A DNA stretch of 64,000 nt. Source: Sulfurimonas sp. hsl 1-7 (GTDB taxonomy: Bacteria > Campylobacterota > Campylobacteria > Campylobacterales > Sulfurimonadaceae). A program made the position numbers and the translations under genes. Location of the stretch: the NCBI RefSeq assembly GCF_030577135.1, contig NZ_JAUIRR010000003.1, positions 62,001-126,000 on the forward strand. The letters run 5' to 3'. The notes beneath the pieces are model-generated. The model made no database searches and was not told the origin of the DNA. It saw only the letters and a program-made list of their open reading frames with translations. The stretch's first letter is position 1, and every line of letters begins with the position of its first letter. Positions 1 to 64,000 of this stretch are shown in pieces.

Positions 1-365
1 TTATCGATATCAGTAATGACTGTAATTCTACTACGAATTTACGTCCCGGTCATATTAATCAGCCATTTCACAGAAGATGTTTAGATAACCTCACGACTTC
101 TCCAGCCAATAGTAACGGTGGTTCAGTATATGATCTGAATGATCTTACACTCACCCCTCACACTGCTTTTACAGACACAAAAGGTCCATCTGGATATAAA
201 ACAGACTATCTGAGCACATTAAGCGTTACACAAAAAAGTACAGATAATAATGTGAAAATTGTGACTGTAACAATTACAGATCCTGATAATAATCCGATAA
301 CTAAATTAAAAGCAGAAGTAGCAAATATTGGTGAAGTTGAACCATATAAGAAAAGGATGTTCTAA
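1..365 (+). CDS. Pseudopilin-operon protein, C-terminal fragment (5' end outside window)
   Basis: An open frame runs from base 3 to a TAA at 363-365 with no stop, giving about 120 residues that end in EPYKKRMF. Its start lies before the window. The stop overlaps the next ATG by one base (TAATG), so the two genes are translationally coupled. The fragment is rich in Asn, Thr and Asp and ends with a beta-strand-like stretch (VKIVTVTITDP), as in the globular heads of type IV pilins and pseudopilins. The pilin assignment rests on position upstream of two prepilin-like genes, because the N-terminus is missing. Confidence 0.6.
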   Translation, partial: IDISNDCNSTTNLRPGHINQPFHRRCLDNLTTSPANSNGGSVYDLNDLTLTPHTAFTDTKGPSGYKTDYLSTLSVTQKSTDNNVKIVTVTITDPDNNPITKLKAEVANIGEVEPYKKRMF

Positions 366-1267
366 TGAAAAAAAATGCTTTTACTATGTTAGAACTAATA
401 TTCGTAATAGTAGTAATGGGAATTCTTGCAAAGTTCGGTGTAGAACTTCTTGCTCAAATTTATAATAATTTTGTACACAATAGTGTCAATAGCTCTCTCC
501 AAGAAAAAAGTCAAAACGCAGTAGAATTAGTTGGTTCGCGTTTACAGTATAGAATTAAAGAATCAATTATCGCCAGAAAAAGTTCTGACGATACGAACTT
601 TACCTCATTGTCTACTGCAAATAGTGATGATTATAATATACTTGAATGGGTGGCGACCGATATTGAAGGTTTTAGAGGAAGTACAAAACCTCTATGGAGT
701 GGTATCATCGATCTTGATAACTCAAATGCGACCCTACTCAAAACTCCTGAAACCAACACTACAGCTATAAATGATTTAATAGATGCTCTTTCTAATGGTA
801 ATTCAAGTTTAGCAAATGCAGCTATCTATTTTCCAGGTTCTAATACAAATGTACATACCGATTATGGTTGGCAACGTCCAACGATAAAATTCACTGATCA
901 AAACCATACTATGCATCCTGTCAAAGCCGGTGCAATCGATGAACTTGTCCCTCGAAATGCAGACACTAATGCTATAAATAGTTTGAGTGGCATTGATATC
1001 TATGAAAACTATCAACTCGCGTGGACTGCATATGCAGTTGGTATAGATGATTATAATGACTCAACAAATACGGGTACTTTAAAACTTTGGTACGATTATC
1101 AGCCTTGGGAAGGTGAAAAATATAGTGACGGTACTGAAGTTAAACTTATGGAGAATGTTAGTACGTTTAGATATAGAGCGATAGGCTCTGTTGTTCAGAT
1201 CCAAGTATGTACAAATTCCGATCTTATAGAGGATTACTCAATATGCAAAGAAAAAACAGTATTTTAA
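365..1267 (+). CDS. Prepilin-type N-terminal cleavage/methylation protein (pseudopilin-like)
   Basis: 300 residues. The N-terminus MKKNAFTMLELIFVIVVMG is a class III (prepilin peptidase) signal: a short basic leader, cleavage expected before Phe6, the conserved Glu at position 5 of the mature chain, and a hydrophobic helix. The -1 residue is Ala rather than Gly, which I recall as common in Campylobacterota prepilins. The rest is a large, probably extracytoplasmic globular domain with no recognisable motif. It is coupled to the gene upstream and overlaps the gene downstream by 25 bases. It is likely a minor pilin or pseudopilin of a type II secretion or type IV pilus-like machine; which one cannot be told here. 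Confidence 0.8.
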   Translation: MKKNAFTMLELIFVIVVMGILAKFGVELLAQIYNNFVHNSVNSSLQEKSQNAVELVGSRLQYRIKESIIARKSSDDTNFTSLSTANSDDYNILEWVATDIEGFRGSTKPLWSGIIDLDNSNATLLKTPETNTTAINDLIDALSNGNSSLANAAIYFPGSNTNVHTDYGWQRPTIKFTDQNHTMHPVKAGAIDELVPRNADTNAINSLSGIDIYENYQLAWTAYAVGIDDYNDSTNTGTLKLWYDYQPWEGEKYSDGTEVKLMENVSTFRYRAIGSVVQIQVCTNSDLIEDYSICKEKTVF

Positions 1268-1710
1268 AAAGCCATAGAAATGGTTTAGCCATGATTATGG
1301 CTATAATTGTAATGGTTCTCATAGGAACAATTGGTGCATTATCATTACGTTTAATCACACAAACGACTAAAACAACAACAGATATTTATCTTTACGAACA
1401 AGCATCTATTTATGCAAAAAGTGCTGCAGAACTTACACTTTTAAAAATTGCAAAAGACGGCTGTTTAAATAACTATCTTATAACTTTCGGTGAAACTTCA
1501 GATATCCAATATGATGCAAACGTTACTATGCAATATATCTACACAAATAATTCAGGGCCTGTCGGATGTAATGTCTATACTCAAACAACACCTGTAACAA
1601 CTCCCGAACAAAACGGTTCAGTATTGATGGATGTCACAGTTACACTTCATGATGTAAACTTAACTACAGAACCTATCAGATACTTCCGTAGAAGCATCCA
1701 AAAACTGTAA
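1243..1710 (+). CDS. PilX/GspK-like minor pilin membrane protein
   Basis: 155 residues from ATG 1243. This start is preferred over an in-frame ATG at 1207 because AGAGGA (1228-1233) sits at normal distance before it and the 1207 start would overlap the upstream gene by 61 bases. The N-terminus is basic (MQRKNSILKSHRNG) followed by a hydrophobic helix beginning GLAMIMAIIV. This resembles PilX or GspK minor pilins, which lack the classic FTLIE motif. Two or three cysteines in the C-terminal half could form a disulfide. It closes the pilin operon; the next gene has its own promoter. Confidence 0.6.
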   Translation: MQRKNSILKSHRNGLAMIMAIIVMVLIGTIGALSLRLITQTTKTTTDIYLYEQASIYAKSAAELTLLKIAKDGCLNNYLITFGETSDIQYDANVTMQYIYTNNSGPVGCNVYTQTTPVTTPEQNGSVLMDVTVTLHDVNLTTEPIRYFRRSIQKL

Positions 1711-1741
1711 ACTTCTTGGTTATTTCTAAACTTATAAATGC

Positions 1742-1747
1742 TATAAT
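1742..1747 (+). promoter_or_regulatory. -10 element (TATAAT) for the ribosome hibernation factor gene
   Basis: A perfect TATAAT lies 21 bases before the ATG at 1769, with an A-rich Shine-Dalgarno (AAAAAAGG) between them. No good -35 hexamer is visible, as is usual for Campylobacterota sigma70 promoters. It lies inside a small inverted repeat, CTATAATC (1741-1748) / GATTATAG (1760-1767). Confidence 0.6.
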
Positions 1748-1768
1748 CTAATAAAAAAGGATTATAGT

Positions 1769-2302
1769 ATGAATATATCTTTAACTGGTAGAGGTTTAGA
1801 ACTTACAGATACTATCAAAGATCATATGAGAAGCTCGATCGAAGCTCTTAAAAAATACAATATGGACATCATCTCTGCAAACGCAGTTGCAAGTTCTCAA
1901 CACAAAAAAGGGAAAGAGCATTTTAATGTTGAGTTTGTTTTAAATCTTCCTCAAAAACATACTATTGTTATTAGTCAAAATGACGGCGACCTTCATGCTG
2001 CTATTGATATTGCTTTAGAACGTGCTGAAAAAGCTCTTCGTCGTCTACACGATAAAGAAGTTGATCACCATAAAACTGGTTTAAATGAGATCAAATCTGA
2101 AAATGTAGATGTAAAAGAAGTAGCAGCTGAACTAGAAGATGAGATAGTTCCTGTTGAACTTGAACTTTACAAACCACGTGAAGTTGAAGATGTTTTAAAC
2201 GACTTAAAAGAGTCTGGAAAAATGTTTGATATTTTCATCGACAATGAAGATAAAACTCGTGTTCTTTACAAAAGAAACGACGGTAAATTTGGACTATATT
2301 AA
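1769..2302 (+). CDS. hpf: Ribosome hibernation promoting factor, long form (HPF/RaiA family)
   Basis: 177 residues. The N-terminal ~100 residues (MNISLTGRGLELTDTIKDHM...) are the S30AE ribosome-binding domain, with the basic ERAEKALRRLHDK helix that lies in the 30S decoding groove. The C-terminal ~50 residues (YKPREVEDVLNDL...RNDGKFGLY) match the S30AE C-terminal dimerisation domain that makes long-form HPF able to join two 70S ribosomes into inactive 100S particles. Short HPF and YfiA lack it. The gene is monocistronic with its own promoter and overlaps recG tail to tail by 9 bases. Confidence 0.93.
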   Translation: MNISLTGRGLELTDTIKDHMRSSIEALKKYNMDIISANAVASSQHKKGKEHFNVEFVLNLPQKHTIVISQNDGDLHAAIDIALERAEKALRRLHDKEVDHHKTGLNEIKSENVDVKEVAAELEDEIVPVELELYKPREVEDVLNDLKESGKMFDIFIDNEDKTRVLYKRNDGKFGLY

Positions 2303-4078
2303 TAGGTCGTTTTTCACTTCAGAAACAATTTTTTCATCAAGTGCGAAGTCAAAGTATTTAAACTGACTTCCGCTTTGATTTGTCCCTTTTAAGAGGTCTC
2401 CGCTTTTTCTATAACGTAAATCTAAATTTGCAATATCAAATCCATTGGTAGTTTTTACAAACTCCTCTAATCTCTTTGATTCTTTTTGGTTTGTATAAAG
2501 ATAACAATACCCCTTTAAACCTGTTCTACTTACACGACCACGTAACTGGTGTAAAGTGGAAAGCCCCAGCCTCTCGGCCCCTACAATAACAACAGTAGTT
2601 AGCCTCGGCAAAGATATACCTACTTCTACGACTGTAGTAGCAATTAGGATTGAGCCATCTTCTCTAAAATCTAGTAACACCTGTTCTTTCTCTTTGTCTT
2701 TTCCATGAGTAACATATACGTTCTCAAAGTTTTTTTCCCAATACGATCGAGCTTCATCTATACTTTGATACTCTAAAACCTCACTCTGTTCAACTAGCGG
2801 ATATACAAGCAGTACTTGATTATTCTGCGCTATCTCACTTTTAATATGTTCAAGGAGTTCTTTAAAGTCACTCTTATGGATCACTTTTGAATCTATATCT
2901 TTTTTATAAGGGGTAGAAGTGATCAGACTCACATCGATATGAGCCGATTCTATCATTGCTTGCGTTCTTGGAATTGGCGTTGCCGAGAACTGTAGATAGT
3001 GTGGTTTTTTCTCACCATAACTTACCAATTTCTCTAACATATTTCTTTGAGCAGTACCAAAACGGTGCTGCTCATCAACCATCACAACTCCCGCTTCGGG
3101 CAACTCTCTATATAGCAGTGCGTGCGTACCGATAATAAAGTCATACTCGCTAAGATCTACCTTTTTCGTTTTATTTGTGACAAGTACAGACTTCACATCT
3201 AAAAACTTCTGTGCCTCTTCATAGAGTTGATTTGCCAGTATTGTAGTGGGTGCCATCAAAATGCTTTTATAAGGCATCATCATATAGGCACTAGCAAGAA
3301 TAACCATTGTTTTTCCGCTTCCTACATCACCGACAACCATACGTCTTGCAGCAACATCTTTTGAAAAGTCGTTTTTAATATCTTCAATAGCACCTATCTG
3401 CTCAGGTGTCAGCTCAAAAGGGAGTTGTTTTGCCCAAGGTTTATAGTCACTTTCTTTAGTGATCTGAGTCTGAAAGTATCTTCTTTTTTTAGTAAGTTGG
3501 GAAAGATATGTAAAAAGTTCTAAATACTTCAATGCATGTAAATTATCATCACTTAACTCTTTTTGCGGTAATTCATCTGGAAAATGTAATCGTAAAATTT
3601 CATCTGCAATATTCTCTTTAAGACCCTCTTGCAGTAAGTTTTCTTTTGTCAACAACTCTTCTGTAAATCGGTTCATTACATCATTACGTAAATTTGATCT
3701 ATATTTTGAAAAAATTTTTCCTGTTTGAGTGATCTTCTTTGGCATACTCATACTACAGTGCCCCATTTTACAATCAACAAGACCATAAAAGAACTCTCTG
3801 CTGCCAACACTAAATGCATGCATCATATAAGGTTTTGGTTTAAATATTACACCTTGAATAGTGTGTCCGAAGTTGTGTGCAAAAAAAGTGATTTGAAGTG
3901 AATTCGGTGCACGATATACAGACTCGATCGTAGCATCTATAACTTGTGGTTTACCTGGTACTAAAGTGGAGTTTATGCGGTAGTCTTCATATGAAGATGG
4001 AACACTAAGTGCCAACTCCAATAGGGAGTTGATACCAAGTTTTTTAAATTTTGCCTCTTGATCTTTTGAAAGTTCCAT
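2294..4078 (-). CDS. recG: ATP-dependent DNA helicase RecG
   Basis: 594 residues. RecG remodels stalled replication forks and branched DNA. The N-terminal ~200 residues include an OB-like wedge region, shorter than in E. coli RecG (693 residues). The helicase motor follows: Walker A GDVGSGKT (~residues 249-256), motif II DEQHRFG (~333), motif III SATPIPR, and motif VI QLRGRVSR (~509), followed by the RecG tail with YRKSGDLLKGTNQSG. DEQH instead of DEAH is typical of RecG. It lies 81 bases downstream of glyQ on the same strand and converges on hpf. Confidence 0.95.
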   Translation of the reverse strand: MELSKDQEAKFKKLGINSLLELALSVPSSYEDYRINSTLVPGKPQVIDATIESVYRAPNSLQITFFAHNFGHTIQGVIFKPKPYMMHAFSVGSREFFYGLVDCKMGHCSMSMPKKITQTGKIFSKYRSNLRNDVMNRFTEELLTKENLLQEGLKENIADEILRLHFPDELPQKELSDDNLHALKYLELFTYLSQLTKKRRYFQTQITKESDYKPWAKQLPFELTPEQIGAIEDIKNDFSKDVAARRMVVGDVGSGKTMVILASAYMMMPYKSILMAPTTILANQLYEEAQKFLDVKSVLVTNKTKKVDLSEYDFIIGTHALLYRELPEAGVVMVDEQHRFGTAQRNMLEKLVSYGEKKPHYLQFSATPIPRTQAMIESAHIDVSLITSTPYKKDIDSKVIHKSDFKELLEHIKSEIAQNNQVLLVYPLVEQSEVLEYQSIDEARSYWEKNFENVYVTHGKDKEKEQVLLDFREDGSILIATTVVEVGISLPRLTTVVIVGAERLGLSTLHQLRGRVSRTGLKGYCYLYTNQKESKRLEEFVKTTNGFDIANLDLRYRKSGDLLKGTNQSGSQFKYFDFALDEKIVSEVKNDLLI

Positions 4079-4159
4079 CCCCGTCTCTTTTTAGCTATAT
4101 GGGAAAAACTATAACAAAAGTTTTATTAGAAAGGACAAAAGATTGCAAAATGCAATATA

Positions 4160-5044
4160 TTAACCGTTTACTCTTTTGTTTCTTTCTTCCTCTTGTGCTT
4201 TGTAAAGCTCAGCACATCCGCGAGAAAGTTCACGAATCTTTAAGATGTAATTTTGACGTTCAGTTTGTGAGATCGCTTTTCTTGCATCAAGAACGTTAAA
4301 TACATGTGAAGCCATCATACATAGATCGTACGCAGGTAACGGTAGTCCTGCTTCAAGTGTTCTAAGACATTCAGTACTTTTTGCATTAAATTCATCAAAA
4401 AGCATTGCAGTATCTGCTACTTCGAAGTGGTATTTAGAGAATTCTACTTCACTCTCTTTATGTACATCTTTGTAATATGTTTTATTACCGTCTTTATCGA
4501 TATTCCATACGATGTCAAAAACAGTATCTACACCTTGAAGATACATTGCAAGACGTTCAGTTCCGTATGTGATTTCGGCAGTTACCGGTTTACATTCAAT
4601 CCCGCCTACTTGTTGGAAATAAGTAAATTGTGTAACTTCCATACCGTTTAACCAAACTTCCCAACCAAGTCCCCATGCACCGAGTGTCGGAGATTCCCAG
4701 TTATCTTCGATAAAACGGATATCGTGTTTTGAAACATCAAGACCAAGATACTCTAAAGATTTTAAGTATAATTCTTGGATATTATCCGGTGATGGTTTTA
4801 TAATCGCTTGAAACTGATAGTATGATCCAAGACGATTTGGATTTTCACCGTATCTACCGTCAGTCGGACGGCGTGAAGGTGCTACATATGCAGTAGCCCA
4901 TGGAGTAGAGTCTAGTGATCGAAGAAAAGTAGCCGGATGAAATGTTCCTGCACCTGCGGGGATATCATAAGGTTGAACAATATTACAACCCTCTTTCATC
5001 CAAAATTCTTGTAGTTTTAATAACATTTCGCTAAATGTAATCAT
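4160..5044 (-). CDS. glyQ: Glycyl-tRNA synthetase, alpha subunit
   Basis: 294 residues, the usual length for GlyQ, the catalytic subunit of the bacterial alpha2-beta2 GlyRS that charges tRNA-Gly. Diagnostic stretches are the N-terminal [17 protein letters not shown] and [20 protein letters not shown] (class II aminoacylation core) and [18 protein letters not shown]. The Shine-Dalgarno GAGGTGAT is well placed. The beta subunit gene glyS is not in the window, so the subunits are encoded apart, as in other Campylobacterota. Confidence 0.97.
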
Positions 5045-5073
5045 TCGTTTATCACCTCAAAATTAATTGTGAA

Positions 5074-5079
5074 ATTATA
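5074..5079 (-). promoter_or_regulatory. Candidate -10 element (TATAAT) for glyQ
   Basis: On the minus strand TATAAT, preceded by TG, lies 30 bases before the glyQ ATG. No clear -35. The location in the 63-base gap after the outer-membrane protein gene suggests glyQ-recG can be transcribed apart from the purE operon. Confidence 0.45.
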
Positions 5080-5107
5080 CAATCTACTCGCTTTTTAATT
5101 TATAAAG

Positions 5108-5899
5108 TTAGTATTTAATGATGGCACCGATCTTTATATACTTGTCATTTGTTGTGCTGTCCGGTTCCCAATATCTATATGTTCCAACCGTAATCTCGTT
5201 TGATTTATCAATCACCTGTCTTGAATAAACATACTCAATACAAAAATTTACTTCATCAGTGTAGCTGTACTCTACAGGGATGCTTAATTCAAATGTATTA
5301 GCACTTCCCAGCTTAAACTCATCACTAATAGTATTAGCGATCATTGTAGGAGCAATTCCATATTTATATTTTGCAATTAAACCAATATTAAAATTGTCTA
5401 TAACTTCTTTTGAAATACCGACAACAGGTGTTACATAAAACCAACTATAAAGTTCATTTTGAGTACTGGACAATTCTCGATACCAAGCATGATATCCAAC
5501 TCCAGCTCCATATATTAAATCTATCGCTGAAAACTCTTTTTTTAATGTGTAATCAACACTTAAATCGTATAAAATATTAAATGTAGTCGATTGTAAACTT
5601 CCGTAAGGGAGACCACTATCAATATATGAGCCGACATAGTCTGAACGCCCAGTAATTCCAGAAAATCTAAATCCTAAATTTGAACATCCATATGCACTAC
5701 ATGATAAGTCTAAATCATATCCAAGTTCAAAACCTAAAATAGCATTTGATTGTTCACTATCTAAAATGAGGCCATTCTCGTCATATTCTCTATAATCCAT
5801 CTCCATATTAACAAGCGAGATTGAATAACTTCCGCTTCCTGCATATAAACTTGAATATAAAAGCGCTAAACTTGCTATGTTCAAAAGTTTCTTTTTCAT
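5108..5899 (-). CDS. Predicted outer-membrane beta-barrel protein, function unknown
   Basis: 263 residues with a Sec signal peptide (MKKKLLNIASLALLYSSLYA, cleavage near residue 20). The mature part alternates hydrophobic and polar residues with many Tyr/Gly pairs, and ends in YIKIGAIIKY, a barrel-type C-terminal strand with a terminal aromatic residue. It contains paired cysteines in LDLSCSAYGCSNLGF, possibly a loop disulfide. The fold resembles small 8-10-strand Omp proteins; no specific family is recognised. It starts 8 bases after the DUF89 gene and is the last gene of the purE run before the glyQ promoter. Confidence 0.6.
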   Translation of the reverse strand: MKKKLLNIASLALLYSSLYAGSGSYSISLVNMEMDYREYDENGLILDSEQSNAILGFELGYDLDLSCSAYGCSNLGFRFSGITGRSDYVGSYIDSGLPYGSLQSTTFNILYDLSVDYTLKKEFSAIDLIYGAGVGYHAWYRELSSTQNELYSWFYVTPVVGISKEVIDNFNIGLIAKYKYGIAPTMIANTISDEFKLGSANTFELSIPVEYSYTDEVNFCIEYVYSRQVIDKSNEITVGTYRYWEPDSTTNDKYIKIGAIIKY

Positions 5900-5907
5900 G
5901 AGATTCC

Positions 5908-6765
5908 TTATGTTAACTTACAGATAATATCCCCTACTTCTTTACCTAAAGAGGATGCTACTACATTGCATTTTACTTTAAGTAGGAAGCAAATATTTTC
6001 TCTTTTTGCCGGGCTCATACACTCGTAATTACCCATCCCTTTGCTAATTACAAGATCGACATTATCAAAAAGTTTTTTTGCTTCTTGGCTTGCTCTTTCG
6101 TACATAAATCCAGGTGTATTTACACCACTGTCTACTAAGTTACATAGTGTATCGAATCCTGCCTCTTTAGCTTCTTTCATTGTTACGTCGTTAATGATAG
6201 GATTACCACGTACCATGTATGAAAGCTCTTTTTTGGGGTAAAGTTCCTGAAGTGTTTGGATAAAAAGATGATCAAAAATGTGTTCCCCCACATTATCACC
6301 TATCACAAGTATGTTTTTTGCTTTATGCACCTCTTTTGCAAACGATTCAAAATCATCATGGGCAAAATCTATATGAAAAATATTTTCCAGTTCCTCGTGC
6401 AGATCAAATTCAACCTCAGCAGCAAGGTCTATCACATTACCGGCTACAGCTATTTTAGTTGCTGTTAAAAGCTTGTTCTCACTTTGGAAAAGTCTCTCTT
6501 TAAGTAAGGGTATAAAAGAGATTGCCTTTTGTGTGGAGTGTTCTTTTACCTCATCATAAAGGTCAAATTTATTTGCAATCTGAGCCATTTTTTCATACAC
6601 ATCGGCTGCAATTTCAGGGGGAGTTTGTTCAAAAGAGAAGTTTTCACTCATCTTTTCAACAGTTGAAGTAAGTTTGTTTGAGAGTGTTTTATCAGCGTTG
6701 ATCGAATTAGCTACTTTAAAACTTTGGTTAACTATGCAACCGACACAAGCCTCATCTATTTTCAT
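5908..6765 (-). CDS. DUF89 (ARMT1-like) family protein, predicted metal-dependent phosphatase
   Basis: 285 residues. The N-terminal DEACVGCIVNQSFKVA, with its CxxC, is the hallmark of prokaryotic DUF89 proteins. The core holds VIGDNVGEHIFDHLFIQ (metal-binding Asp/Asn loop) and DLVISKGMGNYECM (the second conserved acidic loop). Family members are Mn/Ni-dependent damage-control phosphatases acting on phosphometabolites; the substrate here is not known. The start codon overlaps the preceding stop (TAATG), so it is coupled to the coiled-coil gene upstream. Lying two genes after purE is consistent with a housekeeping metabolite-repair role, but that is inference. Confidence 0.75.
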   Translation of the reverse strand: MKIDEACVGCIVNQSFKVANSINADKTLSNKLTSTVEKMSENFSFEQTPPEIAADVYEKMAQIANKFDLYDEVKEHSTQKAISFIPLLKERLFQSENKLLTATKIAVAGNVIDLAAEVEFDLHEELENIFHIDFAHDDFESFAKEVHKAKNILVIGDNVGEHIFDHLFIQTLQELYPKKELSYMVRGNPIINDVTMKEAKEAGFDTLCNLVDSGVNTPGFMYERASQEAKKLFDNVDLVISKGMGNYECMSPAKRENICFLLKVKCNVVASSLGKEVGDIICKLT

Positions 6766-7238
6766 TATGAAGTGTGCTCATCTATCGCTTTATTCCACAT
6801 CAGTTTGTATTTTCTTCTCATAAACTCAACCTCTTGCTGAGAGAGTTTGAGTTGTTCTTGAAGTGTATGGATTGTTTTTCTATCTTCATCATAAAGTTCT
6901 TGTAAGGAAGCTAATGCTTCTCTTAAAAATTCATTCTCTGTTTTGATTGACTCTATCGTCTCATCTTTTGCATCAAGAACTTTCTCATGAAGATTTATAA
7001 TTGTCCCTATAGTTTTTTCAACAAATTCCGGTTGAACTATCATTTCGTGGATATTTCTTTGTGATAGCTCTTGTAATTTTGCAGGAACGACAACTTCAGT
7101 GGCACCCTTTGAAGGATCTATATAGCGTACACCATCTTCAACTTTAACACTTAACTTTCCGCGCTCGATCAGATCCTCGATCGCACTAAGCTCAAGTCCT
7201 GTTAGTTTGCTATATTCTTCATCACGCATCCACTGCAT
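6765..7238 (-). CDS. Coiled-coil protein with N-terminal helix-turn-helix-like segment (DUF3972-like)
   Basis: 157 residues. Residues 1-45 (MQWMRDEEYSKLTGLEL...) look like a small winged-helix or MerR-like DNA-binding unit followed by the strand VKVEDGVRYIDPS. Residues ~75-150 form a long coiled coil, very rich in Glu, Leu and Gln. I associate this architecture and neighbourhood (next to purE and near glyQ) with the Campylobacterota family DUF3972, but the name is from memory. The first ATG is favoured because GGGAG sits 6 bases before it. It lies 24 bases behind purE. Function unknown. Confidence 0.6.
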   Translation of the reverse strand: MQWMRDEEYSKLTGLELSAIEDLIERGKLSVKVEDGVRYIDPSKGATEVVVPAKLQELSQRNIHEMIVQPEFVEKTIGTIINLHEKVLDAKDETIESIKTENEFLREALASLQELYDEDRKTIHTLQEQLKLSQQEVEFMRRKYKLMWNKAIDEHTS

Positions 7239-7262
7239 TGTCTACTCCCGCATATTTATAAA

Positions 7263-7760
7263 TTAGCTAATGATAGTTTCTATCTCTTGCGAGTCCATCT
7301 CAACTTTTTTTGCTTTTGCAATTCTATCTTCTTGTAACTTGATAGCTAGCTCTTCATTCTCCAGCGCTAAAATTTGCATCGCTAAATATGCAGAGTTAAT
7401 AGCTCCGGCTTTACCTATAGCTACTGTAGCAACTGGCATTCCAGCTGGCATTTGAACAGTAGAAAGAAGTGCATCAATTCCACTTAAAGCAGATCCAGAC
7501 ATAGGTACACCAATGATTGGTTTTACTGTTTTAGAAGATAAAACACCCGCTAAATGCGCTGCCATACCCGCTGCAGCAATAAAAACTTGTGCACCTTTTT
7601 TCTCAGCTTCAACTATATACTCTTTAGTTCTCTCAGGAGATCTGTGAGCAGATGAAATAATCATCTCATAGTTTACACCAAAAGCCTCTAATGTGTCAGA
7701 ACACGACTTCATTACCTCATAATCACTTTTTGAACCTATAACTATAGAAACAAACTTCAT
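7263..7760 (-). CDS. purE: N5-carboxyaminoimidazole ribonucleotide mutase (PurE)
   Basis: 165 residues. Class I PurE converts N5-CAIR to CAIR in de novo purine synthesis. The N-terminal IVIGSKSDYEVMKSC contains the conserved SxSD substrate loop, and ISSAHRSPERT carries the catalytic His. The AAAGMAAHLAGVLSS and PVIGVPMSG loops complete the active site. No purK is in the window, so the carboxylated substrate must be made by an enzyme encoded elsewhere. It heads a four-gene minus-strand run and shares a divergent promoter region with the GGDEF-EAL gene. Confidence 0.96.
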   Translation of the reverse strand: MKFVSIVIGSKSDYEVMKSCSDTLEAFGVNYEMIISSAHRSPERTKEYIVEAEKKGAQVFIAAAGMAAHLAGVLSSKTVKPIIGVPMSGSALSGIDALLSTVQMPAGMPVATVAIGKAGAINSAYLAMQILALENEELAIKLQEDRIAKAKKVEMDSQEIETIIS

Positions 7761-7790
7761 ACTTTTATCCTTACTTATTTTTACAGTGCA

Positions 7791-7796
7791 AGTATA
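7791..7796 (-). promoter_or_regulatory. Candidate -10 element (TATACT) for the purE run
   Basis: On the minus strand TATACT lies 31 bases before the purE ATG, with the Shine-Dalgarno GGATAA in between. It sits back to back with the promoter of the divergent gene at 7861, so the two transcripts share about 100 bases of control region. Confidence 0.4.
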
Positions 7797-7822
7797 TCAA
7801 ATTGTTTTTTAATAGAGTTTGA

Positions 7823-7828
7823 TATAAT
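7823..7828 (+). promoter_or_regulatory. -10 element (TATAAT) for the GAF-PAS-GGDEF-EAL gene
   Basis: TATAAT lies 33 bases before the ATG at 7861. A loose TTGTTT (7802-7807) could serve as -35 with a short 15-base spacer. AAAGG follows as ribosome-binding site. Confidence 0.5.
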
Positions 7829-7860
7829 AGCGACGATTTAAATAAAGGTATATACTAGCA

Positions 7861-10101
7861 ATGGAAGAAAAAGAGCAGATTATTCAACTCTACAGTGCAT
7901 TATCACTGTGTAATGACACTATTAATAATGTAAAAGACATATCTGAATTATTTGCCCAAATTTGTAAAGATATTCTTACTATCAATCATATAAGCATGGC
8001 ATGGATCGGATTGGTTGATGAAAACTCGAGTCAACTTAAACCTGTTTCATACTGTGGAATAGGTACTCAGTATATTAAAGATATCTCTATCAAAATAAAA
8101 GATGACCTTTTAGGAAACGGACCAAGCGGAATTGCATATAAGCAAGCAAAGCCTTATTGGTGTCAAGATTTTTTAAACGACCCCCATACAACTCCTTGGC
8201 ATGATAGAGCACGTCAATTTCATTGGAGGTCATCTGCTGCACTCCCTATCGGTACCGGTACTAAGATTATAGGGACACTTAACCTTTATTCCGATACTCT
8301 CAATGCTTTTGATCTAAAAACACAAGAGCTACTTCTAAAGATGACATCTAATATTACCCATGCTCTTAATGCTTTTGAGAGTGAAACTGCTAGGACTCAA
8401 GCAGAAAGTGCACTCAAAGAGTCTTATAATCTTCTCTCTTCCATTATCAACTCACTACCGACAAGAGTTTTTTGGAAAGATAAAGACTTAACTTATCTTG
8501 GATGTAATACTGCTTTTGCAAAAGATGCAGGTACAAATTCTCCTGATGAGATGATTGGAAAAACCGATCAACAAATGCCATGGAAAGATCAAGCCGATCT
8601 CTATAATGCCGATGACCTCACAGTTATCACTTCAAAAAAGCCAAAACTTTTTTTTGAGGAACCCCAAACTACTCCAAACGGAAAGACCATCTGGTTACGA
8701 ACCTCTAAACTTCCCCTACTCGATGCCAAGGGTGAAGTGATAGGAATTATTGGCCTTTATGATGATATAACGGAACAAAAGCAGTCTGAAAAGCGTATCT
8801 TATATATGGCAAACTATGATAGTTTAACAGGGCTTCCAAATAGAGCAAAACTTGAATCTAAGATAGAGTACAACATTGCATTATCTAAAAAAAATCAATG
8901 GAATTTCTCTTTAATATTTTTAGATATTGATAACTTCAAAGATATCAACGATACTCTTGGGCATAACATAGGTGATCAACTCCTTATTGAATTTTCTAAA
9001 AGAGTGCGTGACGTCTTAAGAGATGAAGATACGATAGCAAGACTCGGAGGGGATGAGTTTATAATTCTCCTACCGATGACAGATGCTGCACAAGCACAAA
9101 AAATTGCAGAAAAGCTACTCTTTACAGTTTACCAGCCTTTCACTATTCAACAGAATGAACTAACTGTTACAGTTTCTATGGGAATCTCTGTATATCCGGA
9201 TGACGGTATGGATAAAGACACCCTTTATAAAAATGCAGACACTGCTATGTATCGTACAAAATATAATGGGAAAAACAACTACTCATTCTTTACACAAGAG
9301 ATGCAGATGCAAACAAAAAGAAATCTGCTCTTAACAAACGCATTACATAATGCAATTGCACACGATGAACTCCATGTCGTTTATCAGCCACAGATCTCAT
9401 TAACTACACACAAACTTGTTGGATTAGAAGCACTGCTAAGATGGGAACATCCCGAATACGGAAATATATCTCCTGCTGAATTTATCCCCTTAGCAGAGAG
9501 TAGCGGTCTTATCTTATCGATAGGTGACTGGGTGATGAAAACTGCTGTAGGACAGTTAAAAAACTGGTTAAATAGAGGACTTCAAGATATTAGTATATCG
9601 GTAAATTTATCAGCTGTGCAATTTAATCAAGCAAATTTACAACATAATATTATTCAACTTTTAGATGAGATTGACCTTCCTGCAAGCTATTTAGAGATAG
9701 AGCTCACAGAGAGTGCTATTATGAGTAATCCTGAGAGTGCCATCAATATTATAAATCAACTGCATCACGTAGGTATAAAAATTGCGATTGATGATTTTGG
9801 AACTGGATACTCAAGCCTTAGTTATCTCAAAAAGTTCAAAGCATATAAACTCAAAATTGACCAATCTTTTGTTCGAGACATTACAATCGATCCAGAAGAT
9901 AAAGCGATAGTAAATGCGATTATCAACATGGCAAACAGCCTTGGGTTGCAAACAATTGCAGAGGGTGTTGAAACACTTGAACAGCTAAAATACTTAGAAG
10001 AAAACGGTTGTGATGAAGTACAGGGATATTACTACTCTAAACCTCTTACGGTTAATGAGTTTGAAAAAAGATACCTTGAGAGTAATGAGAGTAAAAAGTA
10101 G
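7861..10101 (+). CDS. Cyclic-di-GMP turnover protein: GAF-PAS-GGDEF-EAL
   Basis: 746 residues, no membrane segment, so probably a cytoplasmic sensor. Order: GAF (~20-170), PAS (~185-310, with SLPTRVFWKDKDLTYLGCN), diguanylate cyclase (~315-485) and phosphodiesterase (~495-740). The cyclase signature GGDEF is intact at 396-400 with an RxxD inhibitory site (RDED) five residues before it. The phosphodiesterase keeps EAL (523-525), LEIELTES, IDDFGTGYSS, LKIDQSFV, AEGVET and the final QGYYYSKPL. Both halves therefore look catalytically competent, with the GAF and PAS domains probably setting the balance. It is transcribed alone, opposite to its neighbours on both sides, and ends in a bidirectional terminator. 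Confidence 0.93.
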   Translation: MEEKEQIIQLYSALSLCNDTINNVKDISELFAQICKDILTINHISMAWIGLVDENSSQLKPVSYCGIGTQYIKDISIKIKDDLLGNGPSGIAYKQAKPYWCQDFLNDPHTTPWHDRARQFHWRSSAALPIGTGTKIIGTLNLYSDTLNAFDLKTQELLLKMTSNITHALNAFESETARTQAESALKESYNLLSSIINSLPTRVFWKDKDLTYLGCNTAFAKDAGTNSPDEMIGKTDQQMPWKDQADLYNADDLTVITSKKPKLFFEEPQTTPNGKTIWLRTSKLPLLDAKGEVIGIIGLYDDITEQKQSEKRILYMANYDSLTGLPNRAKLESKIEYNIALSKKNQWNFSLIFLDIDNFKDINDTLGHNIGDQLLIEFSKRVRDVLRDEDTIARLGGDEFIILLPMTDAAQAQKIAEKLLFTVYQPFTIQQNELTVTVSMGISVYPDDGMDKDTLYKNADTAMYRTKYNGKNNYSFFTQEMQMQTKRNLLLTNALHNAIAHDELHVVYQPQISLTTHKLVGLEALLRWEHPEYGNISPAEFIPLAESSGLILSIGDWVMKTAVGQLKNWLNRGLQDISISVNLSAVQFNQANLQHNIIQLLDEIDLPASYLEIELTESAIMSNPESAINIINQLHHVGIKIAIDDFGTGYSSLSYLKKFKAYKLKIDQSFVRDITIDPEDKAIVNAIINMANSLGLQTIAEGVETLEQLKYLEENGCDEVQGYYYSKPLTVNEFEKRYLESNESKK

Positions 10102-10117
10102 AGATTCTCTACTTTTT
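10093..10117. terminator. Bidirectional terminator between GGDEF-EAL gene and U32 gene
   Basis: Perfect inverted repeat of 12-base arms, AAAAAGTAGAGA (10093-10104) and TCTCTACTTTTT (10106-10117), separated by one T; a real hairpin would open the inner bases as loop. The arms give a T-tract on either strand, and the hairpin overlaps the plus-strand stop codon (10099-10101) and both convergent gene ends. Confidence 0.75.
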
Positions 10118-11401
10118 CGGATAAGTTCCCATATCTGGGTGTGAAGGTATTCTAAAGAATGTAAATGACGGGAACTTAGTAGGAAGTTTTATAGGGTTAA
10201 TATTTCCACTATGAACACTCTCCCAAATTTTTCCGTTTTGTGCTTGAAGTTTTGCAAAACTCAAATAGACACGTCCATCTTTCTCGTATGTTTTACCAAA
10301 TTCGTTTTCAACAAACTCTATTGTTTCACCTAACGGCATAACAACTTCAAGTTCATCTCCCGGAAGTGTTTTATACTTACACATATAATACTCACCGTCT
10401 TCCGTAGACTCACCCGTTACCTGATGGGTACCCAGTTGCATAGTAAAATCTAAACTTTGCGTATCATGTTTCTCAAACGGACGAGAGATAAGATAAGCAT
10501 CTGTATATCCACGGTTTTGTAAAGATTCAAGTTCATACTGATACTTAGCAATATCCTCTTTACCTTCATAATAATCATCAATAGCCATTCTGTATGCTTT
10601 AGCAGTTACTGCAGCATAATAAGATGTTTTTGTACGACCCTCGATCTTTACACTGTCAACTACGCCGCTGTCTAGTATCTCTTTGATATGTGAGCCAAGG
10701 TTCAAGTCTTTTGAGTTCATAATATATGTCCCAATCCCCTCTTCTTCTTCAAGTTTGAAAAGTGTTCCTGTTTCAGGATTTGCAGCATACATCTCATAAG
10801 GGAAACGGCAGTCATTTGCACAGCTTCCACGGTTTGGAACACGTCCGCTTTGAAGTGTTGAGATTAAACATCTTCCACTGTATGCAAAACACATACTTCC
10901 GTGAACAAACACTTCAAGTTCAAGTTCAGGCAACTCTTTTTTGATCTCTTTTAAATCTTTTAAAGAGATCTCACGAGCTGTAATAATACGAGTTGCCCCC
11001 ATATCTGCATACACTTTTGCATCAAGAACATTCATCACGTTTGCTTGTGTTGAAAGGTGTAAGGGCATTTCCGGTGCTATTTCATGTGCAAGTTTTAACA
11101 CGCCAGGAGTTGCCACAATGAAAGCATCAGGTTTTAACTCTGCCATCTTTTTTATATGTTTTTTTAAAAGCTCTATCTGTGAGTTAAAAGGGAAACCGTT
11201 GATCGTAGCGTATACTTTTTTCCCTCTCTCATGAGCATACTTGATACCCGCTTCAAAATCTTCAAACGTAAACTCTTTCCCGCTTCTAATACGAAGCGAG
11301 AAATGACTCACCCCGCCATATACTGCATCTGCTCCAAAATCAAGAGCGATCTTTAACTTCTCCAGCGTTCCTGCCGGAGATAATAATTCTACTTTTTTCA
11401 T
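10109..11401 (-). CDS. Peptidase U32 family protein, TrhP/YegQ-like (tRNA hydroxylation)
   Basis: 430 residues. The N-terminal MKKVELLSPAGTLEKLKIALDFGADAVYGG is typical of U32 proteins. The signature VHGSMCFAYSGRCL...RGSCANDCRFPY supplies four conserved cysteines, as in TrhP (YegQ), which with prephenate makes 5-hydroxyuridine at the tRNA wobble position; related RlhA acts on 23S rRNA. By length and the single U32 core it fits TrhP better than RlhA. No protease activity is implied. It overlaps the cheZ stop by 4 bases (ATGA), so it is cotranslated with cheZ, and I recall the same pairing in Campylobacter jejuni (Cj0700-Cj0701). Confidence 0.85.
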   Translation of the reverse strand: MKKVELLSPAGTLEKLKIALDFGADAVYGGVSHFSLRIRSGKEFTFEDFEAGIKYAHERGKKVYATINGFPFNSQIELLKKHIKKMAELKPDAFIVATPGVLKLAHEIAPEMPLHLSTQANVMNVLDAKVYADMGATRIITAREISLKDLKEIKKELPELELEVFVHGSMCFAYSGRCLISTLQSGRVPNRGSCANDCRFPYEMYAANPETGTLFKLEEEEGIGTYIMNSKDLNLGSHIKEILDSGVVDSVKIEGRTKTSYYAAVTAKAYRMAIDDYYEGKEDIAKYQYELESLQNRGYTDAYLISRPFEKHDTQSLDFTMQLGTHQVTGESTEDGEYYMCKYKTLPGDELEVVMPLGETIEFVENEFGKTYEKDGRVYLSFAKLQAQNGKIWESVHSGNINPIKLPTKFPSFTFFRIPSHPDMGTYPKK

Positions 11402-12078
11402 GCCTGTCCAAATTGTTCTAATAATGCTTCTATATCTTCTGTTGAAGCAAGTTCATCGTTCTCATCACCCTCAATATGTTTTGCTGAAGATACACGTGAA
11501 CTATCATCTACTTGTGATTCAAATAGTGAGTTCATATAATGAGATAAAGTTCTCATTACATTAATAACACGTTCGATTTTTTGACGGTGGATATCCTGAT
11601 ACTGCATAATATCCATTACATTCATGATCGAATCACCTGAATTTTGTAATACTTCCACTACAGACTGTGCTTCTGCTAAAGCATTCTCATTTGTTTCAAG
11701 TTGTGTCTGAAATGTACTTACATCCGGAAACTTTTCACTTAGTGTTTTAAAGAGTGTTACATTTGCTTCTAATATATCCACTACATTACTAAGATCTGTT
11801 TCTTTATCCATAAGGTCATTGCTAATTGCCTCAATAATATCAAAAATCTCTGATGCTTTCTCTTCAGACTCTTTGGTAACATCATCGAGTTGATGCACTA
11901 CTTTATTTTCATGAGTTGCAGGAGGTCCCCACTTTGGTGGTTCTTTACCTTCCATATCAGGTACATTAGAAGCATCACTTTCTAGCTCAACTTCCTCGTT
12001 TTGCACCTCTTCTTCGTCTTCAAGACTGTCTAGGTCTAGATCGCCACCCATCAATGCATCTAATTCTTCTTGAGTCAT
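11398..12078 (-). CDS. cheZ: Chemotaxis protein CheZ (epsilonproteobacterial type)
   Basis: 226 residues from ATG 12078, chosen because TGGAG lies 7 bases upstream; an in-frame TTG at 12090 lies inside that ribosome-binding site. It would dephosphorylate CheY-P at the flagellar motor. The N-terminus MTQEELDALMGG is followed by a very acidic linker. The middle is a long helical hairpin (~75-190) with MQYQDIHRQKIERVI, where the Gln-rich turn matches the catalytic QDxxxQ region of CheZ. The C-terminal DIEALLEQFGQ helix resembles the CheY-binding tail. Overall similarity to E. coli CheZ is remote; the call rests on the motif and on position beside the U32 and purE genes. Confidence 0.75.
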   Translation of the reverse strand: MTQEELDALMGGDLDLDSLEDEEEVQNEEVELESDASNVPDMEGKEPPKWGPPATHENKVVHQLDDVTKESEEKASEIFDIIEAISNDLMDKETDLSNVVDILEANVTLFKTLSEKFPDVSTFQTQLETNENALAEAQSVVEVLQNSGDSIMNVMDIMQYQDIHRQKIERVINVMRTLSHYMNSLFESQVDDSSRVSSAKHIEGDENDELASTEDIEALLEQFGQA

Positions 12079-12092
12079 CAAGATCTCCAAAA

Positions 12093-12121
12093 TTGAATAA
12101 TTTATTAATTAACACTATAAT
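12093..12121 (+). promoter_or_regulatory. Promoter of the histidinol-phosphatase gene (TTGAAT-17-TATAAT)
   Basis: A -35 TTGAAT (12093-12098) and perfect -10 TATAAT (12116-12121) are separated by exactly 17 bases, the best sigma70 promoter in the window. The start site is expected near 12128, 22 bases before the ATG, with AAAAGG as ribosome-binding site. It lies in the divergent gap with cheZ. Confidence 0.7.
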
Positions 12122-12149
12122 AACATAAAATAAATAATAAAAGGCACAC

Positions 12150-12929
12150 ATGATCGTCGATTTACACAACCATACACCCCTTTGTAATCATGCAGATGGG
12201 AAGATTGATGAGTATATATTAGCAGCTGTTAATTCAGGCACAAAAGTGTTTGGTTTTGCCGATCATGCACCTATGGATTTTGACCCTAAATATCGTATGA
12301 GCTTTGAAGAGATGAGCTGTTATGAATCAGATGTTTTAGATGCAAAACAGAGGTATAAAGATCAGATAAAAATTTTGCTCGGATATGAGGTTGACTACCT
12401 AGAAGGGCATATGGATAAAAGAGTACTTGATGCAGATGTAGACTATCTTATAGGTTCTGTTCACTTCATAGATGAATGGGGATTTGACAATCCGGAATTT
12501 ATCGGTCGATATGAACATGAAAATATTGATGAAATTTGGGAAAAATATTTTTTAGCCATTGAAAAAATGGCAAAAACAAAACTGTTTGATATTGTAGGAC
12601 ATCTTGACCTTATTAAAGTATTTAAGTTTATGCCAAATAAAGATATTGTAGAACTTGCGAAAAATGCACTTCATGCTATTAAAGAAGCTGATATGACATT
12701 GGAGATTAACGTTGCAGGGTATAGAAAACCTATCGGTGAAGCTTACCCTTCAAAAGAGTTGCTCCAAGCAGCATTTGAGTTAGATATTCCGATCACATTT
12801 AGTTCAGATGCTCATAAACCTGAGCAAGTGAACCTTTATAACGATCAAGTTGTTAAACTTGCACGTGACGTTGGGTACAAAGAATGTGCCTATTATGAAA
12901 ACAGAGAGCGAAAATTTTTAAAATTTTAG
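12150..12929 (+). CDS. hisJ: Histidinol-phosphatase, PHP family (HisJ)
   Basis: 259 residues. It would hydrolyse L-histidinol phosphate to histidinol in histidine synthesis. PHP metal ligands are visible: DLHNHTPLCNHA at the N-terminus, GFADHAP, GYEVDYLEG, IGSVHFID, IVGHLDLIK and the C-terminal FSSDAH. The YRMSFEEM and substrate loops fit HisJ better than PHP-type polymerases or nucleases. It has its own promoter and converges on the haemoglobin gene with a 4-base overlap. Confidence 0.9.
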   Translation: MIVDLHNHTPLCNHADGKIDEYILAAVNSGTKVFGFADHAPMDFDPKYRMSFEEMSCYESDVLDAKQRYKDQIKILLGYEVDYLEGHMDKRVLDADVDYLIGSVHFIDEWGFDNPEFIGRYEHENIDEIWEKYFLAIEKMAKTKLFDIVGHLDLIKVFKFMPNKDIVELAKNALHAIKEADMTLEINVAGYRKPIGEAYPSKELLQAAFELDIPITFSSDAHKPEQVNLYNDQVVKLARDVGYKECAYYENRERKFLKF

Positions 12930-12932
12930 CTC
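12906..12932. terminator. Possible hairpin terminator between hisJ and the haemoglobin gene
   Basis: Arms GAGCGAAAATTTT and AAAATTTTAGCTC pair with one mismatch around the two overlapping stop codons. It is AT-rich and has no separate T-tract, so it may be weak or fortuitous. Confidence 0.35.
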
Positions 12933-13369
12933 TTCGTATTTACCAACCACATTGAAAATATATCAAGGTAATTCCAAAAAGATTCGATATATTCAGGTGT
13001 AATCCCTTCATCTACCAATGCTTCTAAAAGTGGTTTATAGAGTGCTAACCACGATTTTCTAGCATGTTCATCTATACGAAACGGAGCATGACGCCCAACC
13101 ATTTGATGCTGCCCTCTTGTTTGAGTAAAGTAATCAGGCCCACCGCTAATTTCAACTAAGAATGCAAAAGCATGTTCTTTTGCTTCTTCAAAATCATCAT
13201 CATCAAAAATTGGAAATAAAAATGCGATATCACTTGTTTTTATAGATTCATAGTGATCATATACAAGTTTTTTGAATCTCTCTTCACCTACTTCATGTAA
13301 AAAACCGGGATGGGGTTTTGCAACAGGTGGTCTAACACCTATCTCTCCATCAGTAATTTGTAAATCCAC
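12926..13369 (-). CDS. Truncated haemoglobin, group II-like
   Basis: 147 residues from GTG 13369, with AAGGG 6 bases upstream. The core GGPDYFTQTRGQHQM followed by VGRHAPFRIDEHARKSWL matches group II (GlbO) truncated globins: His in RHAPFRI is the proximal haem ligand, and the Trp in SWL is the conserved G8 Trp near bound ligand. An N-terminal extension of ~20 residues precedes helix A. Such globins handle O2 or NO under microaerobic or nitrosative conditions. A perfect FNR-type box and a TATAAT sit upstream. I know the Campylobacter truncated globin Ctb as group III, so this is not simply its orthologue. Confidence 0.85.
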   Translation of the reverse strand: MDLQITDGEIGVRPPVAKPHPGFLHEVGEERFKKLVYDHYESIKTSDIAFLFPIFDDDDFEEAKEHAFAFLVEISGGPDYFTQTRGQHQMVGRHAPFRIDEHARKSWLALYKPLLEALVDEGITPEYIESFWNYLDIFSMWLVNTKS

Positions 13370-13400
13370 AACTTACCCTTTTTTCATTGATATGGCATTA

Positions 13401-13406
13401 ATTATA
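13401..13406 (-). promoter_or_regulatory. -10 element (TATAAT) for the truncated haemoglobin gene
   Basis: On the minus strand TATAAT lies 31 bases before the GTG start, predicting a start site near 13394 and a leader of ~25 bases. No -35 consensus is evident; instead an FNR-type box is centred about 41 bases upstream of the predicted start. Confidence 0.6.
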
Positions 13407-13427
13407 CAAATTTATATTTATTATTAC

Positions 13428-13441
13428 TTGATTTATATCAA
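13428..13441 (-). promoter_or_regulatory. Crp/Fnr-family binding site (TTGAT-N4-ATCAA)
   Basis: TTGAT TTAT ATCAA is a perfect FNR consensus palindrome, flanked by C and G that extend the symmetry. Its centre (13434.5) lies about 40.5 bases upstream of the start site predicted from the -10 at 13401-13406, the class II activator position. It lies ~150 bases upstream of the divergent trxA promoter. The Crp/Fnr protein encoded at 40866-41489 lacks Fe-S cysteines, so the cognate regulator may be encoded elsewhere. Confidence 0.7.
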
Positions 13442-13575
13442 GAAACTTATAATAATTGCTCGATGTATAACAAAACTTCTCACACAGAACTACCCATATT
13501 TGCCCATATTATTAACAAAACTCTAAAAAGAAATATGTTGTGAAGATATAAAGTTAGCTTTAATATTTTCATTTG

Positions 13576-13581
13576 TATAAT
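13576..13581 (+). promoter_or_regulatory. -10 element (TATAAT) for trxA
   Basis: TATAAT preceded by TTTG lies 38 bases before the trxA ATG, with AAAAAGGA as ribosome-binding site. The surrounding 249-base divergent region also holds the FNR-type box and a direct repeat CCCATATT (13493-13500 and 13503-13510). Confidence 0.6.
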
Positions 13582-13618
13582 ACAGACATACAACAATAAA
13601 TGTAAAAAGGAAATCCGA

Positions 13619-13936
13619 ATGGGTAAATATATTGAATTAACAGGTGCAGATTTTGAATCAACAGTAGCAGAAGGTGTTACATTAGTAGACTTTTGGGCTC
13701 CATGGTGTGGTCCATGTCGTATGATTGCTCCAATCATCGAAGAATTAGCTGAAGAGTTTGACGGAAAAGCTAAGATTTGTAAAGTAAATACAGATGAAGA
13801 GCAAGACATTGCTGTTAAATTCGGTATTCGTTCTATCCCAACTATTCTTTTCTTCAAAGATGGTGAGATGGTTGAGCAAATGGTTGGTGCTGCTTCAAAA
13901 CAAGCTTTCGCTGACAAACTTAACTCTCTTTTATAA
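13619..13936 (+). CDS. trxA: Thioredoxin
   Basis: 105 residues, standard for thioredoxin 1. Active site WAPWCGPCR (Cys at ~31 and 34), buried Asp in LVDFWAP, cis-Pro in RSIPTILFFKDG, and the final Gly of VGAASKQAF are all present. It reduces protein disulfides with electrons from TrxB, encoded two genes downstream. It is the first gene of the trxA - thioredoxin-like - trxB run. Confidence 0.97.
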   Translation: MGKYIELTGADFESTVAEGVTLVDFWAPWCGPCRMIAPIIEELAEEFDGKAKICKVNTDEEQDIAVKFGIRSIPTILFFKDGEMVEQMVGAASKQAFADKLNSLL

Positions 13937-13939
13937 TAT

Positions 13940-14440
13940 ATGAAAGAAAAAAGGGAAAGAAAAAAGGGTACATCTCTTTTTTCTCTCTCAACACTGCTGG
14001 CTTCTTTTTTCGGTGCTGCTATGATCGCTGGTGCCTTTGCTTATTTTAACTACAAGTTTTCAGAGTATAAATTTATAAACTTCAAAGATTGGGTCTTTTA
14101 CGAAAAGCAGGATCTTTTTATTCCTAAAGAGGATAAATACCTTGTTATCTTTTACTCTTCAAAACAAAGAAATACTATACAAAAACTCTCAAACATAAAG
14201 ACAGAGCTCCCTGTAATTGCTATCGATTACTATAATGATGTTGCTCCAAATACAGAAAACACTACCTTTTTACATTCAGGAACTACTACAAGTTTACAGT
14301 TTATTCAACGCTTTAATATTTATGAAATACCATCTATTTTTTTTATAAAGAAACAAAAAGATTCTCTTTATAAACAAGATAGTATGATACACAAACTTGA
14401 TAATTTAGATGAGATATCAAACAAAATAAAAACATTATAA
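13940..14440 (+). CDS. Membrane-anchored, cysteine-free thioredoxin-like protein
   Basis: 166 residues starting 3 bases after the trxA stop. A basic N-terminus (KEKRERKKG) and one hydrophobic helix (~17-37) predict a single-pass protein with the bulk outside the cytoplasm. Residues ~65-160 follow a thioredoxin pattern: strand YLVIFYSSKQRN where WCGPC would be, strand VIAIDYY, then FIQRFNIYEIPSIFFIKK, matching the FGIRSIPTILFFK cis-Pro segment of TrxA. There is no cysteine anywhere, so it cannot do redox chemistry. No good Shine-Dalgarno precedes it, which suggests coupling to trxA. The fold call is from sequence pattern only; it may be a chaperone-like or scaffold protein. Confidence 0.6.
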   Translation: MKEKRERKKGTSLFSLSTLLASFFGAAMIAGAFAYFNYKFSEYKFINFKDWVFYEKQDLFIPKEDKYLVIFYSSKQRNTIQKLSNIKTELPVIAIDYYNDVAPNTENTTFLHSGTTTSLQFIQRFNIYEIPSIFFIKKQKDSLYKQDSMIHKLDNLDEISNKIKTL

Positions 14441-14451
14441 AAGGATTTTAA

Positions 14452-15393
14452 ATGATACTTGATTGTGCTATAGTTGGTGGTGGACCTGCAGGTTTAACTG
14501 CAGGACTTTATGCGACACGCGGCGGATTAGAAAATGTAGTTATGTATGAAAAAGGTATGCCCGGCGGACAAATTACACAAAGTTCTGAGATAGAAAACTA
14601 TCCTGGTGTAACAGGTGAGATTACGGGAATGGATCTTATGATGCCATGGCCTGAGCAATGTCAAAAATTTGGTCTTAAACACGATATGGTAGAAGTTACT
14701 CGTATTACTAAAGAGGGAGATGTTTTTACAATCCACAAAGGTGATGGCTCTACAGATCAGGCACACTCTGTAATTGTAGGAACTGGTTCTTCTCCAAGAC
14801 GTGCAGGTTTTAAAGGTGAAGATGAGTTCTTCGGTAAAGGTGTAAGTACATGTGCTACTTGTGACGGTTTTTTCTATAAAGGGAAAGAGGTAGCAGTAAT
14901 CGGCGGTGGTGATACAGCACTTGAAGAAGCACTTTACCTGGCAAAAATTTGTTCAAAAGTATATCTGATCCACAGACGCGACACATTCCGTTCAGCACCA
15001 AATACTGTTAAACGTGTAGAGAACACTGAAAATATTGAACTTGTATTAAACTCTACTCCTGAAGAAGTTTACGGTGATGCTATGGGTGTAACTGGTGTAC
15101 GCGTTATCAATAATAATGGTGAAACCAGAGATATTGAAGTACCGGGTGTATTTACATTTGTTGGTAATGATGTAAACAACCAAGTACTTATCCAAGAAGA
15201 CGGTTCTTTCCTTTGTGATGTAAATGAGCAAGGGCAAGTTATGGTTAACCTTAGTATGAAAACTTCAGTTCCTGGACTTTTTGCAACAGGCGATATGCGT
15301 GTTGAAGCTCCAAAACAAGTTGTTAGTGCAGCAGGTGACGGTGCAGTTGCCGCACTGAGTGCAATTAGCTATGTTGATGAACTTTTAAACTAA
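14452..15393 (+). CDS. trxB: Thioredoxin reductase
   Basis: 313 residues. FAD site [13 protein letters not shown] at the N-terminus, redox-active CATC at 134-137, NADPH domain [13 protein letters not shown] followed by HRRDTFRS, whose two Arg bind the 2'-phosphate, and the C-terminal GLFATGDMR and [12 protein letters not shown]. It passes NADPH electrons to TrxA. It starts 11 bases after the thioredoxin-like gene with AAAGGA as ribosome-binding site, so trxA and its reductase are co-expressed. Confidence 0.96.
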
Positions 15394-15442
15394 GAGATGT
15401 TACTATTTCAAAAAGTTTTTTCATAGAGTAAAAGGATAACAA

Positions 15443-16213
15443 ATGATAAAAGTTGGCGTATTTGGTGCAAGCGGTCGTGTAGGAAAACTGTTAATAGAGG
15501 ATTTAAAATCAACTGCGGGTATGAGTGTAAGTAGTGTATTTGTACGTAATTCTTTAGACTTTGCTATTGATCCTTCTGTTTTAGTAACATCTGACATGCA
15601 TACATTTTTAAATGGTTGTGACATAGTAATAGACTTTTCACTTCCTGAAGCTTGTGAAAGTTTACTTGAAGAAGCAGTAAAAACACCAAAACCGCTCGTT
15701 ATCGGAACAACCGGTTTAAATACACACCAACTAAATCTTTTAAAACAGGCTAGTGAAGTTATGCCTGTTTTATACGCTACAAACATGAGTCTAGGTGTAG
15801 CACTCTTAAATAAACTTGTATATCAGGCTTCAAAAACTTTAGAAGGGTTTGATATCGAGATCGTTGAGATGCACCACAGACACAAAAAAGATGCACCAAG
15901 CGGTACGGCACTAACACTCAGTGAATCAGCTGCAGCAGGTCGTGGACTTGATATAGACAAGGTACGCGTAAGTGGACGTGACGGTAACATCGGAGAAAGA
16001 ACTAGTGATGAGATAGCAGTAATGGCACTTCGCGGTGGTGATATCGTAGGACGCCATACTGTAGGTTTTTATAACGACGGTGAGTTTATAGAACTGAACC
16101 ACACTGCAACAAGTAGAAATACGTTCTCTAAGGGTGCTATCCGTGCCGGAAAATGGCTTGCAGATAAAGAGGCAGGACTTTACTCTATCTCTGATTGTTT
16201 AGAGATAAACTAA
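15443..16213 (+). CDS. dapB: 4-hydroxy-tetrahydrodipicolinate reductase
   Basis: 256 residues. DapB reduces HTPA to tetrahydrodipicolinate in the lysine and meso-diaminopimelate pathway. It shows the N-terminal nucleotide loop [18 protein letters not shown], the catalytic segment [13 protein letters not shown] and the C-terminal [13 protein letters not shown]. It lies 49 bases after trxB on the same strand with AAAGGA before the start. Its stop codon is inside a strong terminator hairpin. Confidence 0.96.
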
Positions 16214-16237
16214 AAAAATTTATCTCTAAATATTTTT
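16198..16237 (+). terminator. Rho-independent terminator at the end of dapB (shared with pflA 3' end)
   Basis: Perfect 12-base arms TTTAGAGATAAA (16198-16209) and TTTATCTCTAAA (16219-16230) with a 9-base loop, followed on the plus strand by TATTTTT. The hairpin contains the dapB stop (16211-16213) and the pflA stop (16226-16228), so the convergent genes share it. The T-tract favours the plus strand. Confidence 0.75.
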
Positions 16238-18580
16238 AGCACTTTGTGCTAACTTCGCCCAAGCAGAACCTTTATCTGCTTGGATTGCTTCATCATATGC
16301 TTTTTGAGCTTCATCATCTTTCCACAACTTACTATATGCAGAACCAAGTAAATATTTTTGGCGTGCTCTATCGCTTGTAGAGAGTTTTGCATCATCTAAA
16401 GACTTAATAACCTCTAAGGCATTTTCATAGTTATCTTTATTCATATATGCTTGATATAAAGAGAACTCTATATATGGTGTTTGTGCATGTGATGATGTTC
16501 GTCTTTGCAAGTCATAGATTTTTTTACCATATTTAATCACCATGTTATCATCTTTTTTTGCAACACCTACTGCAACCATATTTGCATATCTGTCTATATC
16601 TTTATAACTGTCTTTGAAAACCTCTTCAACTTTTACTATCGCTTTGATCATCTCATCTTGTTTTTCTAAACGGTTATATGTGTCAAACAAGATTCTATAT
16701 ACCTCTAAGTATTTTTCATCCTTATCTAGCTCTATGAGTGTCGTTAAATCTTTTGCTGCTTGAAGAACATCCTGATAGTTTCCTGTCGCAAAATCTACTT
16801 TTATGTATCTAAAGAGCCATTTCTCTTTCTCTTGAACATCTTTGGTGTCAATATTTTTAACTGTCATCTGTTTTGCCAACTGATAATCACCGCCCATCAT
16901 GGCACATTCATAAACACCGTCATCCCATTTACTTGAAAGGGTTACATTGTGTTCACTTGATATTATAAGGACCTCTTCACAGTTTTTCTTTTCCAGTGAT
17001 TCTTGCATTGCTCCAATAGCTGCAGTCTCTATGATAGAAGGTACTTCAGTATATGTTGTTTGGTCTAAAGCCAATAGTTCCGACTTTAAATTAAGAACTT
17101 GAGCATATTTTCCCAAACTGTTCAAAAGTTTTGTTTTTTCATATAATGCTTTTGATCCGATTGAATCGTTTTGATACTCCTCGATCAACTTATTGAACTC
17201 TGCTAGTTTCACACTACTGTTCATATCATCTACATCGAAAAAGAGTTGATCTTTGGCTAATTCAACCTCTTTTATGTAATCTCCTTCCGGAAACTTTTTC
17301 ATATAACTGTTTAAAGCATCTAATGCTGCTCTTTTTTCACTTGTATGAGCTAAATACAATCCTTTATAAGCCAAGACCTCTTCATATTCATCGTAAGTAG
17401 GATTAATAGCATCAAGCAATGCAGAATCGATATCCGCAGCAGTTTGATATTGCCCTGCTTCTACCAACTCTTTAACGAGGTCTAAAGAGGTTTTTAAATC
17501 CTCTTTAAAATACTGCGGTTTTACTTTCAATATTTTTTCTAAATACTTACTTGATTCTTTTGGAGATTGTGAAAATGCCAAATTAGAAAGATGGTAAGCA
17601 GCTTCTACTGCCACATCAACATCTTTCGTTTCATATAAAGCTTTTTTATAAAATTTTTCAGCTTGTGAAGCACCGCCAGATTCCTCTAGTGCTTCCCCCT
17701 TATAGATAAATCCGCGTTGTGCATATTTAGTTCCTGCATGTTCACTGAATAATCTATCAAAGAAATAGTCGGAATCGGAACTTAAACCTATTTTCGAATA
17801 TCCGTATGCTATTAAAGAGAGTACTTCTGCAACATTTTCATCTGCCGAGTACTCGCGTAAAAAGATTTTTGCACTCTCTATAACATTGTCATAATCTTTT
17901 AGTTTTTCATAGATCTTAATTTTATAGTAAAGAAGTTCTGCTTTAAAAAGTGTATTTGGATATTTTTTCAAAATATCATTTGTAATATCTAAACATCTCT
18001 CATAATCTTTTTGTTCAAAATATTGTTTTACTTTTATATATTCCGAAACATCTTCCACTCTTTTGATTGCAACCGGATTCCCTTTGATATCTAAACTACC
18101 AACATACGGTAATTTATCTTGCTCCATATAAAAAGGAAAATTAATTGCTAAATCGGAACGCTGATCTTTTTTCACTAAAGGAAACTTGTCTTTATATCCT
18201 ACAACTATCCAGCTATCACTTAACGAAACATCTGCACTAAAAAGAGTAGTGTCTTCTGTAAGGTCAAATATGTTTGAATAGAGTTTCATCTTATGTTTTG
18301 GTTTTATAGAGAGGAAAAAAGTACCCTTTTGTATAAAGGTATTCACTTTAAAAAACTCATCTTCTAGATGTTTTACATCTTTAGATGATCTTTTTGAAAA
18401 TGCACACACGATCTCTTTTGTTTCTTGAAATTCATTTTGTAAAGCTTTACAGGTAAATTTACTTTGATCGTTGAGATGTAAGATAGAGTATTTTATGAAG
18501 TTCTCTTTTGCACTGTCGATAGAGATCTCAAGTGCAAAAGAGAGGATAGGTATAAGGGTTAAGAGTATCCATTTAAACAA
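16226..18580 (-). CDS. pflA: Periplasmic TPR flagellar motor protein PflA
   Basis: 784 residues from TTG 18580, with GGGGA 6 bases upstream. A signal peptide (MFKWILLTLIPILSFA) is followed by a ~180-residue beta-rich domain, then repeated helical pairs of TPR type to the C-terminus (e.g. AELLYYKIKIYEKLKDYDNVIESAK). Length, signal and TPR layout match Campylobacter jejuni PflA (788 residues), a periplasmic disc component of the high-torque flagellar motor. Position directly behind nuoN, as I recall in C. jejuni (Cj1565c-Cj1566c), is the strongest support. No other flagellar gene is in the window. It lies 34 bases after nuoN on the same strand, so it is probably partly co-transcribed with complex I. 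Confidence 0.8.
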   Translation of the reverse strand: MFKWILLTLIPILSFALEISIDSAKENFIKYSILHLNDQSKFTCKALQNEFQETKEIVCAFSKRSSKDVKHLEDEFFKVNTFIQKGTFFLSIKPKHKMKLYSNIFDLTEDTTLFSADVSLSDSWIVVGYKDKFPLVKKDQRSDLAINFPFYMEQDKLPYVGSLDIKGNPVAIKRVEDVSEYIKVKQYFEQKDYERCLDITNDILKKYPNTLFKAELLYYKIKIYEKLKDYDNVIESAKIFLREYSADENVAEVLSLIAYGYSKIGLSSDSDYFFDRLFSEHAGTKYAQRGFIYKGEALEESGGASQAEKFYKKALYETKDVDVAVEAAYHLSNLAFSQSPKESSKYLEKILKVKPQYFKEDLKTSLDLVKELVEAGQYQTAADIDSALLDAINPTYDEYEEVLAYKGLYLAHTSEKRAALDALNSYMKKFPEGDYIKEVELAKDQLFFDVDDMNSSVKLAEFNKLIEEYQNDSIGSKALYEKTKLLNSLGKYAQVLNLKSELLALDQTTYTEVPSIIETAAIGAMQESLEKKNCEEVLIISSEHNVTLSSKWDDGVYECAMMGGDYQLAKQMTVKNIDTKDVQEKEKWLFRYIKVDFATGNYQDVLQAAKDLTTLIELDKDEKYLEVYRILFDTYNRLEKQDEMIKAIVKVEEVFKDSYKDIDRYANMVAVGVAKKDDNMVIKYGKKIYDLQRRTSSHAQTPYIEFSLYQAYMNKDNYENALEVIKSLDDAKLSTSDRARQKYLLGSAYSKLWKDDEAQKAYDEAIQADKGSAWAKLAQSAKNI

Positions 18581-18614
18581 ATCTCTTCCCCTTCTTTATT
18601 GAAATTATTATCTA

Positions 18615-20126
18615 TTAATAACCACTGTTGTATACAAAAGCCGTAATAAACTCTAGTAGTGGATTTACAGCTAGAAAAGCAAAGATTGTTCCTAATACTG
18701 CTATACCAATGATAGTGTTTAACGGTTTCGTAGCATTTGCTACATATAGCTGACCACCGTCGTTGTCGATGATTGGCTCTTTCATAAACATATACACGAT
18801 AAGTTTTAAATAGTAGTAACCTGCAATTGCAGAGTTAAGAGCCATAATAAGTGCTAATATCGTATATCCGCTTGTTACTGCAGAAGAAATCATATATAGT
18901 TTACCCCAGAATAGTGCAAATGGAGGAATACCTGCTAAACTTAACATGAACAGAGCCATAATAAGTGCACTAATCGGTGCAGTTTTTATCATTCCTGCAA
19001 ATTTATCAAATGAATGATCTGACATCTGATGCTCACGTAAATGTTTTTGTCTTGAGATCCATAACATAGAGAATGAACCAAGGTTTACAAATGAGAACAG
19101 TACCCAGTATAAGAACAATGCAGAATTTGCTTGAGTTGTTCCGATTAAGATAGCTGCCATAACAAAACCTGCATGAGAGATTGAAGAGTATGCAAGCATA
19201 CGTTTCACATCTGTTTGTACAAGTGCCCAAAGGTTAGAGATAGTCATTGTTACAACAACAAAGATGTAAAGGATAACTTCTAACCAAACGATATCACTGT
19301 GAACTAGGAATTCAAAAAGTCTCATAGTCACAACAAATGCCGCAATTTTTGGTACGATTGACATATATCCAGCCATTGCAGCAGAACTACCCTCATAAAC
19401 ATCAGGTGCCCATGTATGGAATGGAACAAGAGATAGTTTGAAACCAAAAGATGCTAACATAAACACTACAGCTACAAGCACGTAACCGATATCTGCATAG
19501 TTGTTGTTTGCTAAAACTAAAGCGATTTTATTGATCTCAACTGAACCAGTAAGTGCATAAAATACCATCGCACCAAAACTGTAGAAACCAGCTGCTAATG
19601 CACCCATAGTAAAGTATTTAACTGCCGCTTCAAATGATTTGTCACGGTTATGCATAGCGATCATAGTGTAAAGCGCTAAAGATGACGTCTCTAAACCTAC
19701 AAAGATAAGGATTAGGTTATCAGACGAAACCATAAACTGGAATCCACCAATCATGAATAGGAACAATGCAAAGAACTCAGGATACGAGAACTCGTGGAAA
19801 CGCTTGTGTGTTAACGCTAATGGAATAAACAGCATAGATGCAAGCACAATAATAAATTGTGAAAGTATTGCTAAACCGTCAATTAACATTAAATCAAACA
19901 CACCCATAGTGACACCACTTTGAGTAAAGATCTCACTTGAATCTACAAGTGCGATAAAATCCATACCTAAGAATAATAAAGAAAGTACTACATATAAACT
20001 CTTATGAAGACCACCTTTAAATAGATCAACAACTAAAATTAATAGTGCTCCAATGATAGGTATTAACATTGGTGCTAGAGTCATTAAGTTTAACGACTCT
20101 ACAGGGATATTTATTGGTGATAACAT
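18615..20126 (-). CDS. nuoN: NADH-quinone oxidoreductase subunit N
   Basis: 503 residues, about 14 membrane helices, one of the three antiporter-like proton-pumping subunits of complex I. The conserved helix LVPFHTWAPDVYEGSSAAM, and KRMLAYSSISHAGF with its broken-helix Lys, are present. The start codon overlaps the nuoM stop by one base (TAATG). It is the last nuo gene of the operon; pflA follows. Confidence 0.95.
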   Translation of the reverse strand: MLSPINIPVESLNLMTLAPMLIPIIGALLILVVDLFKGGLHKSLYVVLSLLFLGMDFIALVDSSEIFTQSGVTMGVFDLMLIDGLAILSQFIIVLASMLFIPLALTHKRFHEFSYPEFFALFLFMIGGFQFMVSSDNLILIFVGLETSSLALYTMIAMHNRDKSFEAAVKYFTMGALAAGFYSFGAMVFYALTGSVEINKIALVLANNNYADIGYVLVAVVFMLASFGFKLSLVPFHTWAPDVYEGSSAAMAGYMSIVPKIAAFVVTMRLFEFLVHSDIVWLEVILYIFVVVTMTISNLWALVQTDVKRMLAYSSISHAGFVMAAILIGTTQANSALFLYWVLFSFVNLGSFSMLWISRQKHLREHQMSDHSFDKFAGMIKTAPISALIMALFMLSLAGIPPFALFWGKLYMISSAVTSGYTILALIMALNSAIAGYYYLKLIVYMFMKEPIIDNDGGQLYVANATKPLNTIIGIAVLGTIFAFLAVNPLLEFITAFVYNSGY

Positions 20127-21688
20127 TAATGTACCTCCTTAATAGAAGATTTTGCAGCAATAACTATCTCTTTTGACTCAACAAGATTAGGAATTCTCTC
20201 TTTTGCTAAATCAGTTTGTGACTTATTGTGCATTAATTGAACAATTGCTTTTACAGAGTTGTCAATTGGCTCTAATACAGGTTTTGGATATACACCTAAC
20301 CAGATTGTAATAACAGATAATGGAATTAATGCAATAAGTTCACGTTTATTTACATCAGGAAGATTTTTATTCTCCTCTTTAATCTCATTACCAAAGAACA
20401 TTTTTTTGTATGCTGACAACATATAGATAGCACCAACGATGATCGCAGTACCGGCAAGTAGTGTCAACATATGTGATTGTTGATAGAATCCAAGTAAACT
20501 TAAGAACTCACCAACGAAGTTGATTGTAAGCGGCATACCAACAGAAGCCATTAACATGATTCCAAAGATAGTTGCATATCTAGGCATAACATTCGCTAAA
20601 CCACCAAACTCACTCATCATCTTAGTATGACGTCTGTCATAGATAACACCAACAAGTAAGAACAGTGCACCTGAAACAACACCGTGTGCAATCATTAAGA
20701 AAATAGAACCAGAGATACCTTCAACGTTTAATGCAAAAGTACCAAGGATAATAACACCCATGTGTGAAATTGAAGAGTAAGCAACAACTTGTTTAATATC
20801 TTCTTGAGCATATGCAACCATCGCAGTATAGATGATCATAATAATAGCGATAATTGCTATTGGCACCATAAAGAATGCTGATGCATCCGGGAACAGTGGT
20901 AATGAAAAACGGATAAACGCATATGTACCCATCTTAAGTAAAATAGCTGCAAGGATAACAGAACCGATAGTCGGTGCTTGACCGTGAGCATATGGTAACC
21001 ATGTATGGAACGGGAACATTGGAACTTTGATCGCAAAACCGATAAAGAATGCTGCAAATAACCATAACTGGAATGTCTCCGGTAAGATAAGTCTATACCA
21101 GTCAAGTAGAGCAAAACTCCATACACCAGTAGCTTGGTAGTAAAAGAATGCCATAAAAAGCATACCAACAAGCATTACAAGTGAACCTGCAAATGTATAC
21201 AGGAAGAACTTAATTGATGCATATATACGAAGCGGTCCACCCCATGCACCGATGATATATACCATTGGTACAAGAGAAAGTTCCCAGAACACGTAGAACA
21301 CGATTGCATCTAAAGCAGCAAAAACACCAATCATAGTCATTTGTAAAAACAGTAGTGTAATGATCATGTTCTTAACGTTTGGAGTATCAGTAAGTGACGC
21401 AATACCAATCATTGTAAAGAATGAAGCCAAGATGATAATAAATAAAGAGATACCATCAACACCTAAAATATAGTTAATACCATATGCAGGTACTAAAGGT
21501 AACTGCTCCATAAATTGCATACCAGAAACATTGCCGTCAAATGCAAACCATAGCCATAGCGAGAGTGCGAACTCAACAACAGAAACACTCACACCAAAAG
21601 CACGGATACTCTCTTTTTGGATCATAAATCCTAAAATACCCGCTAATGCTGGAAAGAAAATTAAAATTGATAAAATGTGATCTATCAT
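20126..21688 (-). CDS. nuoM: NADH-quinone oxidoreductase subunit M
   Basis: 520 residues, ~14 membrane helices, antiporter-like proton channel. It contains FWELSLVPMVYIIG with the conserved Glu, KVPMFPFHTWLPYAHGQAPTIGS and the Lys-bearing VAYSSISHMGVI. It lies 1 base from nuoL and overlaps nuoN by 1 base, so L-M-N are translated as a coupled block. Confidence 0.96.
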   Translation of the reverse strand: MIDHILSILIFFPALAGILGFMIQKESIRAFGVSVSVVEFALSLWLWFAFDGNVSGMQFMEQLPLVPAYGINYILGVDGISLFIIILASFFTMIGIASLTDTPNVKNMIITLLFLQMTMIGVFAALDAIVFYVFWELSLVPMVYIIGAWGGPLRIYASIKFFLYTFAGSLVMLVGMLFMAFFYYQATGVWSFALLDWYRLILPETFQLWLFAAFFIGFAIKVPMFPFHTWLPYAHGQAPTIGSVILAAILLKMGTYAFIRFSLPLFPDASAFFMVPIAIIAIIMIIYTAMVAYAQEDIKQVVAYSSISHMGVIILGTFALNVEGISGSIFLMIAHGVVSGALFLLVGVIYDRRHTKMMSEFGGLANVMPRYATIFGIMLMASVGMPLTINFVGEFLSLLGFYQQSHMLTLLAGTAIIVGAIYMLSAYKKMFFGNEIKEENKNLPDVNKRELIALIPLSVITIWLGVYPKPVLEPIDNSVKAIVQLMHNKSQTDLAKERIPNLVESKEIVIAAKSSIKEVH

Positions 21689-21689
21689 C

Positions 21690-23612
21690 TTACATTACTC
21701 CTAAACCTGATAAGATAGCTTTAATCTCATCAATATATCTAACTGCTAATCCAAAAACTACAGCTAAAGATAGTAGTACTACAGTACCACCTACCATCCA
21801 TTTTAACATCGTAGAAAGATTTCCACTTTGCATACCTCTAGTTTTCTCACCTGTACCGTAAAGAATACCTGCAATACCGTCAACTGTTGCATCAACAATT
21901 TTAAGATCAACTTTTTTCCAAAATAGTTCTGAGATCTCTCTATACGGCTCTACTAAATATTTCTCATACGCATATGGGATATAGTATTGGTTGTATAACA
22001 CTTTATACACAAAACTTTGTTCCATTTTGCTTGACCCGTCAGGTACAGTTGACCAAGATGCATATTTTTTATATGCAAACAGTACTGCTAAGATAACAAA
22101 AACCTGCGTACCGATTGTCATTGCCCAATAAACTACAGGATGGTGAATATGGTATTCAATAGCCGGTAAAAGGTTTGTAATCATCTCAAAGTATGAAAGT
22201 TTTAGTGAACCTGCAATTACAGCTAATAACAATAACGGACTCATCGCTACAAGCATAAATTTGTATGCTTCATGAGGATGGATACCGAAAAGTTTATATC
22301 TCTCTTCACCGTGGAAGATAAGAGCAACTAATCTAAATGAATAGAATGCCGTTAAACCTGCAGTGATTAATAACACTGAGTAGATAATATAGTGATGCTC
22401 AACAAATGCTGCTTCTAAGATTAGATCTTTTGAGAAGAATCCAGCAAGTGGGAAGATACCAGCAAGTGCTACTGAAGCTAGAGTCATCATAATAAATGTC
22501 CACTTCATAACCTTTTTAAGTCCACCCATTTTAAACGGATCAAGCTCATCATGCATAGCGTGCATTACGTTACCTGCACCTAAGAATAATAGTGCTTTAA
22601 AGAATGCGTGAGCCATAAGGTGGAAAAGTGCTACCCAGTATGCACCAAGTCCAGCTGCAGCAAACATATACCCTAACTGAGAAAGTGTAGAGTAAGCAAT
22701 AATTCTTTTCATATCACGGTTTACAAGTGCCATAGATGCAGCAAAGATCGCAACAAATGCACCAAGAGACGCAATGAATAATCCAACATTTGGAATCATG
22801 TCATAAAGTTCGTTTGAACGGATAACTAAGTAAACACCAGCCGTTACCATTGTTGCCGCGTGGATAAGAGCCGAAACAGGAGTTGGACCTTCCATCGCAT
22901 CTGCAAGCCATGTATGTAGAGGAAACTGAGCAGATTTACCCATAGCACCGATAAATAAGAAGATACCAATCCATACAAGTGTAGCTGTATCTAAGTTAGC
23001 CATTGCAGTGAATGCTTCAGTATATTGTAAAGTACCTGTGTTCCAGTAAATTAAGAAGATACCGATTAACATACCAAGGTCAGCGATACGGTTCATAATG
23101 AACGCTTCGTTTGCTGCCCAAGTTGCGATCTCTTTATGGTACCAGAATCCGATAAGACCCCAAGAACAAAGACCAACACCTTCCCAACCGATGAAAAGAC
23201 CAGCGAAGTTGTCACTCATTACAAGAACCATCATTGAGAAAACGAAAGCCGATAACCAAGCAAAAAATCTGTTGAAACCTGCATCATGGTCCATATATCC
23301 GATTGAATAGATATGAACAATAGTAGATACCAGTGTTACAACCATCATCATAGTTACAGAAACCTGATCTACAACAAAACCAAATGGGATATAAAGATCT
23401 CCCGTAGCCATCCAAGTCATAAGCTCTACATGAACAGCTTCACCACCACCAAGTATGTGAGCTAAAAGAATAGAACTACTTACAAACGATGTAAATATTA
23501 GTAAACTTCCTACAATACCAGTAAAAGTTTTCTTTGGTGTCGCTGTAAAAAGCGCTGAGAACAAAGAACTTACTAGCGGTGCAAAAAGTGCAATGTATAA
23601 ATATTTTTCCAT
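21690..23612 (-). CDS. nuoL: NADH-quinone oxidoreductase subunit L
   Basis: 640 residues, the largest antiporter-like subunit, with the C-terminal horizontal helix (HL) that clamps the membrane arm. Motifs: GWEGVGLCSWGLIGFW, SAQFPLHTWLADAMEGPTPVSALIHAATMVTAG and DMKRIIAYSTLSQLGYM. Starts 3 bases after nuoK. Confidence 0.97.
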   Translation of the reverse strand: MEKYLYIALFAPLVSSLFSALFTATPKKTFTGIVGSLLIFTSFVSSSILLAHILGGGEAVHVELMTWMATGDLYIPFGFVVDQVSVTMMMVVTLVSTIVHIYSIGYMDHDAGFNRFFAWLSAFVFSMMVLVMSDNFAGLFIGWEGVGLCSWGLIGFWYHKEIATWAANEAFIMNRIADLGMLIGIFLIYWNTGTLQYTEAFTAMANLDTATLVWIGIFLFIGAMGKSAQFPLHTWLADAMEGPTPVSALIHAATMVTAGVYLVIRSNELYDMIPNVGLFIASLGAFVAIFAASMALVNRDMKRIIAYSTLSQLGYMFAAAGLGAYWVALFHLMAHAFFKALLFLGAGNVMHAMHDELDPFKMGGLKKVMKWTFIMMTLASVALAGIFPLAGFFSKDLILEAAFVEHHYIIYSVLLITAGLTAFYSFRLVALIFHGEERYKLFGIHPHEAYKFMLVAMSPLLLLAVIAGSLKLSYFEMITNLLPAIEYHIHHPVVYWAMTIGTQVFVILAVLFAYKKYASWSTVPDGSSKMEQSFVYKVLYNQYYIPYAYEKYLVEPYREISELFWKKVDLKIVDATVDGIAGILYGTGEKTRGMQSGNLSTMLKWMVGGTVVLLSLAVVFGLAVRYIDEIKAILSGLGVM

Positions 23613-23615
23613 ATT

Positions 23616-23924
23616 TTATCCCCTCATACTTGCCATAGTTTCTAAGTCAACATTGTTGTGACGTTTATGCCATACAATTAAAAGACCAAGTCCAACTGCA
23701 ACTTCAGAAGCAGCAATAGCAATTACAAAAAATGCAAACATCTGACCAGTTAAGTCAGCATAGTAGTGTGAAATCGCAGCAAAAGCGATGTTTACAGAGT
23801 TTAGTAAAATCTCAGTTGCGAAAAACAGTAATAATAGGTTCTTTCTTTTCATTACACCCACTAAACCAATAGCGAATAAAATTGTAGATAGAACAAGATA
23901 GTGATTTAAACCTATTTCCATCAT
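23616..23924 (-). CDS. nuoK: NADH-quinone oxidoreductase subunit K
   Basis: 102 residues, three membrane helices, with the conserved Glu in LLFFATEILLNSVNIAF and the second Glu in AIAASEVAVGLGLLI that belong to the proton/quinone coupling axis. It begins Met-Met, and the start overlaps the nuoJ stop by 4 bases (ATGA). Confidence 0.96.
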   Translation of the reverse strand: MMEIGLNHYLVLSTILFAIGLVGVMKRKNLLLLFFATEILLNSVNIAFAAISHYYADLTGQMFAFFVIAIAASEVAVGLGLLIVWHKRHNNVDLETMASMRG

Positions 23925-24493
23925 GAAAGCACCTTTTTATTTTTTTCTTCAAGTTCTCTTATCTCATCAGCATTCATAAGAGTTAATGAAAGATCCATTT
24001 TCTTACCAGCTAAGATAATACCTGCGATCATAGCTACTAAAAGCATTACAGCCGCTACTTCAAACGGGATAAGATATTTTGTAAATAATACAACACCAAC
24101 TTGTTGTGTATTTCCAACATTATCAAGTGCCGGAGCAAAAGCCATCATGTTATCAGATACGATTGGAGCTGCAAAAATTGCAACAACTAAAATAGCTGAA
24201 AGCGTTGCCATACCAACGATGATGTATTTGTTCCCCTGCTTCTCTTTAACTTCACGAGTAGTATCAAAGAACATCATACCAAACGCATAAAGAGCCATTA
24301 CAGCACCCGTATAAACGATAATTTGTATCGCACCTAAGAAATCAGCACCAAGGATAAAGAAAAATGCCGATATAAAAATCATTCCCGCTGCTAATGCAGT
24401 TAATGCATATAACGCTTGAGATGTCGTTACAGTGATAAAGAACATCGCAATTGTTAAAAATGCAAACAAGTAAAACGCTACCGCTTCAAACAT
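23921..24493 (-). CDS. nuoJ: NADH-quinone oxidoreductase subunit J
   Basis: 190 residues, five membrane helices. The conserved helix GADFLGAIQIIVYTGAVMALYAF, with its pi-bulge Tyr and Gly residues, is intact. It ends with a charged tail (LEEKNKKVLS) and overlaps nuoK by 4 bases. Confidence 0.95.
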   Translation of the reverse strand: MFEAVAFYLFAFLTIAMFFITVTTSQALYALTALAAGMIFISAFFFILGADFLGAIQIIVYTGAVMALYAFGMMFFDTTREVKEKQGNKYIIVGMATLSAILVVAIFAAPIVSDNMMAFAPALDNVGNTQQVGVVLFTKYLIPFEVAAVMLLVAMIAGIILAGKKMDLSLTLMNADEIRELEEKNKKVLS

Positions 24494-24505
24494 AATCCAA
24501 ACTCC

Positions 24506-25123
24506 TTAATATGCTAGAGGTGTTTTCTTAACACGCTCATCTTCATGTGGTGTAATAGCACCGAAACCTTCAAACTCTTTTTGAGCATTTGCTTTCATAG
24601 TGTCTATCGGTGTTAACATATCATCATAAAGGATGAAATGCTCTCTTTGGTCACTTGCATTTTCATACTCACCACCGTGAGTAATAGCAAGTTCAGGACA
24701 AACCTCTGCACAATAACCACAGAAGATACAACGACCTAAGTTGATGCTATATTCAGAAACCTCTTTTCTTTGGTTTTCATCGTATTTTGTTTCCATACGG
24801 ATACAGTTAGAAATACAAATCTTTTCACAAAGACCACAACCGATACATCTCTCAGCATCAGATTCCCAAAGACGTTTCATCTCATGAACCGCACGGTATC
24901 TTGGACCGATTGGCATCTTTTCAGCAGGATATTGTACCGTGTGAATATCAGCTTTGATCATTTCACGAAGTACAACCCAAAGACCTACAAAAAGCTCCCC
25001 TTTAAAAGTTCTTTTTGCAACACGTTTGAATTTACCCCATGGAGTTGTGGGATAATCTTCAATATCTACTAAATAGTAGCCACCCTCTGCTACATTTCTA
25101 TCATTAAATGGTTCCATATTCAT
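24506..25123 (-). CDS. nuoI: NADH-quinone oxidoreductase subunit I (2x[4Fe-4S])
   Basis: 205 residues. Two ferredoxin motifs, [15 protein letters not shown] and [15 protein letters not shown], hold clusters N6a and N6b that pass electrons toward N2 in NuoB. The N-terminal amphipathic stretch lies on the membrane. The ~60-residue C-terminal tail beyond the second cluster includes a [18 protein letters not shown] segment of the usual type. Confidence 0.95.
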
Positions 25124-25133
25124 TCATATCCCC

Positions 25134-26123
25134 TTAAAACATCATCACAAAACCAGTGATTACAACATTAATCACTGCGATTGGCATAAGCACTTTCCAA
25201 CATAACCACATAAGTTGATCCGGTCTTACATCTGGCCATGCAGCTCTAGTCCACAGGAAGAAGAAGAAAAAGAATGCAACTTTAGCAAGTAAACCTAAAG
25301 CACCTAGTAAACTACCGTCACCATATCCACCTAAGAAAATTAGAGGAATAACAAATGAGATAAAGAACATATTTGCATACTCACCGATGAAGAAAAGACC
25401 CCATCTCATACCAGAGTACTCAGTACCGAAACCGTCAATAATTTCGTGGTCATTAGCAATTAAGTGGAACGGTGTACGACCAGTTTCAGCAAATGCTGCG
25501 ATCCAGAAAAGTACAAATGCAACAGGTTGTGACCATACGATCCACTCTGAAATTCCACCAGCTTGATATTCATTAAAATCAATTAATGAAAGTGAACCAA
25601 CCATCATAATTGGAGCTAAAATTGATAAACCAGTTACAACCTCATAAGAGATAAATACTGCAGCTGTACGAGCAGCTGAAATAAGTGAATACTTATTTGC
25701 CGAAGCCATACCACCAAGTAAAGGTCCGTATAAACCAACAGCCATAATACCTAAGATGTATAAGATACCTATGTTGATATCTGAAACTATTGGATGAACT
25801 TCATATCCAAATAGTGTAAAAGACGGTAAAAACGGAATAGCAGCTGCAGCCATAAATGCAGTAGCAGCTGTAATTACCGGAGCTATTTTAAAGATTTTTA
25901 CAACAACACCAGTCGGGATAATATCCTCTTTAGTAAAAAGTTTAATACCGTCCGCTGCAACTTGCAGTAAACCGTAAGGACCAACATTCATTGGTCCTAA
26001 ACGACGTTGCATAAATGCCAGTACCTTTCTTTCGAAGTATGTACCAATACCAGCTAATGCTGAAAACACTAGTAAAATTACAACAACTTTAATTATCGTT
26101 TCTATTAAATATGCGCTGTCCAT
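25134..26123 (-). CDS. nuoH: NADH-quinone oxidoreductase subunit H
   Basis: 329 residues, eight membrane helices, forming most of the quinone chamber. Motifs: YFERKVLAFMQRRLGPMNVGPYGLLQ, LAFAETGRTPFHL-type segment (here IAAFAETGRTPF) and the cytoplasmic Glu-rich loop NDHEIIDGFGTEYSGMRWG. Starts 3 bases after the second nuoG. Confidence 0.96.
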   Translation of the reverse strand: MDSAYLIETIIKVVVILLVFSALAGIGTYFERKVLAFMQRRLGPMNVGPYGLLQVAADGIKLFTKEDIIPTGVVVKIFKIAPVITAATAFMAAAAIPFLPSFTLFGYEVHPIVSDINIGILYILGIMAVGLYGPLLGGMASANKYSLISAARTAAVFISYEVVTGLSILAPIMMVGSLSLIDFNEYQAGGISEWIVWSQPVAFVLFWIAAFAETGRTPFHLIANDHEIIDGFGTEYSGMRWGLFFIGEYANMFFISFVIPLIFLGGYGDGSLLGALGLLAKVAFFFFFFLWTRAAWPDVRPDQLMWLCWKVLMPIAVINVVITGFVMMF

Positions 26124-26126
26124 ACA

Positions 26127-28613
26127 CTACACCTTTTCTATCGAAGCTGAATTAAAACGATAACCGTCAAATAAAGCCTCTGAATTTAATTTTGAATCAA
26201 AAGTAGGAAGAACTACTATTGAACCTGAGATTTTGTTATCACTAACTACAGCAGCAGTAAGCTCCCCTTTATTAGTTTTAACTCTAACTGTATCACCCTC
26301 ATTAAAGTCTGAGTTAGATAAAAATTCTTCAGACATATATACACCACTTACTTCATCAAGTTCAGTAGCTTTATTAGTAAAATCATTAAATTGTCTTACC
26401 GGATTAGCAAGGTAGATTATACTACCTTCTAGCTTGTCCTCGCTGAATTTAGCCACACTTTCGTCGCCAGTAGCGCTAACTGCTACATTTTCTAACACGT
26501 AACCTCTAACCTCTGTACCGTCATTTTCATAATGGTTTGGTAGGCTGTCAAAATCAACTGCTTTGAAACCTTTTTCTGTCGGTAAACTTGCAGTATAGTC
26601 AATTACATTCTCAGCATTAAAGCCTAATGCATTAGCGATATCATTTAATTCATATCCGCCATATGACACTGCTGCATTTGTAGGGTTAACACGTTTATTT
26701 ATAGATGTTAAAGTTCCCTCTTGCTGATTCATAGCAGGCATATCTAAATCACCGTCACCTAAAGCTGAAAGCGTAAAGTCACCTTTTGTGTTATAACCGA
26801 TAGCATATGAACCCGCTGCCTCATCTAAATCACAAATTAAGCTTACACCTAAAGAGTTTGTTAGTGCAGGGATCATTGTTACTTCAAACTTAGAATACTT
26901 CTCAATAAGAGCTACTAATCTTGCTAAGTTTTTAGCGTTTGGATGCGTATAAAGATCCGGTCCAACCATAAGAGCAAAAGTTTCAGCTTTTTTAGTATTT
27001 TTCTCTAAAGCTTCCATAAAGTCAGATTGTGCGCCAAGAAGTTCTAAAAGTTTGTTATCATCTACAACAACTTCTTTAGAGACTTTTTTATTTACCATCT
27101 TAGATTTTTCTACTTCAACCTCTTCCTCTTCACCAGTCTCTTCGTTAACTTTCATCTCTTTAACGATCTCAACAACTTTTTCTTTTACAGTCTCTTCAAC
27201 CGTTACAGTTTTTTCAGAGTGGAAAGATGCAAGATATTCAGTAATATCAGCAGGCATTGCAGCTTTATCACCGAATAGATCAAGTACTAAATAAAGTGCT
27301 ATTTCTTCTTGAAGAGGAGCATGTTCAACTGTCATAATAGACTTACCAAGACCTTCAATAATAGGATCTTTCACAGGGTGGAAATAAAGTCCCGCACCTT
27401 TGTTAACAGTTAAAGAGTTATTAAGTGCATATCTTGCATTTGGATTATCAGCTTTTAGTGCCGAACCAACAGAAACGATGAAATTAGAATCCATAGTAAC
27501 TTTTAGATCGCCGCCATATAATGATGTTCCACTCACTTCAGAGTAATCTTTTAAGAAAGTTTGGAACGCTTTTGCTTCATCATTAACAAGTTTGTAACCA
27601 AATTTTTCCTTCATAGATTGAAGTAGGTATGCTTCTTCATTCGTGATCGTTGATGTAAACTTGATAGTATCTGCTTTTTTGAAAGCTTCAAGAGCATTAG
27701 TAAATGCCGTCTCATCTTTTGTAACATCGGCGTTTTGATAGTCAAAACCGTAGCGACCTGCACCACAAAGCGATACATAGTTCCACTCATTCATTACACG
27801 ATAGATTTTCTCTGTGTCATCATGTAAACTTGTATGTTTTACATCGTAAGAGATCTGACATCCCGCAGAACAGTGACCACAAGTAGCTGGAACTTGTTTT
27901 AATTCCCATGCATTTGATTTGTACATAAAGTGAGTATCTACTAATGCACCAACAGGACATACAGCAGCACACTCACCACAAGATGTACAATCTAGTTCAT
28001 CAGTTCCGTTAGTAAGACCGATAACAGACTTGTTTAACTTATTCCACATTGCATAAGCATCTTTAGGCATTGTTTCTTTAAACTCTGTATCGATACCTTC
28101 AGCACCGCGTGCAATTGTTTTTAAAGAGTTGTCACCGATCATATCTTTACATGCAGTTACACATCTTTCACAAACGATACATAAGCCCGGATCGTAGTGT
28201 AAGTGTCCCCAATCATGAGCACTTCTATCTACATCTTTGATCGCATAACTTTGAGAATCTACTTCAATCTCTAAAGTATAGTTTTGTAGTTCACACTCAC
28301 CCGACTGGTCACAAACACCACACTGTAATGGATGGTTTACATCGTAAACTTCCATAATTGCACGGCGCTCTTTTTCAATGTTTTCAGTCGTAGTTGTAAT
28401 ATTCATCCCGTCTTTTGCTTTAGCGTTACAAGCATATACTTGTTTCCCGTCAGCCTCAACAAGACAAATACGACAAGCTAGAGTTGGAGAACATCTAGTC
28501 AAATAACATATTGCCGGGATAAAGATATCATTCGCACGAGCGGCGTTGAGTATATACTCACCCTCTTGCGTCTGTATCTCACGACCATCAATATTTATAC
28601 TGATTTTACTCAT
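26127..28613 (-). CDS. nuoG: NADH-quinone oxidoreductase subunit G, second paralogue (NuoG2)
   Basis: 828 residues. N-terminal [2Fe-2S] N1b motif C-x10-C-x2-C...C (CYLTRCSPTLACRIC), N5 ligands in HPLQCGVCDQSGEC, then two complete ferredoxin motifs, CIVCERCVTAC and CTSCGECAAVCPVGAL, and the N7-type CGHCSAGC...LCGAGRYGFDY. E. coli NuoG lacks the second full motif. The C-terminal part is a molybdopterin-oxidoreductase-like fold without cofactor. Residues ~466-519 are a Lys/Glu/Val-rich insertion absent from the first NuoG. Start overlaps the first nuoG by 4 bases (ATGA). Confidence 0.92.
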   Translation of the reverse strand: MSKISINIDGREIQTQEGEYILNAARANDIFIPAICYLTRCSPTLACRICLVEADGKQVYACNAKAKDGMNITTTTENIEKERRAIMEVYDVNHPLQCGVCDQSGECELQNYTLEIEVDSQSYAIKDVDRSAHDWGHLHYDPGLCIVCERCVTACKDMIGDNSLKTIARGAEGIDTEFKETMPKDAYAMWNKLNKSVIGLTNGTDELDCTSCGECAAVCPVGALVDTHFMYKSNAWELKQVPATCGHCSAGCQISYDVKHTSLHDDTEKIYRVMNEWNYVSLCGAGRYGFDYQNADVTKDETAFTNALEAFKKADTIKFTSTITNEEAYLLQSMKEKFGYKLVNDEAKAFQTFLKDYSEVSGTSLYGGDLKVTMDSNFIVSVGSALKADNPNARYALNNSLTVNKGAGLYFHPVKDPIIEGLGKSIMTVEHAPLQEEIALYLVLDLFGDKAAMPADITEYLASFHSEKTVTVEETVKEKVVEIVKEMKVNEETGEEEEVEVEKSKMVNKKVSKEVVVDDNKLLELLGAQSDFMEALEKNTKKAETFALMVGPDLYTHPNAKNLARLVALIEKYSKFEVTMIPALTNSLGVSLICDLDEAAGSYAIGYNTKGDFTLSALGDGDLDMPAMNQQEGTLTSINKRVNPTNAAVSYGGYELNDIANALGFNAENVIDYTASLPTEKGFKAVDFDSLPNHYENDGTEVRGYVLENVAVSATGDESVAKFSEDKLEGSIIYLANPVRQFNDFTNKATELDEVSGVYMSEEFLSNSDFNEGDTVRVKTNKGELTAAVVSDNKISGSIVVLPTFDSKLNSEALFDGYRFNSASIEKV

Positions 28614-30853
28614 GATACCACTCTTTCTATCTTGGATTTTGCAAATCTATATGCACTCATACTTTCCATATCAAATACTGGATTAAGTGCAATAGTCCCT
28701 TTTAACTCATCATCAAGTTTAAAAGTTCTTGTAACACTTTGTGAACCAAATGTGATTGTAACTTTGTCACCGTCAGAGATTTTAGCAGCTGTTGCAAATT
28801 GCTGTGAACCTCTTAGTGCATCATCTTTTGGTAATTGTGTTGTTTTGTTTGTATAGTTGTTAAACTGTAAAACAGGGTTTGCATTGTAGATAATAGTACC
28901 GTTATACTCCGGTAATTCCTCTACATCTTCCAGTTTTGCCGTTGTTTCAACTTCAACCTCGTCTAATAGATAACCTCTTACATCTTCCCCTAACGGGCTT
29001 AAGAAGTTCTCTAAGTTATCAAACTCTACCGCTTTAAAGCCTGCAATATTTGATAACTCTTTTGTGTAGTCGATCGTATTTTTCGCTTCTAAACCTAAAG
29101 CGTTTGCTATATCGTTTAACGTATATCCATCAAAACCAAGTGCAACGTTTAAAGGCAATACTCTATTGTCAATGCTAACAACTGTACCCTCTTGTTGATT
29201 CAGTGCAGGTACCGCTAAATCAGCAGAGCCTAAAGATGAGATAACAAAATCACCTTTTTCGTTGTAACCAACTACGTTAGCACTGTTTTCATCAGCATCA
29301 AGATCACAAATCATACTTACACCCGTCGTGTTTACTTCAGATGGAACTACAACTAACGAGAAGTCAGTATACTTTTCAATTGTTGCTGCAAGTTTTGCAA
29401 TATTTTCTGCACGCGCGTGAGCTAAAACATCGCTACCGATTACAAGTACATTATTTTTTGCACGAGCAAAAGATTTTTTCATAAATTTGAGTTCATCGTC
29501 ACCTACATTGCTCTCAGCAGATAGGTTTCCTAGATCTAAGTTATCTAAAAATGCTTTTGTATCTTCATCTACATCAACATTCTCTAAAAGTTCATTAGCG
29601 ATAAGTGCGAGTACACCTTCTTCAGAACCTGCTTCATATTTCATAAACTGCGTAACAGTATTTTGAAGTAAAGCATCCTCGATCGGGTGTGCATATACAA
29701 TTTTTGCACCGTTGTGACGTGATGCAGTTGTAAGTGCATATCTTACACCAGGATTATCAGTTGCTATTCTTGAACCAAGAACAATTACAGCCTCAGCTTG
29801 TTTAATAGCATCTAATGAACCGCTGTGGTGTAGTTTACCGCTTACAGAGCTGTACGATTTCATAAAGTCAGCGTATTGTTTTGCATCTTCATTGAAAAGT
29901 TTTAGACCTAACATCTCTTTTAATTTCTGAAGAATATACGCCTCTTCATTTGTAATCATAGAACTAAAACGGATAGCACCTGCATTTTTCACAGCCTCTA
30001 CAGCTTTGTTAAATGCCGCTGCATCACTTTTTTGTTCATTGTTAAAGTCAAATCCGAAACGTCCAGCTCCACATAAAGATGTAAACTCAAAGTTATTTTT
30101 CACTCTATGGATAGCATCATTACCGTTTAAACCAGTATGTTTTACTTCATACTCTAATGAACATCCTGCTGAACAGTGTGCACAAGTTGATGGTACACGA
30201 GAAAGTTCCCATGCATTTGCAGAGTATTTAAACTCACTGCTTACAAGTGCACCGACAGGACAAACCGCTATACACTCTCCACAGAAAGTACAATCAAGTT
30301 TCTCTGCATTTTTAGGGATAATAGTTGAACTGTATCCACCAAAATAAACATCAATTGCATCATCACCGATAGACTCATTACAAACGTGTGTACACTTCTC
30401 ACACATGATACATAAAGCCGGATCGTAAGAGATAAGTCCCCAATCTTTTACAGTTTTATGTTGTTCACGAGCAGAAAAGTTTTGAGCATCTACACCAAAT
30501 TCTAGAGTCATATTTTGTAGATCACACTCACCAGATTTGTCACATACACCACACTCTAACGGGTGATTTACATCATAAAGCTTCATGATGTTTGTACGTT
30601 CTTGCTCTAATTCTGCAGAGTTTGTTTTAACTTCTATTCCCTCAGTTGGAGGAGTATTACATGAAAGTATGAAACCATCAACCCCTTCAACCTCTACAGA
30701 ACAGATACGGCACGATGCACACGGACTTGTTTTTGAGATGTAACACATAGTCGGAATATAGATTCCCGCTTTACGTGCAGCTTGTAAAATAGTCTCACCT
30801 TTTTGAGCCTCTACAAGTTGACCATCAATTTTAAAGTTAATTGTCTTACTCAT
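28610..30853 (-). CDS. nuoG: NADH-quinone oxidoreductase subunit G, first paralogue (NuoG1)
   Basis: 747 residues. Cluster motifs in order: N1b (CYISKTSPCASCRIC), N5 (HPLECGVCDKSGEC), two ferredoxin sites (CIMCEKCTHVC and CTFCGECIAVCPVGAL) and N7-type (CAHCSAGC...LCGAGRFGFDF). Domain order is the same as in NuoG2, and the two proteins align well at both ends (e.g. ALNQQEGTVVSIDNRVLP against MNQQEGTLTSINKRVNP), so this is a tandem duplication. Whether both sit in one complex or in alternative complexes is unknown. Confidence 0.92.
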   Translation of the reverse strand: MSKTINFKIDGQLVEAQKGETILQAARKAGIYIPTMCYISKTSPCASCRICSVEVEGVDGFILSCNTPPTEGIEVKTNSAELEQERTNIMKLYDVNHPLECGVCDKSGECDLQNMTLEFGVDAQNFSAREQHKTVKDWGLISYDPALCIMCEKCTHVCNESIGDDAIDVYFGGYSSTIIPKNAEKLDCTFCGECIAVCPVGALVSSEFKYSANAWELSRVPSTCAHCSAGCSLEYEVKHTGLNGNDAIHRVKNNFEFTSLCGAGRFGFDFNNEQKSDAAAFNKAVEAVKNAGAIRFSSMITNEEAYILQKLKEMLGLKLFNEDAKQYADFMKSYSSVSGKLHHSGSLDAIKQAEAVIVLGSRIATDNPGVRYALTTASRHNGAKIVYAHPIEDALLQNTVTQFMKYEAGSEEGVLALIANELLENVDVDEDTKAFLDNLDLGNLSAESNVGDDELKFMKKSFARAKNNVLVIGSDVLAHARAENIAKLAATIEKYTDFSLVVVPSEVNTTGVSMICDLDADENSANVVGYNEKGDFVISSLGSADLAVPALNQQEGTVVSIDNRVLPLNVALGFDGYTLNDIANALGLEAKNTIDYTKELSNIAGFKAVEFDNLENFLSPLGEDVRGYLLDEVEVETTAKLEDVEELPEYNGTIIYNANPVLQFNNYTNKTTQLPKDDALRGSQQFATAAKISDGDKVTITFGSQSVTRTFKLDDELKGTIALNPVFDMESMSAYRFAKSKIERVVS

Positions 30854-30862
30854 TCAGCCCCC

Positions 30863-32899
30863 TTATGCCTGTACCATAGCGATATAATAACAACGCATAC
30901 AACGCTCAGCCTCAGTTAAAGCCTGATCTTGAGTAAATCCAAGATTTACCTCTTTGTTGTTATCTTTTCTCACATCAACATCAAGCACTTCTGCATGCTC
31001 ACGTGGTAATCCCGGTAACCAACCAGTAATTTTCTCGTTTTTGTCATACACTTTTAACTTCATTAAGTGATCTTCCATGATCTCTTCATCTGTTAAAGTG
31101 ATCTCACCAGTTTGTACATATCTTGACATTACAGATGCTGCACGTTTAGCCTGACCTACTGCATTAACGATAGTCATCGGACCATATTCACAGTCACCTG
31201 AAGCAAAGATACCTTTACGAGATGTCATATAGTCTTTACCGTTAGTCTTAATAGTAGCCCATGATGTCATCTCAATATCCCACTCTTCAGGAAGAAGATC
31301 AAGATCAGCCGATTGAGAAACTGCAGGGATTAAATAATCTGCTTCAATCGTATACGACGCACCTTCAACTTTTTCTAAATTCGGGCGTCCGCCATCAGGA
31401 TCCGGTACTAATTCAAACTTATCGATCAACAGTTCAGTTAATACATCATTCTCATCAGTTGTAATTTTATTTACCGCAGAGTGGAAAAGGAACTCTACAC
31501 CCTCTTCAACTGCTTCGTGATATTCTTCATACGTAGTATTACGGATAATAGTTTTCTCATCACGGCGATAAATCATATATACTTTTTTAGCACCTGCACG
31601 GATTGAACAACGTACAACGTCCATAGATGTAAAACCACCACCTACACACACAACTGTTTTACCAGTTAAATCTACGTGATCAGTTGGAAGCAATTGCTGC
31701 TCTTGGACATGTTTAGGAGTTTTAATATCAAACTTCTCATACAGGTTTACCCAGTCAAGGAAATCGATTGCTCCCCAGTAACCTTTAATCTCTTCACGTT
31801 CATTGTCACAACGAACTTTTTTAGAGATACGCGTACCAGTTGCTACCATTACAGCGTCATATTCTTGCTCAAATCTACGCATATCATCAGCTGTAATTTT
31901 ACGGTTAGTGATAAAGTTTACACCCATATCACGAACACATTCGATATCTTGTGCGTACTTATCCCACGGCATACGGTATTCAGGAACTCCAACAGTTACC
32001 TCACCACCAAGAACCGGAAGCTCTTCATAACAATCAACTTCAATTCCCTCAGCAGCTGTATAGTATGCTGTAGTTAAACCTGCAGGGCCTGCACCGATAA
32101 CTGCAATTTTCTTACCGATAGATTCTTTTTTCTCCATAGGATGGAAATAATTAAAACCATGATCAGTTTCATAATCAGCACCTAAACGTTTCAGCGCCAT
32201 AATAGAGATAGGCTCATCAAGGTTTGTTCTACGACATGCATCTTCACAAGGGTGTGGACAAACACGACCACAAGTGTGAGCAAGCGGCATAGTTTGACGA
32301 GTTGCTTCTAGTGAATCATCGAAACGTAAATCTCTTACACCTTCAATATATCCAGGAATATCAACATGTGCCGGACAAGCGTCTGTACAAGGTGCAGTTA
32401 TTTTTGCGATATAACTTGCATCTGCATCGTAATGTTTTGACGGCTTTTTCTCGTTAATACACTCAAGGAAAGTATCTTCAAAGTGTGTCATCAGATCTAA
32501 AATAGGATTTGGAACAGTTTTTCCTATCTCACATTTAGATGTGATCTGCATACTTTTTCCGATCTCTTTTAAGTGGTCTAAATCAGCTACTTCACCCTCA
32601 CCGCGAGCGATTTTATCAAGTTGATCGTATAAAATACGTCCACCCCAACGTCCCGGTGCACATCTACCACACGCTTCAGAGTACTCTTGGTACTGAGCTG
32701 CGTATTCCATCGCCAGGCGGATAACATCTACATCTTCATCAAAAAGTGTAACACCGTCCCAACCGATGAATGCACGTGAAGATCTATGATCGTCATACTG
32801 TGCCGGCAGGTTATAAGCTGATTCTTCCCACTCTTCTTGAGGTTTACCGACATTGTTTACCAGTTCACCATTCCAAGTAGAAAAATATACTTTGCTCAA
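30863..32899 (-). CDS. NuoF-replacing flavoprotein: NuoF C-terminal Fe-S remnant fused to GltD-like oxidoreductase
   Basis: 678 residues from TTG 32899 (AGGA 7 bases upstream). Residues ~55-150 resemble the NuoF C-terminal N3 domain (EACGRCAPG...IARGEGEVADLDHLKEI...CEIGKTVPNPIL), but the N3 motif reads C77-x2-C80-x2-Gly83, with C123 as the remaining ligand, so one of four cysteines is missing. Residues ~165-678 are GltD-like: Fe-S cysteines C171, C175 and CGRVCPHPCEDAC, FAD loop IGAGPAGLTTAYY, NAD(P) loop VGGGFTSMDVV (~416) followed by YRRDE (~443), and a C-terminal CMRC. The NuoF FMN/NADH fold is absent. Lying between NuoE-like and nuoG it must be the electron-input subunit. The Arg pair suggests NADPH, by analogy with GltD. 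Confidence 0.85.
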   Translation of the reverse strand: MSKVYFSTWNGELVNNVGKPQEEWEESAYNLPAQYDDHRSSRAFIGWDGVTLFDEDVDVIRLAMEYAAQYQEYSEACGRCAPGRWGGRILYDQLDKIARGEGEVADLDHLKEIGKSMQITSKCEIGKTVPNPILDLMTHFEDTFLECINEKKPSKHYDADASYIAKITAPCTDACPAHVDIPGYIEGVRDLRFDDSLEATRQTMPLAHTCGRVCPHPCEDACRRTNLDEPISIMALKRLGADYETDHGFNYFHPMEKKESIGKKIAVIGAGPAGLTTAYYTAAEGIEVDCYEELPVLGGEVTVGVPEYRMPWDKYAQDIECVRDMGVNFITNRKITADDMRRFEQEYDAVMVATGTRISKKVRCDNEREEIKGYWGAIDFLDWVNLYEKFDIKTPKHVQEQQLLPTDHVDLTGKTVVCVGGGFTSMDVVRCSIRAGAKKVYMIYRRDEKTIIRNTTYEEYHEAVEEGVEFLFHSAVNKITTDENDVLTELLIDKFELVPDPDGGRPNLEKVEGASYTIEADYLIPAVSQSADLDLLPEEWDIEMTSWATIKTNGKDYMTSRKGIFASGDCEYGPMTIVNAVGQAKRAASVMSRYVQTGEITLTDEEIMEDHLMKLKVYDKNEKITGWLPGLPREHAEVLDVDVRKDNNKEVNLGFTQDQALTEAERCMRCYYIAMVQA

Positions 32900-32908
32900 A
32901 ACAAATTC

Positions 32909-33136
32909 CTAATCTTTTTTAACAACGATAGTCCAGTCAACTTCGTTGAATTTCAGTGAGTTGTATAACTCCCAACCACACTCTTTTACTAAGTCTGCAC
33001 TTCTTTGTACAGGTGTAAAGTCGCCAATTTCAAAAAGAAAAATAAGTGTCTCACTTGGTTTGTGAGTTTCACCTAAGATCTCTTTCATACGAGGTTCAAA
33101 ATTATCTTTTAAATGTCTTAGATCATATCTTTTCAT
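32909..33136 (-). CDS. Small NuoE-position subunit of epsilonproteobacterial complex I
   Basis: 75 residues, in the place of nuoE between nuoD and the NuoF substitute. It has a single Cys (KECGW), so it cannot carry the N1a [2Fe-2S] cluster of true NuoE. Size, position and the ETLIFLFEIGDFTPVQRSADLV stretch fit the small proteins found at this position in Campylobacter and Helicobacter (Cj1575c / HP1264 as I recall). It probably docks the flavoprotein to the Q module. Coupled to nuoD by TAATG. Confidence 0.8.
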   Translation of the reverse strand: MKRYDLRHLKDNFEPRMKEILGETHKPSETLIFLFEIGDFTPVQRSADLVKECGWELYNSLKFNEVDWTIVVKKD

Positions 33137-34377
33137 TATCTATCTACCTCACCAAATACGATATTTGTTGTACCAATAATAGAAACAACATCCGGAATAT
33201 AGTGACCAGGTAATAGGTCAGTTAAAATTCCTGTATGCCAGAAAGAAGGCGCACGTAGTTTTAATCTGTACGGATACGGTCCACCTTGAGAGTTGATGTA
33301 GTACCCTAGTTCACCTTTTGGTGATTCAGTAGCAACATAAACTTCACCAACCGGCGGTCTCATACCTTGAGTTACAAGTACGAAGTGCTGCATTAAAGAG
33401 TAGTTTTGTGTCATGATATCCAGCTTTGGAGCTGAGATATATTTAGGAGCGTGAGCCATTAACTCAGTTTGTCCCTCTTTAACACATCTCTCATACATCT
33501 CTATTGTTTGATAAAGGATCTTCGCAGATTCTCTCATCTCTTCCATATAGATTCTATAACGCGCGAAGTTGTCACCCTTGTCAGAGAACGGTACATTAAA
33601 TTCTACTTCATCATAAAGTTCATACGGCTCTTCTTTACGGATATCCCATGCTACGCCAGAAGCTCTTAACATTGGACCTGTACAACCCCATGAAAGTGCC
33701 ATATCTGTTGAGATAACACCAACATCTTCCATTCTCATTCTCCAGATACGGTTAGAATCCAGTAGATCTTCGTAATCTTTAATGTTTTGTGGAAGTTTGT
33801 CTAAGAAAGTTCTTAGTTGTGCCAAGAAATCATCTTGGATATCTAAAGGAACACCACCGATACGAATAGCTGCGTGAGTTAAACGTGCACCACAGTATCC
33901 CTCGATAATATCCATTAGGTATTCTCTTTCACGGAATGCAAATAAGAAGATAGTCATCGCACCGATATCAAGAGCAGTAGTTGCTAACCAGAAAAGGTGT
34001 GACATAAGACGGTTAATCTCTAAAAGCATCATTCTAATTACTTTTGCACGACGAGGAACTTCAAGTCCGATCAGTTTTTCAACTGCAAGTGCAAAACCGT
34101 AGTTGTTTGAAGATGAAGCGATATAATCCATACGGTCAGTAGTAGGCATAAACTCGTTATAGATCATATTTTCAGCCATCTTCTCCATACCACGGTGAAG
34201 ATATCCAACATCTGGATGTGCTTTTGTAATTTGCTCTTGTTGAAGGTGAAGCATAAGTCTTAACTGTCCGTGAGCAGACGGGTGCTGTGGACCGAAGTTT
34301 AAGATTAGCTCATTATCTTCTCTGTCAAATGTAATATTTTCAAAAAACGGTGTTAATCTGTTTTTTACTTGTGCCAT
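33136..34377 (-). CDS. nuoD: NADH-quinone oxidoreductase subunit D
   Basis: 413 residues, 49-kDa subunit with the NiFe-hydrogenase-like fold that lines the quinone site. [14 protein letters not shown] has the quinone-loop His pair, and [31 protein letters not shown] and the C-terminal [18 protein letters not shown] are typical. Separate from nuoC, as in non-enterobacterial operons. Confidence 0.97.
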
Positions 34378-34389
34378 ATTTATACCACC

Positions 34390-35196
34390 CTATCTTTGCG
34401 GATCATCAATAACTTTTGATGACTCTTTTGTATATTTTTTGATGAGGAATACTCCACCATCTTCTTGATACTCTTGAACTGTTCTTTCCATATCGTCAGT
34501 GATTTCAGTACCTTTTGGAACTTCAAAACCAAGACGTGCAAAACGTTCTGAATCGTATCTGTCGATTCTTGCAGTATCACGAAGTTCAGGCCCGATAATA
34601 TCGCGTGCTTCTTTTCCGTAGATTTTATCAACTTCATACCAAGCAGCAAACTCATCACCCTCTAACGGGTAAGTTTTACGAAGTGGGAAACCTTGCCAGT
34701 CGTAAGGCATAAGGATACGTTTCATGAATGGGTGACCGTTAGCTTCGATACCGAACATATCGAACATCTCACGCTCAGACCAGTCAGCAGAACGGAAAAG
34801 TTTTTCAACAGAGTCAACAGCTTGCCCCTCTTTGATGAAATACTTGATACGGATACGTTTACGTTTAGTCATAGAAAGCATTTGATAGAAAATCTCGAAA
34901 GTACCGTCTTTTGCTAACCAATCGATCGCACTTAACTCTGAAAGTTGAGTATATTCTAACTCGTCTCTCATAAGTTCAAGTACACCGTAAATATCTTGCG
35001 GCTGAATATAAACAACCATTTGCTCAACTTGGATATACGCATCGCTTACTTCAAACTTCGCTTTGATAGCTGCAAGATCAGCAGCAAACACTGCATCATC
35101 TTCAACTGGAGTTTTAGGAACTTGCGGTGCTACATAATATCTATCTGTATAATAAGCTTTTGCTTGTACATCATCTTTTGGTGTATACGCTCTCAT
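34390..35196 (-). CDS. nuoC: NADH-quinone oxidoreductase subunit C
   Basis: 268 residues, 30-kDa subunit that scaffolds the Q module. The signature SADWSEREMFDMFGIEANGHPFMKRILMPYDWQGFPLRKTYPL spans roughly residues 133-175. The ~45-residue Ala/Pro-rich N-terminal extension (RAYTPKDDVQAKAYYTDRYY) is longer than in many homologues. Its ATG overlaps the nuoB stop by one base. Confidence 0.95.
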   Translation of the reverse strand: MRAYTPKDDVQAKAYYTDRYYVAPQVPKTPVEDDAVFAADLAAIKAKFEVSDAYIQVEQMVVYIQPQDIYGVLELMRDELEYTQLSELSAIDWLAKDGTFEIFYQMLSMTKRKRIRIKYFIKEGQAVDSVEKLFRSADWSEREMFDMFGIEANGHPFMKRILMPYDWQGFPLRKTYPLEGDEFAAWYEVDKIYGKEARDIIGPELRDTARIDRYDSERFARLGFEVPKGTEITDDMERTVQEYQEDGGVFLIKKYTKESSKVIDDPQR

Positions 35197-35705
35197 TACA
35201 TTAACCTTTTAGCTTTTTGTGCTTTACCCGCTTTTTGTGCACGGATCTTTTGTTGTAATAACATTACACCGTACTGAAGTGTTTCAGGACGAGGTGCACA
35301 ACCTGGAAGATAAAGATCAACAGGGATAATTCTGTCACAACCTTGAACAGTTGCGTAAGTATTAAACATACCACCAGTATTTGCACATGAACCCATTGAG
35401 ATAACCCATCTAGGCTCAGTCATTTGGTCATAAAGACGTTTAATAAACTCAGCGTGTTTTTTTGTAAGTGTTCCCGCTACAATCATAACATCAGCCTGAC
35501 GAGGAGATGCACGGAAAATAGTTCCGTAACGGTCAAAGTCAAAACGTGATGCACCCGAAGCCATCATCTCAATACCACAACAAGCAAGACCATAAGTCAA
35601 TGCCCAAATTGAGTTCGAACGACCCCAGTTTACCACTTTGTCGATCGATGTAAGTGCTACCGGCAATCCACCGTCTTGTGTATAATTTACTTTATGTTGT
35701 GCCAT
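35196..35705 (-). CDS. nuoB: NADH-quinone oxidoreductase subunit B
   Basis: 169 residues from ATG 35705, chosen over an in-frame ATG at 35726 because AGGAG lies 7 bases before it and [13 protein letters not shown] aligns with known NuoB starts. Cluster N2 ligands are visible: tandem Cys in [10 protein letters not shown], Cys in [10 protein letters not shown] and Cys in PGCAPRPE. N2 is the last carrier before quinone. Overlaps nuoA by 19 bases. Confidence 0.96.
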
Positions 35706-36076
35706 TCTAGCGCTCCTTTTTTCCATGCATAAACGAAACCTATTGCTAATAATAGGATGAACATAATCATCTCAGCAAATCCAAACCATCCAAGTACTTT
35801 AAAATCTACAGCCCAAGGAAACATAAATACTATCTCTACATCAAATAGTAAAAACAAAAGTGCAAATAGATAAAACTGAGGTGAAACTCTGTTTGGTTGT
35901 TTCGTTACCTCAGGCCCACATTCATAAACCGAAAGTTTAATTTTTTCAGTGTCTTTAGCAGCTAATGCACGACTCGCAAGTCTTGCGATTGTAGTCGTTG
36001 CAATAAAAGCACCAAATGTTATAACAAAAAGTACAAATACCCCAAAATACGGATTTGCAGTACTAATATGCTCCAT
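35687..36076 (-). CDS. nuoA: NADH-quinone oxidoreductase subunit A
   Basis: 129 residues, three membrane helices. The conserved loop [39 protein letters not shown], with the coupling Cys and the acidic helix, is present. It is the first gene of the operon; the promoter must lie in the ~170 bases between it and the terminator of the upstream cluster. Confidence 0.96.
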
Positions 36077-36243
36077 ATAACCTACCTTTTTTAAATAAGA
36101 AGTTACCCCTAAGAATGTAACCCTTGTTTATATATTTGTTTTCCAACCTCTAAAAACACTTTATGTTATTAAAATAAAATGCTCTTTAGAGTTAGAAAAA
36201 ACAGTTACTGCACTATATCAAAAAGAGTATTAAAAAAAGTTTT

Positions 36244-36289
36244 TATGAAAAAAAGAAATTTTCAGTGTCACGATTTGCAACACTGAAAA
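36244..36289 (-). terminator. Rho-independent terminator of the FadL-to-DUF1302 cluster
   Basis: On the minus strand, arms TTTTCAGTGT and ACACTGAAAA (plus-strand 36280-36289 and 36259-36268) are perfectly paired around an 11-base loop and followed by TTTCTTTTTTTC. It lies ~50 bases after the DUF1302-like gene and insulates the nuo operon. The rest of 36077-36243 must hold the nuo promoter, but no convincing -10/-35 pair was seen. Confidence 0.85.
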
Positions 36290-36341
36290 AATTGTAGTGA
36301 AAGATTGTGTGTAGTTTAGTAATACTTTTGTGACAAACCCG

Positions 36342-37631
36342 CTAAAAACTGTATGAAATATCATAAAAAAGCATATCGTTATCACTTATGGCATCAAAAA
36401 AGCTATTTCCTTTAAGGTAGTCCACTACACCTAAAGTAGTTTTGATACTATCTGAAGCATCATATTCGATCCAAGCTCTTTGATATCCACCCCCATCAAA
36501 CGTATCTCCAAATGCACTTACTAAGTAGTTAAGGTGCACCGTTGCATTTTTAAAGTCGGATGTAATTCGAAAAGCTCCTTGATAGTTATCTTTTTTAAAC
36601 GAATTCGTATTTACAAACCGTTTGTTGGCAAGGTCTAGACTCACCGTTGTATCTGCAATTCCGTTATATTCAAAACCTAGCAACATATCAAGTCTGTCAA
36701 ACTTTTCATCTCCCGTTTGCAAAAACTTATAGTTTTGCATATATGCCGCTTCTCCTTTAACAAGCAAGCTTCCATATACATAAGCGATAGCTGCACCGTA
36801 CATATTGATCTTACTTTCAATATTAACATCTGTTCTTGGATAAAACTCGAAATTCGGGTAGATATTTGCATAATAAAAATCTAAATCAAACCCTGTAAAC
36901 TCTCCGGAAATATTTAGAGCATACGTTACATCATTCGGCTTTTTCTGTAAAGGCTGTTTGACAGGTGACGGATTAAAATCTCCACCAAACGGGGGATTTT
37001 TATCTTCGCGCTGTTCAAGTATGATAACCGGTGCAATATCCCAGTTGTCATAATAGTAATCAAACTTTGCCATCGTCGTACTTAGACGAAGGTCTTCAAT
37101 ATCTACCATACCGGGACGACGATTATCTAAAGGATTAAGTACATCAACTACGCGGATAGTATCACTTTTCCCCCACACTATCACCTGACGTCCAAGTTTT
37201 ATATCAAGATCATCAGTAATCGAGCCTTGGATATAGGCATCAAAAAGTTCAACTTCACTTTGCAGAGCATTTAGCTCCTCTTTTGTAAACTCCTCTTCCC
37301 CTTTCATTTTGTAAGAGAGATCGTAAAATCCGTTTCCGTTGATTTTAAATTTAAAGCTCTTCCAAAGATCTCTGTTATACTCAAGGAACAAAGATGTTCT
37401 TAGAGAAGAGAATCTGTCGTGTGGGGCATCATTTTGATAACTGTAGGCAAACTCCTGTTTGAATTTTCCTTCAATGCCGTAATCTGATAAAGAGAATCTA
37501 CTCTCCTCTTTTTGAGGTTGTACTACCATGCTAAGAGGTTCTTCATCAAACCCATCCATAAAAGCATCGGCATCATCTGCAACAGCCAATGTAGTTACCA
37601 GTAGAGATAAAAGAAAAAAACGCCCTAACAA
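36342..37631 (-). CDS. DUF1302-like outer-membrane beta-barrel protein
   Basis: 429 residues from TTG 37631, which follows the previous stop directly and has AAGGA 6-8 bases upstream. Signal peptide MLGRFFLLSLLVTTLAVADD. The barrel has alternating strands and LGRQVIVWGKSDTIRVVDVLNPLDNRRPG, a segment I associate with DUF1302 proteins, which often sit beside RND exporters and LolA-like or DUF1329 proteins. It ends in MLFYDISYSF, a barrel C-terminal strand with terminal Phe. Last gene of the cluster; probably the outer-membrane exit or entry pore for a hydrophobic compound. Confidence 0.7.
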   Translation of the reverse strand: MLGRFFLLSLLVTTLAVADDADAFMDGFDEEPLSMVVQPQKEESRFSLSDYGIEGKFKQEFAYSYQNDAPHDRFSSLRTSLFLEYNRDLWKSFKFKINGNGFYDLSYKMKGEEEFTKEELNALQSEVELFDAYIQGSITDDLDIKLGRQVIVWGKSDTIRVVDVLNPLDNRRPGMVDIEDLRLSTTMAKFDYYYDNWDIAPVIILEQREDKNPPFGGDFNPSPVKQPLQKKPNDVTYALNISGEFTGFDLDFYYANIYPNFEFYPRTDVNIESKINMYGAAIAYVYGSLLVKGEAAYMQNYKFLQTGDEKFDRLDMLLGFEYNGIADTTVSLDLANKRFVNTNSFKKDNYQGAFRITSDFKNATVHLNYLVSAFGDTFDGGGYQRAWIEYDASDSIKTTLGVVDYLKGNSFFDAISDNDMLFYDISYSF

Positions 37632-38414
37632 CTAGAGTCCTTTTTCGAGTCTTCTAGTAGTAAATACATCATCATCGATCGGCTTGTTCACTTTGATATT
37701 CTCAAACTGCAAGATTGTTTTGTGAAGAGTAGCTTTGCCCTGCTTTGTTGTCATTACCATCTCATCAACTACCCATATACCCTCTTGTTTATGCATCTTA
37801 GTCACATCAAGATATTTTCTATCTCCGTTTTTCATAAAACCGATTGAACGAACCACCATATCTATATCTTCTCGCACTAAACCTATAGTTTTTACATAAC
37901 CCGATTCTTCAATCACATCTTCATTCACAGGAAGCGATTCAAGCATAGTTGTGTCATGTCCGCGTACTTGTGTATGTTTCATAATTTTGTATGTGTAATC
38001 ATCTACGCTTCTTTTTGTCATGTCGTAGTATGAGAAATCACTCCCCATAAAACTTGAACTTTTATCGCTTGTCGGAATTCTTTTTACTTTTTTAAGTGCC
38101 GGAAGATAGAGCCACTGATCATCATCTTTGCTTGCATCATCATAATCATACGTTAAAAATGCAGTATCTTTTACATCTGCAGGAGATTTAAAAAACATGA
38201 TTCTGTAGTCATCTTTGCCGAAATCTTTTCCGAATGTTTTGATCTCTCTGATTCTTTGATTGTTATTTTTATCGATAAGTATCATCTTCATATCTTGGAT
38301 GATAGTTTTACCGTCATCTCTGTCATAAACTTTTTGAGCGATATCTCTTGCTTCATTCGCTTGAATGAAACTCCCAAACCCCAATAACGTAACTAAACAT
38401 ATCTTTTTGATCAT
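37632..38414 (-). CDS. Outer-membrane lipoprotein-sorting (LolA-like) periplasmic protein
   Basis: 260 residues from ATG 38414. This start gives a clean signal peptide (MIKKICLVTLLGFGSFIQA) and an ATGA overlap with the RND gene; an in-frame ATG at 38423 has no room for a ribosome-binding site. The mature chain is the LolA/LolB-like half-barrel seen in COG2834-type proteins: DMKMILIDKNNNQRIREIKTFGKD, DQWLYLPALKKVKRIPTSDKSSSFMGSDFSYYDM. Such proteins bind lipid in the periplasm and are often encoded with RND/MMPL exporters. The genomic LolA itself is probably elsewhere. Confidence 0.82.
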   Translation of the reverse strand: MIKKICLVTLLGFGSFIQANEARDIAQKVYDRDDGKTIIQDMKMILIDKNNNQRIREIKTFGKDFGKDDYRIMFFKSPADVKDTAFLTYDYDDASKDDDQWLYLPALKKVKRIPTSDKSSSFMGSDFSYYDMTKRSVDDYTYKIMKHTQVRGHDTTMLESLPVNEDVIEESGYVKTIGLVREDIDMVVRSIGFMKNGDRKYLDVTKMHKQEGIWVVDEMVMTTKQGKATLHKTILQFENIKVNKPIDDDVFTTRRLEKGL

Positions 38415-40795
38415 TTTATCCATCCTCTTTTTGCAATTAGAACCATCAGTGCCGGAGCTAACAATAAGTCGGCAATAAGTGCTAAGATAATAACACTTCC
38501 CGTTAAAAATCCAAAGTTTTGTACACTTTCCATATTTCCAAACATATACGCATAAAATCCAAGTGAAAGTACTATAGTTGTAATCACTAACGCTTTACCC
38601 GTTGTGAAAAAAGTGTTCTCAACCGCTACAATTGCATCACCGCTTCTGAGATAGTAACGCTTGAAGTTGTGCATAAAGTGAATGGTATCATCCACTGCAA
38701 GTCCGATAGCAATCGAGCCGATTAAAAGGGTAAACATATCAAGAGGGATATGGTAGATGTACATTAAACTAAGCCCCACAATTACAGGAGATAAATTTGG
38801 TATCATAGAGATAAGTCCAAGACGCGCATCCCCCATAATAAACATCATAAGAATTGCGATCAGCGTAAAAGCGATAATGTAACTCTCTACCGATGAGCGG
38901 ATTGCCTGTGTAAAAGTATGCACTAAGATAGGGATAATCCCCGTTACCGTAACCTCTTCATCTTTGAATGTCTCTTCAAATCTTGTTTGAACGTGAGCGA
39001 GCATATCTTCACTCTCTATAGAGTCAACCCAAGGCACCTTCACGGTAACTCGTAGTTTTGAAAACTGGGAATCAACAACATCTTCAAGATCGTCACTGCC
39101 GCTATTTTCAAAAAGCAGCAGCTCTTGAGAGAGTAAAGCTTGATCTGATGGGATTGTGTAAAGTGATTCATTGTTTTCGTGAAGCGCTTTATTGCTCTCT
39201 TTTACGATCGTATCGAGTGAGACCACTTTTCCTATATATGTTTTGCCGTCATCATACTCTGCAAGCTCTTTGTTAAGGTTATCTAGCTTTTGGAGTCTCT
39301 CTGGGTTCTGCCAGCCGTTTTGCTCTTTTGTATCAACTACCACTTCAACTGTCAACGAGCCGTTTAAATTGTCGTCGATATAGTGAGTACCAACATAGTT
39401 TGGATCATCTTTTGGAAACCACTCTAAAGGGTAGTGAGAGAGTTTTATATTTGTAGCTAGCGCGATTGAAAGCACTACTAACGATATACTCACAACTACA
39501 ACAGATTTTGGATGGTGTGTCGGAAAGTATGCAAACTTTTTCATTAGATTGTCTAACCAATGGTTCTCTTTAATCTCTTTTGGCTTCATTGGGGTAATCA
39601 TTAAAAGCGCCGGTAAAAGCGTAAGTGTTAAAAACAGCGATATAAGTACACCTAGTGAAGCAAATTTACCCATATCGGAAATAGGTGCAACTTCACTCCC
39701 CGCAAACGATGCGATTCCAACTGCAGTTGTAAGCCCCGTCATAGCAATAGCAAGACCCGAGTGCTCCAGCGTAAAAGCGATGGCACCCTTTTTATCTTTA
39801 CTCGCATTAAACTTGTCAAAAAAGATCGAAAGTACATGCACCGTTGCACCGACACTCACCGCAATTAAAAGTGAAGGAACTATCTGAGTCGGAAGTTTAA
39901 ACGCTACGCCGAAGTATGCCATCGTTCCGACAGTTGTAAGAAGTGATAAGATGATCACGACAAGGGGATAAAACGTTGCACTTACACGTCTGAAAATTAA
40001 AAACAGAAATACTAAAATAATTAAAATCGTCACACGTGTAAACTTCTGCATATCCTCTTTCATCATAGATTTCAGAGCATCCATTACACTCGCACTTCCT
40101 GCGTAGTAGATCTTAAAATCATCATCGGAATATTTATTTACAATCTCTCTTACTTTTCGTACGATCTCGGCATTTTGTGTATCTGTTAAAGGAGTTTTTA
40201 CCACATCTTGTGCAGGGGCTTCATCAAACTCACTAAACATATCGTCTATATTCTCTTTTTCGTCAGAGATAAACGCTTTTGTTTCGATCATAATCGTTGT
40301 GATTTTTCCGTCACGTGATAAAAGCAGATCTTTGTAAAACTCGTTTGCCATGGCAATCGTTTTTATCTTCTGTGCATCTGCTTGTGTTTGAGGAAAGTTT
40401 TCAAGTAAATCTTCAACGATCAGCTGATCAGCTTCACCTCGTGTATTTCTTACATTTACGAGTGAAGTCACCTCATCGAGGTATGGAACATTATCTTCTA
40501 AATCTTTATGAAGCTTTTTGAGTTTTGTTAAAAACTCTACAGAAAAAACTTTATCGTTTTCTATAGCGATTAATATTCTCTCATCCCTACCAAACTGCTC
40601 TTTAAAAGCTTCATATTTGATGAGCATCGGGTCCTCTTCATGTAAAAACCCTTCCGTTGACGTATCCATAGTGATCTTTGGAACATTTGAGATTGGAAAA
40701 GCTATTACCAATAGTGAAAATAACAACACTATAAAAGGGTGTTTTCCTATAAACTCTCCAAATTTTCCAAGCATCTTTTCTAATTTATGATGCAC
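38411..40795 (-). CDS. RND superfamily (MMPL/Patched-like) exporter
   Basis: 794 residues from GTG 40795 with a perfect AAGGAG 6 bases upstream. Twelve membrane helices in two halves (first near residues 16-34, second bundle beginning ~235, third bundle after ~600), each half with a large periplasmic domain. TVGASVHVL-like (here SVGATVHVLSIFFDKF) and IGLAVDDTIHFMHNFKRY carry the Asp/His residues of the proton relay in MMPL/HpnN-type lipid transporters. These move hydrophobic molecules from the inner membrane using the proton gradient. Flanked by a LolA-like carrier and a Crp/Fnr regulator. Confidence 0.88.
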   Translation of the reverse strand: MHHKLEKMLGKFGEFIGKHPFIVLLFSLLVIAFPISNVPKITMDTSTEGFLHEEDPMLIKYEAFKEQFGRDERILIAIENDKVFSVEFLTKLKKLHKDLEDNVPYLDEVTSLVNVRNTRGEADQLIVEDLLENFPQTQADAQKIKTIAMANEFYKDLLLSRDGKITTIMIETKAFISDEKENIDDMFSEFDEAPAQDVVKTPLTDTQNAEIVRKVREIVNKYSDDDFKIYYAGSASVMDALKSMMKEDMQKFTRVTILIILVFLFLIFRRVSATFYPLVVIILSLLTTVGTMAYFGVAFKLPTQIVPSLLIAVSVGATVHVLSIFFDKFNASKDKKGAIAFTLEHSGLAIAMTGLTTAVGIASFAGSEVAPISDMGKFASLGVLISLFLTLTLLPALLMITPMKPKEIKENHWLDNLMKKFAYFPTHHPKSVVVVSISLVVLSIALATNIKLSHYPLEWFPKDDPNYVGTHYIDDNLNGSLTVEVVVDTKEQNGWQNPERLQKLDNLNKELAEYDDGKTYIGKVVSLDTIVKESNKALHENNESLYTIPSDQALLSQELLLFENSGSDDLEDVVDSQFSKLRVTVKVPWVDSIESEDMLAHVQTRFEETFKDEEVTVTGIIPILVHTFTQAIRSSVESYIIAFTLIAILMMFIMGDARLGLISMIPNLSPVIVGLSLMYIYHIPLDMFTLLIGSIAIGLAVDDTIHFMHNFKRYYLRSGDAIVAVENTFFTTGKALVITTIVLSLGFYAYMFGNMESVQNFGFLTGSVIILALIADLLLAPALMVLIAKRGWIK

Positions 40796-40865
40796 TCTTT
40801 TCTCCTTGTCTAATTTAATCTAATGTTTTGATTTTGCAATATCTTACTCAATTACAAAATTTTAA

Positions 40866-41489
40866 TCATTCACCTATGTTAATTCTCTTTTTTAAACGGC
40901 TAAGATGTTGCGGGGTGATCCCAAGTAAAGTTGCAATGTGGTACTGTGGAACTTTTTCTAAAAGGTGTGGTGTCTCATCCATAAACAGTAAAAATCTCTC
41001 ATCGGCACTTTTACACTGACGTTCAATAGTTTGCTTATGGAGATATCTGTATGCAGCTTCAGACATTAAACGTCCAAAACGTTCCCACTTTTTAAAGTTG
41101 TTATATAAAAACTCTACATCTTTGTAAGAGACACAAACAAGTTCTGTATCCTCTAATGCTTCTATGTAAATAGTTGCAGGCTTTTGTTCAAGAAAACTTT
41201 GATAATCAACTACAAAAAGATTGGTCACATGGGAGTTTTGATCATTAAAGAAGATAGTCCATGTAAAGTCTTTACCGTTTTCATCTAAGATGTAAGCCCT
41301 CACCAAACCGCTGTTAATAAAGTAGAGTTCTTTGCAAACGTCCCCTTGGTAGAGGATTGTCTCATTTTTTTTAAACTTTTTTATTGAGAGTTTGGAGGTA
41401 AATATCTTCCACTCTAAAATATTTACAGAGATATATCTTTGAATAAACTCTTTATATTTTGCAAATGAAGCTTCTGATCTTTTATCCAA
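40866..41489 (-). CDS. Crp/Fnr family transcriptional regulator
   Basis: 207 residues from TTG 41489; an in-frame stop (TAG) six codons upstream excludes a longer form, and GGGG sits in ribosome-binding position. Residues ~30-125 are a cyclic-nucleotide-binding beta-roll (ETILYQGDVCKELYFINSGLVRAY). The C-terminal winged helix has YHIATLLGITPQHLSRLKKR. It lacks the N-terminal Fe-S cysteines of FNR and a clear cAMP-binding RxS motif, so its ligand is unknown. It sits inside the FadL-RND cluster and probably controls it. A 20-base palindrome precedes it. Confidence 0.85.
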   Translation of the reverse strand: MDKRSEASFAKYKEFIQRYISVNILEWKIFTSKLSIKKFKKNETILYQGDVCKELYFINSGLVRAYILDENGKDFTWTIFFNDQNSHVTNLFVVDYQSFLEQKPATIYIEALEDTELVCVSYKDVEFLYNNFKKWERFGRLMSEAAYRYLHKQTIERQCKSADERFLLFMDETPHLLEKVPQYHIATLLGITPQHLSRLKKRINIGE

Positions 41490-41499
41490 ACAGCACCCC

Positions 41500-41514
41500 G
41501 TATCCTAACGATAC
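41500..41514 (-). repeat. Short hairpin in the leader of the Crp/Fnr gene
   Basis: GTATC and GATAC arms around a 5-base loop lie 11 bases before the TTG start. The short stem could affect initiation or be fortuitous. Confidence 0.3.
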
Positions 41515-41543
41515 AAAAGTTTATCTAAAAAAAACAAATACAT

Positions 41544-41563
41544 CAATATATGTTGATATATTG
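41544..41563. repeat. 20-base perfect inverted repeat upstream of the Crp/Fnr gene
   Basis: CAATATAT-GTTG-ATATATTG is a perfect 8-4-8 palindrome that abuts the stop codon of the AAA+ gene and lies 55 bases before the Crp/Fnr start. It contains the nested ATCAA-N6-TTGAT. Spacing and symmetry suit a dimeric regulator such as the adjacent Crp/Fnr protein; an AT-only terminator hairpin is the alternative. Confidence 0.45.
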
Positions 41564-43300
41564 TTACTTATTTAAAAACCCCATAGATTTTTCGTTATCA
41601 AAACTACCGCTTTTTTCACGCTCTATCTCAGTGATAAAATCATGCATTAAAAAGACAGGTTCATCTTTTACTGCAACTTTATACGCTGTATTTTTAATGA
41701 TAAGGTTAATCTGTCCGCCCGTTAACGAATACTCTGCAAGTTTTGTTTTATCAAAATCCTCTTCATACGGTGCTTCTGCCGGCAGCATCTTCTCCCATAA
41801 CTCAATACGTTGTTCAAAGTCAGGCTTTTTAAACTCGATCTTGTAGTTAAATCTTCTTGAGAATGCCACATCTATATTTTCGAGTAAGTTTGTAGTTGCG
41901 ATTAGCATCCCTCTAAAGTTTTCAATCTGCTCTAAAAAGATATTTTGCATCTGATTATGCATCTGATCAGAACCTGTTATGTTTCCGCTGCTACGCGCTC
42001 CTAAAAACTGGTCCGCTTCATTTAAAAGTAAGATAGGTTCTGTTTTTGTTTTTTCAGTAAGCTCATAAAAAGTATCGAAAATTTTACGTACATTTTTTTC
42101 ACTTTCACCCACATACATAGAGAGGATCTTTGAACAATCAAAAGCAAGTACTTGTCTCTTTAACGACTTTGCCAAAGAGTATGCCGTCATAGTTTTTCCG
42201 GTCCCTGCCGCTCCATAGAAAATTATACGTGCATCTATCCCTGACTTTTTATTTTTAATACCCCATTTGACTAAACGGGCTACCACCTCTTTGTCAACCT
42301 GTTTCATCAGATTTTCTAGAGTTTCTCTTGTCTTTATATTTAAAACAACATCCTCTAGCGATGTATCCGGTTCAACAAGCTCAAAAATATCTTGTTCTTC
42401 GATCAAAGCATTGAGCTTCAAACGAGTTACTTTTTTTGTTTTTTGAGGATGGATGATACTTTGAAGTACCTCATCAACAATGTAAAATGCACGTGAAATA
42501 CCACCAAAAGGATTGAGCATCTCTTCATAATCAATGATGTTGTTCTCAATCAAGTTTGAACCGTCTTCTAAAAGTGAACGGTTTTTAATACGCTCATACT
42601 CATCTAAAGAGATAAGATCAATAAGTGTATTCATCTCACGAAGCGAAATATCTGTTGAGCTGTACTCTTCACGTAACAGGGCAATAAAGATCACCTGCTC
42701 ATAGTTGTTCATCTTCTTTTGTTTAAAAAAGCGGTCAAGTACAAGTTCCTCATCTGTTTGTGAAACTCTCTCCTCTATCCTTTTCTCTAAAAGCTGCAGT
42801 TTGTTTTGAAGTCTGTCAATCCCTACAGAGTGTTCGTGCACATTTTGACGAATCACACTCATCTTTTGATAGAGCTCGATTCTAAAAAACTGATCTTGGA
42901 GATACTCAAGATGATCGGCATACGGTTTTACTTCCGGAAGATCAAGATCAAGTGAGCCGTCTTGTAGCAGTTTAAAAAATGAAGATGTAAGACCCACTGC
43001 ACCGTTTAACAACTCTAACGGTGTCACGTCTGCAATCTTGATCGGAGTAAAACTTTGCTGGTGCAGCCATCCTAGTTCCAGTAAGTTTTTGACAGACTGT
43101 AAGTTGTCCAAATATTCATAGTTTGTATGTGTGTAAAGATCTTGTAAAAGTTGAAAAACCAAGACGTCGTCTTGCCCTTCAACATATTTTTTTACCACGT
43201 AACGAAGCATTTTTGCTTCCTCTACACTACATTTGAGATGTATATATATCCCACTCTTTTCGACATCTTGTGTGTTTAAAAAGTCTGCTAGTATTTTCAA
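41564..43300 (-). CDS. AAA+ ATPase with long N-terminal helical domain
   Basis: 578 residues from TTG 43300 (AAGGA upstream). The first ~330 residues are mostly helical with a predicted coiled coil (QNKLQLLEKRIEERVSQ) and no known domain. The AAA+ module shows Walker A GAAGTGKT (~363-372), Walker B LLLNEADQF (~420) with Asn in place of the first Asp, and the second region of homology ending NIDVAFSRRFNYKIEF with Arg fingers. It has no protease domain and no membrane segment. It starts 8 bases after the FadL gene, so it is probably a remodelling ATPase of this envelope cluster. Confidence 0.75.
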   Translation of the reverse strand: MKILADFLNTQDVEKSGIYIHLKCSVEEAKMLRYVVKKYVEGQDDVLVFQLLQDLYTHTNYEYLDNLQSVKNLLELGWLHQQSFTPIKIADVTPLELLNGAVGLTSSFFKLLQDGSLDLDLPEVKPYADHLEYLQDQFFRIELYQKMSVIRQNVHEHSVGIDRLQNKLQLLEKRIEERVSQTDEELVLDRFFKQKKMNNYEQVIFIALLREEYSSTDISLREMNTLIDLISLDEYERIKNRSLLEDGSNLIENNIIDYEEMLNPFGGISRAFYIVDEVLQSIIHPQKTKKVTRLKLNALIEEQDIFELVEPDTSLEDVVLNIKTRETLENLMKQVDKEVVARLVKWGIKNKKSGIDARIIFYGAAGTGKTMTAYSLAKSLKRQVLAFDCSKILSMYVGESEKNVRKIFDTFYELTEKTKTEPILLLNEADQFLGARSSGNITGSDQMHNQMQNIFLEQIENFRGMLIATTNLLENIDVAFSRRFNYKIEFKKPDFEQRIELWEKMLPAEAPYEEDFDKTKLAEYSLTGGQINLIIKNTAYKVAVKDEPVFLMHDFITEIEREKSGSFDNEKSMGFLNK

Positions 43301-43308
43301 AAATATCC

Positions 43309-44487
43309 TTAAAATTTATATCCCAGTCCTGCTGAGATAAGTATAACATTTCCTTCGGTAAATTCACCGTCAAGGTCATCATTTTGCACTGTTCTGTTTT
43401 TATGCATAGAGTATAGTGCAGAAACTCCAAAATCAAAAGTTTCATTTATTCTATATCTTCCCCCTAAGGCTACTGATGTAGTATCTGTATCGGGAAGTTC
43501 AAAACCTAATGTTTTTTCAGGAGCCGGTGTCTGGTCTATTACTAAACCTGCCATTATAGTCAAATCAGTTAACTCTTGAGTAACACCTACACGAAAAGTA
43601 TTTGTATCTTTCCAATCTTTCTCTATCGAATCTCCAAAGACAACATTAGCCGTAGGATCTTCAAAACTAAAGTCTAAAGAGTTGTATGCAGACCAGAAAG
43701 TTTTTTCATATACAACCTCAATTGTTGTAGCACTCGGCAATGTATATGCAGCTGCGATACTAAAAGCTGCCGGCAGCGGTACACTCACATCTACACCTCC
43801 GTTATTGACAGTAAGAATTCTTGTCGTATTTCCGTTCACATTAAGGTTTATGTTTGAGCGATACGTTACACCCAATTCTAAATCTGATGTAGGCTGATAC
43901 GCCAATGCAAGATTATATCCATAATCTGTACTATCACCTTCCATGTCATAATACGCGTTATTCACTACACCTTTTGTATCTATAACTCTAAAACCGGCGG
44001 CAAATCCCAACTTGTCAGTTACTTCAAATGCTACTGTCGGATTTATTTCTACAATCTCCAATGTAAACTCTTCGGCAAAATTCTTTGCAGGAGCGCTCTG
44101 CCATCTTTTTGAGAGTCCGCCGGGGACTACAACACTTACACCGATTCTTGCTCCGTTATCTCCAAGTTTTGGAGATACATAATGCAATGAAGGTATTAAA
44201 AAATTCTCTTTTGTAGATTCTAAACTATATGGTCCAGTGCCACTTACAGTACCATCATACTTCACTTTATCAAGTCCGATATACATAAGGTTGACTTCAA
44301 GATTATTTGTATCTTTCATAAAGACCATCTTTGCCGGATTGTAATATGAAGCATCTGCATTCTCATGATTGTGAGCTATATTTGCAGCTCCTAATGCTAC
44401 TGCATTTGAAGAAGTCTCAGGTATTTTATACCCACCTGCCATAAGTGCCGTTGCTGTAATAATTAACAATAATCCCACTTTTTTCAT
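43309..44487 (-). CDS. FadL/OmpP1/TodX family outer-membrane transporter
   Basis: 392 residues with signal peptide MKKVGLLLIITATALMAGG. The mature N-terminus follows the FadL hatch pattern: ETSSNAVALGAANIAHNHENADASYYNPAKMVFM. The C-terminus ends NVILISAGLGYKF, a barrel strand with terminal Phe. FadL proteins let hydrophobic molecules (long-chain fatty acids, hydrocarbons) diffuse laterally into the outer membrane. It heads the run FadL - AAA+ - Crp/Fnr - RND - LolA-like - DUF1302-like and lies 53 bases after nfo. Confidence 0.9.
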   Translation of the reverse strand: MKKVGLLLIITATALMAGGYKIPETSSNAVALGAANIAHNHENADASYYNPAKMVFMKDTNNLEVNLMYIGLDKVKYDGTVSGTGPYSLESTKENFLIPSLHYVSPKLGDNGARIGVSVVVPGGLSKRWQSAPAKNFAEEFTLEIVEINPTVAFEVTDKLGFAAGFRVIDTKGVVNNAYYDMEGDSTDYGYNLALAYQPTSDLELGVTYRSNINLNVNGNTTRILTVNNGGVDVSVPLPAAFSIAAAYTLPSATTIEVVYEKTFWSAYNSLDFSFEDPTANVVFGDSIEKDWKDTNTFRVGVTQELTDLTIMAGLVIDQTPAPEKTLGFELPDTDTTSVALGGRYRINETFDFGVSALYSMHKNRTVQNDDLDGEFTEGNVILISAGLGYKF

Positions 44488-44540
44488 CTACTTATAGTCC
44501 TTTTTTTGTATTGTTTTAACTTATATTACAAAAATCAACC

Positions 44541-45425
44541 TTAATCAATAAAAGAGTATAAAAGTGCGATCTCATCTTTCCAGATAGATTCATCAATCGT
44601 TTCAAGAACAAGTGGAATGTCATCCATTCTCTCATCATTCATGATAAATCTAAATGCATCAAGACCTATCTCCCCTTGACCTAAAGAGTGGTGTCTGTCA
44701 ACACGGCTTCCAAGCGGCGGCTTCGAATCGTTAATGTGCATACCGCTTAAATATTCTCTTCCTACAATTTTGTCAAAATCACCCCAAGTTTTATCGTACG
44801 CTTCGCGAGTTCTGATGTCATACCCTGCTGTGAACATATGACAAGTGTCAATACAAACACCCACACGGCTCTTATCTTCAACTTTCTCGATAATACGCGC
44901 TAGATGCTCAAACTTATACCCCAGGTTTGTCCCCTGTCCGGCCGTGTTTTCGATCACCGCTTTTACACCGCTTGTTTTGTCAAGTGCGATGTTGATAGAT
45001 TCTGCGATCACATCCAGACACTCATTTTCCACTTTTTCTACATACTCTGGGTCTTTTTTCTCTTTAGCAGAGAGTTTTACGAGATGGCTTCCCGGGTGAA
45101 AGTTTAATCTATCAAGTCCTAAAATCTCACAACGCTGTAATTCGTCTATGAAAGCTGTACGACTTTTTTGGAGTTTTTCCTCTTCGGGATGTCCGAGATT
45201 AATCAGGTATGAATCGTGAGGCAATATATGTTTTGGCTGGATTCCAGATGCTTCTAAAGTTTTAAACCAAGTATCTAACGTCTTAGCATCAAAAGGTTTA
45301 GCATCCCATCTTTTTTGATTTTTTGTAAAAAGTGCAAATGCTTTTGCCCCTATCTCCTGTGCATTTGTGATTGCATTAAAAACTCCGCCGCTTGCACTCG
45401 TATGTGCCCCTACAAATTTCGCCAT
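44541..45425 (-). CDS. nfo: Endonuclease IV (AP endonuclease Nfo)
   Basis: 294 residues. A TIM-barrel trinuclear-zinc enzyme that cuts DNA 5' of abasic sites. Metal ligands appear in [56 protein letters not shown] and the final VLET. Its ATG overlaps the stop of the lipoprotein gene by one base. Confidence 0.96.
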
Positions 45426-45892
45426 TAGTTTACATCCTTTATCTTTATAAATATTTTGTTTTTTCTGTCTTTGAAATAGATTTCATCTAACTCCACTTTA
45501 TATACAATATCTACACCGCTGCTTTGAATAATTTGCACAAATCCAATATCTGTTTTAATCAAATTTTTTTTATCAAAAATCGGCTCGCCTAAAAAAACAT
45601 TTTTAAGGAGATCATCCGGGTATGCCGATGAGAGATACTCCTCATTAAAAGAGGACTTTCTCATACACCCTTCCCCGTCGATACATATCATACCGTCAAT
45701 AGAGATCTTTTTAAACGCTTTACCCACAACGTAGAGATCGATCTCCACGCTCTCTTTTCCCTGACCTATATACCCGAGATCGGAAAAGCGGATATTTTTC
45801 GTTTTAAAAACAACCATTTTAGAACTTTTTTCAAGTTGTTTAACACTACAGGCACTGAAAAAGAGAACTAAAAAGATAAGTAGATATTTCAT
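45425..45892 (-). CDS. Small putative lipoprotein, function unknown
   Basis: 155 residues from ATG 45892, preferred over an in-frame TTG at 45910 because GGAAG lies ~11 bases before the ATG and the signal peptide then begins [15 protein letters not shown], with the lipidated Cys at ~15. The mature part is ~140 residues, beta-rich, with two Cys in [16 protein letters not shown], perhaps a disulfide. No family recognised. Coupled to nfo by TAATG. Confidence 0.65.
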
Positions 45893-45981
45893 AAAATAGT
45901 GTACTTCCAAAGAAATTTTTCCAAATTATAGTAAAATTTTTGCAAATTGACATAAAACAAAAAGTTACCCTTTTTTTTTCA

Positions 45982-45987
45982 TATTAT
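45982..45987 (+). promoter_or_regulatory. Candidate -10 (TATTAT) placing the start site at the polymerase ATG
   Basis: TATTAT after a T-run ends 7 bases before the ATG at 45995, and no Shine-Dalgarno is present. This predicts a leaderless transcript. Confidence 0.4.
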
Positions 45988-45994
45988 TCTATTT

Positions 45995-47266
45995 ATGAAG
46001 ATCCATATAGATATAGACTGCTTTTTTGTCAGTGCCATCCGCACCATTGATCCAAGCCTTGAACACAAAGCCGTAGCTATCGGTGGACGCAGTGATACCA
46101 AAATATTTAATACCGAAGCAAAAAATCAAACCGTAAACTTTGCAAACAGCGGCAGTTTTGTTCCGACATTTTTTAAAGCGTATGAGGAAAAAGATGATGA
46201 CCTTGATGCTTTTAGGGACAGTGACGGTAAGGTTCGCGGTATACTTACAACATCAAGTTATGAAGCACGTGCATACGGTGTTAAAACAGCAATGCGCATA
46301 GAAGATGCTCTGCAACTCTGCCCCCATCTTATTATCAAAGCACCCAATATGAGTTTGTATCAGGAGCTTTCCCATAAACTCCATGAATATCTTAACCTCA
46401 AAATCCCGCTGATCGAACAAGCGAGCATAGATGAGTTTTACGGAGATCTCGGTGGATGGATCGAAGATGAGGATGTCCCTCAGTTTATAGACACACTGCG
46501 TCATGAGATAAAAAAAGATATAAAACTTCCCGTCTCGATAGGTGCCGCGAAAACCAGATATATTGCAAAACTCGCTACAACCTATGCAAAACCTTTTGGT
46601 TCAAAAACGATCTACCCTTGGGATTTTGATCAGTTTGTAAACCCCATAAAGGTAGAAGATTTTGCAGGAGTGGGAAGAAGCATGAGAGAAAAACTTCACG
46701 CCGTACAGATCCATACACTCGGAGAACTGCGACAAAGAAGAGGTACTTTAGAATCCTGGGGACCTTATGCCAAAGAGCTCTATAAACGTGTAAACGGAGA
46801 GGTCGATGCTCCCATACAGACAAAGAGGGAGAGAAAATCGATCGGGATCTCACGCACTATTGAACCGCTGTTTGACAGAGAAGAGTTGCGAAGAAGGATC
46901 CATATCTTGGCAAGGCATCTAAGTTTTGCGATTATGAAACTTGATGTTATTCCCACCGTATTTCATCTCTCTATTGCTTATGAGCTTAACAAAAAAACTC
47001 GTGCAAGCCTTTCAATGGCGGAAGTGTTCACAGACAAAAAATTTGATCGCATCTGTGTAGAACTCTTTAATGAAGCAGATACACAGAAACGATTACGTGT
47101 GATCAGACTCAGTATCCAAGCGGGCAGTTTTACGAAACACTCAAAAAAAGAGCTCTCACTCATAGGTTTTGATGATGAACAAAAGATGCATAAACTTACA
47201 CGTTCCTCTCAGGTTTTACGGGAGAAGTATGGACTGGATGCTATAAAATGGGGCAGTGAACTGTAA
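45995..47266 (+). CDS. dinB: Y-family DNA polymerase (DinB/Pol IV-like)
   Basis: 423 residues. Translesion polymerase: catalytic Asp residues in HIDIDCFFVSA (~5-8) and SIDEFYGDL (~140), palm IGAAKTRYIAKLAT, and helix-hairpin-helix DFAGVGRSMREKL. The little finger follows (ERKSIGISRTIEP...). A clamp-binding-like ELSLIGF lies near the C-terminus. Residues ~30-75 are an insertion rich in Asp, Phe and Lys between GGRSDTKIF and GILTTSSYEAR, where canonical DinB has a short turn. No umuD-like partner or LexA box was seen. Confidence 0.9.
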   Translation: MKIHIDIDCFFVSAIRTIDPSLEHKAVAIGGRSDTKIFNTEAKNQTVNFANSGSFVPTFFKAYEEKDDDLDAFRDSDGKVRGILTTSSYEARAYGVKTAMRIEDALQLCPHLIIKAPNMSLYQELSHKLHEYLNLKIPLIEQASIDEFYGDLGGWIEDEDVPQFIDTLRHEIKKDIKLPVSIGAAKTRYIAKLATTYAKPFGSKTIYPWDFDQFVNPIKVEDFAGVGRSMREKLHAVQIHTLGELRQRRGTLESWGPYAKELYKRVNGEVDAPIQTKRERKSIGISRTIEPLFDREELRRRIHILARHLSFAIMKLDVIPTVFHLSIAYELNKKTRASLSMAEVFTDKKFDRICVELFNEADTQKRLRVIRLSIQAGSFTKHSKKELSLIGFDDEQKMHKLTRSSQVLREKYGLDAIKWGSEL

Positions 47267-47285
47267 AAATATAGATTTCTTGTGC

Positions 47286-47291
47286 TAAAAT
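47286..47291 (+). promoter_or_regulatory. Extended -10 (TGC-TAAAAT) placing the start site at the DUF234 gene ATG
   Basis: TG at 47283-47284, one base, then TAAAAT ending 6 bases before the ATG at 47298. There is no Shine-Dalgarno, again suggesting a leaderless transcript. Confidence 0.4.
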
Positions 47292-47297
47292 ACCTCT

Positions 47298-48239
47298 ATG
47301 ACAAACTTGAGGCTGTTAGAGCAATTTCGCTCATTTTATTTTAAAAATTACCCTGATGATATGGAGACACAGATATCTTACTTTTCAGTTTTTGGCGGAC
47401 TGGACTGGCAAATAGATACGACAAAAGATCTCAAAGAGCTTATCCAAACATTAGTTTTAGAAAACTTTGAATCACTTCATGAGAAGATCGAAGAGTTTAC
47501 ACTCGGAAACAAAGAGTATAAAAGACTTCTTCGCTCTTTAGCAGTTGGTGATCGAAGAATCTTTTCCGCTTTTAACAGAGCTGGTCTTAACAACAGTAAC
47601 GGTGGTGCTGCGATCAACTATCTTCAAGAGAAAGGGTTGATCGAGATGGAATATTCCCGTGAAAAACACCCAAGAGAAGACTCACCCAATGCAAAGCTAA
47701 AACGTGCAGATGCAAGACATAGAATCTCCCATAAAGTATTTTTCACCTACCCTTTTATACGTTTTTGGTTCTATTTTATAAGTCCCAACATCAGAGCGAT
47801 TAAAGAGGGAGATTTTGAAAAAGTACTCGATGAGTTTGAACAAAAACACAACTCCTATACAAGCTTAGTGTATGAAGAGCTTTCAGAACTTCTGCTAAAC
47901 TATAACTTAAGAGATGCTCATATTATCAGTTCTGGGAGTTACTGGGATGCTAATGTTGAAATAGATATCTTGACTGTGACAAAAAACGGCAGAATTTATG
48001 TCGGTGAATGTAAATGGACCAATCATAAGGTAAATAAAAAAGAGCTTCATAAAATTCGGGATAAGTGTGAAAAACTCAACCTCATCCCTACTCAAATCGT
48101 CTTATTTTCAAAACGGGGATTTTCTAAAGAGCTTGAAGCGATGCAGGGTGCCGAGCTTGGACTTTATACAAGTGATGATTTTAAAGCCCTTGTAAAAAGC
48201 AACTCTAAAGAGTGTGCCCTACCTCACCTTTTTAGCTGA
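47298..48239 (+). CDS. DUF234 protein: winged helix plus PD-(D/E)xK nuclease-like domain, no ATPase
   Basis: 313 residues. DUF234 usually forms the C-terminal part of archaeal-type AAA ATPases; here the ATPase is absent. Residues ~60-150 contain a winged-helix-like segment (GGAAINYLQEKGLIEMEY). Residues ~190-300 hold a restriction-endonuclease-like core: VEIDILTVTKNGRIYVGECKW gives the Asp and the ExK of PD-(D/E)xK, followed by LIPTQIVLFSKRGF. It may be an active nuclease or a DNA-binding relic. It follows the Y-family polymerase by 31 bases and overlaps the DnaJ-like gene tail to tail by 8 bases. Confidence 0.75.
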   Translation: MTNLRLLEQFRSFYFKNYPDDMETQISYFSVFGGLDWQIDTTKDLKELIQTLVLENFESLHEKIEEFTLGNKEYKRLLRSLAVGDRRIFSAFNRAGLNNSNGGAAINYLQEKGLIEMEYSREKHPREDSPNAKLKRADARHRISHKVFFTYPFIRFWFYFISPNIRAIKEGDFEKVLDEFEQKHNSYTSLVYEELSELLLNYNLRDAHIISSGSYWDANVEIDILTVTKNGRIYVGECKWTNHKVNKKELHKIRDKCEKLNLIPTQIVLFSKRGFSKELEAMQGAELGLYTSDDFKALVKSNSKECALPHLFS

Positions 48240-49035
48240 CAATTTTCAATGCTTCATACGCTTCTTGAAGCAGTTGGAACTTGTTTGTATAGTGTTCAAC
48301 CATATGAGGCTCTTCGTGAAAGATCTTATCTGGATGGTACACTTTAGTAAGTTTTTTATAACTTTTCTTCAAGGCATCCTGACTCGCACCTACCGGACAC
48401 TCTAAAATAGTATAAAACTGTTTTTTACTCTCTTGTTCACTCTCTTTTACGAGATCACCGAAACTATAACTTGCAAAATCACTATAAAGTTTTGACATAA
48501 ACTTATTATCGAAAGTATATTGGATCTGATAATGCAAAATGTGTCGCTTGTTTAACGCGCGTTCAAGTCTAGCTTTTGCCTTGTAATCACTAACATCTAC
48601 AACTAAAGAGACATCGGTTCCACGCTCCACATACACTTCAAGTTGTGAGCGCATATAGTTAGTTACCCATGAATTTGGTTTTTCTAAAGAGATTAAGACC
48701 GTATTTTTATCGTATGCGTAAAGATTTACTTTCACATTTTCCGGTTCTTCCATTTTATCAAGTTCTATTTTGATCGGTTGAGAACCGAACTTTAACATCG
48801 AGCGTAGAAAAAACTGATGATTAAAATCGTGTACTTGTGCATGATGGGCACTGAGTTTATGTAAAAACTCTTCCCTAATCTCTTTTAAAGACTCGTTTCT
48901 AAACACTAATACCGCTTTAGGCAAGAACAGCATACCGCGTGTATGATGGTTTAGAAATTCCCTCATCCAAGGTGTATTTAGGGTATCAAACCCTGTAGTA
49001 ATAAGAATAAGGTTATTGCGCAATACTATATCCAT
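48232..49035 (-). CDS. DnaJ-domain protein with C-terminal J domain
   Basis: 267 residues. The J domain is at the C-terminus (~205-265): FYTILECPVGASQDALKKSYKKLTKVYHPDKI, with the HPD motif that activates DnaK. The first ~200 residues are a mixed alpha/beta domain of unknown family (IVLRNNLILITTGFDTLNTPWM...). No Gly/Phe region or zinc-finger, so it is a type III J protein that probably recruits DnaK to a specific client. It runs alone, convergent with the DUF234 gene and divergent from purF. Confidence 0.8.
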   Translation of the reverse strand: MDIVLRNNLILITTGFDTLNTPWMREFLNHHTRGMLFLPKAVLVFRNESLKEIREEFLHKLSAHHAQVHDFNHQFFLRSMLKFGSQPIKIELDKMEEPENVKVNLYAYDKNTVLISLEKPNSWVTNYMRSQLEVYVERGTDVSLVVDVSDYKAKARLERALNKRHILHYQIQYTFDNKFMSKLYSDFASYSFGDLVKESEQESKKQFYTILECPVGASQDALKKSYKKLTKVYHPDKIFHEEPHMVEHYTNKFQLLQEAYEALKIVS

Positions 49036-49160
49036 TCTCTCCTACCTATTTTGTTTGATAGAAATTAAAAAGCAAAAACAGTTCCAATTCCTATCTTAAA
49101 CTTCTCTTCGATTAAGAAAGTATCGGAAAGAACTTTCATCTTCTTTATAGTTTTTTTGAG

Positions 49161-49166
49161 TATAAT
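49161..49166 (+). promoter_or_regulatory. -10 element (TATAAT) for purF
   Basis: TATAAT lies 41 bases before the TTG start at 49207. AAGGA (49195-49199) is the ribosome-binding site, 7 bases from the TTG and 19 from the next in-frame ATG at 49219. Confidence 0.6.
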
Positions 49167-49206
49167 TACGACATTAATTTAAGTAGATATATATAAGGAC
49201 TCTATC

Positions 49207-50562
49207 TTGCTCGAAAATATGAATGAAAAATGTGCAGTAGTTGGGATTTTTGGTCATGAAGAAGCTTCAAAACTTGCTTACTTCTCGCTCCATTCTCTTC
49301 AACACCGTGGTCAAGAGGCCGCAGGAATAAGTTCAGCTGATGGTACAAAAGTTCATACCATCAAAGACCGTGGTTTAGTAATGAAAGTTTTTAACGAAAA
49401 AAACTTAGAAACTCTTAGAGGAACAAGTGCTATAGGTCATACAAGATATTCAACTGCAGGGGATGATTCTATCCTTGATGCACAACCTGTTTTTGCAAGA
49501 TACGATCTTGGCGAAATGGCTATCGTTCATAACGGTAACCTTACAAATGCAGAGGCTGTTAGAAATCAACTTATTGAAAAAGGTGCAATTTTTCAAACAT
49601 TTATGGATACTGAAAACCTTATCCACCTGATTGCAAAAAGTTCAAAAGAAAAACTTCTTGATCGTATCATCGATGCTGTTGAGAAAATCGAGGGTGCATT
49701 TTCACTTGTATTTTTAAGTAGAACAAAAATGTTTGCTATGCGTGATCGCCATGGTTTCCGTCCTTTAAGCCTTGGTCGTCTTGGAAACGGCGGCTATATA
49801 GTTGCGAGTGAAACATGTGCGTTTGATCTTGTAGGTGCTACATTTATCCGTGACGTAGAACCGGGTGAACTTTTAGTTTTTGAAGAAGGTAAAGCTCCAC
49901 AAAGTATCAAGGTATTTGAACCGACTCCAAAACACTGTATCTTTGAGTATGTTTATTTCGCTCGTCCAGATTCAACTGTATTTGGTCAGTCAGTGTATCA
50001 AACAAGAAAAGATATGGGTAAAGAGTTAGCGAGAATTGAGCCTATTGAAGCTGATGTTGTTATTCCTGTTCCAGACGGTGGTGTCCCGGCTGCTATCGGA
50101 TATGCTCAAGAGAGCGGTATCCCTTATGAGATGGGTATTATGAGAAATCACTACATCGGTCGTACATTTATCGAGCCTACTCAAGAGATGAGAGATCTAA
50201 AAGTAAAAATGAAACTTTCACCTATGCCTGAAGTGATCAAGGGTAAAAAAGTTATCGTTATCGATGACTCTATCGTACGTGGAACAACTTCAAGAAGAAT
50301 CGTAAGAATGTTAAAAGAAGCAGGTGCTGCCGAAGTACATATGCGTATCTCTTCTCCACCGACAACTGATCCTTGTTTCTACGGAGTTGATACACCGGAC
50401 AAAGATAAACTCATTGCAGCAAATATGAGTGTTGATGAGATCTGTAAATATATCGAAGCTGATTCTTTAGCATACCTTGACGAAGCAGCTTTACTTCGCA
50501 GTGTAAATGCAAAAGAAGACACATATTGTACAGCATGTTTTACGGGTAACTACATCGTTTAA
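49207..50562 (+). CDS. purF: Amidophosphoribosyltransferase (PurF)
   Basis: 451 residues from TTG 49207; the ribosome-binding site supports TTG over ATG 49219. PurF makes phosphoribosylamine from PRPP and glutamine, the first committed step of purine synthesis. Residue 9 is the catalytic Cys of the Ntn-glutaminase (CAVVGIFGH), exposed after removal of the short leader. HRGQEAAGI, IGHTRYSTAG and VHNGNL complete the glutaminase. The PRPP loop is VIVIDDSIVRGTTSRRIV. The stop overlaps the next ATG (TAATG). Confidence 0.97.
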   Translation: MLENMNEKCAVVGIFGHEEASKLAYFSLHSLQHRGQEAAGISSADGTKVHTIKDRGLVMKVFNEKNLETLRGTSAIGHTRYSTAGDDSILDAQPVFARYDLGEMAIVHNGNLTNAEAVRNQLIEKGAIFQTFMDTENLIHLIAKSSKEKLLDRIIDAVEKIEGAFSLVFLSRTKMFAMRDRHGFRPLSLGRLGNGGYIVASETCAFDLVGATFIRDVEPGELLVFEEGKAPQSIKVFEPTPKHCIFEYVYFARPDSTVFGQSVYQTRKDMGKELARIEPIEADVVIPVPDGGVPAAIGYAQESGIPYEMGIMRNHYIGRTFIEPTQEMRDLKVKMKLSPMPEVIKGKKVIVIDDSIVRGTTSRRIVRMLKEAGAAEVHMRISSPPTTDPCFYGVDTPDKDKLIAANMSVDEICKYIEADSLAYLDEAALLRSVNAKEDTYCTACFTGNYIV

Positions 50563-51527
50563 TGTCTTTAAAACAAATATATACATTTGGCGGCTATCTC
50601 AAAGACAAATTTGGCTGCAAAGTTTATAAAGTTGGTATAAACATCTCAGGCTTTACATGCCCGAATATAGATGGAACAGTAGCAAAAGGTGGATGTACCT
50701 TTTGTGAAAACGACTCTTTTAGTGCAAGTACCGATCAGGTACAAGAACTCAAAGGGTTTCATCTTAACCTCGATTCAAAAGAGAACCCTTTTCTAGAAAA
50801 ACAGCTACTACAACTTGAACAACAATTTCAAGCTATTTCTGCAAGACAAGCAAAAGAGTACGGAGCTGAAAAATTTCTCGTATATTTTCAATCTTTTACA
50901 AATACTTACGCACCCTTTGAAACACTCAAAGCACTTTACGATAAAGCACTTACATTTCCTAATGTAGTAGGTCTTAGTATAGGGACTAGAAGCGACTCTA
51001 TTACCGATGAAACTTTAGAATATTTATCTGAGCTTGCACGTGAAAAAGAGATATGGATTGAGTTTGGAATTCAGTCTGTATACGATAAAACATTAGACAG
51101 AATTAACCGTGGGCATGATAGTGCCAATGTAAAAGAGTGGATATTAAAGTCTAAAAAAGCCGGCTTAAATGTATGCGGTCACTTAATCTTCGGTCTTCCA
51201 GATGAGACTCAGGAGATGATGCTAGAGACTGCAAAACAAGCTTATGAATGGGGAATAGACTCCGTAAAATACCATCCGCTTTATGTTGTAAAACGTACAG
51301 CATTAGCAAATGAGTATGCACGTGGAGAATTTACTCCGATCACAGAAGAGCTCTATCTCGATACCCTTATAAAAGCGATAGAGATGAAGCCTGCAAATAT
51401 CAATGTACAAAGAATTACCGCAGGGATTGATGACAACTCTTTGATCGCACCTGATTGGTGCCGTGATAAGAACAAACAAGTTCGACACATAAATGCCGCC
51501 CTTAAAAAGATAGGTCTTAAGTATTAG
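50562..51527 (+). CDS. TIGR01212 (YhcC-like) radical SAM protein
   Basis: 321 residues. Cysteines of the radical-SAM cluster appear as CPNIDGTVAKGGCTFC, a variant CxxxxxxxxCxxC spacing typical of the TIGR01212 family, which belongs with Elp3-like proteins. The SAM-binding segments GLSIGTRSDSI and EFGIQSVYDKTLDRINRGHD, and the later GHLIFGLPDETQEMM, follow. The reaction is not established. Coupled to purF by one-base overlap, with an inverted repeat spanning its stop. Confidence 0.85.
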   Translation: MSLKQIYTFGGYLKDKFGCKVYKVGINISGFTCPNIDGTVAKGGCTFCENDSFSASTDQVQELKGFHLNLDSKENPFLEKQLLQLEQQFQAISARQAKEYGAEKFLVYFQSFTNTYAPFETLKALYDKALTFPNVVGLSIGTRSDSITDETLEYLSELAREKEIWIEFGIQSVYDKTLDRINRGHDSANVKEWILKSKKAGLNVCGHLIFGLPDETQEMMLETAKQAYEWGIDSVKYHPLYVVKRTALANEYARGEFTPITEELYLDTLIKAIEMKPANINVQRITAGIDDNSLIAPDWCRDKNKQVRHINAALKKIGLKY

Positions 51528-51550
51528 TAGTATTTAAAATACTAATACTT
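51519..51550 (+). terminator. Hairpin spanning the TIGR01212 stop codon, possible terminator
   Basis: AAGTATTAG (51519-51527) and CTAATACTT (51542-51550) pair perfectly, with further inner pairing (TATTT/AAATA). No T-tract follows, so termination would be weak or Rho-assisted. Confidence 0.4.
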
Positions 51551-51716
51551 CATCCTCCTCTTGTTACCTACAGAAACATAATATTTTTTAATGCTATAAA
51601 ACCTTCATTAATTTTCAATCTATTATAAAAAATAATATTTTTTCATAATTTTTTCATCTTGATTTTATATACTATTTCCTGTTAGATTCTATTCTATAAA
51701 ATACAAAGGGGAATAT

Positions 51717-54497
51717 ATGAAGTATGCAACTTTAGGTTCTATAGCACTTACTACACTTCTTGTAAGTGGATTTAGTGGTTGTGGTTCAGATAGTGACACA
51801 AGTAGTGTAACAAGCACTACACCGTCTTTAACTGGGTATTATTTAGACTCAGCGGTTGCCGGAGTAGACTACAATACTTCTGGTGGTTATCAAGGTTATA
51901 CGGGAAGTGATGGCTCATTTAAATTTAATGCGGGAGATAGTGTATCTTTACGATTAGGAGATATTACGCTTAGAAATATCTCTTCTGCAAATCTTACAAA
52001 CGGTAAAAAGATTATTGAAACAGATGATGCCGTTATTACTTTTCTTCAATCAATCGATGATGACGGAAATGCAACAAACGGTATATCTGTTACCAGTCAA
52101 ACACGTACAGCAGTTCAAGAGTGGGCAACTGAAAACAGCATCACTTCACTTGAAGTAAATGCGACACACTTAATAGGTGCAAATGAACTGCAAACAAAAC
52201 TTCAGGCAAACGATTTAAATCAGACACAGATCAAAACAATAGAAGAAGCTCGTACCCATTTGGCAGCTACATTAGCAGCAGAACCAGATGCAAAAATTTT
52301 ATATACTGATTATAAAGGTGAGACGAGAGAGGCTTTATCGAGTGCTGCAGCTGCAGAGTACCATACAGGTGAAGGTTACGGGCATACATTATTTGACAGT
52401 GCAGATAACAAATGTCAAAACTGTCATAATGAACTCTACGATACTTGGAAAGGCTCTATGCACGGAAAATCTTGGTCAGATCCTATTTTCCAAAGTAAAT
52501 ACCAAGACTTTTTACGAACGCAGATCAATAAAATCGGTGAAGATAAGACAAGTGTAGGTGGTATACCATATACTGAAGCGATGGTATCTAAAGTAGCTCT
52601 TACATGTGTAAAATGTCATGCTCCGGCAGCTTATTATGCAGGTGACTTCAAAGCTACACTTACAACGCTTCAAACAGGTGCAGATACAACAGCTTTACAA
52701 AATGCTCAAGCTAATGATCAAAGCAATCTGGCAACGACAACTACGACTTATGATCCTACACAAGAAGCAAGTGTAGTTGCAGTAAGTCATACAACCGGTA
52801 CTTTATATAAACTCTCTTACCATGTAGGTCATGAAGCAAACCGTGAAGGGATTAACTGTGCATTTTGTCATAGTATAGAAACTCCAAGATTAATGGGACT
52901 AACGCAGGATCCTGCAAGCTATACACTCCTTAAAGATCTACGTGTAGGACCGCATGGACCGGTAAAAGCTGCAGCAGGAACAGCTCTAAACTATAATGTA
53001 GATGCAACTGATCCGGATATGAATAAGTTCTTTAGACTTTGGGGACCTGAAAAATATAGTAATCCTGCAAGTACGCCAAAAAATGTAAATGATTACGATA
53101 TAGCAAAATCTGCTGACGGTAGATACACTATGGCGAGTAAAGATCTTAACGGTACAGACGGAAAAGTACATTATACAGGTGGACCGTTCTATGGACCTTT
53201 CGGTGTAACTGGTCTTAGAAATGAAAACAGTACTGATGAGACAAACAGAACTGCTCAAGTACATCCTGATTTTGATTATGCTACAAACAATCATTTTGGA
53301 AACAACGGAAAAACATTATGTTTATCTTGTCACCAAAGAAGTGCAGGTGCAGCAGTGCCAAGCGGTGAAGATGGTGCGGGACAATTTATGGAACTATGTT
53401 CTACATGGAATGCAGTTACAACCGGAACTGATGATAATATCCAAGATACAGCAACTTCTCCAAAATGTACTAAGTGTCATATGGAGCGTATTGAAGGCAA
53501 AGTACTACATCAATGGGCAAGTCCGGATAAACTCTTTACAGACAAAACATTACTTACTTCACACTTCTATGCTGATGACAGTGAAGGATTCGGTGATGAG
53601 AACCCTGTTGCAAGTGGATGGTTAAACTCTCATGCATTCCTAGGTGCTAGTAAAACAGGTGGGGATAAAGCAGCAGCTGTCGCTAAAATAAAAAGCGGTT
53701 TTAATGCTGATGTTACAACATCTGTTAGCGGTAATATACTAACTGTTACAACTACTATTACAAATAAAACTGCACATATGTTCCCTGGTGCTCATCCTAT
53801 GAGAAGAACATTAAGCCGTATTATCGTTACAGATGAAAATGGGACTATGTTACCGGTTGTAAGTGCTACGGGAGCATCTACATTTGGAGATATAACAAAC
53901 AGTGTTGCAACACTTACAGGAAAAACACTTCATAGCAGTGCTGCTAGTTCAGTATCTGTAAACCTAAACGGTAGTGATGCATTAGATTTCCCAGGAAAAG
54001 TAGCTGATCTTAACGGTAGTGCAGTATCAAGTCAAAAGTTTACTGCTGAAAATGTTACGATAACTGGAGCAGATACAACTATTGCAAATCAATATATTGA
54101 TGGTACAGATACTAAAGGTACCGTATTTAATGCTGCAATCATTAACAGTACTGATACGACAAACTTTACTCGTATCTATGGACATGAAACAGGTAAAAAG
54201 TATGATTTAGATAATAATACTTCTACACCTACGGTATTTGTAGTACGTCCTGGATTTGATTCAAACATGGTAGAAAGTGATAACCGTTTAAGTCCAAATG
54301 AGACTGAGACATACACACTTACTTATGATATCTCTGGAAAAACAGGCGTATCGACTACATACAAAGTTTACTATATGCAAAAAGGTGCAAACGGTAAATT
54401 CTTAACAGGTGCAGATGGTTGGTTAGACCAAGCATTAAGCGATAGTAAAAAACTTCTAGTTACAGAAGTATTTAGCAAAACAGTTACGGAGAATTAA
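51717..54497 (+). CDS. Pentahaem c-type cytochrome lipoprotein
   Basis: 926 residues. N-terminal signal with lipobox-like GFSGC (Cys 22) predicts lipid anchoring. Five CxxCH haem sites begin at C233, C297, C381, C535 and C584 (CQNCH, CVKCH, CAFCH, CLSCH, CTKCH). LYDTWKGSMHGKSWSDPIF after the first haem is typical of cytochrome c554-like multihaem proteins. Residues ~25-230 have no haem, and ~650-926 are beta-rich, Thr/Asn-rich and haem-free, perhaps a surface or partner-binding domain. Redox partner and substrate are unknown. It is monocistronic with AAGGGGA as ribosome-binding site; the 189-base gap before it has several AT-rich -10-like boxes but no clear promoter. A two-component system converges on it. 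Confidence 0.85.
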   Translation: MKYATLGSIALTTLLVSGFSGCGSDSDTSSVTSTTPSLTGYYLDSAVAGVDYNTSGGYQGYTGSDGSFKFNAGDSVSLRLGDITLRNISSANLTNGKKIIETDDAVITFLQSIDDDGNATNGISVTSQTRTAVQEWATENSITSLEVNATHLIGANELQTKLQANDLNQTQIKTIEEARTHLAATLAAEPDAKILYTDYKGETREALSSAAAAEYHTGEGYGHTLFDSADNKCQNCHNELYDTWKGSMHGKSWSDPIFQSKYQDFLRTQINKIGEDKTSVGGIPYTEAMVSKVALTCVKCHAPAAYYAGDFKATLTTLQTGADTTALQNAQANDQSNLATTTTTYDPTQEASVVAVSHTTGTLYKLSYHVGHEANREGINCAFCHSIETPRLMGLTQDPASYTLLKDLRVGPHGPVKAAAGTALNYNVDATDPDMNKFFRLWGPEKYSNPASTPKNVNDYDIAKSADGRYTMASKDLNGTDGKVHYTGGPFYGPFGVTGLRNENSTDETNRTAQVHPDFDYATNNHFGNNGKTLCLSCHQRSAGAAVPSGEDGAGQFMELCSTWNAVTTGTDDNIQDTATSPKCTKCHMERIEGKVLHQWASPDKLFTDKTLLTSHFYADDSEGFGDENPVASGWLNSHAFLGASKTGGDKAAAVAKIKSGFNADVTTSVSGNILTVTTTITNKTAHMFPGAHPMRRTLSRIIVTDENGTMLPVVSATGASTFGDITNSVATLTGKTLHSSAASSVSVNLNGSDALDFPGKVADLNGSAVSSQKFTAENVTITGADTTIANQYIDGTDTKGTVFNAAIINSTDTTNFTRIYGHETGKKYDLDNNTSTPTVFVVRPGFDSNMVESDNRLSPNETETYTLTYDISGKTGVSTTYKVYYMQKGANGKFLTGADGWLDQALSDSKKLLVTEVFSKTVTEN

Positions 54498-54508
54498 TTC
54501 TCCGTAAC
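54483..54508. terminator. Perfect 26-base palindrome at the convergent ends of the cytochrome and histidine kinase genes
   Basis: GTTACGGAGAATT and AATTCTCCGTAAC are exact reverse complements with no spacer; the inner bases would form the loop. It contains the cytochrome stop (54495-54497) and touches the kinase stop (54508-54510). No T-tract on either side. Confidence 0.5.
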
Positions 54509-55725
54509 TACCCCTCCTGCCCTTCAAAAGTAATTACAGTATAAAACAATCCATCTTTCTCATACGCATCGTATGTATACTCTAATTTATCTGCAAGTCT
54601 TTTAATAAGCTTTGTTCCAATGTGGGAACTAAAAAGTAACTCATCACTTTTATTGTCTATCTCATTTACGATTTTCAGTTGATGTTTTTTGGCATCTACA
54701 TAAGTGTTGATCGTTGTTCCGTTTTTCGTATGCATAAAAATATTTTCAAATATAGCCTGCATCACTCTGCCAATCGCTTCTTTATGAATGTAAAGAGAAA
54801 AATCTTCTTGCAGGTTTGAGATCATATGGAGCTCTTTTTTTGCAAGAATAGGCTTAAACAACTCCTGCATCATACTACATTGATTTTGCATCGGAACAAA
54901 CTCTTTTTCTTGCTGTATATCCCACTCAATCGCTTTTAAAAAGATAAGTTCTCTTAGTTTATTACTGATAGTATTGATGTCATTATTACTCTCGTGTAAA
55001 AACTCCTCTTTATCCATATCGCTTTTTGAGAAGAGGTCAAGTCTTGCTTTTAAGATAGATATCGGTGTTTTAATCTCATGAGCCGCCTCTTTAAAAATAT
55101 CTTGCTTCTCTTTACATAAGAGTTGATTTTTTTGCTGAAGATTTAAAATTGCATCTTTGAGCGCATTGATCTCGTAACTTCCTGAACATATCTCTAAAGA
55201 GTCTTGTTTTTGTGCACCTGCATGACAATAAGAGACTAAACATTTTAACGGGTAAAGAAGTTTTTTTAACAATAAGTGGAATATCGCAATAGCAAATAGT
55301 AATAAAAATAATAAACCAAGACCTAACTCCAATATTAGTGTATGAACTTCTTTATTAACTCCCTCTTCATTTGCAATAAGAACTACATATTTATCATTAG
55401 GAAGTATTTCTACAAGACTTAATAAAGGTAGGTTTTTCGGAATATTATCAACATAAGATACTTCGATATCTTCTAATGTATCAAAACTCTCCGGATGAAA
55501 ATTTTTTTCTGTTTCAATATACTCTGTTTTAAAATTCTTAGAAGAGTTCATATATAATTTAGACTCTACTATGTAATGTGCAATTATATGCATTTTATAT
55601 AATAAATTTTGTTCTAATGAACGTCTGTGATCTGAAATAATATATGAACCTAAAACTAGTGTTATAAAAATAACTGTAACACTCATATAAATTAAAAGTG
55701 TTGTTTGTAAAGAGTACTTATTCAA
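54508..55725 (-). CDS. Sensor histidine kinase
   Basis: 405 residues from TTG 55725 with GGGGA upstream. Two membrane helices (~8-30 and ~128-150) frame a ~100-residue periplasmic sensor. The H-box EAAHEIKTPISILKARLD (His ~217) is intact. The catalytic domain has an N-box-like QAIFENIFMHTKNGT but a poor G1 box, then SSHIGTKLIKRLADKL. It overlaps the response regulator by 8 bases, so the pair is coupled. Signal unknown; no other regulatory target is visible except the convergent cytochrome or its own operon. Confidence 0.88.
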   Translation of the reverse strand: MNKYSLQTTLLIYMSVTVIFITLVLGSYIISDHRRSLEQNLLYKMHIIAHYIVESKLYMNSSKNFKTEYIETEKNFHPESFDTLEDIEVSYVDNIPKNLPLLSLVEILPNDKYVVLIANEEGVNKEVHTLILELGLGLLFLLLFAIAIFHLLLKKLLYPLKCLVSYCHAGAQKQDSLEICSGSYEINALKDAILNLQQKNQLLCKEKQDIFKEAAHEIKTPISILKARLDLFSKSDMDKEEFLHESNNDINTISNKLRELIFLKAIEWDIQQEKEFVPMQNQCSMMQELFKPILAKKELHMISNLQEDFSLYIHKEAIGRVMQAIFENIFMHTKNGTTINTYVDAKKHQLKIVNEIDNKSDELLFSSHIGTKLIKRLADKLEYTYDAYEKDGLFYTVITFEGQEG

Positions 55726-56365
55726 TAGTGTATCCCCTTGTTTTAATCGTTTTGATCAATGATATAGGTAGTTTTTTTCTAATGTTTTTAATGGTAACGT
55801 CTAACGTATTTGAGGAGATATTTTGAGGATTGATATAAAGGGCATCCAGTAATTCATCTTTGGAGATTATAGAACCTCTTTTTTGCAGCAGATAGAAAAA
55901 AAGGTTGTTCTCTTTTTTAGAGAGTGAGATCACTTCCCCTTCATATAGTAATGTTTTTTCAACCGTATTACATGTCAAGCCATCTATGCAAACTTCAGGA
56001 AGCGGTTGATTTTTTCTCCCCTGGACATGGATACGGGCTAGTAGTTCGTCATTGTCAAAAGGTTTGTCAAGGTAATCATCAGCACCTAGATTTAAGCCTT
56101 TGATCTTATCCCCTATGCTGTCATAAGCACTAATTACTATAATGCTTGTTAAAGCACTTTTCTTTTTAATAGTCTCAATAAGTTCAAGACCTATATCTAC
56201 ACCGTTAATATTACGATCAAGGAGTACGACATCATAATTAAACTGTGCTATATATACCTTCGCTTCTTCGATTGTATGGACGGTATCTACTCTAAAATGG
56301 AGTAATAAAAAAGTACTTACAAGTTTTGCTAGAACGAGATCATCCTCTAACATTAAAATTCGCAC
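55718..56365 (-). CDS. OmpR-family response regulator
   Basis: 215 residues from GTG 56365 with AGGAG 6 bases upstream. Receiver: acidic pair in MLEDDLVLAK, phospho-acceptor Asp in YDVVLLDRNINGVD (~51), and Lys in LDKPFDNDEL. C-terminal winged helix: LSKKENNLFFYLLQKRGSIISKDELLDALY and TLDVTIKNIRKKLPISLIKTIKTRGYTI. Starts 9 bases after the DUF2393 gene, suggesting co-transcription with the ilvE run. Confidence 0.92.
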   Translation of the reverse strand: MRILMLEDDLVLAKLVSTFLLLHFRVDTVHTIEEAKVYIAQFNYDVVLLDRNINGVDIGLELIETIKKKSALTSIIVISAYDSIGDKIKGLNLGADDYLDKPFDNDELLARIHVQGRKNQPLPEVCIDGLTCNTVEKTLLYEGEVISLSKKENNLFFYLLQKRGSIISKDELLDALYINPQNISSNTLDVTIKNIRKKLPISLIKTIKTRGYTIE

Positions 56366-56374
56366 ACTTAACTC

Positions 56375-56923
56375 CTAGTGAGCTTCAAGTTTAATATAGT
56401 CTGCTGTACTTGTAAAATATGGAGGATATTCAAAGTAAACTCTGAAAGATTCTGCTTTTCCAGGTTTCATATCTTTTGCGATCACAAATTTTTTAATGAT
56501 AGTTTGCGGTTTATCTCTCTCAAATCCAAGGCCGTCGTTAAAAAACTCAAAAAAGCCTGTAGACTTGTAAAAGCTTCCCCCTTTTACATTACCCGTAGCA
56601 TGACCTCGGTTAACCAGCTTAATCTCTATAGTAACTTTACCGATGGGGAAACTACCTGTATTTTTTACTACACCGCTGTAAACAATCTTTTCAATACTCA
56701 ACAGGCGTTTATTCTTTACCTTATAAAGCTTTGCCGACTTTGTATATTTATCAACAACAAAGACACTGAAAATTGCTAAAAATACACTAACTAATACTGT
56801 AGTAAAAAGCATTGAAGTTTTTAATGAAGCTTTTTTTTGTTTGAAAGATTTATACACCCCAACGACGAATAGAAGAAATATTACAAAAAAAGTTATATAA
56901 TGTACGTAGTTTAATGCAGTCAT
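56375..56923 (-). CDS. DUF2393 family membrane protein (second copy)
   Basis: 182 residues. Two N-terminal hydrophobic helices (~8-24 and ~38-60), then a ~115-residue extracytoplasmic beta-sandwich-like domain containing VYSGVVKNTGSFPIGKVTIEIKLVN, which looks like the FxxG-type domain of DUF2393. I know this family as largely restricted to Campylobacterota; function unknown. Overlaps the first copy by 4 bases (ATGA). Confidence 0.7.
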   Translation of the reverse strand: MTALNYVHYITFFVIFLLFVVGVYKSFKQKKASLKTSMLFTTVLVSVFLAIFSVFVVDKYTKSAKLYKVKNKRLLSIEKIVYSGVVKNTGSFPIGKVTIEIKLVNRGHATGNVKGGSFYKSTGFFEFFNDGLGFERDKPQTIIKKFVIAKDMKPGKAESFRVYFEYPPYFTSTADYIKLEAH

Positions 56924-57435
56924 TTACAATCAGCCTCTAGAGAAATATTATAATTATTTTGGTATCTAAAAGGCTCTACAATAATTTTAAACTCTTGCGT
57001 TTCACCTTTTAAAATATTATCTTTAGTTATCGACATTTTTTTAAAAGGCTTTAATTCGTAGATATAGTTTTTAAACTTATTACTTGTCACTTTATACGCA
57101 GATGCAACGATCTTACACTGAGAAAAATCCCTTTTAGAGAGGTTGGTAATTTTCCCTTTTACAACGACCGCTTCTACAAAGCTAAGTTTTTTTTGACTGA
57201 GTAGTTCAACTTTATTTTTAAAAAGATATTTATGAAGTTCTATATATCCGTAAGTGGGAGCGATTATGAAAATTCCAAATGCTAAAAGGACTAAAAACAC
57301 TGCGGTTTTTAATCGGTTACGTAATACGATCGCTAGGATGATTAAAATTAAGAAGGTAAGTAAAACAGTTCCAAAGAGAATATAATCTTGTGTAATTAAT
57401 CCGTCAATAAAACTCTTAAACCTACTACCCTGCAT
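56920..57435 (-). CDS. DUF2393 family membrane protein (first copy)
   Basis: 171 residues with the same plan as its neighbour: two helices (~20-40 and ~46-66) and a beta-rich domain with VVVKGKITNLSKRDFSQCKIVASAYKV. The two proteins are clearly related in layout, so they look like a tandem duplication. Starts 5 bases after the hisIE stop. Confidence 0.7.
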   Translation of the reverse strand: MQGSRFKSFIDGLITQDYILFGTVLLTFLILIILAIVLRNRLKTAVFLVLLAFGIFIIAPTYGYIELHKYLFKNKVELLSQKKLSFVEAVVVKGKITNLSKRDFSQCKIVASAYKVTSNKFKNYIYELKPFKKMSITKDNILKGETQEFKIIVEPFRYQNNYNISLEADCK

Positions 57436-57440
57436 CTTAC

Positions 57441-58124
57441 CTACTTATCGTCCCTTGAGTTTTTCTCGGCAATTCCGCTCATTCCGAATCTACGGGCAAG
57501 CTCTTGCTTAATGCGATCAGGAGAGATGTTTTTGCTGGCAAGTGCAACTAACATGTGGTATGTAAGGTCTGCCGCCTCATATACCATCTCCTCTTCATCG
57601 TTGTCTTTATGCGCAAAACAATACTCTCCGGCTTCCTCTACAACTTTTTTCAAAATTGTATTTTCACCTTTATGTAAAAGTTTTGCCGTCCAAGATGTTG
57701 AAGGATCTGCATTTTTACGCTCTTGAATCGTATGGTACAGTGTATCGATCACACCGTAGGCTGCAGTTGTATCTACTTCAACCTCGCTAGTTGTTTCACC
57801 GCTTTTTAGCTCTGTGAAAAAGCAAGATTTACGTCCCGTATGACATGCTACACCCTCTTGTGTAACCTTAATCAAAAGAGTATCGTTGTCACAGTCAAGA
57901 TTAAAAGAATGAATTGTTTGGATGTGTCCGCTGCTCTCACCCTTTTTCCAAATACGCTGCTTACTTCTAGAGTAATAATGTGCAATATTTGTCTCTAAAG
58001 AAAGCCCTAGTGCCTCTTTATCCATGTATGCCATCATGAGCACTTCATTCGTTGAAACTTCCTGAACAATGACAGGAAGAAGCTCCTGCTTCTCCCAGTC
58101 TACTCTGTTAACAATCTCTTTCAT
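57441..58124 (-). CDS. hisIE: Bifunctional phosphoribosyl-AMP cyclohydrolase / phosphoribosyl-ATP pyrophosphatase
   Basis: 227 residues. The HisI half (1-~115) shows MMAYMDKEALGLSLETNIAHYYSRSKQRIWKKGESSGH, DCDNDTLLIKV and GVACHTGRKSCFF, with the zinc and Mg ligands. The HisE half (~130-220) shows EEAGEYCFAHKDNDEEEMVYEAADLTYHMLV, the acidic MazG-like site. It performs the second and third steps of histidine synthesis. The 3-base gap from the SPFH gene and 5-base gap to DUF2393 place it inside a mixed operon. Confidence 0.96.
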   Translation of the reverse strand: MKEIVNRVDWEKQELLPVIVQEVSTNEVLMMAYMDKEALGLSLETNIAHYYSRSKQRIWKKGESSGHIQTIHSFNLDCDNDTLLIKVTQEGVACHTGRKSCFFTELKSGETTSEVEVDTTAAYGVIDTLYHTIQERKNADPSTSWTAKLLHKGENTILKKVVEEAGEYCFAHKDNDEEEMVYEAADLTYHMLVALASKNISPDRIKQELARRFGMSGIAEKNSRDDK

Positions 58125-58127
58125 AAC

Positions 58128-59243
58128 CTACTGAGCCGTTGTTCTTTGTTTAGCGTTTTTCATATCAACCCAAATATTTGGAGTTGAACCACCAGGCGTT
58201 AAGAAGATTTTTGCATCTTTATTTGTTTGAAGTGCTTCGTTAAATTTCCCTTGAACTTTGATCTGCTCTAGTTGTAAAAGTTTTGGTGTTAACGATTTTG
58301 AGATTAAATCATTTGCTTTTGCTTTTGCTTTTGCCTCAATAGTTACGGCATCTGCCTTACCTTGTGCTTCAATACGAGCTTTCTCAGCCACACCCTGTGC
58401 TTCAGCTGCACGTTTTAATGCATCTTGTTTTGCACGTTCTACTTCTTGTTGTGCACGCTCAACTTCTTGTTTTGCAACTTGAACGCGCTCAATCTGTTCT
58501 TTTACTTTTTGAGGTAAAACAATCTCACGAAGCTGAACCGATTGTAAAATAGCCGGAGAGTTCTCTAAACCTTCGATATTTTCACGAATACCAGTTTCAA
58601 TAGCACGTGCTATCGTGTTTCTCTCACGTGGTAAAAGTTCCGCTTCATATTTACCGACAACGTTACGAACAACGTCACGAACAACAGGGTTAATAATTTT
58701 ATCTTCCCAGCTGAATCCCCAGTTAGAGATCGTTTGTGCTGCAAGTTGTGAGTTTAGACGGTACTGAACAGTAAGTTCGATACTTACCGGTAAACCACGT
58801 TTATCAAGAACCGTAATTGCAGGTTTTGTTAAAATCCCTGAATTGTTAGCACTCATTTCAACTTTAGTCGCATAGTTGATTACACGTACTTTTGTATCTA
58901 CAAGATACACTTTTTGGATAACAGGGATGATGAAATGAAGTCCCGGTAAAAGTGCTTGATCTTCGTACTTACCGTTTGTACTTAAAATACCTCTTTGCCC
59001 CTCTTCGATAATCGTAAAAGGTTTTGCAAGAACAAGAACAATTACGATAGCGATAATAAAGTATAACAGTCCAGCTTTTCCGCCGCCAAAATTAAAATCT
59101 ATATTTGGCATTTGCGGACCTTTTGGTCCACCACTGTTACCGCCACCAGAGTTTGATGACGTTTTTTTATAACCGCTTTCACTTTTTTTCTTATTAAAAT
59201 AATCGTTCATATCCGAGGCCATTTTCATACTCTCTTCTTTCAT
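58128..59243 (-). CDS. SPFH-domain (prohibitin/HflK-like) membrane protein
   Basis: 371 residues. A Gly/Ser-rich cytoplasmic N-terminus (~20-55), one membrane helix (~57-78), the SPFH/band 7 domain (~80-260: IIEEGQRGILSTNGKYEDQALLPGLHFIIPVIQKVYLVDTKV) and a long Ala/Glu/Lys coiled coil (~255-320). HflK/HflC-like proteins form membrane rings that hold FtsH or organise microdomains. No HflC partner follows, so it is a stand-alone member. In-frame Met codons at 6 and 8 are alternative starts. Confidence 0.85.
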   Translation of the reverse strand: MKEESMKMASDMNDYFNKKKSESGYKKTSSNSGGGNSGGPKGPQMPNIDFNFGGGKAGLLYFIIAIVIVLVLAKPFTIIEEGQRGILSTNGKYEDQALLPGLHFIIPVIQKVYLVDTKVRVINYATKVEMSANNSGILTKPAITVLDKRGLPVSIELTVQYRLNSQLAAQTISNWGFSWEDKIINPVVRDVVRNVVGKYEAELLPRERNTIARAIETGIRENIEGLENSPAILQSVQLREIVLPQKVKEQIERVQVAKQEVERAQQEVERAKQDALKRAAEAQGVAEKARIEAQGKADAVTIEAKAKAKANDLISKSLTPKLLQLEQIKVQGKFNEALQTNKDAKIFLTPGGSTPNIWVDMKNAKQRTTAQ

Positions 59244-59276
59244 ATTCTCTTCTTTCTTTTTAGTTCTTTTATCTGT

Positions 59277-60197
59277 TTAGTCAATATATGTTAAATAGTG
59301 CTCGTATTTTGCATTACGTCCAAATACAATATCAAAATATGTACTTTGAAGTTTCTCTGTAATCTCACCGCGAGAACCACAACCGATAATTCTAGCATCT
59401 ACTTGTGCAACAGGTGTAATCTCTGCAGCAGTTCCCGTTAAGAACGCTTCATCTGCAATATATACCTCTTCACGAGTAATACGGCGACGGCTTACTTTGT
59501 AGCCCATATCTTCTGCCATCTCTATTACAGTTTTTTGTGTAATCGATGCTAAAGCGTTGTCACTTGGCGGTGTAATTATCTCACCATCTTTGATCATGAA
59601 AAATGATGCACCGCTTGCTTCTGCAACATACCCTTGGTCATCTAGTAAAAGTGCCTCGTCATATCCGCAGTCAATAGCTTCATATTTTGCCATTTGTGAA
59701 TTTAAGTAATTTGCAGTAGCTTTTGCTTTACCCATGTTTGAAGTATTCGCAGGTCTTGTCATAGAAGCGATTTTAAGTTTAATACCTTTTCTTAAACCCT
59801 CTTCTCCAAGATATGCACCCCATTCCCATGCAGCCATTACAGTTTCAACAGGAGCGTTTTTATGATAAACACCCATTACACCGTAACCTAAAAATGCAAA
59901 TGGTCTGATATATACGTTATCTCCAGTGAACTCATTTTTTCTTAAAAGTTCGATCTGTGCTTCGTTCATCTCTTCTACACTGTACGGAATCTCCATAAGT
60001 GTCATTTTTGCCGATTCTTTTAATCTTTTCGTATGATCATTTAAACGAAAAATTGCATACCCTTTTGCAGTCTTGTATGCTTTTGTCCCTTCAATTACAC
60101 CATTTCCATAGTGAAGTGTGTGTGAAAGTACGTGTGTTTTTGCATTATCCCATGCTACAAATTCGCCATTCATCCAAATATATTTGGCTGCATCCAT
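59277..60197 (-). CDS. ilvE: Branched-chain amino acid aminotransferase
   Basis: 306 residues, fold-type IV PLP enzyme. It makes Leu, Ile and Val from 2-oxo acids and glutamate. Motifs: YIWMNGEFVAWDNAKTHVLSHTLHYGNGVIEGTKAY, RLNDHTKRLKESAKM, the PLP Lys in NMGKAKATANYLNSQM, DEALLLDDQGYVAEASGASFF and the C-terminal AFLTGTAAEITPVAQVD. It heads the ilvE-SPFH-hisIE-DUF2393-RR-HK run. Confidence 0.96.
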   Translation of the reverse strand: MDAAKYIWMNGEFVAWDNAKTHVLSHTLHYGNGVIEGTKAYKTAKGYAIFRLNDHTKRLKESAKMTLMEIPYSVEEMNEAQIELLRKNEFTGDNVYIRPFAFLGYGVMGVYHKNAPVETVMAAWEWGAYLGEEGLRKGIKLKIASMTRPANTSNMGKAKATANYLNSQMAKYEAIDCGYDEALLLDDQGYVAEASGASFFMIKDGEIITPPSDNALASITQKTVIEMAEDMGYKVSRRRITREEVYIADEAFLTGTAAEITPVAQVDARIIGCGSRGEITEKLQSTYFDIVFGRNAKYEHYLTYID

Positions 60198-60295
60198 TTA
60201 ATTTTCTCCAATAAGAATTACATATAAAATTGCGTTATTGTATCGAAAATGATGTTTATGTTGTATTAAACTTTTTATAGGAGATATAAGTAGTA

Positions 60296-60324
60296 CATAA
60301 TTCCTAAATAAACTAGGAATTATG
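60296..60324. repeat. Perfect 11-base inverted repeat between TonB receptor and ilvE
   Basis: CATAATTCCTA (60296-60306) and TAGGAATTATG (60314-60324) around a 7-base loop. It lies 21 bases after the receptor stop, so a terminator is the simplest reading, but no T-tract follows; an operator for ilvE is the alternative. Confidence 0.5.
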
Positions 60325-60344
60325 CAGTGTGTAAAGGAGAGTTT

Positions 60345-63300
60345 TTAATATTTAATATCTAGTTTTAGAGAATAATATCTTCCCGGTTTAGTTGTTGAAA
60401 CAATGTTTTCACCTTGCTTATATTGTAATTCACTATCAAGCAGGTTTTCAGCTTTAAATCTGATTGCATACTCGAAAAAACCACCGTCATTTTTATCAAG
60501 TAATTTCCATTTTGTTACAAAATCAAGTTTACTAAACGGTTGTTCGTAGATATCTTCATTTCCGTCAGTTCCTAACGATACAATTCTCTCTCCAATCTGA
60601 TTGAATAAGAAAAGTGCGCTATTTCCGCTATCTGCATTATCGTAACCTAAAGTTAAGTTCACAACATACGGCGACTGACCTTGCATACTTCTTGTTTTGC
60701 TTGTCAGTCTGCTTGTATATGGGTTGTTAGGATCTGAATTCAATTTGATTTCAGAGTTTATGTATGCCACATTTGTTGCTAAAAGTAAGTTTGTAAATCT
60801 ATCATTGATAAATCCAAATCTCTTACGTAAATCAACTTCAACACCGTAACTTGTTGCCGAATCTGCATTTTGATACGTTTCTAAGAACGTATTGTCCTGT
60901 GCATCGTCAAGCTTGATAACTTTCTCGATAGGGTCCGTGAACTCTTTGGAGAATAGTGCAACAGAGAACACCTCATCACTTGAGAGGTACCACTCATATT
61001 TTAAGTCTAAATGGTCTATGTATGTTGCTTTTAGCTCAGGGTTACCAAATACAATATTTTCCGTAATCGGGTCTTTGTATCTACTGTTACTAAACTCACG
61101 AAAGTCCGGTCTTGAAATCGATGTCGCATATGCAAAACGCAGCTGCATATCATCATTGTCAAATCTATATGTCAACCCTAAACTAGGGAAGATATCTGCT
61201 GTTTCAAGAGGAGCATACGTTGCCGCTGCATCTGTCAATTGTTGCGTTGATGTCTCTTGACGTACCGATGCCACGATATCAAAATCATGAGTAACCGATA
61301 AAAGTTGCTTCAAGTAAAATGCCGTAACATCTTGTGTCGCCTGATACGAATCCGTATCTCTATATGAAGCCGAAAAATCAAGTGAAGATGCATATTTATC
61401 ATAGATAGTATCCATATCTTCACTCATCGGAGTAAAGTTAGTACTATACATTTTAAATCTTCTACTGTCGAAATCTCTCGTTTTGCTATACACAAACATA
61501 CCAAACTTCGTATAGTTGTCTTGTTCGTTTAATTCAAACGGTAACGAAAAATCTGCTCTGTAGTTTTCAACTTCATCATTAAGTACAAAGTAGTAGTACC
61601 AGTTTTTTCTGTCCCAGTTTAACCCTGACGATTCATGTCTGTAGTTATACTCTACAGTACCCGGTTCTTCACGTTTTGCTTCTGATTTTTCTGCAGCCCA
61701 TTCAACTATGATATTGTCAAAGTAACCGTCAGTTTTAGCTCCGAAACGCAGTTCATTTATACCGCTTAGTTGTTGCATATCTAAGTTTTTCGTTACATAC
61801 TCTAAGTAAGTTTTTTCACGATCGTCTGCCGAACCGGTATAATCAATTGAACCCACTGTAGTTCTGTCTTGAACTTTTTCTGTCGTAAAGAAAGTATATT
61901 TGAGTTTATTGTTCTCAAAATAATCAACTCCAACGTTTACCATACCCGATGTTTCTGTTGTTAACGTGCTTGTACTTGTTTCAGTATGGTTATCATGAAT
62001 AACCTGGTTTGTATTTCTGTCAAAGAAATACTTGTCATATACTACATCATCATTGTCAGCACTGTCTTTATAATAGAATGTTGCTGAAGCACCGATACTT
62101 ACATCATCTGTAATCTCAAAACTTTTTCCTGCACTAGCTTCTAACTTCATCCCTGCCGGTAATGTTGTGCTCTCACGGTTTAAAGTTCTTGCATTTGCAA
62201 CATCTTGTGTGACAGCTATCCCGCCAACGTTGTTTCCACCGTTTAAAACACTTGAAGGAAGCGGTGTCGAATTTGAACTGTTAGTAAAAACTTGTTTCCC
62301 TGTAGAATCGTTGTATAAAGCTTCCAATCCTAACTTCGCATACCCGTCATTCCCTTTTGGAATATCTTTACTCTTAATAAGTACAGTACCCCCGCCGAAT
62401 GATGCAGGAAGATCTGCCGTGTATGATTTTTGAATTGTAATACTCTCAACAACTGAAGTTGGGAAAATATCAAGTGGTACTACCCTTTTTGTCGGTTCAG
62501 GTGAAGGGATATGCAAGTTATTTAACATAACCGTAGAGTATCTATCACCAAGCCCTCTTACATATACATATTTACCGCCGACAATTGTAATACCGCTCAC
62601 ACGTTTCAGAGCTGAAGCGACACTACTGTCACCGCTTTTTCCAAACTGCTCGCTTCCAAGTACGTTTCCAACTGCATCAGAGTTTCTCTCCTCAGCAATT
62701 ACCGCTTCTACACTACCGTCTAGATGTGGTGCAAGTACTACAAACTCGTCTAACTCCATTCCCGCAGGAGTAAGTTCTACATATTTTGTAACTGCTTCGT
62801 TTGCAACTACGTTTACTTTCATAGTTTGTGCGCTGAAATCTTGGTGAATAATCGATACCGTTTGCTCACCTGCCGGAAGATTAAGCTCTACAAAACCCTC
62901 CTTAGAACTTTTTGCCTCGATCTGCGTACCCTTAACAAAAATAGTCGCATTGGCGATTTTCTTTTTGTTTTCAGATGATGACAATGTTAAAAGAACACTC
63001 CCCTTCTCTAAAGCTTTTTGATCTTTTTTAGCATTTTGCTCTTTAGAATCAGGTGCTTCCGAATCAACAAAAGCAATTGTGTTGTCATTTTTCAGTGAAA
63101 CAATTATTTGCGATTCTTTATCCGCTGCAACTGCTACGTTTTTTCTCACAAATACTTGTACTTTACCATCTTCTTTTGCTACGAGTTGAATCTGGTATTC
63201 ACCCTCAGATAACTTTGAAAAGAAATATCCGTCACTATCTGTTTTACCGCTTAAAACATTAAGGTCATCAAGTTTTCCATCTACTTTCTTATAGATTTTA

Positions 63301-63413
63301 AACTCTTGGTTTGAGAGTGCTTTCCCCTCTTTAAGTACAACTAAAGAGAGTGATCCCAAACCTTGTGCAAACATTGTTGTGATAAAAAGGGATATTAGTA
63401 ATAGATATCTCAT
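60345..63413 (-). CDS. TonB-dependent outer-membrane receptor with two N-terminal carboxypeptidase-regulatory-like domains
   Basis: 1022 residues from ATG 63413: GGGAG lies 8 bases upstream, and an in-frame GTG at 63422 abuts it. Signal peptide MRYLLLISLFITTMFAQ. Two beta-sandwich repeats follow (~18-105 and ~135-220), separated by a Lys/Glu-rich linker. The TonB-box-like ELDEFVVLAP is at ~213-222, then the plug (DAVGNVLGSEQFGKSG...VYVRGLGDRYSTVMLNNL) and a ~650-residue barrel ending YYSLKLDIKY. Substrate unknown; no heme, siderophore or cobalamin genes are nearby. ATGA overlap with the upstream TPR gene. Confidence 0.88.
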   Translation of the reverse strand: MRYLLLISLFITTMFAQGLGSLSLVVLKEGKALSNQEFKIYKKVDGKLDDLNVLSGKTDSDGYFFSKLSEGEYQIQLVAKEDGKVQVFVRKNVAVAADKESQIIVSLKNDNTIAFVDSEAPDSKEQNAKKDQKALEKGSVLLTLSSSENKKKIANATIFVKGTQIEAKSSKEGFVELNLPAGEQTVSIIHQDFSAQTMKVNVVANEAVTKYVELTPAGMELDEFVVLAPHLDGSVEAVIAEERNSDAVGNVLGSEQFGKSGDSSVASALKRVSGITIVGGKYVYVRGLGDRYSTVMLNNLHIPSPEPTKRVVPLDIFPTSVVESITIQKSYTADLPASFGGGTVLIKSKDIPKGNDGYAKLGLEALYNDSTGKQVFTNSSNSTPLPSSVLNGGNNVGGIAVTQDVANARTLNRESTTLPAGMKLEASAGKSFEITDDVSIGASATFYYKDSADNDDVVYDKYFFDRNTNQVIHDNHTETSTSTLTTETSGMVNVGVDYFENNKLKYTFFTTEKVQDRTTVGSIDYTGSADDREKTYLEYVTKNLDMQQLSGINELRFGAKTDGYFDNIIVEWAAEKSEAKREEPGTVEYNYRHESSGLNWDRKNWYYYFVLNDEVENYRADFSLPFELNEQDNYTKFGMFVYSKTRDFDSRRFKMYSTNFTPMSEDMDTIYDKYASSLDFSASYRDTDSYQATQDVTAFYLKQLLSVTHDFDIVASVRQETSTQQLTDAAATYAPLETADIFPSLGLTYRFDNDDMQLRFAYATSISRPDFREFSNSRYKDPITENIVFGNPELKATYIDHLDLKYEWYLSSDEVFSVALFSKEFTDPIEKVIKLDDAQDNTFLETYQNADSATSYGVEVDLRKRFGFINDRFTNLLLATNVAYINSEIKLNSDPNNPYTSRLTSKTRSMQGQSPYVVNLTLGYDNADSGNSALFLFNQIGERIVSLGTDGNEDIYEQPFSKLDFVTKWKLLDKNDGGFFEYAIRFKAENLLDSELQYKQGENIVSTTKPGRYYSLKLDIKY

Positions 63414-64000
63414 AGTGTACACTCCCAGTGGTTATTTTTACATTTGTTCATATTTTTTCTCAATTCGATCCCTTTTTTGAAAAGTTCCGAATCGCTAATG
63501 CGTTTAAGTAATTTTTCACTCTCGTCAAAATCACCCGTTACGTAATAAGAATACGCTAAAGCATAGAGGATGTTTTGATCTTTAAGTAAACCGTTTCTCT
63601 CTAATGCACTACGTGTTGAAAGTACTTTTTCATAGTTTCCGTACTCAAGATAGATTGCTATCTTTTGTTTGTATTTTTGTTTTGGATCAAGAAGTTGCGA
63701 GTTCTTATATAGAGCCTGTACATATTCTCTTGAACGTCTAAACATCTCTGCAGAATCTTTAAGATATTTTCTATCAAGCAATGACGCCTGATCAAAAAGA
63801 TCCGCTGCCGGATGGATCATATCTTGGTCGATATAAAGTGTTGCAAGTAAGATAATCAGCTTTACATTTGTTTCATATTTCAAATGTGCCTTTTCAGCTA
63901 AAAGGGTAGCTTTTTTGTACTCTTTTGCTTCACGTAATGCACTGATAAACGAAAGTAACACTTTCTCATTTACTTTTGCATGCGTTAGATACACTTCCGC
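63410..64000 (-). CDS. TPR-repeat protein (5' end outside window)
   Basis: The reading frame runs from the stop at 63410 to the window edge without interruption; the GTG at 63994 is internal, since codons GAA and GCG continue upstream. About 197 residues are visible, a series of helical TPR pairs (YKKATLLAEKAHLKYETNVKLIILLATLYIDQD; FDESEKLLKRISDSELF). It ends with Cys-rich NKCKNNHWECTL. Its stop overlaps the TonB receptor start by 4 bases, so the two are translationally coupled and probably act together. Confidence 0.75.
   Translation of the reverse strand, partial: AEVYLTHAKVNEKVLLSFISALREAKEYKKATLLAEKAHLKYETNVKLIILLATLYIDQDMIHPAADLFDQASLLDRKYLKDSAEMFRRSREYVQALYKNSQLLDPKQKYKQKIAIYLEYGNYEKVLSTRSALERNGLLKDQNILYALAYSYYVTGDFDESEKLLKRISDSELFKKGIELRKNMNKCKNNHWECTL

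Follow-up and report, generated by a model that had tools for sequence, protein, structure and literature searches.

Gene content of the locus

We examined a 64,000-nucleotide stretch of a contig of Sulfurimonas sp. hsl 1-7 (the window), in which six co-directional open reading frames lie on the minus strand between nfo and nuoA (Table 1). The coordinates, orientation and, in outline, family assignments of a sequence-only reading were all confirmed, as were the short gaps between genes, with 53 nt between nfo and fadL, 8 nt between fadL and the AAA ATPase gene, 74 nt between the latter and crp, and 70 nt between crp and the RND gene. By ORF coordinates, the RND and LolA-like genes overlap by 13 nt, and the LolA-like and DUF1302 genes are separated by 0 nt. 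This spacing hints at modules, since the last three genes abut or overlap, FadL and the AAA ATPase are close together, and about 70 nt lie on either side of crp. No tRNA or Rfam match was found in the window. For comparison, we used 60 relatives, 349 Campylobacterales genomes and 80 named loci (L numbers; G and f denote genomes and families), with genome-wide counts derived from searches.

Table 1. Features of the locus, with coordinates relative to the window.
Feature	Coordinates	Strand	Evidence
nuoABCD, downstream flank of the insertion slot	33136..36076	-	synteny
Strong intrinsic terminator, ancestral AAA-nuoA intergenic element	36259..36289	-	folding; equivalents in cassette-free genomes
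DUF1302 outer-membrane beta-barrel, cassette, predicted exit/insertion part	36342..37631	-	PF06980 89.8 bits, barrel model
LolA-like periplasmic carrier, cassette	37632..38423	-	PF17131 169.4 bits, DUF1329 40.4 bits
Putative HAE3-type RND (MMPL) inner-membrane transporter, cassette	38411..40795	-	PF03176 139.7 bits
Putative Crp/Fnr-family regulator, accessory part of the cassette	40866..41489	-	PF00027 49 bits
AAA-Crp junction, AT-rich hairpin and U8, possible end of a FadL-AAA transcript	41495..41575	-	folding
Classical AAA ATPase, conserved locus, outside the cassette	41564..43300	-	PF00004 92.7 bits, PF22977 36.1 bits
FadL/TodX-family outer-membrane hydrophobe channel, conserved locus, outside the cassette	43309..44487	-	PF03349 (Toluene_X) 155.7 bits
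nfo and HP0838-family lipoprotein, flanking the conserved locus upstream	44541..45910	-	profile match, synteny

The presence of two outer-membrane barrels, also proposed from the sequence, was upheld for FadL by its Toluene_X match, which exceeded the gathering score of 29.7, and for the DUF1302 protein by a predicted beta-barrel of about 18 strands (pLDDT 85, pTM 0.80). The nearest folds to the latter model were OmpF-like porins, Occ channels and the alginate exporter AlgE; the protein ends in Phe and is the only DUF1302 protein in the genome. The carrier matched LolA_like and also DUF1329 (cut-off 23.1), with 9tp6, 4z48 and 3bk5 as solved relatives. For the RND protein, the best NCBIfam match was TIGR00921 (HAE3) at 212.8 bits, well under the cut-off of 351.9, and an invariant Asp pair was present at residues 702-703 in the TM10 region. 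In the Crp protein the cNMP_binding match was over its cut-off, while HTH_Crp_2, at 14.9 bits, was under its cut-off of 27.

The catalytic core of the AAA ATPase is related to Vps4, FtsH and p97 in a predicted model (mean pLDDT 77, pTM 0.46) whose domain arrangement is uncertain. In fold and motifs the catalytic domain resembles those of classical AAA ATPases (the Vps4/CdvC, p97 and FtsH cores), but the protein has a different N-domain, and NEAD replaces the usual DE in Walker B. The NEAD motif is conserved in an order-wide Campylobacterales alignment. The N-domain had been described as unknown; because residues 122-260 partially match a winged-helix-variant family (PF22977, cut-off 27), it is not wholly so, although no solved structure related to this N-domain was recognised. 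The anti-phage ATPase IetA was the best PADLOC/NCBIfam family for the protein, but its score of 109.2 bits against a cut-off of 510 led us to reject this assignment, and no IetS partner was seen beside the gene.

FadL and the AAA ATPase in Campylobacterales

Comparison of gene order indicates that FadL and the AAA ATPase are a separate, conserved pair from an old Campylobacterales locus rather than part of the downstream cassette. The order at this locus is HP0838 lipoprotein–nfo–[lipase]–FadL–[FadD]–AAA–nuoABCD, where bracketed genes are sometimes present. Four genus-mates (L050, L051, L052 and L055) have HP0838 lipoprotein–nfo–FadL–AAA–nuoABCD without the other four genes of the window. The same cassette-free order is found in L056 except in the lipoprotein's place, L054 is cassette-free and also without FadL, and cassette-free loci occur in other families as well (L061, L062 and L200). 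In other genera and families, FadD, identified by Pfam, lies between FadL and the AAA ATPase (L199-L202, L205, L207, L060, L062 and L064). Mechanical ORF calls gave a 4-nt overlap of FadD and AAA in L205 and L207.

The distance between FadL and the AAA gene was 11-17 nt in the FadL-bearing genus-mates compared and in most family f1 genomes. In f20 and most of f4 it was approximately 1.6-1.8 kb, which leaves room for FadD, and in most of f6 approximately 7-12 kb; in f18 the two genes are unlinked. Of the 349 Campylobacterales genomes, 307 have the AAA gene, whether or not they carry the cassette, and 166 have FadL. The Sulfurimonas FadL resembles FadL/TodX channels in its Toluene_X match and has solved FadL relatives (1t16 and 3dwn), but it has no adjoining FadD and is paired with the AAA ATPase instead. 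In Sulfurimonas this pair is a remnant of the old locus; FadL would pass long-chain fatty acids or similar hydrophobes across the outer membrane and the AAA ATPase would be a cytosolic housekeeping enzyme of protein remodelling.

Insertion and origin of the putative exporter cassette

Window-type RND proteins, defined as those with about 60% identity or more, were found in 11 of the 349 genomes. The cassette occupies the slot between AAA and nuoA in the window genome, in G031, in G183 and in a symbiont MAG (L089). The order in G183 (L191) is nfo-AAA-Crp-RND-LolA-DUF1302-nuoA, without FadL, and that in the symbiont MAG is nfo-AAA-RND-LolA-DUF1302-nuoA, without FadL or Crp. These four carriers form one clade in both the AAA tree (99/97) and the RND tree (support 95), consistent with one insertion followed by loss or gain of Crp. 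From gene order and the two trees, we conclude that the AAA-nuoA slot received Crp–RND–LolA-like–DUF1302 in a single event, in the common ancestor of these four Sulfurimonas genomes.

In the RND tree, the slot carriers join family f7 (support 100), away from the approximately 46%-identical RNDs of their genus-mates, and other Sulfurimonas RNDs form separate clades. Because the RND groups with the genes of another family, we conclude that the cassette was acquired horizontally. In the f7 genome G042, the RND is 72% identical to that of the window and the AAA ATPase only 56%, which points to horizontal transfer between these lineages. That genome has the order Crp–RND–LolA–DUF1302, and its AAA–nuo genes are on another contig (L069 and L070). 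By tblastn of all loci, Crp was present in the window, G031 and G183, and the G042 Crp was 42% identical; tblastn and frame translation showed the latter gene to be intact, co-directional and upstream of the triad. Taken together, these sequence comparisons establish a modular structure, an insertion, a horizontal origin and co-inheritance of the triad.

An OlsF-like acyltransferase gene occupies the same AAA-nuoA slot in three other Sulfurimonas genomes (L053, L057 and L058); this slot therefore takes insertions repeatedly.

Terminators and possible transcript boundaries

The strong terminator noted with the six genes (13-bp stem; -15.4 kcal/mol, z -4.4) is real, but it is part of the gap that separated AAA from nuoA ancestrally. 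The corresponding gaps of cassette-free L050 and L056 fold in a similar way, while that of L054 does not; with equivalents in cassette-free genomes, the terminator is no evidence for a six-gene transcript. The gap between AAA and Crp contains an AT-rich hairpin (-8.3 kcal/mol, z -2.5) and then a U8 tract, and a similar dyad lies 3' of AAA at the AAA-RND junction in L089. In a consensus promoter scan, promoter-like sites were no commoner than in shuffled sequences. The AAA-Crp gap in G183 is only 19 nt, and read-through from AAA into the cassette, or co-transcription, is thus possible there.

The triad at other loci

RND–LolA–DUF1302 recurs, mostly in the same order, in Campylobacterota, Desulfobacterota and Proteobacteria, and no AAA gene of the window kind was seen beside the many triads at other loci. 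At the threshold used, the RND type is present in 23 of the 349 Campylobacterales genomes; since most of those sampled are without it, the triad is accessory. FadL occurs in 7 of the 11 genomes with a window-type RND and in 159 of the other 338 (p = 0.36), which is not above chance.

We scanned 40 selected neighbouring proteins with Pfam, and the lipid-related contexts that emerged should therefore be read as examples rather than as a measured enrichment. In Sulfurovum, the triad adjoins lipase-FadL-[FadD] in L092, L099 and L100, with lipase, FadL and FadD identified by Pfam in L092. Insertion beside FadL there as well is a weak hint of a lipid hub, and a functional link to fatty-acid uptake is conceivable. 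In six Desulfobacterota loci (L108, L106, L107, L121, L129 and L164), a TetR gene stands upstream of the triad, where the window has Crp; the neighbour scanned at L142 had no match, and that at L109 is a nitroreductase.

Further contexts that point to lipids were seen around related genes. In L103 (5265-13995), two tandem RND genes and LolA are immediately preceded by genes for PqiA, an MlaD-domain protein and an ABC_trans_aux lipoprotein, and in an Arcobacteraceae MAG a gene for a VTT/DedA-type protein (L104:12437-12859) separates RND from LolA. A second set, with the order LolA–barrel–RND–OlsF-like, is present in the window genome at 5804-12632 of L086 (G000:C3:300000-318000). By hhalign, its barrel is distantly related to DUF1302 (probability 96%, E 4e-9), and its OlsF-like acyltransferase/GNAT protein also has a GGDEF domain. 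L086 is a candidate cluster for aminolipid synthesis and export; L088 of G011 is arranged similarly.

Discussion

The sequence-only reading joined all six genes into one undescribed envelope system. Synteny, trees and co-occurrence instead split them into two modules and speak against a single six-gene operon: the six are not found together elsewhere as a set, but each module is. We consider it probable (about 0.68) that two modules lie side by side, an old FadL-AAA pair and a horizontally acquired exporter cassette for hydrophobes. Hydrophobe transport, as originally proposed, is well supported as an inference for the RND-LolA-DUF1302 unit, which is found repeatedly and resembles a characterised exporter; it is not supported for the six genes as one system.

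The closest characterised relative of the triad is AmeABCD, which exports apolar monoterpenes in Castellaniella defragrans (PMC6394551). As in the window, genes for an RND, a DUF1302 outer-membrane protein and a periplasmic protein of the LolA superfamily stand together; the RND of AmeABCD is of the HAE3 type, to which the window protein may also belong, and the substrates of AmeABCD are hydrophobic; deletion lowered monoterpene tolerance and raised Nile Red accumulation (PMC6394551). The likeness is one of gene and domain make-up, and hydrophobe efflux by the triad is a prediction. AmeABCD differs in having an additional periplasmic protein, AmeC (COG4447), no counterpart of which is encoded in the window cassette, and a longer DUF1329 carrier, AmeB (451 aa compared to 263 aa); it lies in a terpene-degradation island (PMC6394551), whereas the window cassette includes a Crp gene and is flanked by AAA and nuoA. 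TOL_3187/TOL_3188 of Thalassolituus oleivorans likewise combine MMPL and LolA-like domains with an adjoining predicted porin, but a single protein contains both the RND and the LolA-like domain, and the porin has no recognised conserved domain (PMC6304351). The hopanoid transporter HpnN is an HAE3-type RND that acts on a membrane lipid, but it works without dedicated periplasmic and outer-membrane partners (PMC6394551), and the window RND scored 131 bits against TIGR03480, with a cut-off of 752. Titles and abstracts of the open-licence literature yielded no relevant paper that links Sulfurimonas with FadL or with an RND set of this type, which is weak evidence.

We infer the substrate class, direction and regulation of the cassette. 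The proton-driven RND pump would lift a lipid-like or hydrophobic molecule out of the inner membrane, the LolA-like protein would ferry it across the periplasm, and the DUF1302 barrel would insert it into the outer membrane or release it from there, with Crp switching the cassette.

An environmental hydrophobe such as a hydrocarbon could instead be the substrate, with FadL as its entry route and the triad as a tolerance pump or uptake aid, as has been proposed for monoterpenes and alkanes. The AmeABCD deletion phenotype favours such a role, as does the response of Thalassolituus to C28 alkane, on which the MMPL-LolA protein and neighbouring porin are raised and a FadL-type protein is also implicated (PMC6304351); a DUF1329/YCF48/MMPL cluster is also highly expressed in a benzene degrader (PMC13101534). 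The Thalassolituus set is linked to hydrocarbon uptake, opposite to the export direction that we propose (PMC6304351). We nevertheless regard an environmental substrate as unlikely, as the Campylobacterota contexts consist of membrane-lipid genes and no hydrocarbon-degradation gene was recognised in the part of the window examined. That the triad sorts outer-membrane lipoproteins or proteins, as membership of its carrier in the LolA superfamily could suggest, is extremely improbable given its accessory distribution and the lipid-related identity of the neighbour genes that were identified.

A single regulated two-membrane system, with FadL importing a hydrophobe that leaves again through the triad, unchanged or as a product, and with the AAA ATPase serving to assemble or recycle the machinery, would fit the co-directional genes and short gaps, the Sulfurovum loci and the 19-nt junction in G183. 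We consider it very unlikely. FadL is missing from two of the four slot carriers and its co-occurrence with the triad is at chance, nearly all genomes with the AAA gene are without the triad, no such AAA gene adjoins the triads at other loci, and a hairpin and U-tract separate AAA from Crp. Distinctly unlikely, too, is that nfo-FadL-FadD-AAA-nuo is a lipid-handling hub, in which envelope remodelling is tied to fatty-acid uptake by the AAA ATPase, and into which lipid exporters and synthases (the triad and OlsF-like acyltransferases) have been repeatedly recruited; the Sulfurovum insertions hint at it weakly. If such a hub did exist, fatty-acid uptake, lipid synthesis and export would be functionally joined.

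Separating the two modules corrects an attractive but misleading operon reading. It leaves an uncharacterised AAA ATPase that most Campylobacterales keep, often near FadL/FadD and complex I, and it sets apart, as a widespread unit that lacks AmeC, the RND-LolA-like-DUF1302 triad, which is a good candidate for an accessory route of lipid or hydrophobe export to the outer membrane.
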